Shown here: positions 1-64,000 of the stretch, piece by piece
Layout: each line of letters opens with the position of its first letter
Numbering within the stretch: position 1 is the stretch's first letter
Notes under the pieces: model-generated
Database searches by the model: none
Told to the model about the DNA's origin: nothing
Seen by the model: only the letters and a program-made list of their open reading frames with translations
Made by a program: the position numbers and the translations under genes
Assembly: GCF_007743815.1 (NCBI RefSeq)
Contig: NZ_CP036265.1
Coordinates: 5,215,823 to 5,279,822, forward strand
Source: Alienimonas californiensis
Lineage (GTDB): Bacteria; Planctomycetota; Planctomycetia; Planctomycetales; Planctomycetaceae
Direction of reading: 5' to 3'
Length of the DNA: 64,000 nt

Positions 1-647
1 ACGGCCTCCAGCCGGTCTGCGAGGTCGGGGTCGCCGTAGTCAAACGTAACTTCGGCCCCGCGTTCTCGGCAGGCGCTCCGCTTCGCATCAGACCCGGCGG
101 TGGTGACGACGCGATATCCCGCCGCGGCAGCCAGCGCCACGGCCGCCGAGCCGACGCCCCCGCTGCCGGCCTGGACGAATACAAAGCGTTCGCCGGTCTC
201 CCGCTCCTCCAGCCCGCCGGTGCGGAACAGTCCAAGGTGGGCCGTCACCGCGGCGAGCCCCAGCGCCGCCGCCTGTACGTCAGTGCGATCTTCCGGCGTG
301 GGGAAGCAGAGGTCTTCGCTTTCGTTCAGAACCTCCGCGGCGGCGCCGTCGCGGGCGATGCCGCGGCTCACGCCCCAGACCCGATTACCGACGGCGAACC
401 GCGACACGGCGGAGCCGACTGCCTCGACCGTGCCGGCCCAGTCGCAGCCGATGATGCGGGGGTTCTCCTCGCTGGGTGCCGGGCCGGGGGAGACGACGCC
501 GCCGCGGACGTAGGTGTCGATCGGGTTCACGCTGACGGCCCCGACCTTCACCCGCACTTCGCCCTCCCCCGGGTCGCCGGGGTCGCGCAGGTCGCGGACT
601 AAGAGAACCTCCGGCGGTCCCGGGGCGGTGAAGACGGCGGCACGCAT
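1..647 (-). CDS. Zinc-independent quinone oxidoreductase (MDR family), partial
   Basis: This is the N-terminal part (about 215 residues) of a medium-chain dehydrogenase/reductase that runs off the left edge. The reading frame opens with MRAAVFTAPGPPEVL, the usual start of NADPH:quinone oxidoreductases. It continues through the GroES-like fold with VSVNPIDTYVRGG (about 39-50) and IIGCDWAGTVEAVG (65-78). The nucleotide-binding loop GSGGVGSAAV is at about 161-170. The catalytic zinc ligands of alcohol dehydrogenases are not apparent, so an NADPH-dependent reduction of quinones or enones is more likely. The ATG at 647-645 is the natural start. The gene diverges from the next one across a 378-base gap. 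The exact substrate cannot be told. Confidence 0.85.
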   Translation of the reverse strand, partial: MRAAVFTAPGPPEVLLVRDLRDPGDPGEGEVRVKVGAVSVNPIDTYVRGGVVSPGPAPSEENPRIIGCDWAGTVEAVGSAVSRFAVGNRVWGVSRGIARDGAAAEVLNESEDLCFPTPEDRTDVQAAALGLAAVTAHLGLFRTGGLEERETGERFVFVQAGSGGVGSAAVALAAAAGYRVVTTAGSDAKRSACRERGAEVTFDYGDPDLADRLEA

Positions 648-1025
648 TTCGGGCTCCAACAAGGGGGGAACGGGTACCGACGACCGTAGCCGCCCCGGCC
701 GCGGACGGCGACGGTTGCGGGGGGCGCGCGGCGGGGGCGGGTCGTGCGGGTGGCTCGGGGCGGACGGATGGCGCCGTCCGCCCGGCCCCCGCACGACCGG
801 CCGTTCGTGCAGGATCGCGCTCGTCCCGGTCGGAGCGCCCCGGCGGCGGCGCTCGCAGCTTGCGAAACGCGCTTGCATCGGCCGAATCCCCGGAGGCCGC
901 CCCGCGTCCGGTGGAATCCGGGCCGCCTCGACGGCCGATCGGCGCGACCGCGCCGCCGCACTTCCCCCGCCCCCGCGGGGCCCCGTTCCGCACGGGGACG
1001 TCCATCGCCCGGAAGGATTCGACCC
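648..1025. other. Divergent intergenic region without a gene
   Basis: These 378 bases separate two divergent genes. Open frames cross the stretch on both strands, but they are arginine/proline-rich translations of GC-rich DNA and look non-coding. The only clear structure is the long hairpin described at 740-798. No convincing TAnACT promoter was seen here. Confidence 0.5.
740..798. repeat. Long nested inverted repeat (hairpin or cruciform)
   Basis: An outer 11-bp arm (740-750, GGTCGTGCGGG) pairs with 788-798. An inner 10-bp arm (about 758-767) pairs with 774-783 around the loop at 768-773. It sits between divergent genes, so it is not a terminator for either of them. It could be a 5' leader structure, a protein-binding palindrome or a copy of a dispersed repeat. 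Confidence 0.6.
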
Positions 1026-1751
1026 GTGCCCCGCCTGCTGCCGCCCCTCTCATCGTCCTCGCCCCGCGCCGCCCGCGCGGCGTGGCGGCGGCTCGCCGTC
1101 GCCGTCGTCCTCGGGTGCGGCCTCACGATCACCGCGGGGGGGTGCGGCGCGACGCGTCAGAAGGTGATGCGGCCGGTCACGGGCGCGATCCGCAGCGTGC
1201 CGGGGATGAATCGGATCGTTCCGCACGCCGGCCCGCCGGCTCCCACGACGCCCCCCCCGCCGCCGCCGACGATCGCCGCGCCCCACCCGGAGGCGTCGAT
1301 GCCGTCACATCGGTGGGAACCGGGGACGGGCGATCCGTTCAGCGCGCCGCGGGACTACAACTCGTCCCCGCCCCTGCCGGCGCCGCCCAACCCGCTGCCC
1401 GGCGGGGCGCGGCGGCCGATGCTGATCGGCCCGCCGACGGACTCCAGCCCCTCCGATCGGTCCGCTCCGAACTTCAATGAGTCGGCGGCGCCGCCGCCGG
1501 CCCCGGCGCCCGCGGATCCCAGCGCCTATTATCCGGTCGGACGGGGGCGGGTGCGGGAGTCGGTCTCCTCGCTGTGGCGACGGATCTCCTCGCCCCTGCT
1601 CGGCGGGTCGGAGGAAGCGGCTGAAACGAAGCTCGTTTCGCACGAAGCCGCCGAGGACGAGGAGGCACGCGACGGCGGGCGGTTCTCGGACTCCCTGATT
1701 CGGCTGGGTCGGCCGACCGTCGCCGCGGGGGCGGCAGACGGGGAGAAGTAG
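1026..1751 (+). CDS. Proline-rich predicted lipoprotein, function unknown
   Basis: The protein has about 241 residues. The GTG at 1026 was chosen because it opens directly into an Arg-rich stretch and the hydrophobic segment AVAVVLGCGLTITAGGC, a signal peptide ending in a possible lipobox (AGGC, about residue 40). An upstream ATG in the same frame would add an implausible Arg/Pro leader. After the cysteine come RQKVMRPVTGAIRSVPGMNR and then a long, low-complexity Pro/Ala/Ser region. The last third is more ordinary (SLWRRISSPLLGG). No family is recognised. It is probably an envelope protein anchored by a lipid. A bidirectional terminator follows at 1803. Confidence 0.6.
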   Translation: MPRLLPPLSSSSPRAARAAWRRLAVAVVLGCGLTITAGGCGATRQKVMRPVTGAIRSVPGMNRIVPHAGPPAPTTPPPPPPTIAAPHPEASMPSHRWEPGTGDPFSAPRDYNSSPPLPAPPNPLPGGARRPMLIGPPTDSSPSDRSAPNFNESAAPPPAPAPADPSAYYPVGRGRVRESVSSLWRRISSPLLGGSEEAAETKLVSHEAAEDEEARDGGRFSDSLIRLGRPTVAAGAADGEK

Positions 1752-1802
1752 CGGCTCCTCCGCCGCCTGGCGGGTTTCGACGCAACGGGTCGACCCCAAC
1801 AG

Positions 1803-1834
1803 AAACGCCCGCCCCGGGTCGGGGGCGGGCGTTT
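1803..1834. terminator. Bidirectional rho-independent terminator
   Basis: The arm AAACGCCCGCCCC (1803-1815) pairs perfectly with 1822-1834 across a 6-nt loop. It ends in TTT on the plus strand and, because the arm begins with AAA, in TTT on the minus strand as well. It lies between two convergent lipoprotein genes and can serve both. Confidence 0.85.
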
Positions 1835-1890
1835 GCACTGGATCGACTTCAATAAGGCCGGTCGGCCTCACTGCCTCACTGAGCGACGGC

Positions 1891-2490
1891 TCAACGCTGC
1901 GTCTCTTCGTCCTCGAGTTCCTCGGACGGGGTCTCTTCACCGTCGGTCGCCTCTTCAGCGGCGGCTTCGGCCTCGGCGGCCTCTTCCTTCATCTCCGCCT
2001 CGGTTTCGGCGGCTTCGGCTTCGATCGCGTCGCCGGCTTCCTTCACCTCTTCCGCGACATTGTCGGCCGCTTTCTCGACCTCCGGGCTCTCCAGGTCGTC
2101 GTCGGCCGGGACGACCGGGACCACGGGCACCACCGGACGGGCGGCGTCACGCTCCATCACGTCGGCTTCGGCTTCCAGGCGCTCGCGGGCCTGCGCCTCC
2201 GTCAGATCCTGACGTTGCTCCATCAACTCTTCTTCCGCCTCCGCGACTTCGGAAGCCTCCTCGTCGACTTCTTCGAGGAACTCCTCCTGAGCGTCCTCAC
2301 GGGCCTCGGCGACGTTCTGACTCTGCTCCGCGGCCTCCTCGGCGATCTCTTCGCCCGCCTCGGTCCGCTCGTACTGGAGGTCCTGCTGCGCTTCGACGAC
2401 GTCTTCGCGGGCGTCCTCGACGCTCTCTTCGCAGCCGACGGTCAGACCCACGCACAGGGCGGCAGGAAGCAGGAAGGTGAGACGTTTCAT
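1891..2490 (-). CDS. Glu/Ala-rich coiled-coil lipoprotein, function unknown
   Basis: The protein has 199 residues and starts at the ATG at 2490-2488. The N-terminus [20 protein letters not shown] is a textbook lipoprotein signal peptide with the modified Cys at residue 20. The rest is extremely acidic, made of irregular repeats of AEEA, EAEA and EEVxEA. This should form a long charged helix or coiled coil, broken once by [14 protein letters not shown]. No catalytic motif is visible. It may be a periplasmic spacer or an Lpp-like structural protein, but that is only inference from composition. It converges on the preceding lipoprotein gene and they share a terminator. Confidence 0.75.
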
Positions 2491-2866
2491 GATTGGAACT
2501 CGATTTGGATGGGGGTGGATGCGGCGGGAGGGGGCGACGGTCGCTCCGACCCACACCCGAACAGTGTTGCATGCGGCATGCCAGAGCGCTCCCAGCCCCG
2601 TCACGCGCCCGGCTTCGCGGATTCCGCAGGGCGGGTCGGTCGTTCAGCCACCAGCCCGGCCACTTCCCGACCACCCGCGCCGCCGGGCCGCCGCCGTCCG
2701 TCGGTCGAACCGGCCGAATCGTCCCGCAGAACCGAACCCGGGGACGCCGGGCGACGTCGGGTTCCGGGGGGTCGGTTTGCGCACGCGGCGGGCCTCCCTA
2801 CCATCCCGCGCCACGCCCGTCCCGTTCCGCGGCCCGCCCCGCGTTCCCGTCCCGGTTCCCCGCCCG
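2491..2866. other. Divergent intergenic region upstream of aspS
   Basis: These 376 bases separate the acidic lipoprotein gene (minus) from aspS (plus). An open frame in phase with aspS extends through the stretch, but its Arg/Pro-rich content does not resemble AspRS. A TACCAT hexamer at 2799-2804 could be the aspS -10 box. Nothing else was identified. Confidence 0.4.
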
Positions 2867-4705
2867 ATGCCCGGCCCCCCGTCGTCCCTGTCGACCTCCC
2901 TGCGCACCCACACCTGCGGTGAACTGCGGGAGGGGCACGTCGGCGAGACCGTCTCCCTCTGCGGCTGGGTGGCGAATTACCGCGACCACGGCGGGGTGGT
3001 GTTCATCGACCTGCGGGACCGGTTCGGGCTGACGCAGCTCGTGTTCGATCCGGACGCCGGGGAGAAGCTGTCCGGCGACGGTCTGAACGCCGCCACCCAC
3101 GAGCTCGCCCGCGGCCTGCGGGGCGAGGACGTGGTCCGCGTGACCGGCGCCGTGCACGCCCGCGGCGAGGGCCTGCGGAACCCCAAGCTCGCCACCGGCG
3201 GGATTGAGGTGCGGGCCTCGGCCCTGACGGTTCTCAACAAGTCCGCCACTCCGCCCTTCGAGCCCGGCGCCGAGCAACTGCCCGGCGAGGAACTGCGGCT
3301 CAAGCACCGCTACCTCGACCTGCGACGCCCGAAGTTGCAGCGGACGATGGAACTGCGGCACCGTCTGTCCAAGATCACCCGGGATTACTTCGACGGGCTG
3401 GGCTTTCTGGAAGTCGAAACCCCGATTCTCGGCCGTAGCACGCCGGAGGGCGCCCGCGACTACCTCGTTCCCAGCCGCGTGCACCCCGGGGAGTTCTACG
3501 CCCTCCCGCAGAGCCCGCAGCTTTACAAGCAGATCCTGATGGTCGGCGGGACCGACCGCTACTTCCAGATCGCCCGCTGCTTCCGCGACGAAGACCTCCG
3601 CAGCGACCGCCAGCCGGAGTTTTCGCAGGTCGACGTCGAGATGAGCTTCGTCGAGCGAGAGGACGTGCTGACGACGATCGACGGCCTCATCGCGGCCTAC
3701 GCAAAAGAGCTGCGTGGCAAAGAGATCTCGCTTCCCCTGCCCCGCCTGACGCACGCCGAGGCGCTGGACCGCTTCGGCAGCGACAAGCCGGACACTCGCT
3801 TCGGGCTCGAATTGAAGGATATTTCCGACGTCGCCGCGGAGTGCGAGTTCGGCGTGTTCAACAAGACCGTCGCCGGCGGCGGCAAGGTGCGGGGCCTGTG
3901 CGCCCCGGACGCGGCCGCGAAGTACAGCCGCAAGGACCTCGACGGATTGACGGCGTTCGTCGGCGAGTGGGGGGCGAAGGGGCTGGCCTGGTTCCGCGTC
4001 GTCGAGGAGGAGGGCGCCATGAAGCTGCAGGCCCCGACGGCGAAGTTCTTCACCGCGGAGCAGCAGTCGGCGATCATCGAACGGCTCTCCGCCAAACCGG
4101 GCGACCTGGCGCTGTTCGTCGCCGACAAGCCCTCCGTGGTGAACGCCGCGTTGGCCAATCTGCGGAACCGGCTCGGCCGGGAGTTGGCGCTGTACGACCC
4201 GTCCGAACTGGCCGCCCTGTGGGTGCTGGAGTTCCCGCTGGTGGGCCGCAACGAGGAAGAGAACCGCTGGGAGGCGGAGCATCACCCCTTCTGCGCCGTC
4301 CATCCGGAGGACGTCGAGAAGCTGAAGTCCGACCCGGCCGCCGTGCGGGCGGAGAGCTACGACCTCGTCTGCAACGGCTACGAGGCCGCCAGCGGCAGCG
4401 TCCGGATCCACGACCCGGCCGTGCAGCAAACGGTCTTCGACCTGATCGGGATGGACAGCGAGGAGGCCGGCCGTCGGTTCGGCTTCCTGCTGGACGCCCT
4501 GAAATACGGCGCCCCCCCGCACGCCGGCATCGCGCTGGGGCTGGACCGCTGGGTGATGATCCTTGCCCAGTTGGAGAACATCCGCGACGTAATCGCCTTC
4601 CCGAAGACCCAGAAGGCCGCCGACCTGATGACCGGCGCCCCCGGCGACGTGGACGGCAAGCAGTTGGAAGAACTCCACATCCGCACCGTGGCGCCGCCGA
4701 AGTAG
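2867..4705 (+). CDS. aspS: Aspartyl-tRNA synthetase
   Basis: A class II aminoacyl-tRNA synthetase of 612 residues that charges tRNA-Asp with aspartate. The N-terminal OB-fold anticodon-binding domain ([20 protein letters not shown]) is followed by motif 2 ([19 protein letters not shown], about residue 240). Next comes the bacterial GAD insertion (about 310-420). Motif 3 ([12 protein letters not shown], about 555) leads into the characteristic end [17 protein letters not shown]. The ATG at 2867 matches the length of bacterial AspRS (about 590); the frame stays open far upstream, but with junk-like sequence. The gene is monocistronic or co-transcribed with the small Sm-like gene 46 nt downstream. 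Whether it also charges tRNA-Asn cannot be told from the sequence alone. Confidence 0.97.
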
Positions 4706-4751
4706 GCCCGGGAGACTGGCCCACTAGACGCGGCGGCGCCTGGAGCCTGCA

Positions 4752-5075
4752 ATGGGACCGTTCGCCCCCGCCCCGAGCCCCGTCATGTCCGCCGCGCCGT
4801 CTGACGCCGACGCCGTTCTCGAACCGTTCCGGGGGGCGGAGGTCGTGCTGGATCTCGCCGCCCAGTGGGTTTACCTCGGCACGCTGAAGTCGTGGGACGC
4901 CGTGCATCTGGTGCTCGCCGACGCCGACGCCCACGATTTGCGGGATACGGCGACCACGCGGGAACTGTACGTCCTCGAAGCGGCCCGGCACGGAATCGCC
5001 CCGAACCGCAAGCGGGCGCTGGTGCGGCGTGACGCGATCGTCGGCCTCAGCCGGCTACGGGACGTCCTGACCTGA
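4752..5075 (+). CDS. Small Sm/Lsm-like protein, function unknown
   Basis: The protein has 107 residues, or 96 if the second ATG at 4785 is used. Residues 29-58 (AEVVLDLAAQWVYLGTLKSW then VHLVLADAD) resemble the Sm1 motif, in which a buried strand is followed by a hydrophobic-x-G-x-L turn and an acidic strand. Residues 88-104 (RALVRRDAIVGLSRL) resemble the short Sm2 strand. Between them lies a conserved-looking linker, HDLRDTATTRELYVLEAARHG. An Sm fold would suggest an RNA-binding ring protein, but the assignment rests on motif resemblance only. It follows aspS by 46 nt on the same strand; a TAGACG hexamer at 4725 may be its own promoter. Confidence 0.7.
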   Translation: MGPFAPAPSPVMSAAPSDADAVLEPFRGAEVVLDLAAQWVYLGTLKSWDAVHLVLADADAHDLRDTATTRELYVLEAARHGIAPNRKRALVRRDAIVGLSRLRDVLT

Positions 5076-5090
5076 TCTGACCGGCGGGCT

Positions 5091-5570
5091 TTATTTCGGT
5101 TCGAGAAAGCCGAAGTGGTGGGCGGTGTGAATCGCCTGCAGCCCGCGGGCCTCCTCGCGGGACATGCGGCCGAAGAACGGGCTGATGGCGTATTTGCCCT
5201 CGTGAGCGAGGAACCGGTCCGCAGCCCGGGCGAGCCGCTCGACGGCGGCGGCGTCCGCGGCAGGGTCGGGGGCGGGCGGGTAAAGGGTGCGGGCGACCGT
5301 GGGCGAGCCGGCCCGCATCGTCCCCTCCCGCAGGATCTGGTGCAGGATCCGCGGGCCGAGGGTGTGCCGAATCGCCAGCAGCGCCGGCTTGAACCACGGA
5401 GGCACCGGCGGGTAGCCGTCGATCGGGAAGGCCAGCCAGTCGGCGCAGTGATCGCAGACCTGACGCAGGTCCCAGTTGCCGCGGCGTTCGTACCCGCCCG
5501 TCAGCAGCCGTTCGGCCTCGGCGGGGGCTTCGCCGACGGAGGCGAAGGTCAGCGGGCGGGGCGCCGGCAT
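5091..5570 (-). CDS. DUF1569-like (DinB-fold) protein
   Basis: The protein has 159 residues. The start at 5570 (MPAPRPLTFASVGEAPAEAE) was preferred over earlier in-frame codons because everything upstream is low-complexity. Features of the DUF1569 family are the N-terminal helix with AERLLTG, the segment WDLRQVCDHCADWLAFPIDG (about 39-58) with histidine and cysteine, and the C-terminal NPFFGRM-like block ISPFFGRMSREEARGLQ. The end AIHTAHHFGFLEPK carries the histidine cluster typical of DinB-type four-helix bundles, which often bind a metal. No activity is known for this family. It converges on the Sm-like gene with a 15-nt gap. A TACGCT hexamer about 40 nt upstream may be the promoter. Confidence 0.75.
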   Translation of the reverse strand: MPAPRPLTFASVGEAPAEAERLLTGGYERRGNWDLRQVCDHCADWLAFPIDGYPPVPPWFKPALLAIRHTLGPRILHQILREGTMRAGSPTVARTLYPPAPDPAADAAAVERLARAADRFLAHEGKYAISPFFGRMSREEARGLQAIHTAHHFGFLEPK

Positions 5571-5763
5571 GGGGGCGGGGGGAGCGGGAGCGACGGGGAA
5601 TGGCGTCCCGCAGCGTAACGTGGATGAAACCGTGGGTGAAAACCGTACGAGCATGCCGGTTCGACACGTCCCCGTTTGACGCCGCCCGGCGCCGACGGGA
5701 TCGTGCGGTCCGCTCCCGGGTTCGCCGGGATGGTTCACTTCTCCCCCGTCGGTCGAGCCCGCT

Positions 5764-6786
5764 GTGCCCCGCCTGCTCGTCGTGGACGACCGTGAGAGCG
5801 ACCGTCAGAAGGTCGCCAAGATTCTCCGGGATCTGCCGGACGTCGAAGTTGAGGAAGCGGCAGACCGCGACGCGTTTCTCGCCGCCCTGGAGGATCCGCC
5901 GGACATCGTCCTGACGGACCTCCAACTGCCGGACATCGACGGGCCCGCGGTGGTGCAGGCGGTTTGCGCTCGCTGTCCGTACGTGCCCGTGGTGCTGATG
6001 ACCCGCCATGGCCTGAAGGCGGAGGCGGTCGCGGCACTGGAGGCGGGCGCCGCCAGCTTCGTGCTGAAAAAAGACCTGAAAAGCCAATTGCGGCTGACGG
6101 TCTTGCAGATGGTCGCCGTGGCGGGGGAGCGGCGTCGGCAGAACCGGCTGGCCCGCTGCCACACCCGTCAGCACCGCGTGCTGGACCTGCCCAGCGATCC
6201 GGAGATCATCGGCCCCACGGTGCGCTTGGCGAAGCGGATGGTGGAGGAAACCGCCGCCGTCCCCGCCGGCCCGAACTACGCCCCGCCGCGAAACGACCAG
6301 CCGGAGAACATCGGCTTCTCCGAGACCGACCGCCTGCGGATCGGCGTGGCGCTGGAGGAGGCCCTCACGAACGCCGTCTACCACGGCAACCTCGAACTGG
6401 ACTCCGCCCTGCGGGACGAGGACGAGAGCCGCTACTACAGCCTCGCCCGGGAGCGGGCCCTGCTCCGCCCCTACAGCGATCGCCGCGTGCACGTCGAACT
6501 GACCGTCGCCCGCACCGGCGACCCGCGGCAGCCCGGCGCCGACAGCCCGGACGTGCTCGGCGGGATTCCCTCCGGTCCGAACCTGCGGTTCTACATCGAA
6601 GACCAGGGCGCCGGGTTCGATCCGCACTCGCTGCCGGACCCGACGGACCCGGAGAACCTCATGAAGGCCCACGGCCGCGGCCTGTTGCTGGTGCGGACCT
6701 TCATGGACGAGGCGACCCACAACGCCAAGGGCAACGCCCTGACGTTGGTGAAGACCGCCGGCCACCCCCCGAACGGCCAGGGTTAG
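5764..6786 (+). CDS. Response regulator fused to an anti-sigma-type HATPase
   Basis: A 340-residue protein of two modules. Residues 1-110 are a complete CheY-like receiver: acidic pair D8/D9 (LLVVDD), phospho-acceptor D52 (LTDLQLPD), T80 (VVLMT) and the lysine near 102 (FVLKK). After a linker, residues about 150-335 form an ATP-binding module of the RsbW/SpoIIAB type. It has an N-box RIGVALEEALTNAVYHGN (192-209), a G1 box EDQGAGFDP (about 280) and a glycine-rich lid GRGLLLVRTF. No histidine phosphorylation domain is present, so this is not a histidine kinase. It is probably a protein-serine kinase or anti-sigma switch controlled by phosphorylation of the receiver. The GTG at 5764 begins exactly at the receiver. 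Confidence 0.88.
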   Translation: MPRLLVVDDRESDRQKVAKILRDLPDVEVEEAADRDAFLAALEDPPDIVLTDLQLPDIDGPAVVQAVCARCPYVPVVLMTRHGLKAEAVAALEAGAASFVLKKDLKSQLRLTVLQMVAVAGERRRQNRLARCHTRQHRVLDLPSDPEIIGPTVRLAKRMVEETAAVPAGPNYAPPRNDQPENIGFSETDRLRIGVALEEALTNAVYHGNLELDSALRDEDESRYYSLARERALLRPYSDRRVHVELTVARTGDPRQPGADSPDVLGGIPSGPNLRFYIEDQGAGFDPHSLPDPTDPENLMKAHGRGLLLVRTFMDEATHNAKGNALTLVKTAGHPPNGQG

Positions 6787-6862
6787 AGGCCGCCGCGAAT
6801 CAACGGGAGTCGCCCGGCGGCGCGTTCGTCAAACCGCCATGCCGGCCCGGGGCGGCGATCGC

Positions 6863-6868
6863 TACGAT
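6863..6868 (+). promoter_or_regulatory. -10-like box TACGAT
   Basis: TACGAT lies 31 nt before the GTG at 6900 and resembles the TAnACT boxes found elsewhere in the window. It overlaps the in-frame ATG at 6867, which argues that translation begins at the GTG and not at that ATG. Confidence 0.4.
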
Positions 6869-6899
6869 GCGGCCGCACCCACCCACGGAAGGTCCCCGC

Positions 6900-8273
6900 G
6901 TGTTCCCGATCGTTCGTCTCCCGACGCCCGTTGCTTCCCCGGCGACATGGGGCGTCGCGGCCTGGCTGCTCTGCCTGACCGGCCCGCTCGCGTCGTCCGC
7001 GGCGTTCGCCCAGGAGCGGGCCGTGCTGACGGACGCCCCCAGCGGCACGCACGCCGTCACGCTGACCGTCGCCGCGAAAGGGACGATCACCCCCCGCCAC
7101 GGGGCGGACCCGCTGCCGGCGGAGGTGCGGGCGACCTACCGCTTTCACACCCGCCCCCTGCCGGTGGAGGGCGAGGGTCCGACCGGCCGCCGCAGCGTGC
7201 GGTACTACGACGCCGCCGGCAGCGAGCTGACGGTCGGCCCCCAGCCGACCTACGCCCGCCTCCGGGGCAGTCGGCGCATGGTCGTGGCGACCGGCATGCC
7301 GGTCGGGACGAGCGTGCTCTCACCCGGCGGCCCGCTGCGCTACGGCGAGTTGGAACTGCTCGGCACGCCGCTGGATCCCCTGCTGGTGGGCGGCCTGTTG
7401 CCGACCGGCAGCGTCTCCGAGGGCGACGACTGGGAACCGGCCGATTGGGTCGGCCCGGCGCTGGCGGGGGTGGAGGCCGTGGGCGAGAACCAGCTTCGTT
7501 GCAAACTGACCGCCCTGACCGACGCGGAAGCGCGAGGGACGTTTCGCGGCAAGATCGCCGGGGCGACGGACGGGGCGTCCCTGACGGTGACGTTCGACGG
7601 CACGTTCGCCTACGACCGAGCCGCCAAGGCGATCACCGCCGCGACGCTCAACCAGACGGTCGAGGGCAGCCCGGGGCCGATCTCGCCCGGCGTGAATCTC
7701 GCCTTCAAGGCGAGCCTGACCCGCACGCCGGAGCCGGACGCCGGCCCGCTGGACGCCGCCGCCCTGCGGACCGCCGCCGACGCCGTCCGCACCCCGGAGC
7801 AGATCGAGGCTGCGGAACGTGTCGAACTGGTCACGCCCTGGGGCACCCGGGCGGAGCTGGACCGGGACTGGCGGTTCGTCAATCAGTCCGCCAAGGCGGC
7901 GGTGGTGGTGCGGATGGACCGCGGCGCCCCGGCGATCGTCGCCACCCTCACGCCGCTGGACGACGCCGAGGAGGGCGCCGAACCGGACGCCGCCGCCTTC
8001 GAGCGCCGTGTCCGCCTGACCCTCGAGAAGGCGCCGGGCACGATCGAGACGACCGCCTCGCTGGACCTCCCGAACGCCGAGGACGCCGGCCGGGCGCTGC
8101 TGCTGGTCCGGGTGAGCGGGAAGGACGCCGCCGGCGACCCGCAAAACCGCGATCACTACCTGCTGGCCGACGGGCCAAAGCGGGCCGAGATCGTGTTCGC
8201 CTACCCGCCGAACCGCGAGGCGGAGGTGGGCGAACTGGCGTTCCCGCTGCTGGACGCCGTCCGTTGGCGGTAG
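6900..8273 (+). CDS. Secreted protein of unknown function
   Basis: The protein has about 457 residues. From the GTG at 6900 it begins with a signal peptide whose hydrophobic core is WGVAAWLLCLTGPLASS, with a cleavage site after AFAQ. The mature part is rich in beta-strand-like segments such as VTLTVAAKGTITPRHG, SLTVTFDGTFAYDRAAKAIT and VNLAFKASLTRTPE. Later come TPWGTRAELDRDWRFVNQSA and a hydrophilic C-terminal domain. It has no transmembrane segment after the signal and no recognised catalytic motif. It is probably a periplasmic or cell-surface beta-rich protein. The ATG at 6867 was rejected because it overlaps the likely -10 box and adds a hydrophilic leader before the signal peptide. Confidence 0.7.
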   Translation: MFPIVRLPTPVASPATWGVAAWLLCLTGPLASSAAFAQERAVLTDAPSGTHAVTLTVAAKGTITPRHGADPLPAEVRATYRFHTRPLPVEGEGPTGRRSVRYYDAAGSELTVGPQPTYARLRGSRRMVVATGMPVGTSVLSPGGPLRYGELELLGTPLDPLLVGGLLPTGSVSEGDDWEPADWVGPALAGVEAVGENQLRCKLTALTDAEARGTFRGKIAGATDGASLTVTFDGTFAYDRAAKAITAATLNQTVEGSPGPISPGVNLAFKASLTRTPEPDAGPLDAAALRTAADAVRTPEQIEAAERVELVTPWGTRAELDRDWRFVNQSAKAAVVVRMDRGAPAIVATLTPLDDAEEGAEPDAAAFERRVRLTLEKAPGTIETTASLDLPNAEDAGRALLLVRVSGKDAAGDPQNRDHYLLADGPKRAEIVFAYPPNREAEVGELAFPLLDAVRWR

Positions 8274-8365
8274 CCGCACCGGGAGCCGTCGCCCGCCCGC
8301 CGCGGCGGGATTTCCCTGACGAATCGGCCCACGTCGGCCGTCTTGTCTGCGTAAGATCGTTGCCC

Positions 8366-8371
8366 TAGAAC
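8366..8371 (+). promoter_or_regulatory. -10-like box TAGAAC upstream of prc
   Basis: TAGAAC occurs 96 nt before the GTG of the Prc-type protease. The same hexamer precedes valS and the ferredoxin gene. No -35 element is evident. Confidence 0.35.
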
Positions 8372-8467
8372 GGATCGGACGATTCCTCCCCGCCCTTCCC
8401 GACGGGCCGGGCGGCGCTCGTTCCCGCACTGACGCCCCCGCCCCGCCGCCCCGCATCGGACGCCCCC

Positions 8468-10654
8468 GTGATCGAACCCCGCCCCGCCCCGTCGTCCCAC
8501 GTTCCCTCGCCGAAGGGGGCGGCTCCGACGGGGAACCCCACGACGGGCGGCCGTGCTTGGCGGGCGGTGTTGATCGCCGCCTCGCTGACCGTCACCGCTG
8601 GCCTCGCGGTGCCGCTCTTCGCCCAGAACGAAGTCGGCGAAACCACCCGGGCCGACGCCACGACCGCCCGCATGGCGGCGGAATTGCTGGACCGCTACCA
8701 CGTCTCCGGCAAGACGATCGACAATGAGGCCTCGAAGCGGCTGTTTACGCGCTTCTTCGAGTCGCTGGACCCGGCGAAGCTGTACTTCGAGCAGTCCGAC
8801 CTCGAAGCCTTCCGCCGCTACGAAACGCAACTCGACGACGCCGTCCGCCGCGGCGACCTGACCTTCGTCAACGCCGTCTACGACCGCTACGGGGAGCGGC
8901 TCGAACAGCGGGTCGCCTTCGCCCAGCGGCTGATCGACAGCGAGTTCGACTTCACCCAGGACGAATCCATCGTCTCCGACCCGGACGACATTACCTGGGC
9001 CGCCAGTCCGGAGGAGATGAACGAACGCTGGCGGAAGCGGATTAAATACGACGTGCTCCAGCTTCGGCTCGAGGACGAGGAGCTCAAGGCCATTCGCGAG
9101 CGGCTGCACAAGCGGTACAGCAACCTGCTGAGCATCCAGCGGCAGGTCGAACCGGCCGACAAGCTGGAGACGTTCATCACCGCCCTGGCGATGACCTTCG
9201 ACCCGCACAGCTCTTTCATGAGCGAAAAGACGCTGGAGGACTTCCAAATTTCGATGAACCTCTCGCTGGAGGGCATTGGGGCCGCGCTGCAGAACGAGGA
9301 CGGCTACGTCACCGTCAAGCAGATCATCCAGGGCGGCGCCGCCGAGGAGGACGGGCGGCTCAAGCTGGAAGACAAAATCATCGGCGTCGCCCAGGGAGGC
9401 GAAGCGGAATTTACCGACGTCGTCGAGATGCGGATCGGCAACGTCGTCCGCCTGATCCGCGGCGAATCCGGCACGGTCGTGCGGCTCCAGGTGATGCCCG
9501 CCGCCGGCGGCGAGGTTAAAGTCATCGAGCTGAAGCGCCGCAAGATTGAACTGAAGGACTCCGCCGTCCGCGGCGAGATCTACAACCTGCAGGAGCGCCT
9601 CGGGCTGGACCAGCCGCTGAAGGTCGGCGTGATCAACATTCCCAGCTTCTACCGGGACTTCGCCGGGGCCAACGCCGGCGTCGAAGGGTTCTCCAGCACC
9701 AGTCGCGACGTCCTCAAGGCGTTGCAGGCGTTCCGCAGCGCCGGCGGGGTGGACGCGGTCGTCGTCGACCTGCGGTACGACGGCGGCGGCGCCCTGACCG
9801 AAGCGATCGAGGTCACCGGCCTGTTCATCGACGAGGGCCCGGTCGTCCAGGTGAAGGACCCGGCCGGCAAGATCGAGGTTCACAGCGACGAACGCCCGGA
9901 CGTCGCCTACGGCGGCCCGCTGGTCGTGCTGACCAACCGCCTGAGCGCCAGCGCCAGCGAGATCTTCGCCGGCGCCATCAAGGACTACGGCCGCGGGATC
10001 ATCGTCGGCGACGAAACGACCCACGGCAAAGGCACCGTCCAGAACGTGATGCCCGTCCCGCCCAAGCAGTTGTTCAACCTGATCGGCAACGCCTCGCAGG
10101 GTGCCCTGAAGCTGACCATTCAGCAGTTCTATCGGGTGAACGGCGACAGCACGCAGAACCTCGGCGTCCGCAGCGACGTCGTGCTGCCGGACCTGTTGGA
10201 CCACATGGAGTTGGGCGAGCAGTTCCTCGACAACGCCCTGGAGTTCGACCGCATCGCCGCCGCGGACTTCCGCCCGGTCGCGATGGCCAGCCCGGCGATC
10301 GCCGCCAAGTTGCAGGAGGCCAGCAAGGAGCGGGTCGCCGCCGACCCCGAGTTCGCCAAGACCCTCGAGCGGATCGCCCGCTACGAGCGGGACAAGAACC
10401 GCAAGACGGTCTCCCTGAACGAGGACGTCCGCCGGCAGGAGCGGGCCGAGTTGAAGGCCCTGTCCGACGATGAGGACGGCGACGAGGAGGAGGACCTCCA
10501 GCCCACCCCCGGCGAAGGCCCCGTGCTGCCGGAGAGCGCCTACAACGACGAGGTCCTGCGGATTACCGCCGACTATGTGCGGATGTTCCGCAGCAACTCC
10601 ACCGCCCAGCGGGCGAACCCGAACGAGCCGGCGATCGCCGTGCCCGGTTCCTGA
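8468..10654 (+). CDS. prc: C-terminal processing (tail-specific) protease, S41A
   Basis: A 728-residue periplasmic serine protease of the Prc/Tsp type. Its N-terminus has a membrane-spanning signal or anchor (AVLIAASLTVTAGLAVPLFA, about 31-50). The helical N-terminal domain follows, then DPHSSFMSEKTLEDFQISMN, which E. coli Prc shares closely. A PDZ domain (about 275-360) contains IIQGGAAEEDGRLKLEDKI. The protease core has VVVDLRYDGGGALTEA, the serine motif NRLSASASEIFAG (about 490-502) and the lysine of GDETTHGKGTVQ (about 520), giving a Ser-Lys dyad. The C-terminal extension (about 600-728) is also typical of Prc. It degrades or trims envelope proteins with nonpolar C-termini. The GTG at 8468 gives a sensible leader. 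A strong terminator follows. Confidence 0.93.
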   Translation: MIEPRPAPSSHVPSPKGAAPTGNPTTGGRAWRAVLIAASLTVTAGLAVPLFAQNEVGETTRADATTARMAAELLDRYHVSGKTIDNEASKRLFTRFFESLDPAKLYFEQSDLEAFRRYETQLDDAVRRGDLTFVNAVYDRYGERLEQRVAFAQRLIDSEFDFTQDESIVSDPDDITWAASPEEMNERWRKRIKYDVLQLRLEDEELKAIRERLHKRYSNLLSIQRQVEPADKLETFITALAMTFDPHSSFMSEKTLEDFQISMNLSLEGIGAALQNEDGYVTVKQIIQGGAAEEDGRLKLEDKIIGVAQGGEAEFTDVVEMRIGNVVRLIRGESGTVVRLQVMPAAGGEVKVIELKRRKIELKDSAVRGEIYNLQERLGLDQPLKVGVINIPSFYRDFAGANAGVEGFSSTSRDVLKALQAFRSAGGVDAVVVDLRYDGGGALTEAIEVTGLFIDEGPVVQVKDPAGKIEVHSDERPDVAYGGPLVVLTNRLSASASEIFAGAIKDYGRGIIVGDETTHGKGTVQNVMPVPPKQLFNLIGNASQGALKLTIQQFYRVNGDSTQNLGVRSDVVLPDLLDHMELGEQFLDNALEFDRIAAADFRPVAMASPAIAAKLQEASKERVAADPEFAKTLERIARYERDKNRKTVSLNEDVRRQERAELKALSDDEDGDEEEDLQPTPGEGPVLPESAYNDEVLRITADYVRMFRSNSTAQRANPNEPAIAVPGS

Positions 10655-10683
10655 GGTCCGCGACGTAACAGCAGTTTGCATCC

Positions 10684-10726
10684 ACAGCGTCCCGGACCCT
10701 CGGAGGGTCCGGGACGCTGTCGTTTT
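10684..10726 (+). terminator. Strong rho-independent terminator after prc
   Basis: A 17-bp perfect stem (10684-10700 with 10704-10720) has a three-base loop and is followed by CG and TTTT at 10723-10726. It lies 30 nt after the prc stop and insulates the ABC operon. Confidence 0.9.
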
Positions 10727-10771
10727 GGCCCCCGCCGCGATCGCGGGGGCGGTTCTTTTCCGCGACCCGGT

Positions 10772-10777
10772 TAGACT
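10772..10777 (+). promoter_or_regulatory. -10 box TAGACT, predicted leaderless start
   Basis: TAGACT ends only 6 nt before the ATG of the ABC ATPase. A transcript starting at the usual 6-8 nt downstream of a -10 box would begin at or next to that ATG. The region behind it is separated from prc by a terminator, so a promoter is needed here. Confidence 0.6.
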
Positions 10778-10783
10778 GTCCGC

Positions 10784-11875
10784 ATGTCCGTCGCCGCCCC
10801 GGAAGCCCCCGCCGTCGGCACCCGTCCCGCCTCAGCCGCCGCGGGCGCCGACCGGACCGGCGACGGCTCCGCCGCGATCGAGGCCCGTGGCCTCACCAAG
10901 ACCTACCGCGTCTATCGCAAACGGGAGGGCCTGCTCGCCGGCATCGGCGGGCTGTTCCGGCGGGAATACAACGAGGTCCACGCGGTCCGGGACGTGTCGT
11001 TCCGCGTCGAGCGGGGCGAGATGCTGGCGTTCCTCGGCCCCAACGGCGCCGGAAAAACCACGACCCTCAAGCTCCTCGCCGGTCTGATCCACCCCAGCGA
11101 CGGCGAGGCCTCGGTGCTCGGCTACACCCCGTGGGAGCGGGCGAACGCCTACCGCCGCCGGTTCAGCCTCGTGATGGGGCAGAAGAACCAGCTCTGGTGG
11201 GACCTGCCGGCTCAGGAGTCGTTCAACCTGCACCGCGAAATTTACGGCGTCCCGCCGGCCGAGTTCGCGCAGCGCCTGGACGAACTCGTGGACTTACTCA
11301 AAGTCCGCAAGTTGATCGGCCAGCCGGTGCGGGAACTCTCGTTGGGCGAGCGGATGCGGATGGAATTGATCGCCGCCCTGCTCCACGCCCCGGAGGTGCT
11401 GTTTCTCGACGAGCCGACGATCGGGCTGGACGTCGTCAGCCAGCGGACGGTGCAGTCGTTCCTCAAAACCTATCAGGCGGAGCGCGGCACCACGGTGGTG
11501 CTGACGAGCCACTATATGAAGGACGTCGAGGCGCTGTGCGATCGAGCGGTGATCATCGACGACGGCACGATTCGCCACGACGGCCCGCTGAGCGAGATCG
11601 TCGAGCGGTTCAGCACCCATAAGATCATCGAATTATCCTTCGCCGGCGAGGTCCCCAGCGACCTGGCCCGCTACGGCACGCCGCTGAAGGCGATCGCTCC
11701 CCGCGCCCGTATCGAAGTGGCGCGAGCCGAGATTCCGCGCGTGCTGGCCGACCTATTGGACCGGCACCGGATCGAGGACGTGAGCGTCAACGACCGGCCG
11801 TTGGAAGAAGTGATCGCGGACCTGTTCGGCGAGCAGGCGGACGCGGACGCCGCCGCTGCCGGGGCCGCGGCGTGA
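10784..11875 (+). CDS. ABC transporter ATP-binding protein (ABC-2 exporter type)
   Basis: The 363-residue ATPase subunit of an ABC-2 type exporter. Motifs are Walker [18 protein letters not shown] (about 85), a Q-loop [16 protein letters not shown], the signature [16 protein letters not shown] and Walker [17 protein letters not shown]. The H-loop is [16 protein letters not shown]. The motif [10 protein letters not shown] is characteristic of ATPases paired with DUF990-like permeases. About 30 Ala-rich residues precede the domain. The C-terminal 60 residues (about 290-350) form an accessory domain. The gene overlaps the next one by 4 nt (GTGA), so translation is coupled. The substrate is unknown. 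Confidence 0.92.
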
Positions 11876-12678
11876 GCGGAATGCGACGACTGCTCGCCGC
11901 CCTGGGGCTGGTTCTTCGGCCTCTCGTCTGGTCCTTCGCCCTGATCGGCGTGACGGCGATCGCCTTCCCGCCAACGGCGCGGACGATTTCCTATTCCGGT
12001 CCCGACCGCCTGACCGTCGCTCTAGACAGCGGGTTCGAAAAGCTCGACCCCGACGCCGGTTGGTTGTATCCGGTGGTTTTAGAAGTGGCGATCCCCCGGC
12101 AGAAGCCGGCGGTCGACGACCGCAGAGCGAACGAATGGAGCGCCCCGTGGCTGGGGGTGAGGTTCTATCGCAGTTATTCAGCACGCTCCGAACGCCTGGT
12201 GTTGGGCCTGCTGCCGCTCTTCGTTCTGACCTCGCTGCTCTTCTGGGGCGTGCGTCTCCTGCAGGACCGCGGCGACGTGGCGGCGGAACCGAGCCTGCCG
12301 TTGCGCATTGTGCGTTGCTGGTGTTGGATCGCCGCGATCGTCGGGGCGGCGCTGACGGTCAGCGCCTCGGCCTGGGGATCATCGTTCAGTCCGGCGGTCT
12401 GCGCGAGCGGGTTCCCGGTCGATGCGGCCCGCGGGGCGCGTGGCCTCCGAATCATCTGGGTGCGGGATCACGGCCGCGTCGACGTCGGGCGGTCCCGGCA
12501 GATGGACTCCCATGTCTGGCCGGGCGTGCGTTACGGAGTCCGAAATTACGGGGCGGCGACGTATCGGTATCTCGTCCTCCGCCTGCCCGCGTTGGCGCTG
12601 ATCGCGTTGGCGGCAAGCGGCGTCACCTACGTTCGCTGGCGGAGAGAACGCCGCCCAATTGCAGCGGGAGTCGTCTGA
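11872..12678 (+). CDS. Four-helix membrane protein within the ABC operon
   Basis: The protein has 268 residues and starts at a GTG that overlaps the ATPase stop codon. Hydrophobic segments are visible at about 8-30 ([20 protein letters not shown]), 106-126 ([20 protein letters not shown]), 146-165 ([18 protein letters not shown]) and 238-257 ([17 protein letters not shown]). Two extracytoplasmic stretches lie between them. It lacks the features of an ABC-2 permease and matches no family I recognise. In related operons this place is usually taken by a second permease, so it may be an accessory subunit, but that is inferred only from position and coupling. Its base composition is slightly less GC-rich than that of its neighbours. 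Confidence 0.7.
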
Positions 12679-12679
12679 A

Positions 12680-13489
12680 ATGTCATTCCGGCTCAATTGG
12701 TGGATCCTGAAAACCGCGATGGCGGAGCGGCTGGCGTATCGGGCGGACTTCGCCTTTAGCACGCTGGTGCGGTTCCTGCCGATCGTCACGCAGATTTTTC
12801 TGTGGACCGCGGTCTACGCCGGCGCCCAGTCCGACAGCCTGAACGGCTATTCCTTGCCGGAGATGGTCAGTTATTACCTGCTGGCGATGGTCGGCCGGGC
12901 GTTCAGCAGCATGCCGGGGCTGGCCAGCGGCATCGCGTTGGAGGTGCGGGAGGGGGTCGTCAAAAAATACCTCACCCAGCCGATCGACATGCTCGGCTAC
13001 CTGTTCGTGCACCGGGTGGCCCACAAGCTGGTCTATTACCTGATCGCCGCGGGGCCGTTCGCGCTGGTGTTCTGGCTCTGCCGGGACTATCTGCCGGCGT
13101 GGCCGGGGTTCGCCGTGTTCGAGGCCTTCCTGGCGAGTCTGGCGCTGGCCTTCGTGATCGGGTTCCTGATTGAAAGCCTGATCGGGCTGATCAGCTTCTG
13201 GTTCCTGGAGATCAGCAGCCTGCTGTTCATCTATATGATGTTCAACTACTTCCTCAGCGGGCACATGATCCCGTTGGACTGGCTGCCGGAGCCGGTGACG
13301 GCGGCGGTGGTCTGGCTGCCGTTTAAATATTTGGCGTACGTGCCGGCGGCGATCTTTCTGGGCAAGTACTCGCCGGAGGAGTTGCCCGGCGTGCTGCTGA
13401 CCGGGGCGGCGTGGGCGGTCGGCCTGCTGATCGTGAACCGCGTGGTCTTCCGCCGCGGCGTGCGGCGGTACGGGGCATTCGGGGGGTGA
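12680..13489 (+). CDS. ABC-2 family permease (DUF990-like)
   Basis: A 269-residue integral membrane protein with about six transmembrane segments. It opens with LNWWILKTAMAERLAYRADF, typical of ABC-2 permeases of the DUF990 type. The conserved cytoplasmic segment is ASGIALEVREGVVKKYLTQP (about 88-107), where the ATPase would couple. Later membrane segments include FEAFLASLALAFVIGFLIES and LLFIYMMFNYFLSGHMIPLD. The ATG at 12680 starts 1 nt after the preceding stop. With the ATPase it forms a minimal exporter that probably works as a permease homodimer, since no second permease gene is present. Confidence 0.88.
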   Translation: MSFRLNWWILKTAMAERLAYRADFAFSTLVRFLPIVTQIFLWTAVYAGAQSDSLNGYSLPEMVSYYLLAMVGRAFSSMPGLASGIALEVREGVVKKYLTQPIDMLGYLFVHRVAHKLVYYLIAAGPFALVFWLCRDYLPAWPGFAVFEAFLASLALAFVIGFLIESLIGLISFWFLEISSLLFIYMMFNYFLSGHMIPLDWLPEPVTAAVVWLPFKYLAYVPAAIFLGKYSPEELPGVLLTGAAWAVGLLIVNRVVFRRGVRRYGAFGG

Positions 13490-13587
13490 CGCCGGTGGCG
13501 TCGGCCTCGGACGGATTCGTCCCGTTGGATTCCTGTGAAGTGCGTTGGAACGGGGATCACCCCGATCGGCGGCCCGTGTCCTCCGCG

Positions 13588-13593
13588 TACACT
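13588..13593 (+). promoter_or_regulatory. -10-like box TACACT
   Basis: TACACT lies 49 nt before the MFS gene start. It is one of five TACACT copies that precede genes in this window. There is no obvious -35 hexamer 16-18 nt upstream. Confidence 0.5.
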
Positions 13594-13642
13594 CCCGCCC
13601 CCGCCGCGCGCCCCGTCGGTCGCCGTCCCGCCCCGCTGCCGC

Positions 13643-15088
13643 ATGACTTCTGCTGAACCGTCCCCGCCGCCGCCCGCGTCCCCGTCGATCCGCCCAAGGG
13701 CGGAGGTGTACCACGCCGCCTTCTGGGTCGCGTTCGCGGCGAACCTGCTGGTGGTTTCCTCGAACGCGCTGACGTTTCGCTTTGCGGAACTGGTCAACTT
13801 CCTCGGCGGCACCGAGGGGCTTGCCGGGCTGACGGTCTCCGTGGCGACGTTCGGGGCGGTGGCGGCCCGGTTCAAAATCGGGGAGGCGATCGACCGGCTG
13901 GGCGTGCGGAAGGTGTGGGCCGCGTGCAGCGCCCTGGGGGTGAGCGGGGCGCTGACGCTCGCCGCCGCCGGGCCGCTGGCCGAGGCGCTGCCGCAAGACG
14001 CCGGGCCGGCGCTGGCCTGGCTGGGCGAGCGGCTGCCGATCTTCCTCGGGCGGCTGCTGTTCACGGTCGGACTGGCGGGGCAGTTCGGCTGCTCGCTGGT
14101 CCACATCCAGAACATCGTGCCGGCCAGCCGCCGCACGGAGGCGATCGCCACCTTCGGCAGCTCCGGCTTCCTGGGGATGATGACCGGCACGATCTTGGGC
14201 GACGTGATCTTTTATCACGCCGTTGGGACGAACCGGTACGTGGCCCTGTTCGGCGCCAGCGCGGTCTGCGGCGTGTGTTATCTGCTGTTCACCCTCTACC
14301 TGACCCGCGGCGCCCGGCACGCGGCCCCGACTGAACGGGCCAGTTCCTTCGCCCTGCTCCGCCGATACTGGCCCGGGCCGGTGACGCTGGTGGGCGGAGC
14401 CATGGGATTAGGGTTTGCCGTCTCGACCGTGTTCCTGACCCGGTTCGCCACGGCCCGCGGGCTGCCCGGGATCTTCCCGTTCTTCATGGGCTACGCGATC
14501 AGCGCCTTCACCTTTCGGGTGCTGACGCGGCATTGGAGCCAGAAGGTCGGCCGGCACCGGATGATCGACTTTGGCCTCGCCGGGCAGATGGTCGGGTTCC
14601 TCTGTCTGCCGCTGGTCTCCGAGGGTTGGCACCTGGTGCCGCCTGCGATCCTGGTGGGCTTCGGGCACGCCCTGCTGTTCCCGGCGGTCGTGAGTCTCGG
14701 CACGGAGACCTTCCCGCTGCGGTATCGGGGTACGGCCTCGACGCTGATCCTGGGGTTCTTCGACCTGGGCATGCTGATCTGCGCCCCGCTGCTGGGCGGG
14801 ATGGTTGACCTGGGAGTGGCCTACGGGCTGTCGGGCGGGACGGAGTTCGTCCCGATGTTCGTCGGGGCGGCGCTGCTGGTGGGCGGGATCGGTGTGTACT
14901 ACCACTTTGCCGCCGGACGCCGGGAGGACGTGGACGTGCTCGCGGAGGCGGAGAAGCGGGGCGAACTGCACGGCGTCGCCGAGCGGTCGGCGCATCCCGC
15001 GGGGGCGGCTCCTCCAACCGGCCGGTTCGAGCCGATCGGTCCGCGTTCGGAGCACGCCGCGCGGGAACCGATCGTCGCCGGTCGGTAG
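13643..15088 (+). CDS. MFS transporter
   Basis: A 481-residue major facilitator superfamily permease. About twelve hydrophobic segments are visible, from AFWVAFAANLLVVSSNALTF near the N-terminus to FVGAALLVGGIGVYYHFAAG near residue 430. The loop between helices 2 and 3 carries VAARFKIGEAIDRLGVRKVW, a form of the GxxxDRxGRR signature. A basic loop HWSQKVGRHRMIDFGLAGQ lies in the second half. The cytoplasmic tail is hydrophilic (EDVDVLAEAEKRGELHGVAE). The ATG at 13643 lies 49 nt after a TACACT box, and earlier in-frame codons give a Pro-rich leader. The substrate is unknown. The moxR gene follows after 9 nt. Confidence 0.88.
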   Translation: MTSAEPSPPPPASPSIRPRAEVYHAAFWVAFAANLLVVSSNALTFRFAELVNFLGGTEGLAGLTVSVATFGAVAARFKIGEAIDRLGVRKVWAACSALGVSGALTLAAAGPLAEALPQDAGPALAWLGERLPIFLGRLLFTVGLAGQFGCSLVHIQNIVPASRRTEAIATFGSSGFLGMMTGTILGDVIFYHAVGTNRYVALFGASAVCGVCYLLFTLYLTRGARHAAPTERASSFALLRRYWPGPVTLVGGAMGLGFAVSTVFLTRFATARGLPGIFPFFMGYAISAFTFRVLTRHWSQKVGRHRMIDFGLAGQMVGFLCLPLVSEGWHLVPPAILVGFGHALLFPAVVSLGTETFPLRYRGTASTLILGFFDLGMLICAPLLGGMVDLGVAYGLSGGTEFVPMFVGAALLVGGIGVYYHFAAGRREDVDVLAEAEKRGELHGVAERSAHPAGAAPPTGRFEPIGPRSEHAAREPIVAGR

Positions 15089-15097
15089 GGTTCAGGC

Positions 15098-16210
15098 GTG
15101 CCCGCCAACGCCCCGCCCGTCGCCGCCGCGCCCGTCGCCGCCCCGTCTCCCGCCGAGGGGCCGGCGACCGAGGCGGATCTCGCCGAACTGGACCGGCTGG
15201 CCGCCTCCTATCGTTCCCTGACGGAGCAGATCGGCCGGGCGATCGTGGGGCAGACGGAGGCCGTCGAGCAAACCTGCGTCGCCCTGCTGGCCGGCGGGCA
15301 CGCGCTGCTGGTCGGCGTGCCGGGGCTGGCGAAGACGCTGCTGGTCCGCACGCTGGCGGAGGCGCTGGACCTGGACTTCAACCGCGTGCAGTTCACCCCG
15401 GACCTGATGCCGGCGGACGTCAGCGGCGGCGAAGTCCCGAACCACTCGGGGGGCGACGGCCCGTCGTTCCGGTTCGAGCCCGGGCCGATCTTCACGAACG
15501 TGCTGCTGGCCGACGAGATCAACCGCACCCCGCCGAAGACGCAGGCGGCGCTGCTGGAAGCGATGCAGGAGCGCCAGGTGACCGCCGCCGGCCGCCGGCA
15601 CCCGCTGCCGGACCCGTTCTTCGTGCTGGCCACGCAGAACCCGATCGAGAGCGAGGGCACCTACCCCCTGCCCGAGGCGCAGCTCGACCGGTTCCTGCTG
15701 CAAATCGCGATCGACTACCCCTCCGAGGAGGACGAGGTGGAGGTCGTCCGCCGCACCACCGCGGGGGCGCCGCCGCGGATTGAGCCGGTGATCGGCCGGG
15801 ACCAGTTGCTCGCGGCCCGGGCGGCGGTCCGCAAGATCGCGGTGAGCGACTCGACGCTGCGGTACGCGACTCGGCTGGCCCGGGCCAGCCGCCCGGGGGC
15901 GGACGTCAGCGGGGTGAACCCGGGGGCGTTGGAGTTCGTCTCCGAACATGTCCGCTGGGGCGCCGGGCCGCGGGCGGCGCAGGCGTTGATCCTGTGCGCC
16001 AAGGCCCGGGCGGCGTTGCGGGGCGAGGTGCACGCCGGCGGGGACGACGTGGCGGCGGTCGCCCCGGCGGCGCTGCGGCACCGCATCCTGCCGAACTTCC
16101 ACGCCGACGCCGCCGGCCTCACCGCCGACGACCTCGTCGCGCGACTGATTGCCGCCGTCCCCCGCCAGCCGGACGCCGGCCCGCGGTGGCTACGGGAGAT
16201 CCTGCCGTAG
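15098..16210 (+). CDS. MoxR-family AAA+ ATPase
   Basis: The protein has 370 residues. It has the complete MoxR core: VGQTEAVEQTCVALLAGGHA, Walker A GVPGLAKTLLVRTLAEAL (about 74), the insert DLMPADVSGGEV, Walker B VLLADEINRTPPKTQAALLE with MQERQVT, and sensor 1 VLATQNPIESEGTYPLPEAQ. The conserved LDRFLLQIAIDYPSEEDEV follows. The lid domain contains YATRLARASRPG and GAGPRAAQALILCAKARA. MoxR ATPases act as chaperones or activators and usually sit beside von Willebrand A-domain genes. Here no such partner is in view, and the gene instead follows an MFS permease by 9 nt. The first roughly 30 residues are Ala/Pro-rich. Confidence 0.93.
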   Translation: MPANAPPVAAAPVAAPSPAEGPATEADLAELDRLAASYRSLTEQIGRAIVGQTEAVEQTCVALLAGGHALLVGVPGLAKTLLVRTLAEALDLDFNRVQFTPDLMPADVSGGEVPNHSGGDGPSFRFEPGPIFTNVLLADEINRTPPKTQAALLEAMQERQVTAAGRRHPLPDPFFVLATQNPIESEGTYPLPEAQLDRFLLQIAIDYPSEEDEVEVVRRTTAGAPPRIEPVIGRDQLLAARAAVRKIAVSDSTLRYATRLARASRPGADVSGVNPGALEFVSEHVRWGAGPRAAQALILCAKARAALRGEVHAGGDDVAAVAPAALRHRILPNFHADAAGLTADDLVARLIAAVPRQPDAGPRWLREILP

Positions 16211-16258
16211 CGTCCCCGAAGCGGACCGGCCGGTCGCGCCTCGTCGCCGCAGAGGCAC

Positions 16259-16275
16259 GGTCCGCAGAGCGGACC
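16259..16275. repeat. Short palindrome GGTCCGCAGAGCGGACC
   Basis: Seven-base arms GGTCCGC/GCGGACC surround AGA. It lies between moxR and the citramalate synthase gene. It may be a terminator-like hairpin without a T run, or one of the dispersed palindromes of this genome. Confidence 0.4.
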
Positions 16276-16299
16276 CTACGAGACCGCCCCCTTTCGCCG

Positions 16300-16305
16300 T
16301 ATCCT
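16300..16305 (+). promoter_or_regulatory. -10-like box TATCCT
   Basis: TATCCT lies 51 nt upstream of the citramalate synthase start. It is a weaker match to the TAnACT boxes of the window. Confidence 0.3.
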
Positions 16306-16356
16306 CCCCCCCGCCCCGCGTGTCCCTCGGGCGTCCCGTTCGCTTCTTCCGTGCTC

Positions 16357-18027
16357 ATGTCCCGACGCGTCCAACTTTACGACACCACCCTCCGCGACGG
16401 CTCGCAGGGCGAGGGCGTCACGTTCAGCGTGCAGGACAAACTGCTGATCACCCAGCGGTTGGACGAAGCGGGCTTCGACTTCATCGAGGGCGGGTTCCCG
16501 CTGTCGAACCCGAAGGACGCCGAGTACTTTCAGCGCGTACGCGACCTGGATTTGAAGCACGCGACCGTGTGCGCGTTCGGGCTGACCCGCCGCAAGAACA
16601 CCGCGGCCGAGGACGACGTCACGCTGAAGGCGCTGGTCGACGCCGGCACGCCGGCGGTCACGGTGGTCGGCAAGACCTGGGATCTGCACGTGAACGAGAT
16701 CATGCGCATCGACCGGGCGGAAAATCTGGCGATGATCGCCGACTCCGTCGCCTTCCTGAAGGCGGAGGGAAAACGGGTGATTTACGACGCGGAGCACTTC
16801 TTCGACGGCTATCGCGCCAATCCGGACTTCGCCCTGGAAACGCTGCGGGCCGCGGCCGACGCCGGGGCGGAGATCGTGGTGCTGTGCGACACCAACGGCG
16901 GCAGCCTGCCGGACTTCGTCGCCCGGGCGGTGCACGCCGCCCGGGAGGCGATCCGCTGCCCCGTCGGCATCCATTGCCACAACGATTCGGACCTCGCCAC
17001 CGCGAACACCCTCGCCGCGGTGCAGGCCGGGGCGATTCAGGTGCAGGGCACGATCAACGGCATCGGCGAGCGCTGCGGCAACGCGGACCTGATCGCCGCC
17101 GCCGCGAACCTCGCCCTCAAACTGGACTTCGACGTTCTGCTTCCGGCCCAGGACGGGGCCGGCGGGGTGCAGCACCTCACGGAACTCAGCCGCTTCGTCT
17201 ACGAGACGGCGAACTTGGCGCTGCGTCGCGGCCAGCCGTTCGTGGGCTCCAGCGCCTTCGCCCACAAGGGCGGGATGCACGTGCACGCCGTCAATCGGCT
17301 GGCCAGCAGCTACGAACACATCGACCCGGCGAAGGTCGGCAACGAACGGCGGATTCTGGTCTCGGAACTATCCGGCCGCTCCAACATCGTCGCCGCGGCG
17401 ACCAAGCTGAAAATCGACGCCGACGACGCCCTGATGCGGACGGTGCTGGCGAAGGTCGTCGAACTGGAGCACGCCGGCTATCAGTTCGAGGCCGCCGAGG
17501 CGAGCTTCGAACTGCTGGTGAAGAAATGCGCCGGCACCTTCCAGTCCCACTTCAACCGGGACCATTACCGGGTGAATATCGAGAGCGGCCAGGAGACGCG
17601 CGTCGCCGGCGAGGAACCGGTGACGGAGGCCAGCATTAAGCTCCGCATCCCCATGCCGGACGGCTCGGAGGAGGTGCGGCACGAGGTGGCCGAGGGCGAC
17701 GGCCCGATCAATGCCCTGGACGCCGCCCTCCGGAAGGCCCTGTTGCCGGTCTACCCGCAGCTCGCCGAGGTCACGCTGACGGACTACAAGGTGCGGGTCA
17801 TCAACCCGACCGAGGGCACCGCGGCGAAGGTGCGGGTAATGATCGAATCCCACGGGTCCGGCCCCGGCGAGCCGGCGGACTGGTCGACGGTCGGCGTGAG
17901 CGAGAACGTCGTGGAAGCCAGTTGGCTGGCCCTGTGCGACAGCATCGAATACGCCCTGGCCCGGACCGCGGCACCGGAAGCGACCGCGGAGGAGTCCGTC
18001 CAACCGCCCGTCCCCTCCCCGTCCTGA
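16357..18027 (+). CDS. cimA: (R)-citramalate synthase
   Basis: A 556-residue DRE-TIM metallolyase family enzyme. It condenses acetyl-CoA with pyruvate to (R)-citramalate, the first step of the pyruvate route to isoleucine. The opening VQLYDTTLRDGSQGEGVTFS contains the signature of the family. The second signature appears as IHCHNDSDLATANTLAAVQAG with the metal-binding HxH, then GTINGIGERCGNADL. The long insert FVGSSAFAHKGGMHVHAV and the C-terminal regulatory domain (about 420-540) are typical of the CimA/TIGR00977 type, not of LeuA. Length also fits. The ATG at 16357 starts directly at the barrel. The valS gene follows 104 nt later. Confidence 0.9.
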   Translation: MSRRVQLYDTTLRDGSQGEGVTFSVQDKLLITQRLDEAGFDFIEGGFPLSNPKDAEYFQRVRDLDLKHATVCAFGLTRRKNTAAEDDVTLKALVDAGTPAVTVVGKTWDLHVNEIMRIDRAENLAMIADSVAFLKAEGKRVIYDAEHFFDGYRANPDFALETLRAAADAGAEIVVLCDTNGGSLPDFVARAVHAAREAIRCPVGIHCHNDSDLATANTLAAVQAGAIQVQGTINGIGERCGNADLIAAAANLALKLDFDVLLPAQDGAGGVQHLTELSRFVYETANLALRRGQPFVGSSAFAHKGGMHVHAVNRLASSYEHIDPAKVGNERRILVSELSGRSNIVAAATKLKIDADDALMRTVLAKVVELEHAGYQFEAAEASFELLVKKCAGTFQSHFNRDHYRVNIESGQETRVAGEEPVTEASIKLRIPMPDGSEEVRHEVAEGDGPINALDAALRKALLPVYPQLAEVTLTDYKVRVINPTEGTAAKVRVMIESHGSGPGEPADWSTVGVSENVVEASWLALCDSIEYALARTAAPEATAEESVQPPVPSPS

Positions 18028-18120
18028 GTCCGCGGGCGGGCCCGGTCGCTCTCCTCCCCTCTGCCCCGCGGGTCTCGCCGACCCGCCGCCCTCCACGGCT
18101 GAACGAAACGGCCGATCTGC

Positions 18121-18126
18121 TAGAAC
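18121..18126 (+). promoter_or_regulatory. -10 box TAGAAC, predicted leaderless valS
   Basis: TAGAAC ends 5 nt before the valS ATG. If it is functional, the transcript would start at about the first codon. The same hexamer precedes prc and the ferredoxin gene. Confidence 0.45.
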
Positions 18127-18131
18127 ACGTC

Positions 18132-21100
18132 ATGGATCTTCCGAAGCAGTACGACCCCGCCGCCGCGGCCGCGAAGTGGACCCCGGTTTGGGACGAGGCC
18201 GGCGTCTCGCACGCCGATCCGCCGGAGACGCTCGGCGTCAGCCCGATCACTGACGCCGCTGAAACGGTTCCGGACGGAGGCGAACCGAAGCCGCCGCACG
18301 CGGTGATGATCCCGCTGCCCAACGTCACCGGCGCCCTGCACATGGGGCACGCCCTCAACGGCACGGTGCAGGATCTCGTCACCCGCTGGCGGCGGATGCA
18401 GGGGTACGAGGCCCTCTGGCAGCCCGGCACCGACCACGCCGGCATCGCCACGCAGGCGGTCGTCGAGCGACGGATGCTGGAGGAGGAAGGCCTCACGCGG
18501 CACGACGTCGGCCGGGAGGCCCTCGTGAACCGCATCTGGGCGTGGAAGGAGACCTACGAGGGCCGCATCCTCGGGCAGCTCAAGTCGCTGGGGGCCAGCG
18601 CGGACTTCCGCCGGACCCGGTTCACGCTGGACGAGATGTGCAGCCGGGCCGTCCGGGCGGCGTTCTTCAAGCTGTTCAGCGACGGCCTGATCTACCGCGG
18701 CAAGCGGCTGGTCAACTGGGATACCCACCTCCAAACCGCCGTCGCCGACGACGAGGTGTTCGAGGAGGAAACGCAGGGGCACTTCTGGACGTTCCACTAC
18801 CCCGTCGTGGACGAGGACGGGCAGGACACGAAGCGGTCCATCCAGTTCAGCACGACCCGGCCGGAGACGATGCTGGGCGACGTGGCCGTCTGCGTGCACC
18901 CCTCGGACGCACGCTACACGGAGTTGGTGGGCGAACGCGTCCGCGTGCCGCTAACCGGCCGGCTGGTGCCGATCATCGCCGACGCCCTGCTGGCCGACCC
19001 GGAGAAAGGCACCGGGGCCGTGAAGGTCACCCCCGCCCACGATCCCAACGACTACGCCTGCGGCCTGCGAAACGGGCTGGAGATGCTGAACGTCCTCAAC
19101 CCGGACGGCACGATGAACGAAGCCGCCGGCCCGTTCGCCAGACTGGACCGGCTGAAGGCCCGCGGCAAGGTCGTGGAGGCGATGGACGAACTCGGCTTCT
19201 ACGACGGCGTCGAGGACCGGGTGATCCAGCTGAAGCACTCCGACCGCTCCAAGACCCCGGTCGAACCGCTGCTGAGCGACCAGTGGTTCGTTCGCATGGG
19301 CCCGTCCGAGGACGGCGCCGACGACGTGGACCTCGCCCAGTCCGCGATCGACGCGGTCGAGGACGGCTCCGTCCGGTTCTATCCCGGCCGCTATCAGAAG
19401 ACGTACACCGACTGGCTCGGCGAGAAGCGGGACTGGTGCATCTCCCGCCAGTTGTGGTGGGGGCACCGGATTCCGATCTGGAGCCGCACCTTCCCCGCCG
19501 GGGAGTTCGATCCGAAGTACCCGGACGGGTGGGAGATTCCCGCGGACGAGTCCGGCCGCGTCGCCGTGCAGACGACCCGCGACGCCGAGGCCGATACGGT
19601 CACCGTGCTGATCTGCATCGGCGAGGGGGCCGAGGACCTGGAGGAGAAGTACGCGGCGGAGGGCTTCGAGCAGGACCCGGACGTGCTCGACACCTGGTTC
19701 AGCAGCGCCCTGTGGCCGTTGGAAACGCTCGGGTGGCCGGAGGAGACGCCGGACCTGTCGTACTTCTATCCCACCGCCGTGCTGGTCACGAGCCGGGACA
19801 TCATCACCCTGTGGGTCGCCCGCATGGTGCTGTTCGGCAAGTACCTGCGGGCTCACCGTCCGCCGGAAGAACAGGTGCCGTTCAAGCACGTCTATATCCA
19901 CCCGAAGATTCTGGACGGCTTCGGGCGGACGATGTCCAAGTCGAAGGGCAACGGCGTCGATCCGCTGGAGCTGGTCGAAAAATACGGTCCGGACGCCGTG
20001 CGGTTCACCATCGCCAGCTTCGCCGGGGAAACGCAGGACGTACGGCTGCCCGTCAGCTACGAGCACCCCGAAACCGGCGAGATCGTCCCGCAAACGCAGG
20101 CGCACACCGAGGCCAAGCCGGCGCAGGACGCCGACGGCAACTTCGTCAAACCGACCGTCCGCTTCCCCAAAGCCAAGGCGGACCTGCAGTACGTCACCCC
20201 CAGCTACGAACCGGACCCCGACGTGCCGGTGGCCCGGGTGGTGGCGGACCGCTTCGAGTACGGCCGGAACTTCTGCAACAAGCTCTACAACGCCGCCCGC
20301 TTCGCGGCGATGAACCTGACCGGCTACACGCCCGGCCCGGTCGCGGCGGAGGAGTTGCAACTCGAAGACCGCTGGGTCCTCTCCCGACTGGCGAAGGTCA
20401 CCGAGGAAGTCGACACGCTGCTGGGCCGCTACCAGCTCGACGCCGCCACCCGGGCGCTGCGGGGCTTCGTCTGGGACGAGTTCTGCGACTGGTACGTCGA
20501 AATGGTCAAACCCCGCCTGCGACTGGCTGAAGGGGAAGAGCAGACCGACGAACGGGCCGCCGCCCAGCGGGTGTTGGTGCACGTGCTGGATTCGATCCTC
20601 CGGTTGCTCCATCCCTGGGCGCCGTTCGTGACGGAGGAGGTCTGGGCGAACCTGAAGGAGATCGCCCCGCAGCGCGGCCTGGCCGAGCCGACGGCGGCCG
20701 CCGACCTGTGCGCCCTCGCCCCCTGGCCGGCGGCCCGGCAGGCGGATGTGGACGACGCGCTCGAAGCCCGGTTCGACGCCTTGAAAGAAGTGGTCGTCGC
20801 CGTGCGGAACGTCCGCGGCGTCTACAACCTCCCGCCGGCGGCCCCGCTGCAACTGCACCTCCGCAGTGCCGAGGACTTCGCCGGGGACCTCGGTTCGATC
20901 GCGGAGCAGTTCGATCAACTCGCCCGGGTCGTGCTGGCGAAGGCCGGCGCCGAGGTGACCCGCCCGCCGGCCAGCGCGGCGTTCTCCCTGAGCGCCGGCG
21001 GCGAGGACGGCGGCCCGGCCGAGGGCTTCATCCCGCTGGGCGACGTGATCGACCTGGACGCCGAACGCGAGCGCCAGCAGGCCGAGGCGGAAAAGCTCCG

Positions 21101-21251
21101 CGGCCACATCGCCGGGCACGAAAAGAAGCTGTCGAACGACAACTTCGTCGCCCGGGCCCCCGCCGAGGTCGTCGAGGGCGTGCGAGAAACGCTCGCCACG
21201 CTGAAGGCCCAGCTCGCCGCCGCGGAGAACGTGCTGGCGGAGTTGTCGTAG
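18132..21251 (+). CDS. valS: Valyl-tRNA synthetase
   Basis: A class I synthetase of 1039 residues. It begins MDLPKQYDPAAAAAKW, the usual N-terminus. The HIGH motif is PNVTGALHMGHALNG (about 63-77), and the editing (CP1) domain spans roughly 200-400 with FSTTRPETMLGDVAV. The catalytic W-box region WGHRIPIW follows. The KMSKS loop is GRTMSKSKGNGVDPLEL (about 598), and the helical anticodon-binding domain contains WDEFCDWYVEMVKPRL. The C-terminal coiled-coil arm (about 975-1039) ends in LAAAENVLAEL. Compared with the E. coli enzyme (951), there are small insertions, one after KMSKS (around 635-690). It lies downstream of citramalate synthase. A long inverted repeat follows the stop by 11 nt. Confidence 0.97.
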   Translation: MDLPKQYDPAAAAAKWTPVWDEAGVSHADPPETLGVSPITDAAETVPDGGEPKPPHAVMIPLPNVTGALHMGHALNGTVQDLVTRWRRMQGYEALWQPGTDHAGIATQAVVERRMLEEEGLTRHDVGREALVNRIWAWKETYEGRILGQLKSLGASADFRRTRFTLDEMCSRAVRAAFFKLFSDGLIYRGKRLVNWDTHLQTAVADDEVFEEETQGHFWTFHYPVVDEDGQDTKRSIQFSTTRPETMLGDVAVCVHPSDARYTELVGERVRVPLTGRLVPIIADALLADPEKGTGAVKVTPAHDPNDYACGLRNGLEMLNVLNPDGTMNEAAGPFARLDRLKARGKVVEAMDELGFYDGVEDRVIQLKHSDRSKTPVEPLLSDQWFVRMGPSEDGADDVDLAQSAIDAVEDGSVRFYPGRYQKTYTDWLGEKRDWCISRQLWWGHRIPIWSRTFPAGEFDPKYPDGWEIPADESGRVAVQTTRDAEADTVTVLICIGEGAEDLEEKYAAEGFEQDPDVLDTWFSSALWPLETLGWPEETPDLSYFYPTAVLVTSRDIITLWVARMVLFGKYLRAHRPPEEQVPFKHVYIHPKILDGFGRTMSKSKGNGVDPLELVEKYGPDAVRFTIASFAGETQDVRLPVSYEHPETGEIVPQTQAHTEAKPAQDADGNFVKPTVRFPKAKADLQYVTPSYEPDPDVPVARVVADRFEYGRNFCNKLYNAARFAAMNLTGYTPGPVAAEELQLEDRWVLSRLAKVTEEVDTLLGRYQLDAATRALRGFVWDEFCDWYVEMVKPRLRLAEGEEQTDERAAAQRVLVHVLDSILRLLHPWAPFVTEEVWANLKEIAPQRGLAEPTAAADLCALAPWPAARQADVDDALEARFDALKEVVVAVRNVRGVYNLPPAAPLQLHLRSAEDFAGDLGSIAEQFDQLARVVLAKAGAEVTRPPASAAFSLSAGGEDGGPAEGFIPLGDVIDLDAERERQQAEAEKLRGHIAGHEKKLSNDNFVARAPAEVVEGVRETLATLKAQLAAAENVLAELS

Positions 21252-21262
21252 CGGCGAGCTGA

Positions 21263-21338
21263 GGCGAGCGGTGGGCGTCAGCCCTCCGTGTTCTCCTACG
21301 CTTCCCAACACACGGAGGGCTGACGCCCACCGCTCGCC
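21263..21338. repeat. Inverted repeat containing the GGCTGACGCCC element
   Basis: A 29-nt arm at 21263-21291 pairs perfectly with 21310-21338 across an 18-nt loop. The right arm includes GGCTGACGCCCACCGCTCG (21318-21336). Nearly identical single arms occur at 55109-55129 and 59081-59101. The hairpin may terminate valS, but it has no T run. It ends directly against a TACACT box. Confidence 0.8.
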
Positions 21339-21344
21339 TACACT
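21339..21344 (+). promoter_or_regulatory. -10-like box TACACT
   Basis: TACACT lies 34 nt before the GTG of the bifunctional-nuclease-family gene and abuts the preceding inverted repeat. Confidence 0.5.
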
Positions 21345-21378
21345 GTATTCCGCCCCGCCCTTCCCCCGGAGTTCGCCC

Positions 21379-21801
21379 GTGCTGGTGCCGATGCGCCTGA
21401 GCCGGATCATCCTGTCCGACATCAACGAACAGCAGGTCCTCTGCCTGACGGAGATCGCCGACGACGGCTCGGACGGCGACCGCACCTTTCCGATTCTGGT
21501 GGGCGAGTTCGAGGCCGGCAGCATCCGCCGGGCCGTCACCGGCGACGCCGCCCCCCGGCCGCTCACGCACGATCTGCTCAAGGCGGCGATCGAGGAGTTG
21601 GGGGCGGAGGTGAAGGACGTCGTGATCTCCCACCTGCAGGATCACACCTACTTCGCCAAGGTCCGCCTCCGCCGGACCGGTGAGGACGGCGCCGAAACCG
21701 AACTCGACAGCCGCCCCTCGGACGCCATCGCCCTGGCCGTCCACCACCACCCCCCCCGCCCGATTTTCGTCAGCGAGTCGGTGCTGGACGAGGTCACCTG
21801 A
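21379..21801 (+). CDS. Bifunctional nuclease family protein (DUF151)
   Basis: A protein of 140 residues, close to the usual size of the BFN/DUF151 domain. The family pattern is visible in LSRIILSDINEQQVLCLTEI, then RTFPILVGEFEAGSIRRAVTG, PRPLTHDLLKAAIEELGAEV and VVISHLQDHTYFAKVRLRR. The signature RPSDAIALAV is at about residue 113-122. Members have been described with RNase and DNase activity in plants and occur widely in bacteria, where the role is unclear. The GTG at 21379 was chosen; the ATG 12 nt later is also possible. It has its own TACACT box. Confidence 0.9.
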   Translation: MLVPMRLSRIILSDINEQQVLCLTEIADDGSDGDRTFPILVGEFEAGSIRRAVTGDAAPRPLTHDLLKAAIEELGAEVKDVVISHLQDHTYFAKVRLRRTGEDGAETELDSRPSDAIALAVHHHPPRPIFVSESVLDEVT

Positions 21802-21832
21802 GCGGCCTGGCCACGCGGGAGCGGCGGAGGAC

Positions 21833-22570
21833 TCAGGCGGCGGGAAGGTCCAGCGCCCGCCCGATCGCCTCCGCCAGGAAGCGGGCGTCGTTCTTCTCCT
21901 CCAAACCTCGCAGCAGCGTACGCTGGCCGCCGTCGGCCGTGCGGGCGAGGACGTCGTAGGTCGTCTGCGGCTGGTTGGACTTCGCTGAGGAGCTGCCGCG
22001 GCGAACGAAGAGAGCGGTGAAGCCGTCGGCGTCGTGGTCGGCCGACCCCCGCCACGGCAGCGGTTCGTGTCGGACCCGCACCCGGCCATGCCCGGCGACG
22101 ACGCTCGTGCGGTTGAAGAACCCGCAAATGACTGTGTAGGTCAGCCCCACGCCGACGGCGACGTGGGCGACCGGGAAGATCACCATCAGCCATTGGAACG
22201 GCCCCCCGCCCATCGGCCCGAAGCCGAACGCCGCCGCGTACCAGAAGATCAGGAACGCGTCCCACCCCACGCAGAAGAACGCCAGCGGGACGTACTTCAG
22301 CGAAAACCAGCGCCACCGGATCGCCACGGCGTCGCCGTATTCCTCCACGGTCCACCCCTCCGGACGGGTGACCGGCGCGGCCGGCGGAGCGGAGGATTTG
22401 CGTGCCGCGGCGTCCGGGCCGTCGCCGGATCGCTGCTCGGCAGGCGAGCCGAACGCGTCCAGCTTCGACACGACCCCGCAGTGATCGCAAGCCGTCAGCC
22501 CGCGGCGAAAGTCGACGCGATCCGCCGACAGCGGCGCGTCGCAGGCCGGACAGCGGACGGGTTCGGGCAT
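21833..22570 (-). CDS. Zinc-ribbon membrane protein, function unknown
   Basis: The protein has 245 residues. The N-terminus carries a two-Cys-pair zinc ribbon: CPACDAPL (about 8-11) and CDHCG (about 28-31). A Ser/Pro/Ala linker follows. Two hydrophobic segments, LKYVPLAFFCVGWDAFLIFWYAAAF and WLMVIFPVAHVAVGVGLTYTV, lie at about 90-145 and would form a membrane hairpin. The C-terminal 90 residues are soluble and beta-rich (GHGRVRVRHEPLPWRG, TTYDVLARTADGGQRTLLRG). No enzymatic motif is seen. The layout resembles small bacterial proteins of unknown role in which a zinc ribbon precedes a membrane hairpin. It converges with the BFN gene, 31 nt apart. Confidence 0.75.
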   Translation of the reverse strand: MPEPVRCPACDAPLSADRVDFRRGLTACDHCGVVSKLDAFGSPAEQRSGDGPDAAARKSSAPPAAPVTRPEGWTVEEYGDAVAIRWRWFSLKYVPLAFFCVGWDAFLIFWYAAAFGFGPMGGGPFQWLMVIFPVAHVAVGVGLTYTVICGFFNRTSVVAGHGRVRVRHEPLPWRGSADHDADGFTALFVRRGSSSAKSNQPQTTYDVLARTADGGQRTLLRGLEEKNDARFLAEAIGRALDLPAA

Positions 22571-22619
22571 GGGGACGGCAACGCTCGGACGGCCGGAATG
22601 GATCAGCCCGGACGGGGCG

Positions 22620-23567
22620 TCAGTTGCACTCCGCTTCCAGCGGCCCTTCCAGTTCGTCCAGGTAGAACAGCCGGCCGGGCAGCGTGGGCATGTACGTGGA
22701 CGGGATCCACGGCGTCGGCTCGTGGCGGAGCGTCATCCAGAAACTCAGGCCCTGCCACTGCATGCCGCGGCCGAGGACGCCGTCGCAGCCGCCGATGATC
22801 CGGTCACTCTGCAGGAACAGCCCCGGGCCGATCGTGTTGGCGTAGGCCGGTACCAGCGTGGTGCGGGATTTGAACGAGGTGATCGCGTTCTGCTCCACGG
22901 TGAGCGGGTGCAGCTTCGCCCCGAGGCGGTGGGTCGCGGTCTTCCACTCCGCTTCGCCGTCGTACTCCGCGGCGAAGTGCGGCTCCCAGAAGGCGATGTG
23001 ACAGACCCGGCCGATTCCGAACACTGTCACCAACTCCGCCCCGTCCGCTTTGAGGGCGGCGATTTTCTCGGCGTAGGTGGGGAGGTTGTCGGCGGTGGCG
23101 AAGTTCCGCTGGCTCTGCGGCGGGGCCGACTTGCCCAGGGGGCCGTAGAACGCCTGCGTCATCGCGTTGGTGAAGGCGCCGGGGTCGTGCGGCGGGAGCG
23201 TGCCGCCCTCGGCGTCGCTCCATTCGTCCATGTTGAAGCCGTGGACATGCCCGCAGTCCACGCCCCATTCGGTCAGGAAGAAGACCGCCCAGCGGTACAT
23301 TCCCATCGGCCCGACGGGCAGGATCATTGCCAGTTGATTCCCCGCCTCGCCGGCCCGGCGGATCGTGAGCGCGATCTCGTGGCCCATGCGGACGTCAAAG
23401 TCCTCCACGGTGTCGCAGGAGACCGGCTCGAAGTCCGCGTGCCAGTGCGGCTGCCGGTCGCGGGCCGTGCCGGGCTCGCCGACGCAGGCGTCGATCGTCC
23501 GTAGGTCCCAGCCGGCGGGGAAGAAGCCTTCCAACAGCGATCCGGGGAGCGTGTCGGGCAGATTCAT
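22620..23567 (-). CDS. NagB-like glucosamine-6-phosphate isomerase homologue
   Basis: The protein has 315 residues. It resembles the NagB/6-phosphogluconolactonase fold: [11 protein letters not shown] (about 106-116) corresponds to the catalytic-acid segment around Asp72 of NagB, and [14 protein letters not shown] (about 184-197) to the GxGxDGHIAFNEP active-site loop. In that loop the Asp is Val188 and the Gly is Cys189, while His190 and Glu195 remain. The central Asp of the deamination triad is therefore missing. It may have altered chemistry or act on another sugar phosphate. The start at 23567 gives [27 protein letters not shown] hexamer 47 nt upstream may be its promoter. It diverges from a TACACT-driven gene. 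Confidence 0.75.
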
Positions 23568-23631
23568 GGCGGACTCGGGCGGGAGCGGAGGCGGGGGGAG
23601 CGGGCGGGTCGCTCACGTTAGCGGGGGTTCG

Positions 23632-23637
23632 TACACT
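23632..23637 (+). promoter_or_regulatory. -10-like box TACACT
   Basis: TACACT lies 25 nt before the ATG at 23663, the expected distance for a short leader. No -35 hexamer is apparent. Confidence 0.55.
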
Positions 23638-23662
23638 CCGCCGCCGTTCCCGGCCCGCCGCG

Positions 23663-25024
23663 ATGTCCGACGCCGATTCGCCCCTTCCCCCGCCCGCCGA
23701 TCCCGAAGGCGAGCCCGCCGAGGTCTCCGCCCCCGGGGCCGCCGCTGCGGCCGAGCCGCCCCCGCGGGTGGAGCCGCGGCCGGTCACCAACCAGCGGGAC
23801 GGCCTCTCCCCGCCCGTCCCGCCCGGCTTGCCCTTTCCGCCGCCGTCGAATCGTCCCGTCGATTGGGCGTGGTGGCTGCCGGAGGTGCGCCTGCTGGAGG
23901 CCCCGCGGATCGCCCTGTCGCCGGTCATCGTGGCACTGGCCTTCGCCGGACTCGTCGCGGCCGCCGCGGGCGACTTCGCGATCCACGAACTGATCGGCGA
24001 CGCGCGGCCCGAAACCGTGACGGCCTTCCCCTGGGATCCGGCGCCCGCGGCGTACTTCGGTCCGCCGCTGCCGGGCGATCTGGAGGAGCGCCCCGCGGTG
24101 CGATCGCTGCTGGCGCCGCTGCACCTTCCGGCGGCGGGCCTAAACGATCTGCTGAGCCTGACTGACTGGCCGCAAACGCTGCGCGGCGCCCTGCGGCTGG
24201 GCTGGGCGTTGCTGGTTTGGGGTTTCTTCGGTACCGCGATCTGCCGGGCGGCCGCGGTGCGGTTCGCGGTCGGGGCGAGCGGTTCGCCGGTTGCGGCGCT
24301 GCGGATGGCGGGGGGACGGTGGATCAGTTCGCTGGGCAGTCCGCTATTGCCGGCCGTCGGGTTGGGCGTGCTGGCTCTGGGGCTAATCGTGCTGGGTTGG
24401 GCGGGCGATCTGCCGGCGGTCGGACCGTGGCTGGTCGCCGTGCTGTGGGGGGCGGCGCTGCTGGCGGGGCTGGCGGCGTTCGTGCTGATCGTGCTGCTGG
24501 CCATCGGCTGGCCGCTGATGATCGCGGCGCTCGCCGTGGAGAACTCCGACGCCTTCGACGCCTTCAGTCGCGCGTTCAGCTACGTCCTCGGCCGTCCGCT
24601 GCGGCTGGTCGTGCACGTCGTCGCCGGGGCGGCGATCGCGGCCGTCGCCGTCCTGCTGGCCCAACTGGCGACCACGGCGGCGGCGCTGCTCGCCGCGGGA
24701 TTCGCCGGCGTGGGGATGGGGCCCGAGGATCTGCGGTCGCTCGGCGTGACGCCGGGGGCGGCGGGAACCGCGGACGCCGCCGTCGCGGGTCGGTTCTGGC
24801 TGACCCTGTGGGTCGCCCTGCCCGCCGCCTACGCGGCCGGGCTGTTCTGGACGCTGGTCACGGTAAGTTACTTCCTGCTCCGCTACGCCGACGACGGCGT
24901 CGAAACGGACGAACTCTGGCAGCCCGACCGGGCCCTTCCCCCCGACGACGGGACGGTCCCCCGCTTCGGCGTCTCAGCCAGCAGCATGCCGGTGATCGAA
25001 CGCCCGCACCGGCCGACGGTGTAG
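23663..25024 (+). CDS. Polytopic membrane protein, function unknown
   Basis: The protein has 453 residues. An acidic Pro/Ala-rich cytoplasmic N-terminus of about 80 residues is followed by membrane segments. Examples are LSPVIVALAFAGLVAAAAGD (about 94), LGWALLVWGFFGTAICRAAAV (about 182), LLPAVGLGVLALGLIVLGWA, WLVAVLWGAALLAGLAAFVL, a long helix through LRLVVHVVAGAAIAAVAVLL and LTLWVALPAAYAAGLFWTLV near 400. The loop ALAVENSDAFDAFSRAFSYV resembles a motif in membrane proteins with a glycerophosphoryl-diester or stage II sporulation-like membrane domain. That is too weak to name it. The C-terminal tail is soluble. Confidence 0.75.
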   Translation: MSDADSPLPPPADPEGEPAEVSAPGAAAAAEPPPRVEPRPVTNQRDGLSPPVPPGLPFPPPSNRPVDWAWWLPEVRLLEAPRIALSPVIVALAFAGLVAAAAGDFAIHELIGDARPETVTAFPWDPAPAAYFGPPLPGDLEERPAVRSLLAPLHLPAAGLNDLLSLTDWPQTLRGALRLGWALLVWGFFGTAICRAAAVRFAVGASGSPVAALRMAGGRWISSLGSPLLPAVGLGVLALGLIVLGWAGDLPAVGPWLVAVLWGAALLAGLAAFVLIVLLAIGWPLMIAALAVENSDAFDAFSRAFSYVLGRPLRLVVHVVAGAAIAAVAVLLAQLATTAAALLAAGFAGVGMGPEDLRSLGVTPGAAGTADAAVAGRFWLTLWVALPAAYAAGLFWTLVTVSYFLLRYADDGVETDELWQPDRALPPDDGTVPRFGVSASSMPVIERPHRPTV

Positions 25025-25040
25025 AAATCTTGTAGAAGCA

Positions 25041-25114
25041 TCAAGGACCAAGAACTCAAGAACCGAGGGGACGAGCGGCCCACCTGCTTTGGTTCTTGAA
25101 TTCTTGGTCCTTGA
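25041..25114. repeat. Imperfect 24-bp inverted repeat, AT-richer than its surroundings
   Basis: The arms 25041-25064 and 25091-25114 match with one mismatch across a 26-nt loop. The arms contain AAGGACCAAGAACTCAAG and are strikingly less GC-rich than the chromosome around them. It separates two convergent genes, so it could act as a bidirectional terminator. Its composition suggests an acquired repeat unit. Confidence 0.8.
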
Positions 25115-25134
25115 GATTTCGACCACAGGCCGCC

Positions 25135-26340
25135 CTACCAGCGCAACACCCCGGTGCCCCACGTCAGGCCGGCGCCGAATCCGCAGAGCAGCAGGGCGTC
25201 GCCCGGTTCGACCCGGCCCTTGCGGACCGCTTCGTCCAGGCAGAGCGGGATCGACGCCGCCGAGGTGTTCCCGTACCGGGAGAGGTTGTTCCAGACCCGT
25301 TGCGGATCGAGTCCCAGACAGCCGGCCGCGTGGTCGAGGATGCGGATGTTCGCCTGGTGCAGGAAATAGCCGGCGACCTCGGAGGGGTGCAGGCCCTCGG
25401 TCTCCAGCACGTAGCCGATGCTGTGCTCGATCGCCTCCACCGCCCATTTGAAGACGGTGCGGCCGTCCATGGAGAGGTAGTGCCGGCCCTCGGCCACGGC
25501 CTCGGGGGTGAGTGGGTGGCGGGTGCCGCCGTGGGGGATCTCCAGCAGCGGCCCGCCGCCGCCGTCGCTGCCGAGTTGGTAGCGAACCAACCCCTGATCC
25601 GGCCCGCCGGCGCTCAGTACGACCGCCCCGGCGCCGTCGCCGAACAGCGGGGCGACGGTCATCTCGGTTGGGTTGACGATCCGGCTGTTCAGGTCGGCGC
25701 CGATCACCAGAGCGTGCTTGGCGTTGCCGTTGGCGACGTACTGGGCCGCGGTGACCAGGGCGTACATGAACCCGCTGCACGCCGCCTGCACGTCGAAGGC
25801 GGGGGCGTCGAGGCCCAGCCGGTGCTGGACGAGGTTCGCGGTGCTCGGGCAGGCCTGATCCGGCGTGAAGGTGCCGACGACCAGCAGATCAATATCGGCG
25901 GCCCGCAGCCCCGCGGCGTGCAGGGCGTCCCGGGCGGCGGGGAGGCACAGGTCGCTGGTGGCCTGATCCTCCGGGGCGTAACGACGTTCCAGAATGCCGG
26001 TGCGGCGTTCGATCCAACCGGGCTCGAAGCCGTGGCGGACCTCCAGTTCCTCGTTCGTCACGATCCGGTGCGGCACATGCGCGCCGGTGCCGACGATCCG
26101 CACCCCCGTCAGCCGCTGGGTGCGACGGGAGCCGCGGAAGTACTTCGGGGTCTTGCGGGGGCGCGGGTCGAGATCCTCGATCGGAACCTCCGAAATTCGG
26201 CCGTCGCCCAGGGGCGAGGCGCTGGCGGGCGAGCGGAACGCGTGCCCGTCCGAGGCGACGGCGTCGGGGAGCGTATCGAGGTGGCTCAACGGGACGGCCG
26301 GCGGGCGGGCGGAGCGGAACTCGGGCGGAGCCGGATTCAT
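25135..26340 (-). CDS. Beta-ketoacyl-ACP synthase III (FabH-like)
   Basis: A ketosynthase III of 401 residues. Its thiolase-fold core starts at about residue 80 (VRIVGTGAHVPHRIVTNEEL). The catalytic triad is complete: Cys188 in FDVQAACSGFMYAL, His328 in GYFLHQANIRI and Asn358 in RYGNTSAASIPL. FabH condenses an acyl-CoA with malonyl-ACP to start fatty acid synthesis; related KASIII enzymes work in secondary lipids or hydrocarbons. An unusual feature is an N-terminal extension of about 75 residues, rich in Pro/Ser/Asp and without a signal peptide. If translation started later the core would still be intact, but no equally good start is visible. The upstream TATACT box lies 14 nt before the ATG. 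Confidence 0.9.
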   Translation of the reverse strand: MNPAPPEFRSARPPAVPLSHLDTLPDAVASDGHAFRSPASASPLGDGRISEVPIEDLDPRPRKTPKYFRGSRRTQRLTGVRIVGTGAHVPHRIVTNEELEVRHGFEPGWIERRTGILERRYAPEDQATSDLCLPAARDALHAAGLRAADIDLLVVGTFTPDQACPSTANLVQHRLGLDAPAFDVQAACSGFMYALVTAAQYVANGNAKHALVIGADLNSRIVNPTEMTVAPLFGDGAGAVVLSAGGPDQGLVRYQLGSDGGGGPLLEIPHGGTRHPLTPEAVAEGRHYLSMDGRTVFKWAVEAIEHSIGYVLETEGLHPSEVAGYFLHQANIRILDHAAGCLGLDPQRVWNNLSRYGNTSAASIPLCLDEAVRKGRVEPGDALLLCGFGAGLTWGTGVLRW

Positions 26341-26354
26341 ATCAGCGGGCGAGC

Positions 26355-26362
26355 AGTATACT
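26355..26362. promoter_or_regulatory. Palindromic -10 box AGTATACT serving divergent genes
   Basis: AGTATACT is its own reverse complement and so provides TATACT on both strands. The plus copy (26357-26362) lies 20 nt before the ATG at 26383. The minus copy lies 14 nt before the fabH-like ATG at 26340. The two polymerases would compete for the same site. Confidence 0.6.
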
Positions 26363-26382
26363 GGCGCCCCTTTCCGCCAGCC

Positions 26383-26835
26383 ATGCCGGCCCGCGTCGTG
26401 CCCGCTCCTTCCTCCCCCGTCCCGGCCGCCGACCGGCACAAGCCGCACCGCATCCGCCTGCGGGGGCCGTGGGAATGGCTCGAAGCGGGCGCCCCCCCCG
26501 CCCCCGCCCGCCTGCCGTTTCGTGCGGAGGCCCCGGGCGTGCTGCGTCGCCTTTTCAACACCCCGACCGGGCTGGACGACGGCACGACGGTGCGGCTGAC
26601 AGTGGACGCGACGCCGCCCCTGCCCTCGGCGACGGTGAATGACGCCCCCCTCGCCGGCCCGCCGGACGGCGGCGCCGAAGCGGAGATCACCCCGCTGCTG
26701 GGCGCCGCGGGCTCACGCTGTCGGTTGGACCTGACTCTATCTGTGGGCACGCTGGTGGAGGCCGCCGCCCTCGAACTGCACCTGCCCGGCCCGCCGACGG
26801 CGGCTCAGACATCGACTCAGACGGCGGCTTCGTAG
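26383..26835 (+). CDS. Small beta-sandwich protein, function unknown
   Basis: The protein has 150 residues. A Pro-rich N-terminus leads into HRIRLRGPWEWL and then a single domain with RRLFNTPTGLDDGTTVRLTV, SATVNDAPLAGPPDG and AEITPLLGAAGSRCRLDLTL. This succession resembles the galactose-binding-like or sugar-binding sandwich domain at the start of family 2 glycoside hydrolases, but without any catalytic domain. There is no signal peptide. The assignment is a resemblance in pattern only. Its last 19 nt overlap the end of the convergent gene on the minus strand. It is driven by the shared AGTATACT box. Confidence 0.65.
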   Translation: MPARVVPAPSSPVPAADRHKPHRIRLRGPWEWLEAGAPPAPARLPFRAEAPGVLRRLFNTPTGLDDGTTVRLTVDATPPLPSATVNDAPLAGPPDGGAEAEITPLLGAAGSRCRLDLTLSVGTLVEAAALELHLPGPPTAAQTSTQTAAS

Positions 26836-27677
26836 CAGACCCGTACGGGGCCGCACTCGCCGTCCGGGCGGACGACCTCGAATCGCACGCCCTGCGGCAG
26901 AACCCGGCTCGCCCGCACTCTTCCGAGGCCGTCCGCTGGATGGCAGCGAACCCGCGGCACCCCCGGCAACGCCGGCCAGAACAACACATGGGCGCTGCCG
27001 ACGCCGCCCTCGCAGTGCACCAGCAACTCCCCCTCTACCACGTCCGCGGTGCGAGAGAGCCACTGATCCGGCTCCGGCCCCTCGAGTTCGTCTTCCTCGA
27101 GATCCTCCTCGAACCCCGGCTCCTCAAGCTCCGGGTCGTGTTGAACGATCGGAGCGAAGGCCCGCAGGTCGTCGTGAGCCCGGAGCAGAAGCTCCGGCGG
27201 CGCCTCGTCCGCCCTGCTGGCGACGTCGCGGGTCGAGGCCTGCGTACCTGCGGCGCCAAGGCCCGGCAGCCCGAGGCGCACGCCGAGGTTGTGCAGCATC
27301 GCGGACCCACCCGGCCTCGGCTCGCGTCTCGGGCTGCCAGGGGGCCGAACGCCGGGGCCGGAGACCCGCAGGGCGATCCAGGCGGCGAGCGCCATGAGCG
27401 TCGCCCCGTTCCAGCCGAAGGCGCCGATCGTCCAACCGGCGAGCGGCGCCGCGGCGACCCAGCCGCGCCAAAGCGGCGGCGCGTTCCGCCAACCCCACAC
27501 GGCGGCTGCCGCGGCGAGGCCGGCCGCGAGCGTCGCCCGCACCGGCCACGGCCCGGTCGCCAAACCGAGTGCCAGCCCGACGAGCGGCACGACCGCCGCC
27601 AGCCCCCACGCCGCCGCGAGCGCCGGGCCGATCCACGGGCGACAGCGGGGCGAGGCGGCGAACATCCCCCCGACCAT
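26817..27677 (-). CDS. Membrane protein of unknown function
   Basis: The protein has 286 residues. Three or four hydrophobic segments fill the first 110 residues: PALAAAWGLAAVVPLVGLAL, PVRATLAAGLAAAAAVWGW, WVAAAPLAGWTIGAFGWNGA and TLMALAAWIALRVSG. A soluble C-terminal part follows. It contains an acidic stretch (ELEEPGFEEDLEEDELEGPE) and a beta-rich domain ending in VRPDGECGPVRVCYEAA. No family is recognised. It lies downstream of metK on the same strand with 69 nt between them, so the two could share a transcript. Its stop overlaps the convergent gene by 19 nt. Confidence 0.65.
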   Translation of the reverse strand: MVGGMFAASPRCRPWIGPALAAAWGLAAVVPLVGLALGLATGPWPVRATLAAGLAAAAAVWGWRNAPPLWRGWVAAAPLAGWTIGAFGWNGATLMALAAWIALRVSGPGVRPPGSPRREPRPGGSAMLHNLGVRLGLPGLGAAGTQASTRDVASRADEAPPELLLRAHDDLRAFAPIVQHDPELEEPGFEEDLEEDELEGPEPDQWLSRTADVVEGELLVHCEGGVGSAHVLFWPALPGVPRVRCHPADGLGRVRASRVLPQGVRFEVVRPDGECGPVRVCYEAAV

Positions 27678-27729
27678 CGATCGGGGCGGGCCGCCGGGTC
27701 AACGCGGGTTTCGCCCGGCCGGTCCGGTG

Positions 27730-27745
27730 GCCGCCCCGGGGCGGC
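27730..27745 (-). terminator. Hairpin directly after metK
   Basis: GCCGCCCC/GGGGCGGC is a perfect 8-bp palindrome without a loop, starting 1 nt after the metK stop codon. There is no T run, so intrinsic termination is doubtful. It may be a processing or pausing signal. Confidence 0.3.
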
Positions 27746-27746
27746 G

Positions 27747-28928
27747 TCAGGAGTGAGCCAGCTTCTTCAGGGCGGCGGCGTGCTCGGTCTGCTCCCAGGT
27801 GAAGGCGTCGCCGGTGCGGCCGAAGTGCCCGCCGTGCGCGGTGTCGCGGAACACCGGCCGCCGCAGATCGAGGTGCTCGATGATCGCCCGCGGGGTCAGC
27901 GGGAAGATTTCGCGGATGGCGGCGGTCAGCTTCTCCTCCGGCAGTTCGCTGGTCCCGAAGGTCTCGCACCGCACGCTGACCGGATCGCTCACGCCGATGG
28001 CGTAGGCGAGCTGCACTTCGCAGTACTCGGCGAGGCCGGCGGCGACGACGTTCTTGGCGACGTGCCGGGCCATGTAGGCGGCGCTGCGGTCCACCTTGGT
28101 GGCGTCCTTGCCGCTGAACGCCCCGCCGCCGTGCCGGCCCCAGCCGCCGTAGGTGTCCACGATGATCTTCCGTCCGGTCAGACCGCAGTCGCCGTCCGGA
28201 CCGCCGATCACGAAGTGCCCGGTCGGGTTGATGTGATAGGTGACGTTCCCGTCCAGCATCTCGGCGGGGATGGCGTCCTTTACGACCACGTCCCGCACGA
28301 AGGACTTGATGTCCGCCTGGCTGACGTTTTTGGTGTGCTGGGTGGAGACGACGACGGCGTCCACGGCGACGGGGCGGTCGTCCTCGTAACGGACCGTGAC
28401 CTGCGACTTGCTGTCCGGCCGCAGCCAGTCGACCTCGCCGCTGAAGCGGGCCTGGTTCAGCCGGGCCAGCACCTTGTGGGCGAGGCTGATCGGCAGCGGC
28501 ATCAGTTCCGGCGTCTCCTGGCAGGCGTAGCCGAACATCAGCCCCTGGTCGCCGGCGCCGACGTCCTTCGCGTCCTTGGCGTCCACGCCCATCGCGATGT
28601 CGGCGCTCTGCTCGTGCAGGTAGCTGTCGAACGAGAGGGTGTCGGCGTGGAACTTCACGTCCTCGTCCAGGTAGCCGATGTCCCGCACGACGCCGCGGAC
28701 GACCGGCTCCAGATCCGGAAAGGCGACGCCGTCCGGCAGCCGCAGTTCCCCGCCGAGCACGACGCGGTTCGTCGTGCAGAGGGTTTCGCAGGCGCACCGC
28801 ACCTCGGCCCGCTGCGCTTCGGGCGTGGCGGACAGCAGGGCGTCCAGCACGGCGTCGGAGATCTGATCGGACACCTTATCCGGGTGCCCCATGCTCACCG
28901 ATTCGCTGGTGAAGAGGAAGTTCGCCAT
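27747..28928 (-). CDS. metK: S-adenosylmethionine synthetase
   Basis: A 393-residue methionine adenosyltransferase that makes SAM from methionine and ATP. Conserved blocks are [20 protein letters not shown] (about 9-28), [20 protein letters not shown] with the flexible-loop signature, [20 protein letters not shown] and [20 protein letters not shown]. The length matches the family (about 385-400). The ATG at 28928 is clear. A TAGACT box 111 nt upstream on the minus strand predicts a leader, in which I could not recognise a SAM riboswitch. Confidence 0.97.
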
Positions 28929-29039
28929 GGGGACTCCGATCGGCGCGCACGCGAGGCGCGAAACTGTTCGAGATTAAACGCGGCGGGCGCGTCGGGGAAT
29001 CAGTGAAGTGAGGCCTGAGCCGGTTCGCCGGCGGCCGAG

Positions 29040-29045
29040 AGTCTA
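29040..29045 (-). promoter_or_regulatory. -10-like box TAGACT upstream of metK
   Basis: The minus strand reads TAGACT here, 111 nt before the metK ATG. It falls in the gap after the waaA stop, so metK may be transcribed on its own. Confidence 0.5.
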
Positions 29046-29087
29046 GCGGTCCGCCGGCCGACCGGGCAAACCGGCCACCCGCGCCGC

Positions 29088-30467
29088 TCACGCAGCCCGC
29101 GCCAGCGGCGTATCCGCTGCGACGCCGCCAACCGGCAGCAGGGCGACGAGGGCGTCCGCGGTACCGGCCGTCGCACCGGCGTTCTCCCGAATGACCCGCT
29201 GCGCCCGGGCGCCGATCGCGGACCGCTCCGCCGGGTCTTCAAGGAACCGCAGCGCCGCGGCGGCGAGCGATTCGGCGTCCGTCACCTCCACCACCGCGTC
29301 GGCGGCGGTTAGCTTGGCGACCACGTCGGCGAAATTGCGGGTGTTCGGCCCGAGGGTCACCGCGGCCCCGTACGCCGCGGGTTCGAGCATGTTCTGGCCG
29401 CCGCGGTCGTTCAGGCTCCCGCCGACGAACGCGACCGTCGCCAAGCCCCACGCGGCGGAGAGGTCGCCGAGGGTGTCGAGCAGTAGGACGGGGTGAGGCG
29501 GGAGGGGTGATGAGGGAGGAGAGATTGGCGAGTCGGCGGACGTCTTCCCCTCCCTCCTCCCTCCTCCCCCCTCACTCCGAATCCGGCTGAGGCGGCGGAC
29601 GGCGACGTCCCGCCCCGCCACCAGCGCCGCCACCGCGTCGAACCGCTCCGCGTGACGGGGGGCGATCAGCAGGCGGCAGTCGGGGACCGTGAGGCGGATC
29701 TGTTGGTACGCGTCCAGCACGATCGCCTCCTCCGGGTCGCCGGTGCTGCCGGCGAGCAAGACCTGTTCGGCGGGGTGGAGTCCGAAGGCCTCGCGTAGTG
29801 CCTGTGTAGCGGGGTTGGCCGGATCGACGTGCAGGCCGTCGAACTTCACGCTGCCGGTGACGGCGACCCGCGCGGGATCAGTACCGAGGGCGACGAAGCG
29901 GTCGGCGTACTCCTCCGTCTGCGTTCCCACCCAGCCCAGCCGGGCGAAGGTGCCGCGGATCAGCGGGCGGATGCGGCGGTAGCCGCGAAAGCTGTTGGCG
30001 CTCAGGCGGCCGTTCACCACGGCGACCGGCACGCCGGCGGCCTCGCAGCGGCGGACGAGGTTCGGCCAGAGTTCCAACTCGACCAGTGCCAGCACGGAGG
30101 GCCGGGTCCGGGCGAGGAAGGCGTCGATCGCCCAACTGAAATCCAGCGGAGCCTGATGCACATCGACGTCCGGCAGCTTGCGGCGGGCCACGTCCAGGCC
30201 GGTGCCGGTGGAGACGGTGACGACGTGCGCCGCGTCCGGCCGCCGCTCCCGCACGGCGGCGATCAGGTTCGGCAGTTGGAGGACCTCGCCCACGCTGACG
30301 GCGTGCCACCAGACGCAGGGCCCCTGCTCCGTCCGCGGCTCGACGCGGCCGGTCAGCTTCTGCTTCCAGCCGCTGCGGTCCTTGCCCTGCACCAGTCGAC
30401 GCCACGCCAGGAGGGGCGTCGCGAGGACCAGCGTGAGCAGGTAGGCGGCGTTGAACAGGTGCGGCAT
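29088..30467 (-). CDS. waaA: 3-deoxy-D-manno-octulosonic acid (Kdo) transferase
   Basis: A membrane-anchored GT30 glycosyltransferase of 459 residues that adds Kdo to lipid A precursors. The N-terminal anchor is FNAAYLLTLVLATPLLAWRR. Family motifs are VWWHAVSVGEVLQLPNLI, VVTVSTGTGLDVARRKLPDV, LALVELELWPNLVRRCEAAG, VNGRLSANSFRGYRRIRPLI and the C-terminal VAFVGGSLNDRGGQNMLEPA. It is about 30 residues longer than most WaaA proteins because of an in-frame low-complexity insert (IRSEGGGGRREG to SPISPPSSPLPPHP), encoded by a palindromic repeat, just before LLLDTLGDL. A functional WaaA implies lipopolysaccharide. It starts 31 nt after secA, likely in one operon. Confidence 0.93.
   Translation of the reverse strand: MPHLFNAAYLLTLVLATPLLAWRRLVQGKDRSGWKQKLTGRVEPRTEQGPCVWWHAVSVGEVLQLPNLIAAVRERRPDAAHVVTVSTGTGLDVARRKLPDVDVHQAPLDFSWAIDAFLARTRPSVLALVELELWPNLVRRCEAAGVPVAVVNGRLSANSFRGYRRIRPLIRGTFARLGWVGTQTEEYADRFVALGTDPARVAVTGSVKFDGLHVDPANPATQALREAFGLHPAEQVLLAGSTGDPEEAIVLDAYQQIRLTVPDCRLLIAPRHAERFDAVAALVAGRDVAVRRLSRIRSEGGGGRREGKTSADSPISPPSSPLPPHPVLLLDTLGDLSAAWGLATVAFVGGSLNDRGGQNMLEPAAYGAAVTLGPNTRNFADVVAKLTAADAVVEVTDAESLAAAALRFLEDPAERSAIGARAQRVIRENAGATAGTADALVALLPVGGVAADTPLARAA
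29491..29579. repeat. Palindromic repeat inserted in frame within waaA
   Basis: A purine-rich arm at 29491-29522 contains GAGGGGTGATGAGGGAGGA. It faces a pyrimidine-rich arm at 29545-29579. The first arm matches the element at 54181-54277 in 18 of 19 positions over that stretch. The insert is translated as Gly/Arg- and Pro/Ser-rich sequence and keeps the waaA frame. Confidence 0.75.
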
Positions 30468-30498
30468 TCCCTTGCCGGGCAAGCGTAATCGTCGGCGG

Positions 30499-34221
<3,723 letters not shown>

Positions 34222-34312
34222 CGTGGGGGGCCGGTCGTCGGCCCTCGGGGCCGGTTGGGGGTTGTTCCGACAGACAGTCCGCGGAGTTCCGATTCGGGGA
34301 ACCGGGCGGGCC

Positions 34313-35218
34313 GTGCCGGATTTGACGCAAGTTCCGAAACCGTCCAACCTTATTGGCGGTCGGCGGGGGGGTCAACGTGAACCTGCGTCCGCCGGTTCAC
34401 GGTTCGTTCTCTTCTTCATTCGCTCTCGCGGCCCGCCCGCCCTGTACCGCCCCGCCGACGACCCGCTCTACCAGCCCGGCCCGGCCCCCACGGCGGACGA
34501 CGCCCCGCCGGCCGCGGCGGTCGCCCCGGACGTCCGCCGCACCGCCGACCGCCTCCCGCCCGGGCAGACGCGAACCAGGAAGTGGCCCGTGCTGCACGCC
34601 GCCGACGTGCCGGCGGTGACGAAAGAAACGTGGTCGCTGACCGTCTCCCGACCGGCGGTCCGAAAGGAACAGGGCGAGCCGCTGACGCTCGACTGGGCCG
34701 CCTACGCCGCCCTGCCCCGCGTGGAGGTCTTCGCAGACTTCCACTGCGTCACCCGCTGGAGCCGGCTGGGGACCACCTGGGCCGGGGTGAGCACGCGGAC
34801 CATCGCTGCCCTCGCCGGCTGGCCCGTCCCCGATGATCCGACGTCCGCGGCCGGGTATGTGATCGCCGGCGGGGCCGACGCGGTCGGTTCGGGGAAGAAC
34901 TGGACGACGAACCTGCCGCTGGCGGACTTTTTCTCGCCGCACGCCCTGCTGTGCGACACGGCCGACGGCATCCCCCTGCCGGCGGACCACGGGGCGCCGG
35001 TGCGGCTGATCGTGCCGCACCTCTACGCCTGGAAGAGCGCCAAGTGGCTCGTTTCCCTGCGCCTGAGCGACCGCGACGAACCCGGCTACTGGGAACGCCT
35101 CGGCTACGCCGACCGCGGCGACCCCTGGCTGACGAACGCCGTGAACCCGGATGGCGAACGCTTCCGCGACTCCGCCGGCCGCCGTCCAGATGGCGGCGAC
35201 GAAGCGATGATGATTTGA
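34313..35218 (+). CDS. Sulfite-oxidase-fold molybdopterin protein, start uncertain
   Basis: Up to 301 residues from the GTG at 34313; the conserved domain begins only at about 34550 ([20 protein letters not shown]). Blocks of the sulfite oxidase/MsrP-like fold are [40 protein letters not shown] and the Mo-ligating cysteine in [19 protein letters not shown]. Later ones are [40 protein letters not shown] and [18 protein letters not shown]. Such enzymes carry molybdopterin and reduce or oxidise small sulfur or oxyanion compounds. It lacks a Tat signal, so it is probably cytoplasmic. The residues before about 45 look non-coding, so the true start may lie later at a rare codon or the frame may be broken. 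The moaC gene 20 kb away belongs to the same cofactor pathway. Confidence 0.75.
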
Positions 35219-35272
35219 GGAAGGCCGCCGCCTTCGGTTGAGTCGTTCACGGCCCGTCCCCACGCTGAGGCG

Positions 35273-36085
35273 ATGCTGCACGTCCTCGCCTTCGCCCTGC
35301 TCGCCCCCCCGCTGCCGGTCGGCGCGGCGTTCGAGGAGGTCGCTACGTTCAAGGCCCCGGAGGCCCACCAGGCGGTCGCCGTGGATGCGGACTGCTTCTA
35401 CGCGATCGGCAACCGCGTGATCGCCAGGTACGACAAACGCACCGGCGAACGGCTGGCGACGATCGAGGCGAGCGACGAACTCCCGCTGATCCACATGAAC
35501 GGCGGCGTGGTGCAGGACGGCCGGCTCGTCGTCTCGCACAGCAACTTCCCGTTCACGCCGATGACGGGCTCGATCGAGACCTTCGACGCCGCGACGCTGG
35601 AACACCTTGACTCGGAAAGCCTCGGCCGGACGGACGGTTCGCTCACCGCCGTGCTGCCGGGACGGCCGTACCCCCTCCCCCGGCGGCTGGGCCTCCCGCA
35701 GACGCTGGTCTTCGCCCATTACGAACTGCCGAAGATCCCGGGCTACGGAACCGGCTCCGCCCGGACGGAGATCGTGCGGGAGCTGGGCGAACGGCGGGAG
35801 GGCTACCTGCTGCCGGAGCCCGTCGTCGGGCGGGTGCGGCCCCACTCGGTCAGCGGCGCCACGAACGCCGGTTCGCGTTCGCTCTGGCTGTCCGGCCACG
35901 ATCGGCCGGAACTGTACCGCGTCGGCTTCCCCCCGGCCGGCAGCGAGATGGTCCTCGAAGCGATCCACCCCGCCCCGATCGCCGGACAGGGCATCGCAGC
36001 GGACCCCGTCGAACCCGGCGTGCTGTGGGGCACCCGGCGGCGGGAGGGGCTCGTCGTGAAAATGCGGCTCAACGCGGCCCCGTAA
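35273..36085 (+). CDS. Secreted protein with beta-propeller-like repeats
   Basis: The protein has 270 residues. The N-terminus MLHVLAFALLAPPLPVGAAF is a short signal peptide. The mature protein opens with FEEVATFKAPEAHQAVAVDA and continues with strand-turn units such as CFYAIGNRVIARYDKRTGER, GGVVQDGRLVVSHSNFPFTP and GSIETFDAATLEHLDSESLG. These resemble blades of quinoprotein or NHL-type propellers. The C-terminal portion contains GQGIAADPVEPGVLWGTRRR. No active-site motif was recognised. It lies 54 nt after the molybdopterin protein on the same strand and ends in a strong hairpin. Confidence 0.7.
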   Translation: MLHVLAFALLAPPLPVGAAFEEVATFKAPEAHQAVAVDADCFYAIGNRVIARYDKRTGERLATIEASDELPLIHMNGGVVQDGRLVVSHSNFPFTPMTGSIETFDAATLEHLDSESLGRTDGSLTAVLPGRPYPLPRRLGLPQTLVFAHYELPKIPGYGTGSARTEIVRELGERREGYLLPEPVVGRVRPHSVSGATNAGSRSLWLSGHDRPELYRVGFPPAGSEMVLEAIHPAPIAGQGIAADPVEPGVLWGTRRREGLVVKMRLNAAP

Positions 36086-36119
36086 CGCCGAGGCCCCGCG
36101 GGGCCTCGGCGTTACGTTT
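36082..36119. terminator. Bidirectional terminator hairpin
   Basis: A perfect 34-nt palindrome (36082-36115) overlaps the stop codon of the secreted protein and is followed by TTTT on the plus strand. It lies just before the stop of the convergent cytochrome gene, so it probably terminates both. Confidence 0.85.
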
Positions 36120-39100
36120 TCACCGCACCTTCGCCTCCGCGGCGACGATGGGCAGCTTCCAGTTGGCGATCGGGGTGCCCTCGGTCTTCAGGTTCGCGCA
36201 GAGGGCGTACAATCGACGGGCCGCGGGGCCGGGTTCGGCGTCGGCCGGGCCGTTCATCACGGTGAACAGGTTTCGCAGGAAATACGGCGGGGTCGCCTGA
36301 TAGAACAGCCGCGCCCGCACGGTGCAGGTGGACGGGTCGACGCCCTCCGGCACGGTCATTTCGTAGCGGGTCACGTCGGCCCCGTCGCCGGCGGCGAAGT
36401 CGGCGTCTTGGGCGGCCAGCGGGCCTGGCCGGGTGGCGACGAGGTAGGCCCCGTCGAGGTCCGGCGAGGGGCCGTCGTGCGTCCACCCGCGGGGCAACAG
36501 GCGATTGTCCTTCACCGTTTCGCAGCCGTGCACGAAGCTGGTCGTGAACCGCCCGGCGTCGTTCTTCAACAGCGTTTCGTAGATCTGCACCTGCGACGGA
36601 TCGGTGACGACCGCGTGGTGCGGCTGGTACTGCTCGACCCCGTCGGCGTCTTCGACGAAGAACTCCGTCGGCAGCGGCTCCCCGGCGGCGTCGACGAGGG
36701 TACCGGTCGCGTCCGTGGCCCCGCTGATCCAGACCGTCTTCCCGTCCTCGTTCAGCAGCGACACCTCCAGGAACGCCCGCCGGAAACCCACCCCCGTCGG
36801 GAAGCGGTGCCCGGCGAGGTTTTCGACGCGTACGTCGGCCGTCACCGCCCCGTGCCGCGGCGTCGCGGTGACCGCGATGCGGGCCGTCTTGGACGCGGCG
36901 GTCTGCACCATCCCGGCGATCGCGTTCGGCAGGTCGTTGGTCCCGCCGGTCATGAAGTCGGTCTTGCGAACCCCAAGCACATCGTCGTGCTGCCGGGTCA
37001 GTTCAAGCAGAAAGACATTCAGCCCGGAGAAGTCGTGCCGGCGGTAGCCCTCGCGGACGGGGATCGTCAGGTCCACGTGCGGGGCGAGGTTCTCGGCGTC
37101 CGGATAGGTGGCGTCCTGCACCACGGCGATGCGGGAACGGGTCTTCGGGCCGTCCGGCGTGCCGTCGGTCGTGTCGCTCATGTGGCACTCCTGGCAGGAC
37201 TGCCCGTGCGGGTTCTTCGAGCCGTCCGGGCCGACAAACTCCGTCTGGAAGTCGCTGTTGAGCCATTCGAGGTAGGTCGCCTGCTCCACGTGATGGTGGA
37301 AGTCGCGGAAGCTCGGCGTGCTGTCGGCCGCGGCGAGGGCGCCGTCGTGGTCGTGGGCGTCGTGGGCGTGGCCCCCGCGCCCAGCGTGGACGTCCAGCGG
37401 CAGGTCGACGTTCGGCAGGCTGACCACATGGCAGGTGCCGCACATCCGGCTGTCGGTGAGGTACTCGCTGGTCCTCGGCCTCATTCCGGTGGCGTGGTGC
37501 ATCACGTAGGGGCGGAGGGAATCCTCCTTGTCCGGGGCGGCGATCTCGCCCGGCGGGCCGAAGACCGCGTTGCCGGTGGTGTTCTCGTCGAGGTAGTGCC
37601 GCAGGTCGCTGCGCTTGTCCCCGGCCGGCTGTTCCCGCGGGACCATCCGGTGACAGACCAGGCAGCTCACCCCGTCCCGGGCGAGGGCCCCGTAGCGGTC
37701 GTCGCCGAGGCCGATGTGGGCGTCCGCCGCGGCGGTGGCGGCGTGGTTCGCCAGGGTGAAGCGCGCGTCGGGGCCGCCGTCGTCGTGATAGGCGTGTCGG
37801 CCCATCGCCCCGTGGCAACGCAGGCAGGCGTCCTGCAGGTCTCGGGCGAGGGCCTTGGCCTGCTCCGCCGGGAACTCCCGGCGGACGATCGCCAGTTCGG
37901 TCTCCAGTTGGGCGAGGAAGAACGGGTCGCGGCCGGCCAGGCCCATCGGCGTCCAGCGCCACTCGCCGTAGGGCGACTGGTGCAGACCGTCGGCGCCGTA
38001 CTCCGCCCGGTCCGGGTCATCTTTCTTCCCCAGCGGGAGGAACATCGCCGGACCGAACGGCGCCGTCAGACCCGCGTGACAGCCCATGCACTGATTCGAC
38101 GTCGCCCAGTTCCGGGCCGGCCCGTCGCCCTCTGCGGGGGCCACCGGGGCCCAGTCGTGGGTCACGCCCGGGAGGTGATCGCAGTCGCACAACTCCGCGT
38201 TCGGCAGCGAACCGAACCGGGCGAGGAACGCCGCGTCGACGGAACGCTCCGGTCGGTCGCAGACCCCCGGCCGGGTGCAGCCGGGGTGGGAGCCGTGGCC
38301 ATCGGCGGCGTCGCCTTCCTCCTCGGCGTCCGCCTTCCCCGCGGCGATCCAGGTGCCCAGCGCCGCCAGCAGGGCGTCGTTGGCGGTGACGGTCGGTTCG
38401 GCCTCCGCGGTCGCCTCTTCCCGCCAACTGTCGTCCACGCGGAACAGCAGCGGCTCGCCGGGGAAGCCCTCAATGTTCCGCAGGGAGGCGAACAAGAACT
38501 CGTTGTCCCGGGCGGCCGGGTCCTCGACGCCGGGGCTCTTCGTCGCCCCGTGGCACCGCGTGCAGTAGTGGCCGAAGCCGCTGACGGGATGCTCGTTGGT
38601 GGCGTGGTTGTCCGCCGGCTCCGTGTCCGGGGCGGGGTTGCTCCAGAACCAGCCGTCGCGGGAGCCTTTGGAGTCCTTCACCATCACCGTCCAGCTTTGC
38701 AGGCTGGCCCGCAGTTCCTCCTCGCTCTTGCCGGCGTGGCGGGCGGCGGGAGCGTCGTACTGCTCTTTGATGACAATCGCCCCGTCCGGCAGCGCGCCGA
38801 GGCGGCCGGCCTTCAGCCATTCGATCACCTCCGGGCTGTACCAGACGCGCACCGCCGGGTGCGTGCCGTAGTACTTGCCGTTCAGGTACGGCCCGGTGTC
38901 GCGGACGATCCCGTCCTGCTCCCAGCCCAGTTCGACGTAGGTGCGGTCGTTCAGGAAGGGGAACAGAACCGCCTCGAACGCCGCGACGGAGCCGTCCGAG
39001 GGTCGCGGCAAACCGGCGGGCCGGCCGTGCGGGGCGGCGCCCGGCGCCGGGGGGACGGCGCCCGTTCCGCGGTCCGCCGGATCGGCGCCGCGGACGGCCG

Positions 39101-39188
39101 CGGTTCCCAGAGCGATCAGCAGGGCCGCCGCCGCCGTGACGGCGGCGGGGACGACGCCGGGGCGGAGCGAACCGGGGGGACGCGGCAC
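36120..39188 (-). CDS. Secreted hexahaem cytochrome c
   Basis: An exported protein of 1022 residues that begins at a GTG and a signal peptide with core VVPAAVTAAAALLIALGTAA. Six CXXCH haem sites are visible: CTRCH, CMGCH, CLRCH, CLVCH, CGTCH and CQECH, all in the first two thirds. The remaining third contains ENLAGHRFPTGVGFRRAFLE, a beta-rich segment frequently found at the end of multihaem cytochromes. It should take part in periplasmic or surface electron transfer; no reductase motif identifies a substrate. His/Asp-rich stretches (AGRGGHAHDAHDHD, about 600) may bind metal. A TAGGAT hexamer 29 nt upstream could be the promoter. The 7Fe ferredoxin gene lies 86 nt upstream. Confidence 0.88.
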   Translation of the reverse strand: MPRPPGSLRPGVVPAAVTAAAALLIALGTAAVRGADPADRGTGAVPPAPGAAPHGRPAGLPRPSDGSVAAFEAVLFPFLNDRTYVELGWEQDGIVRDTGPYLNGKYYGTHPAVRVWYSPEVIEWLKAGRLGALPDGAIVIKEQYDAPAARHAGKSEEELRASLQSWTVMVKDSKGSRDGWFWSNPAPDTEPADNHATNEHPVSGFGHYCTRCHGATKSPGVEDPAARDNEFLFASLRNIEGFPGEPLLFRVDDSWREEATAEAEPTVTANDALLAALGTWIAAGKADAEEEGDAADGHGSHPGCTRPGVCDRPERSVDAAFLARFGSLPNAELCDCDHLPGVTHDWAPVAPAEGDGPARNWATSNQCMGCHAGLTAPFGPAMFLPLGKKDDPDRAEYGADGLHQSPYGEWRWTPMGLAGRDPFFLAQLETELAIVRREFPAEQAKALARDLQDACLRCHGAMGRHAYHDDGGPDARFTLANHAATAAADAHIGLGDDRYGALARDGVSCLVCHRMVPREQPAGDKRSDLRHYLDENTTGNAVFGPPGEIAAPDKEDSLRPYVMHHATGMRPRTSEYLTDSRMCGTCHVVSLPNVDLPLDVHAGRGGHAHDAHDHDGALAAADSTPSFRDFHHHVEQATYLEWLNSDFQTEFVGPDGSKNPHGQSCQECHMSDTTDGTPDGPKTRSRIAVVQDATYPDAENLAPHVDLTIPVREGYRRHDFSGLNVFLLELTRQHDDVLGVRKTDFMTGGTNDLPNAIAGMVQTAASKTARIAVTATPRHGAVTADVRVENLAGHRFPTGVGFRRAFLEVSLLNEDGKTVWISGATDATGTLVDAAGEPLPTEFFVEDADGVEQYQPHHAVVTDPSQVQIYETLLKNDAGRFTTSFVHGCETVKDNRLLPRGWTHDGPSPDLDGAYLVATRPGPLAAQDADFAAGDGADVTRYEMTVPEGVDPSTCTVRARLFYQATPPYFLRNLFTVMNGPADAEPGPAARRLYALCANLKTEGTPIANWKLPIVAAEAKVR

Positions 39189-39217
39189 GGGGCGAGCTCA
39201 GAAGGAGGCGATCCTCC

Positions 39218-39223
39218 ATCCTA
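39218..39223 (-). promoter_or_regulatory. Possible -10 box TAGGAT for the cytochrome gene
   Basis: The minus strand reads TAGGAT 29 nt before the GTG at 39188. It is a partial match to the TAnACT boxes. Confidence 0.25.
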
Positions 39224-39274
39224 TCGGCAGAATCGCCGCGTCCCTCCCAATCCGATCCCTCACGCCGAAATCGG

Positions 39275-39574
39275 CTAGGCCTGCTGGCAGGCGGCGTCGT
39301 CGCCGCCCATGGGGGGCTTCTGCTCCGTGATGACGGGGCACTGCGGGGACATGTCCGCGTTCAACTGCGTGAACTCGTTCCACTCCTCGGGGAGGTTGTC
39401 CTCGTGGAAGATCGCCTCGACCGGGCACTCCGGCACGCAGGCCTCGCAGTCAATGCACTCGTCCGGGTGGATGTAGAGCATGCTTTCCCCCTCGTAAAAG
39501 CATTCCACCGGGCACACGACCACGCAGTCGGTGTATTTGCAGTTGAAGCAGGGCTCGGCGACGACGTGCGTCAT
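39275..39574 (-). CDS. fdxA: 7Fe ferredoxin ([3Fe-4S][4Fe-4S])
   Basis: A 99-residue ferredoxin. The first cluster ligands are in [17 protein letters not shown] (Cys at about 9, 12, 17, 21 and 25). The second set is [15 protein letters not shown] (Cys 40, 43, 46 and 50). This arrangement (an intervening non-ligand pattern in the first motif and CxxCxxCxxxCP in the second) is that of the FdxA-type 7Fe ferredoxins, together with the length and the C-terminal helix [20 protein letters not shown]. It carries low-potential electrons in the cytoplasm; its partner is not apparent. The neighbouring cytochrome is periplasmic and unlikely to exchange electrons directly. A TAGAAC box lies 55 nt upstream. 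Confidence 0.92.
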
Positions 39575-39629
39575 AATGGAAGAGGGGAACCGACAAGCGG
39601 TCTCGACAGCGGATCAAAACGGGGACGCT

Positions 39630-39635
39630 GTTCTA
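39630..39635 (-). promoter_or_regulatory. -10-like box TAGAAC upstream of fdxA
   Basis: The minus strand reads TAGAAC 55 nt before the ferredoxin ATG. The same hexamer is found before valS and prc. Confidence 0.35.
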
Positions 39636-39727
39636 GTCGGCAGGCGCGGCCCCTTCAACCCGCACAGATTTCACAGCGTCCGCGCGCCCGGGACCGCGAT
39701 CCGTTGTCCGGCCCGGCGCGGCGGTCG

Positions 39728-39733
39728 TAGACT
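39728..39733 (+). promoter_or_regulatory. -10-like box TAGACT
   Basis: TAGACT lies 106 nt upstream of the sigma factor start. If it is used, the transcript would have a leader of about 100 nt. Confidence 0.45.
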
Positions 39734-39839
39734 CCGGCGGCGGGCACGGACCGGCCCCGCCGATCGGGCCGCTTCACCTCGTATTTCAAAGCGGCGCCGC
39801 CGAGTTCGGGCGGCGTTCCGCAGCAGACCCACCCCGCCG

Positions 39840-40421
39840 ATGGCCCTCACCGACGTCGACCGCGGCCTTTTGACCCGCTGTTTGCGGCAGACGCCCGGGG
39901 CGTGGGAAGAGTTCGTCAGCCGGTTCGGCGGCCTGTTGGTGCACGTGGTGCGGCACACCGCCGCGGCCCGCAGCGTGCCGCTGTCCAAGGACGTGGAGGA
40001 GGACGTCGTCGCCGACGTGATGCTGGAACTGCTCTCCGACGACTGCGCCGCCCTGCGGCGGTTCGAGGGTCGCAGCAGTCTGGCGAGCTACCTGACGGTC
40101 GTCGCCCGCCGCACCGCGGTGCGGGAGTTGTCCGAACGCCGGGCCGCCGCCGCGATGGGACACGTCGAAGGCCACGCCCCGCCGGGGCTGAAGTCCTCTC
40201 CCAAAGCGGCCCACCCCCCGGCCGACGGCCGCATCGCCGACAAGGAGCAGGTCGAACGCCTGCTCGCCGCCCTGCCGGACCGCGACGCGGAGATTGTCCG
40301 CCGTTACCACCTGCAGGGCGAAAGTTACCGGGAGATCGCCGCCGGGATGAACGTTCCGGAGAACTCCATCGGTCCCGCACTTTCTCGCGCGCGGCAGAAG
40401 CTCCGCGACCTCGGACTGTAG
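39840..40421 (+). CDS. RNA polymerase sigma factor, ECF type
   Basis: The protein has 193 residues. Region 2 is recognised in WEEFVSRFGGLLVHVVRHTA and then EDVVADVMLELLSDDCAALR, followed by FEGRSSLASYLTVVARRTAV, which corresponds to the -10 recognition helix. Region 4 is KEQVERLLAALPDRDAEIVR and the helix-turn-helix GESYREIAAGMNVPENSIG. The organization matches group 4 (ECF) sigma factors. No anti-sigma gene is adjacent: the next gene downstream is a large secreted hydrolase. The ATG at 39840 is chosen because residues upstream are low-complexity. A similar count of small sigma factors is normal in planctomycetes, so the regulon is unknown. Confidence 0.88.
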   Translation: MALTDVDRGLLTRCLRQTPGAWEEFVSRFGGLLVHVVRHTAAARSVPLSKDVEEDVVADVMLELLSDDCAALRRFEGRSSLASYLTVVARRTAVRELSERRAAAAMGHVEGHAPPGLKSSPKAAHPPADGRIADKEQVERLLAALPDRDAEIVRRYHLQGESYREIAAGMNVPENSIGPALSRARQKLRDLGL

Positions 40422-40582
40422 AAGGACTGGCGAAGTTCCCGAGGCGCGGCGGGTGCGACCGGACGTTTCGGCGCATCCGCCGTGCCGGAACGGCGCGCCG
40501 CTTGCCTCGACAGGGGCTCCGCGGCAGACGGAGGGCTAAGTTTGCCGGCTGCCGCCGTTCGCCCCCCCTTCCCGGCTCCCCC

Positions 40583-43500
40583 GTGTCGCTCGCTCGCCTC
40601 GCCCCGGTAATGGCGCCGGTCCTCCCGGCCACAGTCTTCCCGGCCACGGTCGTCCTGCTGGCGCTGGGGGGACTGTTCGCCCCGACGCCCGCGACGGCCC
40701 AGGCCCTCCCAGCCGTCCGTGAGCCGGCGGTCCAGGAGCCGGTCGCCCAGGCACCGGCCGTCCGGGAGCAGGCCGCGCGGACGCCGGGCGTCGCCCCCGC
40801 GGAGTCGACGAGCCGCCCGCCGGCCGGCTTCTCGGTGCGCACCCTCGCGGACGAGGAGGGCGAGCATCAATACAGCCTGTTCGTCCCCCGCACGCCCCCG
40901 CCGCCGGGCGGCTACCCGATCGTGCTGTTCCTGCACGGGGCCTACGAACGCGGCACCGACGGCGAGCGGCAGACGACCGTGGGCCTCGGCCCGATCGTGC
41001 GGGACGATCCGGACTTCCCCGCCGTCGTCGTGTTCCCGCAGGTCGAGGACCCGGACGGCCGCATCCTGCCCGCCTGGAATCCGGACCGACCGGACGGCGC
41101 GCGGGCGCTGAAGATCCTCGAACAGGCGGAAGGCCTGCTGCCGATCGACCCGGCCCACCGGGTGCTCGCCGGCTGGAGCATGGGCGGGTACGGCGTGCTG
41201 GGGCAGTTGGCGCAGGGCGATCCGCTGCGGTGGTCGGCGGCGGTTTCCGTGGCGAGCGGGCGGTCGATCGAGCTGGACGTCGAAGCCCTCGCCGCCGCCT
41301 CCCGCGTCACGCCGCTCTGGGTCGTGGCGGGCTCCTCGGACCGCTTCGTGCCGTTCATCGAGACGCAGGACACGGTCCGCGCGATCCGCGAGTTCGGCGG
41401 GCGGGTGCGGTTCACGCAGGTGCGGAACGCCGGCCACGACGTGTGGAAAACCGCGTTCTCCTCGGATCGCTTCCGGGCGATCCTGCAGAACCCCCGGGTC
41501 GTCGCCCCGCGGGCGGCGAACGAGGGGCCGGGCGAGGTCGACCAGACCCTCGTTGAGCCGCCGGCAGACCAGCTGCCGGACGTGGACCCGGTCCCGGGCG
41601 AGGACGCATTGCCGAGCGAGAACCAGTTGCCGGACGAAGACGAGTTCGATCGCCTGGAGACCGTCGCCGCCCCGCTGGAGAACTTCCAGCCGGAGTTGAT
41701 CCTGGAACGCGGGGCGTTCGTGCGGGCGGACAACGCCCTGTTGGAGAAGCTCGTGCGGCAGTACGCCCGCTCCCTGCCGGCGGACTCCCTCACCGGAACG
41801 ATCCCCGATCAGAACATCACCCGGGACGCGCTGGGCCACAAGATCCACGTGTTCTTCAGCGGGATTCGCTACTCCGGGCGGGTGACCGACGCGGCGCTGA
41901 TCGGGCGGGCGGGCAACTACGTGACCGCCCGGGTGGAGGTGGTGGACGCCAGCGTGACCGTGCAGCGGATCTTCATGCGTGCGCCGCTGGGGCACCGCGG
42001 CTTCGCCGGGCCGATCGCCGTGCGGGCCGGCGTGCGGCGGCCGCTGGTGCTGGAGGTCGACATCCGCCCCTCGGTGGTGAACAACGAACTGAAGCTCACG
42101 GCGCTGTCCACGCGGTTCGCCCTGCCGCCGGACGACTACTTCGTCTGCGGCCCCGGCTGCGTGGACGAGGACGGGCTGTTCCTGACGGAGCAGAAGCTCG
42201 CCAAAACGCTGGTCGAGGGGCTCTACGAGGCCCGCAGCCAGGGGGAGCAGGCCGTCCGCGACGCCGTCCCGGACTTCCTGCAGAACGCCGGCTCGGGCGT
42301 TTCGCTGGGGAACCCGGCGGGGCTGACCGGCGACTTGCTGCCGCTCCCGCTGATCGAGCCGTCGATCCAGGTGCAGTTGGCCGGGGTGCAGGCCGACGAG
42401 AACGGGCTGAACGCGATTTTCGACCTGGCGATCGGCGCTCCGGAGGACCATCCGCCGCACCCGCCGCGGCGGGAGGACGGCGGCGTGACCTTCGATCTGG
42501 CGACCGGCGCCGGCAAGCCGGAGGGCCTGGCCGTGGGCGTCTCCGCCAGCCTGGTCCGCGTGCTCTCCGGACAGTTGGTCGAGGAGGGCGTGCCGCGAAT
42601 CGACGCCCGCGACGTGCCCGGCAACCCGCTGGCGAGGCTCCACGAGCGCGAGAACCTCATCCGCATCGTCCCCGGCCTGAGCCGCCCCGAGTACGCCGAC
42701 GACGAACTGCGGGCCCGGCTGACGCTGGTCGGCCCGATGTCCGCGATCGCGCAGGATTCGCGGGAGAACGCCCTGGTGCGGATGGAGTCCGACGCCGTCG
42801 AACTCACGATCGATCACCTCCCGGCCAACGGCGACTGGCAGCGGGCGGGCGTGGTGCGGCTCGCGCTGCGGCAGCCGATTCGGGCCGCCGTCCGTAAGAA
42901 CGGCTCCTACCGCAACTTCCTCGCCCTGGCCGAGGGGGAGGCCGCCCGCATCGCCGCGCTGGACGCCCAGCCGGTGATCGGCGACCGCGTCGACGGCGAC
43001 CTCGCCGCCACGCTCGTCGGCGAAGGCTGGGACAACTGGCTCGACGACGAAGGCCCCTTCAGCGGCCCGTTGCAGGACTTCGATCTGCCCGGCGCCGCCC
43101 TGCGGATCGAGGAGTTGAACTCCCGCGGCCCCGCCACCGGGGCGACAGACGGCCTGGTCATCGCCGAGTTCACCGTGCCCGACACCGCCCTGGAGAACCG
43201 CTCCGAACTCACGCTGACCTACCGCGTCCGCGAGGAGCCGAACGGCGCCTGGGGCGGTCCGTTCACCCTCGCCCCCGGCGAGACGCACACCTACAAGGTG
43301 CGGGAACCGCTCCGCTTCGAGCAGATCGGCGTGGCTCCCGACGGCGGCGACGGCGCCCGCACGTTGGAAGTCGGCAAGACGTACCAGTTCCACGTCCCGG
43401 TCGGGGCGGTGTACCCGACGCTGGACGCCGCCCATGATCTGGCGGAAGAACTCTCCCTCTACCAAAAAGACCCGCGACCGTGGCGCCAGCGCGCCCCGAT

Positions 43501-43642
43501 CGCGGGTCGGGAGGTTCCCACGGTGACGGCGGCGCCTCCGGCGGCCGGCGTTCGGGGGACGGTGCGAACGGTCCGGGGCCCCGTGCAGGGCCCCGCCCTG
43601 TCGCGGGGGGTCACTCCGCTTCGGTCTCCAGTCCGAAACTGA
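40583..43642 (+). CDS. Secreted alpha/beta-hydrolase with a large unknown C-terminal region
   Basis: A protein of 1019 residues. The GTG at 40583 opens a signal peptide (core LPATVVLLALGGLFA, cleavage after ATAQA), then a Pro/Ala linker. Residues about 75-310 are an alpha/beta-hydrolase of the PHB-depolymerase/esterase type. It has oxyanion region IVLFLHGAYERGTDGERQTT, nucleophile Ser in LAGWSMGGYGVLG (about 198) and acidic/His end VVAGSSDRF and VRNAGHDVWKTAF (about 283). After a Asp/Glu/Pro linker come about 650 residues with no family I recognise. They contain EKLVRQYARSLPADSL, HKIHVFFSGIRYSGRVTDAA and FMRAPLGHRGFAGP. It probably cleaves ester bonds outside the cytoplasm. The last 32 nt overlap the convergent gene. 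TAAGTT at 40537 may be a promoter. Confidence 0.8.
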   Translation: MSLARLAPVMAPVLPATVFPATVVLLALGGLFAPTPATAQALPAVREPAVQEPVAQAPAVREQAARTPGVAPAESTSRPPAGFSVRTLADEEGEHQYSLFVPRTPPPPGGYPIVLFLHGAYERGTDGERQTTVGLGPIVRDDPDFPAVVVFPQVEDPDGRILPAWNPDRPDGARALKILEQAEGLLPIDPAHRVLAGWSMGGYGVLGQLAQGDPLRWSAAVSVASGRSIELDVEALAAASRVTPLWVVAGSSDRFVPFIETQDTVRAIREFGGRVRFTQVRNAGHDVWKTAFSSDRFRAILQNPRVVAPRAANEGPGEVDQTLVEPPADQLPDVDPVPGEDALPSENQLPDEDEFDRLETVAAPLENFQPELILERGAFVRADNALLEKLVRQYARSLPADSLTGTIPDQNITRDALGHKIHVFFSGIRYSGRVTDAALIGRAGNYVTARVEVVDASVTVQRIFMRAPLGHRGFAGPIAVRAGVRRPLVLEVDIRPSVVNNELKLTALSTRFALPPDDYFVCGPGCVDEDGLFLTEQKLAKTLVEGLYEARSQGEQAVRDAVPDFLQNAGSGVSLGNPAGLTGDLLPLPLIEPSIQVQLAGVQADENGLNAIFDLAIGAPEDHPPHPPRREDGGVTFDLATGAGKPEGLAVGVSASLVRVLSGQLVEEGVPRIDARDVPGNPLARLHERENLIRIVPGLSRPEYADDELRARLTLVGPMSAIAQDSRENALVRMESDAVELTIDHLPANGDWQRAGVVRLALRQPIRAAVRKNGSYRNFLALAEGEAARIAALDAQPVIGDRVDGDLAATLVGEGWDNWLDDEGPFSGPLQDFDLPGAALRIEELNSRGPATGATDGLVIAEFTVPDTALENRSELTLTYRVREEPNGAWGGPFTLAPGETHTYKVREPLRFEQIGVAPDGGDGARTLEVGKTYQFHVPVGAVYPTLDAAHDLAEELSLYQKDPRPWRQRAPIAGREVPTVTAAPPAAGVRGTVRTVRGPVQGPALSRGVTPLRSPVRN

Positions 43643-45443
43643 CCCACAGCCCGCCGTGGGCGTCCGGTTCGAAGTAGCTGGCGGACACGCCGAGGTACTT
43701 CTGAATGGCGTCGAACGGCGGCAGGGCGTCGGCGATTTCGTTCATCGCCTCGGCGGTGCTGGGATCGGGCACCTGGCCGGTCAGCTTGCCGGAGCGGAAC
43801 AGGTCGTAGTAGATCTCGGCCTGTCCCCGCTGATCGGAGAAGGAGAGCATCGAAACCTCCGCCGGCATCTTGGACCGGGCTTCCTCGAAGGCGGACGAAT
43901 CGGCGAGCGGCTCGTCGGCCGGACCGCGGAGGGCGGTCTCCAGACGGGCCACGTCGGTCGTCAGCAGCAGGGAGTCGCCGCTGACGGCCATCGCGATCGC
44001 GGAGCCGTCCGCCGGGTTGCTGCCCTCGTAGAGGGGCGTGCCGCGGAAGTCCCGGCTGGTCAGCAGACCGCCGGAGGCGTCCAGCGCCAGGTCCAGCAGT
44101 TCGGAGACCCGGCGGGCGTCGTTCAGGCCGAGCGCGAAGATCACCGGCTGCACCGGGGCCTGGGCCTCCGCCTCGGCGTCGCCGTCGTCGTCAAAGGAGT
44201 CGTCGGCGGCGTCGACCTCCAACGCCGCGGCGAGATCCGTCACGGGGTAGCCGACGATTTCGATCCGGCCGGTGAAGGAGTCCACGATGTCCTTCTTGAT
44301 GTCCACCGGCAGCGCCTCGGACCGCTGGGCGACGACCCGGTCGAACTCGCCGGGGCCGACCATGCTGTCGTAGGTGGTCCGCACGGCGTCGTACGCCGAC
44401 GCCAGATCCCAGTTGAAGGCGCTGTAGCTGGAGGCGTCCGCCCCGGCCCACGCCGGCGGGGCCAGACGGGCCGGCGGGAACTTGAACACGCCCAGGGCGC
44501 GGTCGGTGCGGTCGGCGTACAGCACGACCTTGCCCACGCTGGCGAACTCCTCCGTCCCGAGATCCATGCTGCCGCCGATCGCCTTGAACTCGTCCAGCCC
44601 CAGCACGGGCAGGTAGCTGAGGGCCAACTGCACCGGCAGACCGCCCTGCCCGCTGCCGAGCACGGCGCTGCGGACGGAGCCGATCACGTCCGCGTACCAC
44701 AGCAGGACCGGCGCCCGGTCGTCGGTGCGGGTGCGGTCGGCGATGTAGCTGAACACTTCGTTGTCGGCGAAGGTGCTGTCGTGGGTCCCGTCCCAGCGGA
44801 CCAGAATCGCCTCTAGGGCCGCCGGATCGCTGGCGACCACCAGGTGGGTGTCCTTGCGGAAGTAGGCGAACTGCTGCGGCTCCGCCGGTTCGGCCTCGGC
44901 GTCGAAGTCCTCGGCGAACTCGTCGACTTCCTGTTCCGGAGCGGTCCAGACGATCAGCGGCGTGCCCTCGAAGCTCTCCTCGGCGCTGGTCAGGCCGTTC
45001 TCCTCCAGGGCGGTTTCGGCCTGATCGATCAGCTTGAGGATCGTCTCCTCGCTGGTCCCGTAGTCCAGCAGGCCGACGACGGCGACCTCCCGGGGGGCGG
45101 TCTGCACGACGGCGAAGGTGACCTCGCCGGTGGGGACCTTCAGCAGTTCGTCCAGCGTGATCCCCAGCCGCTCGCGGAGAGCTTCGCCGCCCTCCTCCAG
45201 CTTCTCGCCGACCATCTCCCGCAGTTCGGCCAGCGCCGGGTCGGTGAACAGGCCGGCGGAGCGGGTGGAGTTGAACCGCTCTTTGGCGGCGGTCACGTCC
45301 GGCACCGAGACGAAGCCGTAGGTGATCGGCGGCAACCGCTTGGCGGCCGGCACCGGATCGGCCGCCTGGGCGCCGGCAAGTAGCGAGGGCGCCAGCAACG
45401 CCGCGGCCGCGGCGCAGGAGGTGAGTAGGGAAGATCGACGCAT
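43611..45443 (-). CDS. Large secreted protein of unknown function
   Basis: The protein has 610 residues. MRRSSLLTSCAAAAALLAPS and AGAQAADP form a Sec signal peptide. The mature part alternates strand and helix patterns and contains YGFVSVPDVTAAKERFNSTR, SAGLFTDPALAELREMVGEK, EVTFAVVQTAPREVAVVGLL, HLVVASDPAALEAILVRWDG and FRGTPLYEGSNPADGSAIAM. The pattern of repeated two-strand and helix modules resembles DUF3352-type secreted proteins, but I would not name it. An acidic insert (EAEPAEPQQ, DDSFDDDGDAEAEAQ) is present. The AATCTA/TAGATT hexamer 33 nt upstream could be the -10 box. The stop lies inside the end of the convergent hydrolase gene. Confidence 0.75.
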   Translation of the reverse strand: MRRSSLLTSCAAAAALLAPSLLAGAQAADPVPAAKRLPPITYGFVSVPDVTAAKERFNSTRSAGLFTDPALAELREMVGEKLEEGGEALRERLGITLDELLKVPTGEVTFAVVQTAPREVAVVGLLDYGTSEETILKLIDQAETALEENGLTSAEESFEGTPLIVWTAPEQEVDEFAEDFDAEAEPAEPQQFAYFRKDTHLVVASDPAALEAILVRWDGTHDSTFADNEVFSYIADRTRTDDRAPVLLWYADVIGSVRSAVLGSGQGGLPVQLALSYLPVLGLDEFKAIGGSMDLGTEEFASVGKVVLYADRTDRALGVFKFPPARLAPPAWAGADASSYSAFNWDLASAYDAVRTTYDSMVGPGEFDRVVAQRSEALPVDIKKDIVDSFTGRIEIVGYPVTDLAAALEVDAADDSFDDDGDAEAEAQAPVQPVIFALGLNDARRVSELLDLALDASGGLLTSRDFRGTPLYEGSNPADGSAIAMAVSGDSLLLTTDVARLETALRGPADEPLADSSAFEEARSKMPAEVSMLSFSDQRGQAEIYYDLFRSGKLTGQVPDPSTAEAMNEIADALPPFDAIQKYLGVSASYFEPDAHGGLWVSFGLETEAE

Positions 45444-45558
45444 TGGGAGGTTCTGAAGGGGGACGGGGAGCCGGGCAATCTACGGAGCCTGTCCGCCGGC
45501 GCCACCCGATACCCCCCCGCCCCGCCGCAGGTTTCGCCTGCGCCCTCCCGCCGCCCCG

Positions 45559-46344
45559 TCAGCCCGGAAAGCGCTCGCCCAGTAGTTCGCGCTGCAACGC
45601 CGTCAACCCGGCGCAGCCGGCGGCGGCGAGGTCCAGCAGTTCGTCGAGCACCGGCCGCGGGAACGGCTCGCGCTCCGCGGTGCCCTGCACCTCGATGTAG
45701 TCGCCCGGCGTGTCGCCCTCCGGCGTGGTCGTCCCGCCGGTCATCACCACGTTCAGATCGACCGCCGCCCGGCTGTCTTCCGCGTAGTCCAAGTCCAACA
45801 CGCAGCCCTCCGAGGTCACGCCGACGCTGACGGCTGCGATGGAACGCGTCAACACCTGCCCCCCCGGCCGGCCGTTGCCGCGTCCATTCAGACCAGCGCG
45901 GTCGAGGCCGAGGCTGGCCACGGCGTCCGCCAGGGCGATGAAGCCGCCGGTGATCGCCAGCGTGCGGGTGCCGCCGTCGGCCTGCATCACGTCGCAGTCG
46001 ACGGTGATCGTGCGGTTGCCCAGCGCCGCGAAGTCCACCGCGGCCCGCAGGCTGCGGCCGATCAGACGTTGGATCTCCGTGGCCCGGCCGTCGGTCCCCC
46101 GCGACTTGCGGCCGGGGGTGCTACCGGGGTGCATGGCGTACTCCGCCGTCACCCAGCCCTTCGACCGGGCCGGGTCCTCCCGGTTCACCCGCCAGGGGGG
46201 CACGCCCTCGGTCACGGAGGCGGTGCACAGCAGCACGGTGTCGCCGGCGGCGATCAGCACGCTGCCGGCCGCGGCGCTGGGAAACGGCCGCTGCACGGTC
46301 AGTTCGCGCAGCTGGCCGGGTTCGCGGCCGGAGGGACGAGGCAC
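45559..46344 (-). CDS. rph: Ribonuclease PH
   Basis: A phosphorolytic 3' exoribonuclease that trims tRNA precursors, 261 residues. It shows the family pattern: R-rich N-terminus with QLRELTVQRPFPSAAAGSVL, then TVLLCTASVTEGVPPW, WVTAEYAMHPGSTPGRKSRG, TDGRATEIQRLIGRSLRAAV and the phosphate/catalytic segment IAAVSVGVTSEGCVLDLDYA with EDSRAAVDLNVVMTGG. The start is a GTG at 46344-46342, since the frame contains no suitable ATG and begins MPRPSGREPGQL. Gene length is slightly above the usual 240-250. It diverges from the cyclophilin gene. Confidence 0.95.
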   Translation of the reverse strand: MPRPSGREPGQLRELTVQRPFPSAAAGSVLIAAGDTVLLCTASVTEGVPPWRVNREDPARSKGWVTAEYAMHPGSTPGRKSRGTDGRATEIQRLIGRSLRAAVDFAALGNRTITVDCDVMQADGGTRTLAITGGFIALADAVASLGLDRAGLNGRGNGRPGGQVLTRSIAAVSVGVTSEGCVLDLDYAEDSRAAVDLNVVMTGGTTTPEGDTPGDYIEVQGTAEREPFPRPVLDELLDLAAAGCAGLTALQRELLGERFPG

Positions 46345-46478
46345 AGCAATCGATCAGTGCGGGGGCGGAAAGGGGGCCGGGGGAGTGTCCGGCGCCCGGC
46401 GCCGCGATCGCAACCCGGCCGGCGGCCCGGCTGGCGGACCGGCGGCCGAGGCATGAGGACCGAACCGGACCCGATCGG

Positions 46479-46484
46479 TACACT
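46479..46484 (+). promoter_or_regulatory. -10-like box TACACT
   Basis: TACACT lies 39 nt before the cyclophilin ATG and is followed by a CG-rich stretch as at the other TACACT copies. It also lies upstream of rph on the other strand, which has no equivalent box. Confidence 0.55.
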
Positions 46485-46523
46485 CCGCGGCCTCAACCCG
46501 TCGTTCCCGCACTGCCCGCCGCC

Positions 46524-47678
46524 ATGCGCGTCCCGCCCCCGCCCCGGTTTCCCTCGCCCTTCCCAGGCGCCGCCCTCGCCGCGCTCGCCTGCGTCGGCCT
46601 GCTGTCCGTGGGCTGCATCCGCGACTACGAAGACCCGAACGCCCCCTCGTTCACCGCTGAGGACGAGGCCGACGCCAAGGCCAACCCGGCCCCCGCGGAC
46701 GACGCCGCGAACCTGGAGCCCTTCCGCGTGGAGTTCGTCACCACGGAAGGCCCGTTCGTCGTCGAGGCCCGGCCGGAATGGGCGCCCCTCGGCGCCGCCC
46801 GCTTCAAGACGCTGGTCGAGGAAGGCTACTTTGACGGCGCCGCCTTTTTCCGGGTGATCCCCGGATTCGTGGCCCAGTTCGGCCTCGCCGCCGACCCCGC
46901 GGACAGTGCCCGTTGGCAGGGCACGGACATGAAGGACGAACCGGTCCGGGCCAGCAACACGCCCGGCACCCTCAGCTTCGCCAAAAGCGGCCCGAACACC
47001 CGCACCACGCAGATGTTCATCAACCTCGGGGACAACTCCGGCAGCCTCGATCCGCAGGGTTTCAGCCCCTTCGCGGAAATCGTCTCCGGCGGCGACGTCC
47101 CGGCGAAGTTCCATGCCGAGGAGGTGCAGGATCAAGGCACGATTGAAGCCCGCGGCGCCGCCTACCTGGAGAAGAACTTCCCCGAGTTGGACACCATCAC
47201 CACCGCCCGGATCGTCCCCCGCTCCGAATGGGCCGCCGACGCCGGCAGCGCCGCGGCTGAGGGAACCGCGGAGGACGCCGGGGCGGACTTCTCCGCCCTC
47301 GCCGGCCCGGAGATGGAGGACCCGACGCCGGGCAACGAGCCTGCCCCCGAGCCGCAGTTGGCGAACGAAGCCCCCGAGGAGGCGATGACCGAGGAGTCCT
47401 CGGAGCAGGCCCCCGAAGCGCCGGCCGACGCCCCCGCCGGCGAGGAGTCCGCCGCGGAGGGTTCGTCCGACGAACCGGCGATGGCCGACCCGCCGACGCC
47501 GGAACCGCAGCCGGATACCCCTCCGACCCCGGACCCGACCCCCGAACCCGGCACCCCGCCCGAGCCGCAGCCGGACCCGGCGCCGAATCCGAACCCCAGC
47601 CCCGATCCCGCGCCGGAACCCGAACCGCAGCCGGACCCCACGCCGGAGCCGGAAGAGTCGGAGGAACCGTCCGCCTGA
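46524..47678 (+). CDS. Lipoprotein cyclophilin-type peptidyl-prolyl isomerase
   Basis: A protein of 384 residues. A lipoprotein signal ends in LLSVGC (Cys31). Residues about 70-235 form a cyclophilin domain: VEFVTTEGPFVVEARPEWAP, ARFKTLVEEGYFDGAAFFRV, IPGFVAQFGLAAD, GTLSFAKSGPNTRTTQMFIN and LDPQGFSPFAEIVSGGD. The catalytic arginine lies in FFRV and the FINL block is intact. The C-terminal 140 residues are extremely Pro/Glu/Asp-rich (repeats of PEP, PDP, PTPEP), a flexible tail found otherwise in envelope proteins that span peptidoglycan. It probably catalyses prolyl isomerisation in the periplasm. It has its own TACACT box. Confidence 0.9.
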   Translation: MRVPPPPRFPSPFPGAALAALACVGLLSVGCIRDYEDPNAPSFTAEDEADAKANPAPADDAANLEPFRVEFVTTEGPFVVEARPEWAPLGAARFKTLVEEGYFDGAAFFRVIPGFVAQFGLAADPADSARWQGTDMKDEPVRASNTPGTLSFAKSGPNTRTTQMFINLGDNSGSLDPQGFSPFAEIVSGGDVPAKFHAEEVQDQGTIEARGAAYLEKNFPELDTITTARIVPRSEWAADAGSAAAEGTAEDAGADFSALAGPEMEDPTPGNEPAPEPQLANEAPEEAMTEESSEQAPEAPADAPAGEESAAEGSSDEPAMADPPTPEPQPDTPPTPDPTPEPGTPPEPQPDPAPNPNPSPDPAPEPEPQPDPTPEPEESEEPSA

Positions 47679-47702
47679 CGGCGGACGCGGGGCGTTCCCG
47701 CC

Positions 47703-48239
47703 TCAGCCCTCGACGGGGCGGGCGGGGACGTCGCGGGTTTGCAGGAACAGCGCCTTCTTCTCGCCGGGCAGGGTGAAGTCGAACCCGCAGCCAGTGAAGA
47801 ACGATTCGCTGCTGGTCACGGCCATGACCTCCAGCACGTTCCGCTGGCGGGCGAGGGCCACGCAGCGGGCGACCAGCGCCCTGCCCACGCCCTTGCCGCG
47901 GTAGGCGTCCGAGACCGCGAGGCTGCGGACTTCCGCCAGCTTGGGCGAGTAGATCTCCAGCGCCGCAAAGCCCACCACCCGCCCGTCGGCGGGTTCCGGG
48001 GCGCCGTCCCCCGCCGCAGCGGCGTCCGGGTCGACCGCGACGAAGCCGGTCGGCACGAGTTCCTCCAACTCGTCCATCGTCCGCTCCAGCAGACGGCCGG
48101 TGGCGACGAACGGGCGGATAAACGCGTGCACGGCCGGCACGTCGCTCTGGACGGCCGGCCGCACCAGCGTCGGCGAACTCGGGGCGGCGACGGAACCGAC
48201 GGCGGGAGCGGCGTCGGCGGACGGGGGAGAAACGGCCAT
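47703..48239 (-). CDS. GNAT family N-acetyltransferase
   Basis: The protein has 178 residues from the ATG at 48239. That start is preferred over the one 18 nt upstream because a TAGACT box lies 5 nt before it. The GNAT fold follows an Ala/Pro-rich leader: LVRPAVQSDVPAVHAFIRPF (N-terminal helix), VVGFAALEIYSPKLAEVRSL (strands 2-4), AYRGKGVGRALVARCVALAR (acetyl-CoA loop), VLEVMAVTSSESFFTGCGFD and FTLPGEKKALFLQTR. The order and the FxxCGF segment resemble the ArgA-like N-acetylglutamate synthases of other bacteria. A role in arginine synthesis is possible, but no arginine gene is nearby. Confidence 0.85.
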   Translation of the reverse strand: MAVSPPSADAAPAVGSVAAPSSPTLVRPAVQSDVPAVHAFIRPFVATGRLLERTMDELEELVPTGFVAVDPDAAAAGDGAPEPADGRVVGFAALEIYSPKLAEVRSLAVSDAYRGKGVGRALVARCVALARQRNVLEVMAVTSSESFFTGCGFDFTLPGEKKALFLQTRDVPARPVEG

Positions 48240-48244
48240 GGCGG

Positions 48245-48250
48245 AGTCTA
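48245..48250 (-). promoter_or_regulatory. -10 box TAGACT, predicted leaderless GNAT gene
   Basis: The minus strand reads TAGACT ending 5 nt before the ATG at 48239. This spacing equals that at valS and is close to that at the ABC ATPase gene. Confidence 0.55.
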
Positions 48251-48302
48251 CCGCCACGGCGTCGTTTCGTTCAGCCCGGAGGCCGTTCCGCCGGGTCGCC
48301 GT

Positions 48303-48518
48303 TCAGCCGGGGGGCCGGCGATCGGTCGAGGCGACGCGCACCGCCCCGGGGGCGGACGAGCGAGCCGCCACCACCGACGCCGCCGCCCGTCCGACCGTCG
48401 CCCGGGTCCGCACGATCAACCGCTGCCCCGCCCCCAGGCCATACGTTTTCGGACAGTACTGCCCCACGGACGCCGGATAGGGGGCGTGACCGGGTCGGGA
48501 CAGATCGAGGGGGGGCAT
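48303..48518 (-). CDS. Possible 71-residue protein
   Basis: A short frame begins at the ATG at 48518 with MPPLDLSRPGHAPYPASVGQ, then CPKTYGLGAGQRLIVRT, and ends after a run of Ala, Arg and Val. Its third positions are GC-rich, as in real genes here, and it lies in a 448-base gap between the GNAT gene and a helical-repeat gene. No family is recognised, the frame is only 71 codons long, and GC-rich DNA yields such frames by chance. It is listed as doubtful; otherwise this gap holds no gene that I can support. Confidence 0.3.
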   Translation of the reverse strand: MPPLDLSRPGHAPYPASVGQYCPKTYGLGAGQRLIVRTRATVGRAAASVVAARSSAPGAVRVASTDRRPPG

Positions 48519-48687
48519 GGCAGGGCGTTCGGATCGAGGAGGAGAGGCGGGACGAACCCTTCGGTCGGCACGGCGACCGCCTCGCATGCATCGACCGTTT
48601 CCGTGCGACCGTTTGCCGCGATCATCGCCGGTCGGCACAGTCCTCGCCGACGGTCGTTCCCCTTCCCTCGCCCCAACCGCCGCCCGC

Positions 48688-50082
48688 ATGTTCGGTCTGT
48701 TCGCCCCCCGCCCGCCCCTCGAAACGCTGGAGCAGGCGTGGATTGAACGACGGCTGGGCGACGTCGCCCGCCAGTTCGGCCCGGAGCGGCTGGGGCTGGG
48801 CGACGCCCCTGCCGAGGGCCAACTGAAACCGTCCGAGGCGATGGGCGGGACCCGCTCGACCGAGGACGTCGACCGCCTGTTCGCCCGCCTCGTGGACCGG
48901 CTGGGCCCGGCGCCGGTCACGCCGACGCTCGCCTGGTACGACGGCGACGCCCATCTCTCGACGGACAAGAACGCGATCCCCGTTCCCCGCAGTGCCATCG
49001 CCGATCCGCCGACGCTCGGGGCGGCGCTGGTCCGGGGAGCCTGCCGCCGCATGCACTTCGGCGAGGGCGAGGCGGATCTGCGGGCGGTGGACCTCGTGGC
49101 GACCGCGCTGGGGTGCGGGCTGTTCCTGTGCCTCGCCGACGCTCCAGAGGCCGCGGCCCCGGGCGACCGCGGGCTGACCAGCCGGGAGATCGGCTACGCC
49201 CTCGCCCTGCTCTGGCACGTCCGGCAGGAGGCGGGCGGAGCGTCCAGCGATCCGCCCTGGCTGGGCGAACTCCGCGGCGACGCCGCCGCGGCCGTCACCG
49301 GGGGGCTGAAGTACCTCCGCAAGGCCGGCGACGCCCGCTTCACCGCCGCCTCGCTCCGCGACTCCTCACCGCCGACGGAGGCCGCGGTGCGGAAGGAACT
49401 GCACCACAAACGCCCGGCCCGCCGTTTGGCCGCCGTGTGGGACGCTGCGCAACTCCCAGATCGGGAGTCACGGACTCCCGGCGTGGAGTCCGCGACTCTT
49501 CTAGGACTCCTGGAGACGCTCCACGACCGCGAACCGGCGGTGCGGGCGGCTTCGGCGGAGGCGCTCGGCCGGCTCTGCCCGAACGCTGCCGCCGACCGCG
49601 AGACCTGGGACCGCGTGCTGCTGGGGCTGATCGGGGCGACGGAGGACACGCTCGCGGCGGTGCGGGCGGCGGCGCTGCGGGGGTTGGCGGCGGCGCCGGA
49701 TCTCGGCGAGGCGGAAGCCGCCCGGGAGGAGTTGGACCGGGTGGTTCTCGCCGGCCTCGCGGCCCGCACGCCGGCGGTGCGGTCCGCGGCGGCGGCGGTC
49801 GCCACGCGGTTGCCGCCCGTGCCGGCGGAAGCCGGCGGGCTGAGGGAAGAACCGTTCGCCCCCGCCGTGCTCAAGGCGCTGGTCGGGGCGCTGGTGCGGT
49901 GCGACGACGCCGAGGCCGCCGGGCACGTCGCCACGCTGCGGGCGCTGCACCCGGACCCGGCGGCGCTCGCCGAGGAGCGGGTGGACGACGACGAACTGCT
50001 GTCCCGCGTGCTGGACGCCCTCGGCGACGCCCCGCTGGCGGCTCCCGAGCCGGAACCGGAGCCGGTCGGGGCCGCGGAGTAG
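48688..50082 (+). CDS. Helical-repeat (HEAT-like) protein, function unknown
   Basis: The protein has 464 residues. The first 230 residues have no recognised family (MFGLFAPRPPLETLEQAWIE, ATALGCGLFLCLADAPEA). From about 275, helical units of 35-45 residues appear, such as HDREPAVRAASAEALGRLCP, EDTLAAVRAAALRGLAAAPD and ARTPAVRSAAAAVATRLPPV, which match HEAT-like repeats in a curved scaffold. A short palindromic repeat lies in frame within the linker before these units (49465-49498, encoding part of LPDRESRTPGVESATLLGLL). No membrane segment or signal is present. It is probably a protein-binding scaffold. An Ala/Pro/Glu tail ends the chain. Confidence 0.7.
   Translation: MFGLFAPRPPLETLEQAWIERRLGDVARQFGPERLGLGDAPAEGQLKPSEAMGGTRSTEDVDRLFARLVDRLGPAPVTPTLAWYDGDAHLSTDKNAIPVPRSAIADPPTLGAALVRGACRRMHFGEGEADLRAVDLVATALGCGLFLCLADAPEAAAPGDRGLTSREIGYALALLWHVRQEAGGASSDPPWLGELRGDAAAAVTGGLKYLRKAGDARFTAASLRDSSPPTEAAVRKELHHKRPARRLAAVWDAAQLPDRESRTPGVESATLLGLLETLHDREPAVRAASAEALGRLCPNAAADRETWDRVLLGLIGATEDTLAAVRAAALRGLAAAPDLGEAEAAREELDRVVLAGLAARTPAVRSAAAAVATRLPPVPAEAGGLREEPFAPAVLKALVGALVRCDDAEAAGHVATLRALHPDPAALAEERVDDDELLSRVLDALGDAPLAAPEPEPEPVGAAE
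49465..49498. repeat. Palindromic repeat within a coding sequence
   Basis: GAGTCACGGACTCC (49465-49478) pairs with 49485-49498 with one mismatch over a 6-nt loop. It falls in frame inside the helical-repeat protein gene. The pairing is clear, but no second copy was seen in this window. Confidence 0.5.
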
Positions 50083-50127
50083 GCGCCGGAACCTCGCCGT
50101 ACCGAGGCCCGCACGGCGCGGGGCGAT

Positions 50128-50181
50128 CGCTTGCGGCTTCGCGGGGCCCCGGACTTCCTGCCCCCCGCGAAACCGCAAGCG
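50128..50181. repeat. Inverted repeat between convergent genes
   Basis: CGCTTGCGGCTTCGCGGGG (50128-50146) pairs with 50163-50181 with one mismatch over a 16-nt loop. It lies between the convergent helical-repeat and glnA genes and may terminate both. A T run is absent. Confidence 0.6.
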
Positions 50182-50227
50182 GGGGACCGGGCTGCAATCT
50201 CGGCCCGTCCGCCCTCAGACGACGTGC

Positions 50228-51673
50228 TCACACGTCGTAGTAGAGGGCGAACTCGTGCGGGTGGGGGCGGCGGCGGACGGCGAGGACCTCGTGCTCCGTC
50301 TTCACCCGGATCCAGGTGTCGATCACGTCCTCGGTGAACACGTCGCCCCGCAGCAGGAACTCGTGGTCCTTCCGCAGGGCGGCGAGGGCCTCGGCGAGGG
50401 TTGCCGGGACGGGGGGCACGTCCCGCACCTCCTCGCTGCCCAGATCGTAGAGGTCCTTGTCCAGCGGCGGGCCGGGGTCGATGCGGTTCTGGACGCCGTC
50501 GAGTGCCGCCATCAGCAGCGCCGCACAGGCGAGGTGGGCGTTGCAGCTGGGGTCGGGGACGCGGAACTCAAACCGCTTGTCCTCCGGCCGCTGGGCGTTC
50601 ACCGGGATACGGACCGCCGCGGAGCGGTTGCGGTAGGAGTAGGTGAGGTTCACCGGCGCCTCGAAGCCGGGAACGAGCCGCTTATAGCTGTTGGTCGTCG
50701 GGCAGCAGAACGCGAACAGGGCCGGGGCGTGGGCCAGGATGCCGCCCAGCGCGTGCAGGGCGATGTCGGAGAGCCCGCCGTAGTTCCCGCCGGCGAACAG
50801 CGGGGCGCCGTCCTTCCATAAGCTGAGATGAAGGTGCAGTCCGTTGCCGGCGTCGTCGTAGAGCGGCTTGGGCATGAAGGTGGCCGTCTTGCCGCGGCGG
50901 GCGGCGACGTTCTTCACCACGTATTTGTAGCGCAGCAGGTTGTCGGCGGTCTTCAGCAGCGGGGCGAATCGCATGTCGACCTCGCACTGGCCGGCGGTGG
51001 CGATCTCGTGGTGATGCCCCTCCGCGGCAATGCCCACCTCCTCCAAAACCCGCATGATCTCTCCGCGGAGATCCTGCAGCGTGTCGGTCGGGGGCGTGGG
51101 GAAGTAGCCCTCCCCCTGCCGGACCTGGTAACCGCTGTTGGAGACGCCCCCGGAGCCCACGCCGGTGCCGCTCGGCCCCACGCCGCGGCGGCCGCGGGTC
51201 CACTGCCCCTCGGCGCTGTCCAGGTGGTAGAACGATTCGTGCGTGTTGGAATCGAACGCCACGGAGTCGAACACGAAAAACTCCGCCTCCGGCCCGATCA
51301 GCGCTTCGTCCGCGATGCCGAGGCTCCGCATGTAGCGCTCGGCGTTGCGCGCGATGTTGCGGGGGTCCTTGGGGTAGTCCTCGCCGGTGACGGGGTCGCG
51401 AACGGTGCAGGTCAGCGCCAGCGTGCGCTCCATGAAGGGGTCGACCATCGCGGTGTCCGCCTGCGGGACGACCAGCAGGTCGGACTCGTTGACGGCCTGC
51501 CAGCCCCGCATGCCGGAGCCGTCGAAACCGAACCCCTCCTCGAAGCTGGCTTCCGTCAGCCGCGAGAGCGGCCGCGTGAAGTGCTTCTGCGTGCCGGGGA
51601 AGTCCATGAAGCGCAGATCGACCGCGTTGAGGTCGCGTTCACGGCAGAGGGCGAGAACTTCGCGGGGGGTCAT
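50228..51673 (-). CDS. glnA: Glutamine synthetase, type I
   Basis: A 481-residue ammonia-assimilating enzyme that makes glutamine from glutamate, ATP and ammonia. It begins MTPREVLALCRERDLNAVDL. Blocks of the family are FGFDGSGMRGWQAVNESDLL, PEAEFFVFD, EVGIAAEGHHHEIATAGQCE (metal and ATP sites), GNGLHLHLSLWKDG, NSYKRLVPGFEAPVNLTYSY and RNRSAAVRIPV. The adenylylation loop is DKDLYDLGSEEV, with the modifiable Tyr (about 407) kept, so GSI-beta type control by adenylylation is possible. The ATG at 51673 fits the family length (about 470). A TACACT box lies 97 nt upstream on the same strand. Its promoter is separated from the next plus-strand gene by a 669-nt gap. Confidence 0.97.
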   Translation of the reverse strand: MTPREVLALCRERDLNAVDLRFMDFPGTQKHFTRPLSRLTEASFEEGFGFDGSGMRGWQAVNESDLLVVPQADTAMVDPFMERTLALTCTVRDPVTGEDYPKDPRNIARNAERYMRSLGIADEALIGPEAEFFVFDSVAFDSNTHESFYHLDSAEGQWTRGRRGVGPSGTGVGSGGVSNSGYQVRQGEGYFPTPPTDTLQDLRGEIMRVLEEVGIAAEGHHHEIATAGQCEVDMRFAPLLKTADNLLRYKYVVKNVAARRGKTATFMPKPLYDDAGNGLHLHLSLWKDGAPLFAGGNYGGLSDIALHALGGILAHAPALFAFCCPTTNSYKRLVPGFEAPVNLTYSYRNRSAAVRIPVNAQRPEDKRFEFRVPDPSCNAHLACAALLMAALDGVQNRIDPGPPLDKDLYDLGSEEVRDVPPVPATLAEALAALRKDHEFLLRGDVFTEDVIDTWIRVKTEHEVLAVRRRPHPHEFALYYDV

Positions 51674-51770
51674 CGACGGCGGGCTCGGTACGGTAAAGAC
51701 GTGCGGCGCGAACGTGGCGAACGTGCGGGAGCGGGGCGGAAACGACGGGCGAGCGGGCCGTGTCGGCCGG

Positions 51771-51776
51771 AGTGTA
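51771..51776 (-). promoter_or_regulatory. -10-like box TACACT upstream of glnA
   Basis: The minus strand reads TACACT 97 nt before the glnA ATG. It is one of five TACACT copies in the window. Confidence 0.55.
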
Positions 51777-52152
51777 GCCGGTCGGCCGGACGCTCCGCCC
51801 GTCGGGGAGCGGCGCCGGCCGCCGGGTTGGGGGAATCCAGCCGATTTCGCCCCGAATCGGGAGAATCGCTCCGATCCTGACGACGGCAGCGTCCGGGGGG
51901 CGGGGCAGTTCGCACGCGACGCCGACGGTTCGCGCCCGCGGACATCGGGGTCGTCCCGAGCGGGCGTAACTCCGCTAGCGAAATAGGGTTCCGACGGGTC
52001 GTGTGGGTCGGTCCTGCTCAAGGCGACGCGGCGATGGTGACGAAGTTTCCCCCCGGACGGCCTGCCGCTGCGGTGCCCGCCAGACCGCTTCTCTCCGCTG
52101 TGGGGACGAGGCGGGATGTTCGGGCCAACGGCGGATTCGCGGTCGTTCCCGT

Positions 52153-52183
52153 CGTCCGGCTGGTTCGACCCGCCGGCCGGACG
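52153..52183 (+). terminator. Hairpin followed by a T-containing tract
   Basis: CGTCCGGC (52153-52160) pairs with GCCGGACG (52176-52183) and is followed by TCCCCCATTTT. It could terminate a short transcript beginning in the upstream intergenic region, or it could be part of the leader of the next gene. Confidence 0.4.
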
Positions 52184-52246
52184 TCCCCCATTTTGACCCG
52201 TTGACGACCCTCGGGCCGCCCTACCTCCCCCCGACCCGACCGCTCA

Positions 52247-52273
52247 CCCGGCCCCCGTTTTACGGGGGCCGGG
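52247..52273 (+). promoter_or_regulatory. Leader hairpin 1 of the HTH-receiver gene
   Basis: CCCGGCCCCCG (52247-52257) pairs perfectly with CGGGGGCCGGG (52263-52273) across TTTTA. It lies 69 nt before the start codon. Together with hairpin 2 it may shape the 5' leader. Confidence 0.4.
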
Positions 52274-52290
52274 CGGACGGCGGGGGGAAC

Positions 52291-52309
52291 CGGGGGCATG
52301 ACGCCCCCG
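52291..52309 (+). promoter_or_regulatory. Leader hairpin 2 of the HTH-receiver gene
   Basis: CGGGGGC (52291-52297) pairs with GCCCCCG (52303-52309). It lies 33 nt upstream of the start codon and just before the ribosome binding site. Confidence 0.4.
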
Positions 52310-52328
52310 ACGGTCGGCCCAAAAACTC

Positions 52329-52333
52329 AGGAG
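52329..52333 (+). promoter_or_regulatory. Strong Shine-Dalgarno site AGGAG
   Basis: AGGAG lies 9 nt before the ATG at 52343, the best match in the window. Most neighbouring genes have no such site, which suggests high or separately controlled translation of this gene, and it decides the start. Confidence 0.7.
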
Positions 52334-52342
52334 AGCCCGCAC

Positions 52343-52915
52343 ATGAGAACGATTTTCACGACCGGGCAGGTCGCCAAGATCTGTAAGGTCGCCCCCCGTA
52401 CCGTTAGCAAGTGGTTCGACTCCGGTCGGCTGCGCGGCTATCGCATTCCGGGGTCGCAAGACCGCCGTATCCCCCGCGAGCATCTCATCCGGTTCCTCAA
52501 GGAACACGGGATGCCCCTCGGGGAGTTGGAAGACGAGGCGATGGGCAAGTTGCTCGTCGTCGGGACCGGGGGCGAAGTGCTCGCCGGATTGACCGAGATG
52601 CTCGGCGAGAACGAGTTCAAGCTCGAGACCGCCGCTAGCGGCTTTGAGGCGGGCATCCAGGCGGAATCCCTGCACCCGGACGGCGTCGTCATCGACTTCG
52701 TCATGGGCCGCAGCGAAGCGCTGATGATCGCCGCCAACCTGCGGAAGAACGCCCAGTACAGCGACACCGTGCTGGTGGGCCTGATCTCCGACGAAGACAG
52801 CGCCAGCGGTTTCGACCGCACGCTCTTCAACGAGACCTTCCGCAAACCGTTCGACACCGCCCTTTTGGCCGAACGGATCAAGACCCTCGTCAGCCGCAAA
52901 AAGCAGCTGGCGTAG
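52343..52915 (+). CDS. DNA-binding regulator: excisionase-type HTH plus receiver-like domain
   Basis: The protein has 190 residues. The N-terminal domain (about 1-57) is a MerR/excisionase-type winged helix: FTTGQVAKICKVAPRTVSKW, then FDSGRLRGYRIPGSQDRRIP. Residues about 68-185 form a receiver fold in LLVVGTGGEV, PDGVVIDFVMGRSEALMI with a conserved Asp118, and FRKPFDTALLAERI with Lys167. The usual acidic pair after the first strand is replaced by VGTG, so Mg-dependent phosphorylation is doubtful. It is probably a DNA-binding regulator with a pseudo-receiver. The strong SD site fixes the start. A terminator follows. Confidence 0.85.
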   Translation: MRTIFTTGQVAKICKVAPRTVSKWFDSGRLRGYRIPGSQDRRIPREHLIRFLKEHGMPLGELEDEAMGKLLVVGTGGEVLAGLTEMLGENEFKLETAASGFEAGIQAESLHPDGVVIDFVMGRSEALMIAANLRKNAQYSDTVLVGLISDEDSASGFDRTLFNETFRKPFDTALLAERIKTLVSRKKQLA

Positions 52916-53064
52916 TCGCCCCGTCGCCGGTTCGCCGCCGGTCCCCGGCCGGCGCCCCGTTCCCGCCGCCGCGTCCCCGGCCCGCATCCCGGGCCGGCTC
53001 TCCCCCCAAGCGGGGCCGGGCCGATACGGCGGCGCCGAGCGGGGAGAACCGGCGACCCCGCGTG

Positions 53065-53118
53065 AAATCCCCGCCCCCCAAGCGATCGTTCCGATCATTT
53101 TGGGGGGCGGGGGTTTTT
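53065..53118 (+). terminator. Rho-independent terminator
   Basis: AAATCCCCGCCCCCCAA (53065-53081) pairs with 53100-53116, with one wobble position, and is followed by T residues to 53118. It ends the HTH-receiver transcript just before a new TAAACT promoter. Confidence 0.85.
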
Positions 53119-53131
53119 CATGCGCCCCGGC

Positions 53132-53137
53132 TAAACT
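53132..53137 (+). promoter_or_regulatory. -10 box TAAACT, predicted leaderless start
   Basis: TAAACT ends 7 nt before the GTG of the glycosyltransferase gene and follows a terminator by 13 nt. A transcript starting at about 7 nt downstream would begin at the start codon. Confidence 0.6.
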
Positions 53138-53144
53138 CGGCCGG

Positions 53145-55064
53145 GTGAGTCCTTCCCCCGTCGATTCGCCCGCCACCGAACCCTCCCGGTCCGCCCGACT
53201 CCGGCGTTGGGCGCCGCCGGTCGCCGCCGCGGCGATCGCGTTCGTCGCCGTGCTCTGTCAGCTCGATCCCGGCGGGGCCGATCCCGGCATGCCGCAGGGG
53301 CCGGGGCTCACGGTCGACGAAGGCTTCTACACGCAGCAGGGCGTCTACCTCGCCGCGGCACGGCATTTCGGGCTGGCGCTGCTGGACCCGCGGACGCTCG
53401 GCGAAATCTTCGACACCGACGCCGGCTACATGGCGGACCACCCGCCGCTGGCGAAGCTCTGGCTGGGACTGTGGCACGACCTCGCCTGGTGGGCTCACGC
53501 TCCCGAAAGCCCCGGCGGCTTCTTCAGCGTGGCCCGGGCTCGGGTCGGCAGCGCTGCGGCGTTCGCGCTGACCGTGGGGCTACTGGTGCTCTGCGGAACC
53601 CGCTGGTACGGCCTGCCGACTGGGTTGGCGGCCGGGGCGAGCCTGATCCTCATGCCGCGGGTGTTCGGACACGCGCACATCGCCTCGCTGGAGACGGTCA
53701 CGAACCTCTTCTTCACCGCCTGCCTGTGCGGCGTGGCGGCGTGGTGGAACCCTCGCGTCACGACGTTCAAACGGCCGGCCCTGTGCGGGCTGCTGTTCGG
53801 CCTCGCCCTGCTCTGCAAGATTCAGGGGGCGCTGCTCGGCCCAACGGTCGCTGTCTGGGCGCTCTACCACGCTTGGCGGGAGCACGGCTGGAAGGAAGGG
53901 TGGCGGGCGATCGGCCCTGTCGCGGTCTTCGGGGGCGTGGGACTGTGCGTCTTCTTCGTCGGCTGGCCCTATCTCTGGCTCAACCCGAGCGAGCATGGGG
54001 CGGCGTTCCTCGGCACGATCACCGACCGCCTGCCGATTCGGAACTACTACCTCGGCCAGGTCTGGAACGGTGAGGAGTTCGATCCGACTCCTTGGCACTA
54101 CCCGCTGGTGATGACCCTCGCCACGGTCCCGGTCGGGATCACGGCGTTGGCTCTGTATGGGGCTTGGCGGGGAGGCATCTGGGGAGGAGTGAGGGGTGAG
54201 GAGGGAGGAGTAAGGCGTGAAAAATTGGGAACCGCAGGCTCGTCCCCCCTCCCCCCTCCCTCCTCACCCCTCACCCTGTTCACCGCCGCGGTCCTCGTCC
54301 CGCTGGCCCTCGTCAGCACCCGCGGGGAGAGCCTGTACGACGGCGTGCGACTCTGGCTGGTGATCTTCCCCCCGCTGGCGCTGTTGGCCGGTCGGGGGGC
54401 CGGGTTGTTGTTCGAACGCCTGAAGGATTGGCGGCCGAAGCTCGCGGTGCCGGCGGTGGTGGGGTTGCTGGCGGTTCAGGGGGTCAACGTGGTCTGGATG
54501 AGCCCGGTCTGGCTGAGTTCCTACTCGGCAGTCGTCGGCGGGCTGTGGGGGGCGGACCGACTGGGGTTTGAGCGGAACTACTGGGGGGACGCGGTCACGC
54601 GGGACTTGCTGAACGCGGCGGACCGGCAGGCTCACACGAACGCCCCGTTCTTCGTCGCTCCGGCGCTGCACCAGTTCGCGGACGACGACCGGGCGGCCGC
54701 CTCGCCGGCGGTGCGGCGGCGGAATGACACGTGGGAGATGCTGTCGCCGCTCGAACAGGCCGACGGCTTAGGTGGCGACTCGCCTTCCGGGCTCGCCTTC
54801 GGCTTCCATGAACTCGACGTCTTCGGCACGATCCGATTCGCCCGCCGAGCCTACTGGCAAGCGATCGCGGAGCCATACACTCCGCCTTACGAGACCTTGC
54901 TAATCGACCGCCCCGCCCGGTTCCTCCCGGGCCGTCTGGTGATGCGGCGACAGGGCGTCGTGCTCGCCGTCGCCCCAGTCGATGCGGAAGTTCCCAGACC
55001 GACCGAGGCGGAGTGGGGGGCGATGAGGCTCAGAGCCGCGGCCACCGGAGCTCCGCCGCCCTGA
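53145..55064 (+). CDS. Polytopic membrane glycosyltransferase (ArnT/PMT-like fold)
   Basis: A 639-residue integral membrane protein with about 11-13 hydrophobic segments. After the first segment (AAAAIAFVAVLCQLDPGGAD) an acidic loop opens with LTVDEGFYTQQGVY, and then comes MADHPPLAKLWLGLWHDLAW. In GT-C enzymes of the ArnT/PMT type, the first loop carries catalytic Asp/Glu residues and an HPPL-like motif. The helices that follow include PRVFGHAHIASLETVTNLFF. The soluble tail (about 510-639) is likely periplasmic. A palindromic repeat is inserted in frame at 54181-54277. It may transfer a sugar from a polyprenyl phosphate donor. The GTG at 53145 fits the TAAACT box. Confidence 0.75.
   Translation: MSPSPVDSPATEPSRSARLRRWAPPVAAAAIAFVAVLCQLDPGGADPGMPQGPGLTVDEGFYTQQGVYLAAARHFGLALLDPRTLGEIFDTDAGYMADHPPLAKLWLGLWHDLAWWAHAPESPGGFFSVARARVGSAAAFALTVGLLVLCGTRWYGLPTGLAAGASLILMPRVFGHAHIASLETVTNLFFTACLCGVAAWWNPRVTTFKRPALCGLLFGLALLCKIQGALLGPTVAVWALYHAWREHGWKEGWRAIGPVAVFGGVGLCVFFVGWPYLWLNPSEHGAAFLGTITDRLPIRNYYLGQVWNGEEFDPTPWHYPLVMTLATVPVGITALALYGAWRGGIWGGVRGEEGGVRREKLGTAGSSPLPPPSSPLTLFTAAVLVPLALVSTRGESLYDGVRLWLVIFPPLALLAGRGAGLLFERLKDWRPKLAVPAVVGLLAVQGVNVVWMSPVWLSSYSAVVGGLWGADRLGFERNYWGDAVTRDLLNAADRQAHTNAPFFVAPALHQFADDDRAAASPAVRRRNDTWEMLSPLEQADGLGGDSPSGLAFGFHELDVFGTIRFARRAYWQAIAEPYTPPYETLLIDRPARFLPGRLVMRRQGVVLAVAPVDAEVPRPTEAEWGAMRLRAAATGAPPP
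54181..54277. repeat. Palindromic repeat inserted in frame within the glycosyltransferase gene
   Basis: A purine-rich arm (GAGGGGTGAGGAGGGAGGA within 54190-54210) faces a pyrimidine-rich arm at about 54243-54277. It matches the element in waaA in 18 of 19 positions over that stretch. It is translated as GVRGEEGGVRREKLG and SSPLPPPSSPL and preserves the frame between two membrane segments. Confidence 0.75.
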
Positions 55065-55108
55065 CGATCGCGATCCTCCTCCGTTCCCTCCCACAAGAAC
55101 ACACGGCG

Positions 55109-55129
55109 GGCTGACGCCCCCCGCTCGCC
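55109..55129 (+). repeat. Single-arm copy of the GGCTGACGCCC repeat upstream of moaC
   Basis: GGCTGACGCCCCCCGCTCG begins this copy, which matches the right arm of the inverted repeat after valS except for one base, and it lies 28 nt before the moaC start. ACACACGG precedes it, as at the other copies. Confidence 0.65.
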
Positions 55130-55157
55130 TTCGTCCTTCAACCTTCAACCTGCCCCC

Positions 55158-55655
55158 GTGTCCCTCACTCACTTCGACGAGACCGGCGCCGCCCGGATGG
55201 TGGACGTCGCCGCCAAGCCGGTGACCCAACGCACCGCCGTCGCGGAGGCGACCGTCCGCTGCCAGCCGGCCACGCTGGACCTGATTCTCGCCGGTGACGG
55301 CAAGAAGGGGGACGTGCGGCAGGTCGCCCGGATCGCCGGGATTCAGGCGGCGAAGAACACTGGGTCGCTCATCCCCCTCTGCCATCCGCTGCCGTTGGAC
55401 GGGGTGACGGTGGACTTCACCTCCCAACCGCCGGACCGGCTGACCGTCACCGCGGCCGTGACCTGCACCGGGCGGACGGGGGTGGAGATGGAGGCCCTCT
55501 GCGCCGCCTCCGTCGCGGCCCTGACGGTTTACGACATGGTCAAGGCCGTCGACCGCGGGATGACGATCGAGGCCGTCCGCCTGCTCCGCAAAACCGGCGG
55601 ACGCAGCGGCGACTGGCGACGCCCGGCGGACGGGGGCGCCGCGGATCAGTCCTGA
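55158..55655 (+). CDS. moaC: Cyclic pyranopterin monophosphate synthase (MoaC)
   Basis: A 165-residue enzyme of molybdopterin biosynthesis. It converts the 8-oxo intermediate into cyclic pyranopterin monophosphate. The family starts with [20 protein letters not shown]. Active-site blocks are [37 protein letters not shown] and [15 protein letters not shown] with catalytic Lys and Asp. The start is a GTG at 55158 because the frame begins there at the usual N-terminus. The molybdopterin-dependent protein at 34.3 kb could use the cofactor. The last 10 nt overlap the convergent gene. Confidence 0.96.
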
Positions 55656-56947
55656 CCCGGGGCCTTGGCCTTCAGGCCGAGCGGACGGCTGATGAGCAGC
55701 TTCAACCGGGAGTCCGGATCGACGAGTTTCCCGGCCAGTACGTCCTCCTCCGTGAAGCGGGCCAGCAGGATCTCGCCGAGGGCGGAGCGTTCCCGGTCGT
55801 ACGAGATGAAAATCGTGCCGTCCGCGGCCTGAAAGCCGTCGGGGTAGCTGACGCCCTTCCGCTCGTCGAGGACCAGCCCGCCCTCCCAGGTCGCGCCGTC
55901 GTCGGCGGAGAGCCAGGCGCTCAGTTGGACGCGGCCGGCGTGGGCGTCAATCCGGTCGCCGTGCTTGATCAACAGCAGACGGCCGGACTGGAGCCGCCGG
56001 ATGTGGAACCGGGCGACGGGGTGACGAATCGCGGACGCCGTCGGCTCGGACCAGGTTTCGCCGCCGTCGGTCGAGCGGCTCTCCATGATCCCCTTCGAGG
56101 TGCGGGCGAGCATCCAGAGCGACTCGTCATTCCGCTCGACGACCATGTGCTCATGCCAATCGGGGTTGGGGAAGACGGCATTCCCGCGGCGCTCCCAGGT
56201 GCGGCCCTCGTCGGCGGAGACGAACACGTTCGCCCCCCGGTGCGGGTCCAGTTCGGGGAAGCAGCCGCGGAACGGCCCGAACCCGCCGCGCTGGTCCAGG
56301 GAGACCGGCAGCATCCACTGCCCGTCGGCGAGCACGGTGGGCTTGTTCAGCGTGACCCCGTGCCAGATCCGCCGCGGCGGGGACCACTGCGGGGCGTCGC
56401 CGTCGGGGTTGTCGCAGACCGTCGCCCAGACGCCGGCCCGGCCGTCGAACATGTCCATCGACTGATCGAAGAACAGCCACAGCCGGCCGGTCGGGTCGGT
56501 CCAGAGGTTGCCGACGAGAATGCTGCGGTCGCGGGGCAGGTTCTCGGAGTGGGAGTCCAGCACCAGCCGCGGCTTGGACCACGTCTCCCCCCGGTCGTCG
56601 CTGGTGGCGAGGACGAAATACGCCTCCGGGCTGTCCCCGCCGGCGACCCAGCAGGCCCAGAGGCGGCCCTTCGGGGTGCCGGCGACGCCGATCGTCATGC
56701 CGTAGTCGAGCCGGTCGTAGTCGTACTCCGGCAGCGGCGACGTGTTCAGCGTCGGCGGGACAAGGGCCAGGTCGGCGACCTTCTCCATCACTTCCAGTTC
56801 GAACGCCCGGACCTCGGCGTCGGTCGCGCCGGCCAGACGCCGTTCGGTCGCCACGGCGTCTTGCGCGGGCAGCGCCGCCGGCAGGACGCTCGTCGTCAGG
56901 AGCAGGAGGGCCAGTCGCCTGAGGGCCGCGGCGCGAGGGACGTGCAT
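55646..56947 (-). CDS. Secreted sialidase-fold protein (BNR repeats)
   Basis: An exported protein of 433 residues. [20 protein letters not shown] is a signal peptide. Several Asp-box (BNR) repeats SxDxGxTW appear: [40 protein letters not shown] and [11 protein letters not shown]. These mark a six-bladed propeller of the sialidase superfamily. A serine/tyrosine/glutamate triad could not be assigned. It probably acts on sialic acids or other sugars, or binds glycans, at the surface. The ATG at 56947 fits a TATG context just downstream of a GATTAT sequence. The stop overlaps moaC by 10 nt. Confidence 0.85.
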
Positions 56948-57134
56948 AATCGGTCGAATTGGGCGAGAGAGCGAAGTCGGAGAGGCGACGGGGGGCGAAG
57001 CTTGGTGCCCCCGCCCCGCCCCCGCAAACGCCGTCGGACCGGGCCGTCCGTCCGATCCGACCTGTCGCCTCCGGTTTGTGGCGCCCGGCCCGGCGACTGG
57101 GTGAATCGCGGACGCCGCCGCCGGTTGCCCCCCC

Positions 57135-58172
57135 ATGACCGCCGCGACCGCCCCGCCCCCCGCCATGACCAGCGTCCGCGGAGGGGGGACGGGCGCCTCG
57201 GAAGCGGACCTGCTCGCCGAAGTCGTCGGCCTCGTCGGCAAGGACCTCGCCGCCTGCGAACGGCTGTACGCGGAAGAACTGGCAAGCTCACACCCCGCCG
57301 TCCGCGACGTGCGGGACCATGTGGCGAAGTACCGCGGCAAGCGGTTGCGGCCGATCCTCACCCTGCTGGCCGGCGCCGCCTGCGGGGGGGTGAACGCGAA
57401 GCATCACACGCTGGCGGCGGTCGTGGAGATGGTCCACGCCGCCACGCTGGTGCACGACGACGTGCTGGACGGGGCGGACGTCCGCCGGCATGTCGCCACG
57501 GTGCATTCCCGCTGGAACCCCCGCACGGCGGTGCTGTTCGGGGACTTCCTGTTCACGCACGCCTTTCACCTCGCCGCGACCGTCGACGCCGCCGCCTGCC
57601 GGGCGATCGGCGCCGCCACCAACGCCGTCTGCGAGGGCGAACTGACCCAGATCCACGAACGCGGCAACGTCGACCTGACGGAGGCCGAGTACTTCCGCAT
57701 CGTCGCCGGCAAAACCGCGGCCCTGACGGCAGTGAGCGCCGAACTGGGCGCCGTGCACGCCGGAGCCGACGCGGCGACGGCCGCCGCCCTCCGGGGTTAC
57801 GGCGAAGACCTCGGCGTCGCCTTTCAGATCGCCGACGACCTGCTCGATCTCGTCGGGGAGGAGGGCTGCGTGGGCAAGACGCTCGGTTCGGACCTCGTCG
57901 AAAAGAAGCTCACCCTGCCGATCATCCGCCTGCGGGACCGACTGCCGCACGGCAAGGTCCAGGAACTCAAGGCGCTGCTGGCCGATCCGACCGCCGACGC
58001 CCGCGATCGTCTCCTGCCGTTACTGAAGCAAACCGGGGCGTTGGAAAGCGCCGCGGCGACGGCCCGCGAACGGGCCGCCGCCGCGATCGCCCGGTTGGAC
58101 GTCCTGCCGGATTCCCCGGCAAAGGGCCTGCTGGAACGCCTCGCCCGGTTCAGCGTGCGGCGGGGGTCCTAA
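57135..58172 (+). CDS. Polyprenyl diphosphate synthase
   Basis: A trans-isoprenyl diphosphate synthase of 345 residues. The first Asp-rich motif is LVHDDVLDGADVRR (about 106-119), with KYRGKRLRPILTLLAGAA before it. The second is FQIADDLLDLVGEEGCVGKT (about 234-253). Short DDxxD spacing in the first motif fits long-chain (C40-C50) products used for quinone side chains, but chain length cannot be settled. The N-terminus to about residue 20 is low-complexity; the ATG at 57165 is an alternative start. It diverges from the sialidase gene. Confidence 0.92.
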   Translation: MTAATAPPPAMTSVRGGGTGASEADLLAEVVGLVGKDLAACERLYAEELASSHPAVRDVRDHVAKYRGKRLRPILTLLAGAACGGVNAKHHTLAAVVEMVHAATLVHDDVLDGADVRRHVATVHSRWNPRTAVLFGDFLFTHAFHLAATVDAAACRAIGAATNAVCEGELTQIHERGNVDLTEAEYFRIVAGKTAALTAVSAELGAVHAGADAATAAALRGYGEDLGVAFQIADDLLDLVGEEGCVGKTLGSDLVEKKLTLPIIRLRDRLPHGKVQELKALLADPTADARDRLLPLLKQTGALESAAATARERAAAAIARLDVLPDSPAKGLLERLARFSVRRGS

Positions 58173-58226
58173 CCCCGCCGCCCTGCTCCGCCCGCCCCGG
58201 TTCGCCGTCGCCGACAGGCGGCGCGG

Positions 58227-58934
58227 CTACCGCTGGTTGTTCATGCGGCTGTAGACGAGAATGTAGTACAGCATCGTCGCGGCGGTGCTGAGGGTGGCGG
58301 CGACGTAGGTCCACGCGGCGGCGTTCAGGCACTTGTTGACCCAGCGGCCGCCCTCGGCGTCCACGATGCCCAGTTCCGTCACCAGCCGCTTGGCCCGGTT
58401 GCTGGCGTCGAACTCGACCGGCAGGTTGATTACCTGAAAGGCAAGAATCGCCCCGTACCCCAGGATGCCCAGCAGAATCAGCGGTTGGGCGAAGCTGTAC
58501 GCCCCGATCCACATCGCCAGGAACCCGCCCAGGACGGCGATACTGGCGATCTTGCCGCCGGCGGTCGCGGCGGGCACGGCCATCGCCCGCAGGGCCATCG
58601 GGCCGTAGTTGGTGGCGTCCTGCAACGCGTGCCCGGCCTCGTGAGCGGCGATGCCAACCGCGGCGGCGCTGCGGCGGCCGTAGATCTCCGGCGAGAGCCG
58701 CAGCGTCTTGTCGCGGGGATCGTAGTGGTCGGACAACTCGCCCTCCACCGGCTCGATGCGGACGTGCTGCAAGCCGGCCCGGTCGAGGATCAGCCGGGCT
58801 GCGGCGGCGCCGGTCATGTTCGCCCCCACGCGGCCGCCGGCGGCAACGTTGCTCTTCACCCGCCACTGGGCCCACAGCATCAGGGCCAACGGCGGGAGGG
58901 CGAGAAGGAAGTAGACGGGGTCGAAGTGGATCAT
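58227..58934 (-). CDS. YugP-type zinc membrane metalloprotease
   Basis: A 235-residue membrane protein. It has an N-terminal anchor (DPVYFLLALPPLALMLWAQW), the zinc motif HEAGHALQDATNYGPMALR (His98 and His102) and a hydrophobic block of three segments through AVLGGFLAMWIGAYSFAQPL and LILLGILGYGAILAFQVIN. The segment VEFDASNRAKRLVTELGI (about 175-192) is the third conserved family motif. The family is called neutral zinc metallopeptidase (DUF2268-independent YugP). Substrates are unknown. It converges with the polyprenyl synthase gene, 54 nt apart. Confidence 0.9.
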   Translation of the reverse strand: MIHFDPVYFLLALPPLALMLWAQWRVKSNVAAGGRVGANMTGAAAARLILDRAGLQHVRIEPVEGELSDHYDPRDKTLRLSPEIYGRRSAAAVGIAAHEAGHALQDATNYGPMALRAMAVPAATAGGKIASIAVLGGFLAMWIGAYSFAQPLILLGILGYGAILAFQVINLPVEFDASNRAKRLVTELGIVDAEGGRWVNKCLNAAAWTYVAATLSTAATMLYYILVYSRMNNQR

Positions 58935-59050
58935 CGGGGTTCGCGATAGGACTTGGATACGGCAGGGGGATTCGTCCCGGCCGACAGCTTCTTACGCCGT
59001 TCGCGGTCCGATCGCGGGGAGAATCGTCCTGTTCTCCGAATCGGGGCCGG

Positions 59051-59056
59051 TACGAT
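59051..59056 (+). promoter_or_regulatory. -10-like box TACGAT
   Basis: TACGAT lies 65 nt upstream of arfB, followed by CCGCCGC as at other boxes. The same hexamer precedes the gene at 6900. Confidence 0.35.
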
Positions 59057-59080
59057 GCCGCCGCTCCCCGTGTCTCAGGG

Positions 59081-59101
59081 GGCTGACGCCCCCCGCTCGC
59101 C
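59081..59101 (+). repeat. Single-arm copy of the GGCTGACGCCC repeat upstream of arfB
   Basis: This 21-nt stretch is identical to the copy before moaC, and lies 20 nt before the arfB start. It is the third member of the family in the window, in the same orientation. Confidence 0.65.
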
Positions 59102-59121
59102 TCGCCCTCGCCTCGCCCGTT

Positions 59122-59559
59122 ATGTCGCTGCCGTCGCATCTGACCGTCACGCAGACGCTGCGGGTGCCGACGGACGAGTTCACGCTCACCTACGCCCGCA
59201 GCAGCGGGCCGGGCGGGCAGAACGTCAACAAGGTGGAGACCAAAGCGGTCCTGCGGTGGCCGGTGGTCAACAGCCCCAGCCTGCCGGAGGGCGTGAAGGA
59301 GCGGTTCTGCCAGCAGTACCGCACCCGCATCAACAACGACGGCGAGTTGGTGATGAACTGCGACGAATACCGCGACCAGCCCAGCAACCGGGAGGCGGTG
59401 CTGGAACGCCTGCGGGACATGCTCTCCAACGTCGCCCGGCCGCCGAAGACCCGCCGGAAGACCAAGCCCACGAAGGGCTCCCAGCGTCGTCGACTGGCGG
59501 CGAAGAAGGAGCGGTCCGAGAAGAAACAGCGGCGTCGCACCCCCGGCCGCGACGCCTGA
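59122..59559 (+). CDS. arfB: Alternative ribosome-rescue factor ArfB (YaeJ/ICT1-like)
   Basis: A 145-residue class I release factor-like hydrolase that frees peptides from stalled ribosomes without needing a stop codon. The GGQ motif is in RSSGPGGQNVNKVETKAVLR (about 27-46). The C-terminal tail is rich in Lys/Arg (TRRKTKPTKGSQRRRLAAKK) and should fit into the mRNA channel, the hallmark of ArfB as opposed to RF1/RF2. No codon-recognition domain is present. A GGCTGACGCCC repeat lies 20 nt before the ATG. Confidence 0.92.
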   Translation: MSLPSHLTVTQTLRVPTDEFTLTYARSSGPGGQNVNKVETKAVLRWPVVNSPSLPEGVKERFCQQYRTRINNDGELVMNCDEYRDQPSNREAVLERLRDMLSNVARPPKTRRKTKPTKGSQRRRLAAKKERSEKKQRRRTPGRDA

Positions 59560-59681
59560 CGGGCGGCTCCCCCCGGGCTCCCCCCGCCGTTCCCCCAGCG
59601 GGAGGCGCCGCTCGCGTCTGATGCGAAGCCCCTCCGCGGTGGGGGATGGTGGCGCGTCCGCTCCCGCCCCGGTCGCCGCTC

Positions 59682-60440
59682 ATGCCTGTCGTCCCCGCTG
59701 CCGCCGTGCAGGCCGAGAAGTCGGCGCTGGCGCTGGAGATCCACCGCCGGCTGTGCAAGGAGTACGGCTGCCCGGTGCCCTACTTTCACAGCCTCTCGCC
59801 GATGGCGGAGCTGGTCAGTTCGTTCCTGTCGCACCGCACCCGCAATGCGGACAGCGGCCGGGCGTTCAAGCAGCTGCGAAAGCGGTTCTCCACCTGGGAA
59901 CAGGTCCGCGACGCCCCGACGGAGCAGGTCGAAGAGGAACTCGCCCCCTGCACCTGGCCGGAGCAGAAGGCCCCGCGGCTCCAGGAGATCCTGCGTCGCA
60001 TCGCCGAGGCCCGCGGGCACGTCGACGACGACGCGCTCGACTTCCTCGCCGACCTGCCGGTCCCCGAGGCCCGGGCGTGGCTGGAAGAGCTGTCGGGCGT
60101 CGGCCCGAAGACCAGCGCCGCGGTTCTCAGTTTCTCCCGGCTGCGGCGGCCGGCGCTGCCGGTGGACAGCCACCATCACCGCGTCGCCCAGCGGGTGGGG
60201 CTGATTCCGAAGTCGCTTGCCGTCGGCCCCTCCCACGCCCGACTCGAAGCCCTGCTGCCGGACGACTGGGACGGCCAGCAGGTCTACGACCACCACGAAC
60301 TGCTGATGTTCCTCGGCCAGCGGGTCTGCCAGTACCGGGCGCCGAAGTGTCCCCGCTGCCCGTTGCTGGACCTGTGTCCGACCGGGCAGGCGCGGGTCGG
60401 CGCCAGCGCCGCCCCCGCCCAACCGGCGAAGCCGCGGTAA
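59682..60440 (+). CDS. Endonuclease III-family DNA glycosylase/AP lyase
   Basis: A 252-residue DNA base-excision repair enzyme. The helix-hairpin-helix motif is LEELSGVGPKTSAAVLSF, with catalytic Lys143, and Asp162 lies in PVDSHHHRVAQRVGL. Cys216, Cys223, Cys226 and Cys232 (CQYRAPKCPRCPLLDLC) form the CX6CX2CX5C site for a [4Fe-4S] cluster. The core starts at about residue 13. The earlier ATG at 59646 was passed over because it adds MVARPLPPRSPL only. It may be a planctomycete-specific Nth-like paralogue, as overall divergence from E. coli Nth is considerable. Confidence 0.9.
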   Translation: MPVVPAAAVQAEKSALALEIHRRLCKEYGCPVPYFHSLSPMAELVSSFLSHRTRNADSGRAFKQLRKRFSTWEQVRDAPTEQVEEELAPCTWPEQKAPRLQEILRRIAEARGHVDDDALDFLADLPVPEARAWLEELSGVGPKTSAAVLSFSRLRRPALPVDSHHHRVAQRVGLIPKSLAVGPSHARLEALLPDDWDGQQVYDHHELLMFLGQRVCQYRAPKCPRCPLLDLCPTGQARVGASAAPAQPAKPR

Positions 60441-60563
60441 CCCCCGGCGAAGCGGCGCCGAGCGGCGCCCCGTCCCCCCGGACCCATTGGCAATCGACGC
60501 CCTGCCGGGGATGATGGGAGACCGCGACCGGCGATCCGCCGGCCCACAGACCGGAGACGCACC

Positions 60564-61874
60564 ATGTTCGGCCGCCGCAACGCTCCACAGCCTGCCGAAG
60601 ACGACGAGGAACAGGAACCCGAGTTCGACCTCGTCACCTTCCGCGGCCCGCTCTCCGGCGATCCGGTGGACATGAGCGCGCACGCCTCCGTGGCCCGCGT
60701 CGGCCTCGGCCCCGCCCGGGAGATGATCTCCGACGCCCTCTCCCGCCGCGGCGAGATGGTCCGTCTGGACACCCGCGGCCCCGCCGCGGCGGTTCGCACC
60801 TACATCGACGGCGTCGCCTACCCCGGCGGCCGCATGCCGGCCCGTCAGGCGGCGGCCATCACCCAGGTGCTCAAGCTGCTGGCCGGGTTGGACGTGAAGG
60901 TTCGCGACCAACCTCAGTCCGGCGGCATCAAGGCGGATCTGGACGGCGTGAAATACGTCCTCCGCATCGACACCGAACCCGCCGGCCAGACCGAACGGCT
61001 GACCGTCCGGGCCGAAAACCAGAACGAGAAGCTCGAGAAGCCGGAGGAACTCGGTTTCCCGCCGGACCTCAAGGAGCTGATCCGCGAGATGGCGGGCGGC
61101 GCCAAGGGCGGGCTGTTCATCGTCGGCCCGCCGCTCTCCGGCGTGACGACCACCACGTTCGGCGTGCTCCGCAGCGTGGACAGCTACGTATACAACATCT
61201 ATGCGATCGGCGACCTCGGCGGGCGGGACCTGCACACGCTCACTGACTTCACCCCCAATAAGGGCGAGTCGCTGGACGACGCGATCGTCCGCGTGATCCG
61301 GGCGGAGGCGGACGTGATCTACCTCAACCGCATCAAGACGCAGGAGGAGGCCCAGCGCGCCGTGAAGTTCGGCGAGGACCTCTCCATCATCGCCGAGTTG
61401 GCGGCGAAGGACCTCGTGTCCGGCATCGGGCAGTTGTGCAAGTGGTCCGGCGACCCGTCGCTGATCGCCGATCGGGTCAACGGCCTGATCCAGCCGCGGC
61501 TGATCCGCAAGCTGTGCGGCAAGTGCAAGCAGGCGTTCCGCCCCAACCCCAAGCTGGTGGCGAAGGTCAATCTGCCGCCCGAGACCGACGTGCTCTACCG
61601 CCCGCCCGGCCGAGAGGTGATGGAGGCGGAGGACTACGAACCTTGCCGGCGCTGCGGCGGCGTGGGCTACCTCGGCCGCACCGGCATCTTCGCCGTCCTG
61701 CGGATGACCGACGGGGTCAAGGAGATCCTCCGCACCAAGCCCAGCGGATCGGCCCTCAAGCAGCAGATCCGGGCCGACGGCATGCCCTCCTTCGAGAGCG
61801 AAGGTCTGCGGCTGGTCGCCGAGGGCGTCACCAGCCTGGAAGAGTTGCAGCGGGTCTTCCAGGAAGCCGCCTGA
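60564..61874 (+). CDS. GspE/PilB-type protein with degenerate nucleotide-binding motifs
   Basis: The protein has 436 residues and looks like the C-terminal two thirds of a GspE/PilB secretion ATPase. The family regions are present: GRMPARQAAAITQVLKLLAG, ELGFPPDLKELIREMAGGA and the zinc site CGKCKQAF with CRRCGGVGYLGRTGIFAVLR. But Walker A reads VGPPLSGVTTTTF, with Val194 in place of the invariant Lys. Walker B reads RAEADVIYLNRI, lacking the catalytic Glu. The N-terminal extension (about 1-40) is acidic. It should not hydrolyse ATP normally. It may be a structural or regulatory paralogue of a type II or type IV pilus motor; no other pilus gene is in the window. Confidence 0.85.
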   Translation: MFGRRNAPQPAEDDEEQEPEFDLVTFRGPLSGDPVDMSAHASVARVGLGPAREMISDALSRRGEMVRLDTRGPAAAVRTYIDGVAYPGGRMPARQAAAITQVLKLLAGLDVKVRDQPQSGGIKADLDGVKYVLRIDTEPAGQTERLTVRAENQNEKLEKPEELGFPPDLKELIREMAGGAKGGLFIVGPPLSGVTTTTFGVLRSVDSYVYNIYAIGDLGGRDLHTLTDFTPNKGESLDDAIVRVIRAEADVIYLNRIKTQEEAQRAVKFGEDLSIIAELAAKDLVSGIGQLCKWSGDPSLIADRVNGLIQPRLIRKLCGKCKQAFRPNPKLVAKVNLPPETDVLYRPPGREVMEAEDYEPCRRCGGVGYLGRTGIFAVLRMTDGVKEILRTKPSGSALKQQIRADGMPSFESEGLRLVAEGVTSLEELQRVFQEAA

Positions 61875-61922
61875 ACGGCCGCGCCCCGTCGGGCCGGCCT
61901 CCTCGCTGAGCGGGGGGCCGGC

Positions 61923-63434
61923 TCAGACCTCGATCATCTCCCGCAGCGCCGCCGTCGAGGCGTTTCCGGAAAGCGGCAGGATCAGGTCGAACTGAGCCCC
62001 CCGCCCCGCGCCTTTCGAACTGGCCGGCTCCCGCAGGGTCAGCGAGCCGCCGTGGGCGTCGAGGATGCGGCTGCAGATCGCCAAGCCCAGCCCCGTGCCG
62101 TCCGATTTGGTGGTGAAGAAGGGCTCGAAGGCTTTTCGTCGCGCCTCCGGCGTGAGCCCCGGGCCGTTGTCGCGGACGCTGATCCGCAACGCCTCGCCGT
62201 TCAGGCCCTCCTCCCGGCTCACCCGCACCTCGATCCGCACCGGATCCGAGCAGGCGGCGAGGGCGTTTTCGAAGAGGTTGCGGAACACCTGCTCGAGCCG
62301 GAAGGCGTCCGCCACGCAGGTCGCGCCGTCGTCGCCCGGGTTCGTCCCCGCCCCAGTGAAGCATTCGATCAGTTCCGTCTCACGGCCGTTGCGGTCGCAG
62401 GCGTTCCAGGCCCGTCGCCACACCTCCGTCAGCCGACAGGGCCCGGGGTTCAGGCGGATGGGGCCGGCGTGGTGGCGGACGTCCTCGAACAGCCGGGAGA
62501 GGCGGAGTTCGCTCGCCTGCAGATCGGCGATCAGTTTCGAGGCCTGCGGGTCGAGTTCGTCCGCGAGGATCTTCAGGCCGATGCGGAAGGCCAGCAATTC
62601 GTTGCGGACCTCGTGGGAAAGCACGGCCAGCGTTTCGCCGACGGCGGCCAGCCGCTGGGTTCGCAACGTGCGCTGCTGGGCGTCGCGGAGGACGGTGACG
62701 TCGCGGACGACGGCCACCTGCTCCGGCGTGCCGGGCTCGTCGCCGGCGGTGCGGCCGCCGAACGCCGCCTCGTCGTCTGCCCGGGGGAACCGACTGATAG
62801 AGACCTCCGCGGGGAACCGCGACCCGTCCGAGCGTTGCGCGTCGAGGGTGCGGAGCCGGGAGGCGGGCGGCTGATCGGCGTCCACGTCCGGCAACAGCGC
62901 CGATAGCGGCGTGCCGATCAGCAGTTCGCACCGCCGGCCGAACATCGCCCCGGCGGCGGGATTGCAGGACTCGATTCGGGCGTCGGCGTCCACAGTCAGG
63001 ATCGCGTCGGGGGCGGCGAGCAACACCGCCCTCAGGCGCCGCTCCCGCTCCCGGACCTCCCGCGTCTGGATCAGCAATCGCTGGCCCAGCACCGCCGTCA
63101 CGCTGATCGCAAACAGCGCGATGAGCCGGTTCTCGAGGCCGATCCAGAAGCCCACTCCGTGCGGCTCAGGCAGGAAGAAGCCCAGGATCGTCAGCAGGCC
63201 CGCCGCCACCGCGACGCCCACCCGCACCCGATCGCTCTCCAGCCACAGCGCCAGCAGCACCGCGGTGATGTACGGCACCCCCGCGGCCACCCCCAGCGGG
63301 AAGATCAAATCCAGCAGGAAGATCCAGGCCAGCAGGGCGACGATCCCCGCCAACGCGAGCGCGGGACGGGCCGCCACCGCGGACGGATCTGCCTCGCCAA
63401 CGGCGGCGCCGAATCTCCGGCGAGGGGTCTTCAA
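61923..63434 (-). CDS. Membrane sensor histidine kinase with PAS domain
   Basis: A 503-residue two-component kinase. The frame begins at a TTG (63434), which seems right because the first hydrophobic segment is 23 residues in. Segments at about 24-120 (LALAGIVALLAWIFLLDLIF, VPYITAVLLALWLESD, VGVAVAAGLLTILGFFLPEP, ENRLIALFAISVTAVLGQR) form a four-helix membrane sensor. A PAS domain (about 138-255) contains AAPDAILTVDADARIESCNP. The H-box is VGETLAVLSHEVRNELLAF (His about 274), and the ATPase domain has FRNLFENALAA, DNGPGLTPEA and KSDGTGLGLAICSRILDAHG. No response regulator is adjacent. Confidence 0.9.
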   Translation of the reverse strand: MKTPRRRFGAAVGEADPSAVAARPALALAGIVALLAWIFLLDLIFPLGVAAGVPYITAVLLALWLESDRVRVGVAVAAGLLTILGFFLPEPHGVGFWIGLENRLIALFAISVTAVLGQRLLIQTREVRERERRLRAVLLAAPDAILTVDADARIESCNPAAGAMFGRRCELLIGTPLSALLPDVDADQPPASRLRTLDAQRSDGSRFPAEVSISRFPRADDEAAFGGRTAGDEPGTPEQVAVVRDVTVLRDAQQRTLRTQRLAAVGETLAVLSHEVRNELLAFRIGLKILADELDPQASKLIADLQASELRLSRLFEDVRHHAGPIRLNPGPCRLTEVWRRAWNACDRNGRETELIECFTGAGTNPGDDGATCVADAFRLEQVFRNLFENALAACSDPVRIEVRVSREEGLNGEALRISVRDNGPGLTPEARRKAFEPFFTTKSDGTGLGLAICSRILDAHGGSLTLREPASSKGAGRGAQFDLILPLSGNASTAALREMIEV

Positions 63435-63530
63435 CGCTGCATCCTTTGCCGGAGGGCCGTGTCTGACGGATAGGGTATCCCCCGGGGGCTTGGGCGGACA
63501 AGGGGCCCGCCGCGGCCGTCGGTCCGCAGG

Positions 63531-64000
63531 TCACAAAACGGGATTGAATAGGCTCGCGGCCGCTTCGCCGAGGCGGCGGGGCAACGGGCGCTTCCCCCAA
63601 CCGTCCGGATCGATCCGCGTCGCCGTGGCCAGGTCCCGGGCGGACTGCTCCGCCAGCGAACGGGCGAAGGGGGCGTCCAGCGTGATCAGGGAGACTTCGA
63701 AGTTCAGCCGGAAACTGCGGGTGTCGCAGTTCGTGCTGCCGACCAGTCCGAAGCGATCGTCCACCGTGAGGACCTTGGCGTGATAGGTGCCGGCGAGGCG
63801 TTCGTAGATCTCCACGCCGCTGTCCATCAGGTCGGCGTATTGCCAGCGGGCGGCCCAGCGGGTCGCCCAGGGGGAGCCCGGCCCGCCGTGCATGACCCGG
63901 ACGCGCACGCCCCGCCGGGCCGCGCACTGCAAGGCCCGGTCGACCGGTTCGGTGGGGACGAAGTAGCCGGTGCTCAGTTCGATCGTCTCGCGGGCGGCGT
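63531..64000 (-). CDS. Phospholipase D-family protein (cardiolipin synthase-like), partial
   Basis: The last 156 residues of a PLD superfamily enzyme that continues beyond the right edge. The frame reads ETIELSTGYFVPTEPVDRAL, QCAARRGVRVRVMHGGPGSP and the HKD motif TYHAKVLTVDDRFGLVGSTN, followed by RSFRLNFEVSLITLDAPFAR. The order and the segment S-T-N-x-D-x-R-S-F match cardiolipin synthases of the ClsA/ClsB type, which join two phosphatidylglycerols in the membrane. The first HKD motif lies outside the window, so the exact subtype is not determined. It ends 97 nt before the histidine kinase start on the same strand. Confidence 0.88.
   Translation of the reverse strand, partial: AARETIELSTGYFVPTEPVDRALQCAARRGVRVRVMHGGPGSPWATRWAARWQYADLMDSGVEIYERLAGTYHAKVLTVDDRFGLVGSTNCDTRSFRLNFEVSLITLDAPFARSLAEQSARDLATATRIDPDGWGKRPLPRRLGEAAASLFNPVL

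Follow-up and report, generated by a model that had tools for sequence, protein, structure and literature searches.

The stretch of DNA analysed here (the window) comprises 64,000 nucleotides of the Alienimonas californiensis genome (G000; a single contig of 5,475,215 bases), at C1:5215823-5279822. Its forward strand carries, at 53145..55064, a gene for a PMT_2-type membrane glycosyltransferase (GT), identified by its coding score, a spanning open frame, an orthologue in Alienimonas chondri and a match to PF13231 that barely clears the Pfam cut-off (26.9 vs 26.1 bits; E 6.2e-6). The A. chondri protein is the nearest named record (74% over residues 33-647), and the start codon is the gene finder's choice. 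Within this gene lies a palindrome with heptamer arms (54179..54277, + strand), recognised from its pattern, frame scores, fold and a structure model. It consists of a 5' purine arm of six heptads of the form GGRGKGA (54179..54220: CTGGGGA, GGAGTGA, GGGGTGA, GGAGGGA, GGAGTAA and GGCGTGA), a locus-specific spacer, or loop, of 22 nt (54221..54242) and a 3' pyrimidine arm of five heptads in reverse complement (54243..54277). The same forward frame, alone among the six, scores coding-positive on either flank, and a single open frame spans the element, which bears out an earlier note on this DNA that had placed an in-frame palindrome here. Folded as RNA the element reaches -56.4 kcal/mol (z -3.71), a value equalled by none of 200 dinucleotide shuffles.

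In an AlphaFold2 model of GT (12 aligned sequences, mean pLDDT 65.5, pTM 0.71) the insert occupies residues ~345-378 and is flanked by predicted helices at 330-345 and 375-390, in agreement with its proposed position between two membrane segments. Residues 347-372 have pLDDT below 50, with a short helix modelled at 354-361 inside the insert, and the insertion site is a loop that varies in length among relatives. The element encodes a linker of roughly 33 residues, probably flexible, between two predicted helices, and the linker is likely near neutral. No constant peptide is found among the copies.

A second palindrome of the same family lies in frame in an unrelated gene on the reverse strand, waaA/kdtA (Kdo transferase; 29088..30467; PF04413, E 6.5e-55, and frame). 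This copy (29490..29578, - strand) was recognised from pattern, arms, fold and frame scores on both flanks, and here too the earlier note's claim of a second gene with an in-frame copy stands. It forms a strong RNA hairpin (29490-29586 folded; z -3.23), as GT does; the hairpin energy of a copy in mnmG is unremarkable (z -1.30), so that two of the three copies folded are strong hairpins. The window by itself is a weak test for heptamer periodicity because at a threshold of 0.75 lag 7 (3 regions) is not above lag 6 (3) or lag 15 (4); at 0.85 there is one region at lag 7, one at lag 15 and none at the remaining lags in 4-14. Two other palindromes were seen in the window, one at 25032-25123 with AAGAACC-like units and one at 27265-27338 that may lie in frame within a gene for a small membrane protein, although that gene call is uncertain and may be wrong.

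Genome-wide, a three-heptad pattern with at most 2 mismatches matched 95 places in G000, against 45 for the reversed pattern, a weak control because the reversed heptamer resembles itself. When matches with no more than 3 mismatches were grouped, and 2 or more were required per group, the stretches fetched gave 26 clusters. These are not a full census: single-match places were excluded (1086000, 1503164, 1530174, 1666196, 1666338, 1735918, 2059999, 2072116, 2244038, 3728000 and L058:4461), several of them without a rescan for a second match. On rescan (L220), 1666196 and 1666338 gave overlapping one-strand matches in G-rich runs, and evenly spaced samples of the genome yielded a few further matches at up to 3 mismatches (L216, L221, L222). 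Seventeen of the 26 clusters have two arms, and all 17 run in the same polarity, from purine arm through spacer to pyrimidine arm; the nine one-armed clusters are not all necessarily family members. Arms hold 3-7 heptads, spacers measure 9-86 nt and clusters 80-156 nt.

Five of the 17 two-armed copies are internal to a gene, as defined by a spanning open frame: those in waaA, GT, hisF, mnmG and a DnaB-like gene (DnaB-N and AAA_25 domains). In all five the spanning frame carries coding signal on both flanks. Two one-armed clusters are also in frame, one in the SMC hinge and one in an amino-oxidase-family gene that we take to be hpnE. All 12 remaining two-armed copies separate open frames of the same strand or sit where such a frame ends, seven beginning 2-28 nt past a stop codon and five overlapping a gene 3' end by 7-46 nt. 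Their neighbours include cytochrome bd subunits I/II, Cpn10/Cpn60, ATP synthase alpha/beta-type and delta/epsilon-type, ROK and Ppx/GppA, and HhH-GPD and DCD pairs. For these 12 pairs, Pfam was searched with 11 of the left-hand open frames and 9 of the right-hand ones (left out were both L050 frames and the right-hand frames of L049 and L052; the L044 right-hand frame matched nothing). In the eight pairs with both neighbours recognised, that is excluding L044, L049, L050 and L052, the families differ and none is a split gene. As the earlier note had suggested, one dispersed family resides in unrelated conserved genes; the family has one polarity, is often found between genes of the same strand just past a stop codon, and in some cases lies in frame in a protein loop. 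Separately, we observed that 57 residues of the SMC C-terminus recur with 96% identity roughly 2 kb downstream of smc (G000:C1:45345-45515), and that G000 has other in-frame palindromes, one within a gene for a penicillin-binding transpeptidase (L228 10467-10535) and one within a membrane-protein-like gene (L218 11889-11949).

We also compared the arms and spacers of the elements. Spacers and encoded peptides differ from locus to locus and only the heptamer recurs; instead of the fixed 19-nt core that had been postulated, the unit is a degenerate heptamer. At the R/K positions, arm similarity is 0.636 within and 0.685 between elements (permutation p 0.96, 17 elements), and the full ungapped arm score is 17.0 within vs 17.5 between (p 0.81, 17 elements). 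Two arms taken from one element therefore resemble each other no more than arms taken from separate elements do, that is, they are independent heptad draws. The mechanism first considered, template-switch copying of one arm into the other, predicted greater likeness within elements and was set aside on these p values; template switching may still be one of several copying routes.

The sister species, presumably A. chondri (G001), was the sole same-genus genome in the searched sets. At up to one mismatch the heptamer pattern has 46 matches in G000 and 0 in G001, and at five of six comparable sites (GT, waaA, DnaB-like, hpnE and hisF) G001 has a repeat other than the G000 family. Four of these involve REP-type repeats, mostly of a family termed F2 (GGCGAGCGGNGGGCGTCAGCCC): the GT site in the A. 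chondri record holds one F2 unit with 2 mismatches, waaA an inverted F2 pair (0 and 2 mismatches), the DnaB-like gene two inverted F2 pairs (1-2 mismatches), and hpnE another REP pair with 1 and 3 mismatches to a REP beside a Y1 gene. The hisF site has a different heptad, and the mnmG site of G001 has no repeat and a short loop. Residues 367-879 of SMC found no match in G001.

Sequence between the arms can be common to the two species. Sixteen of the 17 bases of the mnmG spacer (GTCGACGGTGACGCCAC) are matched in G001, where both arms are absent; loss of both arms in G001 may be an alternative to their gain in G000. In hisF the core reads NRLRTIERPAPTQPGFR in G000 and ERLRLVERPAPEQPGFR in G001. 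Its arms are of GGRGKGA heptads in G000; in G001 they are of the GGATGTC type and match each other perfectly over 19 nt in inverted order, and in G015 the core is flanked by different heptads. The DnaB-like gene has the core PGFEGANF, which stands between heptamer arms in G000 and is flanked by the two inverted F2 pairs in G001. Since spacers are common to the sister species at mnmG, hisF and the DnaB-like gene while arms differ or are absent, insertion of a whole palindrome fits poorly there. Either arms would have been added around resident sequence or arms would have been replaced with the core kept.

Next, we looked at the same genes in other planctomycetes. The flanks of the inserts align to orthologues with shorter loops, and the loop is short in many genomes. 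Across hisF, waaA, mnmG, hpnE and smc (24, 24, 21, 14 and 13 genomes; ~154 kb) we found 16 lag-7 arrays, vs 0, 1, 2, 1, 4, 2, 0, 2 and 0 at control lags 4, 5, 6, 8, 9, 10, 11, 12 and 13, those not divisible by 3 giving 0-2 each. These counts omit mnmG fragments L170-L173, waaA fragment L143 and smc of G001 (L269), and cover for hpnE and smc the loci returned by their searches. All 16 arrays lie at G000 insertion sites, in eight gene-genome pairs: hisF of G001 and G015, waaA of G012, mnmG of G002, G012, G013 and G015, and hpnE of G008; smc of the 13 other genomes has none. The array segments printed translate through without a stop, and the heptads at shared sites differ (e.g. GTTGAGA, GTCGAGA, GTCAAGG, GAATTCC and GAACATC). 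In other genera, the same loops thus hold heptamer arrays of other sequence. The product of the site fractions over the eight pairs is 2.7e-10, an optimistic figure given the relatedness of the genomes and natural loop variability, and the recurrence of sites partly reflects both. A palindrome was found in two (L279, L283) of 17 segments scanned; L295 and L297 were left out and several SMC segments hardly align. That of L279 (288-366, G007) is GC-rich and lies within hpnE at a different site. In G013, waaA (L142 / L212 8878-9032) carries a GGGTGCCGGGGGCGTGTCGCCCCC palindrome and an adjacent ACAAGCCCGCAGCGC-type one in the same loop.

The heptamer signal extends beyond these loci. With lags 6, 9 and 12 set aside for codon periodicity (45, 39 and 53 in G000), at a threshold of 0.75 lag 7 gave 39 regions in 400 kb of G002 (2, 1, 2, 0, 0 and 2 at lags 4, 5, 8, 10, 11 and 13), 14 in 400 kb of G013 (0, 0, 0, 0, 0 and 3) and 10 in 464 kb of G000 (7, 7, 6, 6, 7 and 5). 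The G000 excess is weak also at 0.85 (3 vs 0-1), where the regions are partly the window's own elements. At the orthologue loci and a threshold of 0.8, 7 of 15 genomes of the family contain arrays, 22 in all as against a total of 1 for six control lags, and none of 9 class-level outgroups contains any. The G000 heptamer pattern at up to one mismatch has 1-10 matches in 12 of the 39 genomes beyond G000 and G001; among these, G030 has a much higher count for the reversed control (185), which points to a related heptamer there. Another heptad, CTCAACN, has 319 matches in G012, 116 in G002 and 0 in G000 and in all 15 class-level genomes, its reversed control being also positive in several genomes (e.g. 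42 in G002 and 59 in G015). The metH gene of G002 (L191 6192-10073) contains two in-frame heptad palindromes between Pfam domains. An additional stretch in this gene looks one-armed, and G013 has heptamer arrays of 136 and 100 nt (L206 5676-5811, CTCACCA-like; L200 15988-16087, GACTTCC-like).

We examined the surroundings of the Y1_Tnp matches listed for the two genomes, 5 for G000 and 7 for G001, of which 3 fall under the Pfam cut-off. One REP family, F2 among them, flanks the gene on both sides at 4 of 5 places in G000 and 4 of 7 in G001, including two sub-cut-off matches (L306 and L312). The places without two-sided flanks are L305, L309 and L311, with no flanking REP, and L313, with REPs on one side; the L308 place is cut by a contig end. 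F2 has 111 matches in G000 and 123 in G001 (reversed control 0 and 1), of which those at 21262-21339, 55090-55130 and 59062-59102 fall in the window, and it flanks Y1 genes L303 and L307 on both sides, as a REPIN/RAYT family does. Two perfect heptads of the GGRGKGA family occur at none of the 12 Y1 places of the two genomes within stretches of 2.2-4.0 kb, and RAYT mobilisation of the heptamer family finds no support in these flanks. Two kinds of palindrome thus coexist, RAYT-linked REPs and heptamer pairs that are not linked to Y1 genes in the examined stretches. Of the mobile element envisaged by the earlier note, recent spread is argued for by the 46 matches against none in G001, but the link to a transposase is missing (0 of 12 places).

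Altogether, we lean, with some reserve, towards the reading that these palindromes are short inverted pairs of degenerate heptamer arrays, expanded in the Alienimonas lineage, whose arms are copied around resident sequence and filtered by tolerance. Arms would arise and spread by copying during replication or repair, through slippage within arrays, and template switching or ectopic conversion between copies could spread them as well; such a copying mechanism is a proposal. New arms would be placed around resident sequence, and insertions would be tolerated in a fair share of cases, the remainder being removed by selection. That share is inferred from the frames of the elements, about half of the six per copy being stop-free (14 of 30 for internal and 38 of 72 for other copies). 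As the arms of one element are not mutual copies, the direct signature of fold-back template switching is gone in G000; only in hisF of G001 is conserved sequence enclosed by arms that pair perfectly over 19 nt. The spacers common to sister species, the unmatched arms and the Y1 flanks free of this family count against a different origin, namely a palindrome mobilised by a RAYT/Y1 transposase (a REPIN or MITE) and inserted as a unit, as is thought for the Rickettsia palindromic elements (RPEs). Two inverted arms, a variable spacer and fixed polarity would suit such an origin, as would the Y1_Tnp genes flanked by other palindromes, but against these three observations we regard it as unlikely.

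Selection of the inserts for a function, as helpful linkers, mRNA hairpins or translation pauses, would explain the reuse of sites across genera, the two strong hairpins and the copies that lie between the genes for Cpn10/Cpn60, for cytochrome bd subunits and for ATP synthase. We nonetheless judge it quite improbable, as sequence, length and repeat type vary site by site, the orthologue loop is short in many genomes, including mnmG of G001, and the GT segment is modelled with low confidence. Hardly more credible are ancestral in-frame insertions that were inherited vertically and then diverged, without repeated landings: the core enclosed by the hisF arms can be recognised in G001, G015, G011 and G005 and the DnaB-like core in both Alienimonas, but the heptamer is absent from G001 at up to one mismatch, where REP-type palindromes occupy GT, waaA, DnaB-like and hpnE and another heptamer hisF. 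Chance GA/CT low complexity of coding sequence, an objection raised by the earlier note, could account in part for the one-armed in-gene matches (SMC hinge, hpnE), and matches to the control pattern are nonzero and lag 7 is unremarkable in the window at 0.75. A degenerate heptamer unit recurring in 26 clusters, 17 with inverted arms, the lag-7 specificity in other genomes and the alignment of both flanks to shorter-loop orthologues make this extremely improbable. A further reading, in which a lineage-specific process of this planctomycete family grows inverted heptamer arms around resident sequence and rewrites them with new heptamers at the same protein loops, the arms turning over and the core being kept, is possible but tentative. 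If true, protein loops would evolve here in a way that differs from the insertion of mobile palindromes. The sister genomes let the steps be read, and the system provides a natural map of insert-tolerant sites and a test of whether inverted heptamer arms move, grow or get rewritten.

RPEs are the best-known case of repeat DNA turned protein, in intracellular parasites. According to PMC2229807 and PMC10969869, which describe the work of Ogata et al. (2000, 2002), they are palindromic repeats of ~100-150 bp that lie in frame in conserved genes as well as between genes and are tolerated; an in-frame RPE had a mild effect on guanylate kinase (PMC2229807), and RPEs form sequence families that encode a conserved peptide (PMC10969869). 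The likeness to RPEs drawn by the earlier note applies to the outcome, in-frame palindromes of 80-156 nt within conserved genes that are unrelated to one another (5 of the 17 copies with two arms), but not to membership: the heptamer family encodes no conserved peptide, its spacers are locus-specific, the same loops carry different heptamers in other genera, and its host is a planctomycete rather than a member of the Rickettsia/Wolbachia lineage. REP/REPIN elements with RAYT transposases are inverted short repeats near gene 3' ends that can also be intragenic (PMC3733652, PMC3116915); intragenic REPs are described in several species, including a verrucomicrobium, and REP types in Planctomycetes (PMC3733652). 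F2 and other Alienimonas families, with their flanked Y1 genes, resemble these, unlike the heptamer family, for which we found neither a Y1-flanking copy nor a fixed REP sequence. The dispersed 7-nt direct TAACTGA repeats of Beggiatoaceae, found at many places (PMC4679880), are similar, except that their unit is fixed and the Alienimonas heptamer degenerate. Heptameric repeats are also described in Xanthomonas (GGGAATC) and Nostoc (GGGGA(C/T)T), with inverted pairs in Xanthomonas and positions just past stop codons (PMC4692102). The Alienimonas family shares with this STRR/Xanthomonas kind of repeat a tandem degenerate 7-nt unit (the lag-7 signal being clear in G002, G013 and the orthologue loci and weak in the window and G000 sample) and inverted pairs, 17 in number, near gene 3' ends (7 of 12 non-internal copies 2-28 nt past a stop, 5 overlapping a gene end). 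It differs in that the Xanthomonas and Nostoc repeats, as described in PMC4692102, are one per organism and mainly intergenic, whereas core genes of Alienimonas carry theirs in frame, at sites that recur in other genera. Among the matches listed in the openly licensed PMC literature, none concerned planctomycete heptamer palindromes or in-frame repeats. The outcome is RPE-like but built from heptamer repeats, with the same sites reused across genera; it places repeat-derived segments in housekeeping enzymes of another phylum (hisF, mnmG, waaA and metH), where different repeat families reuse the same loops.
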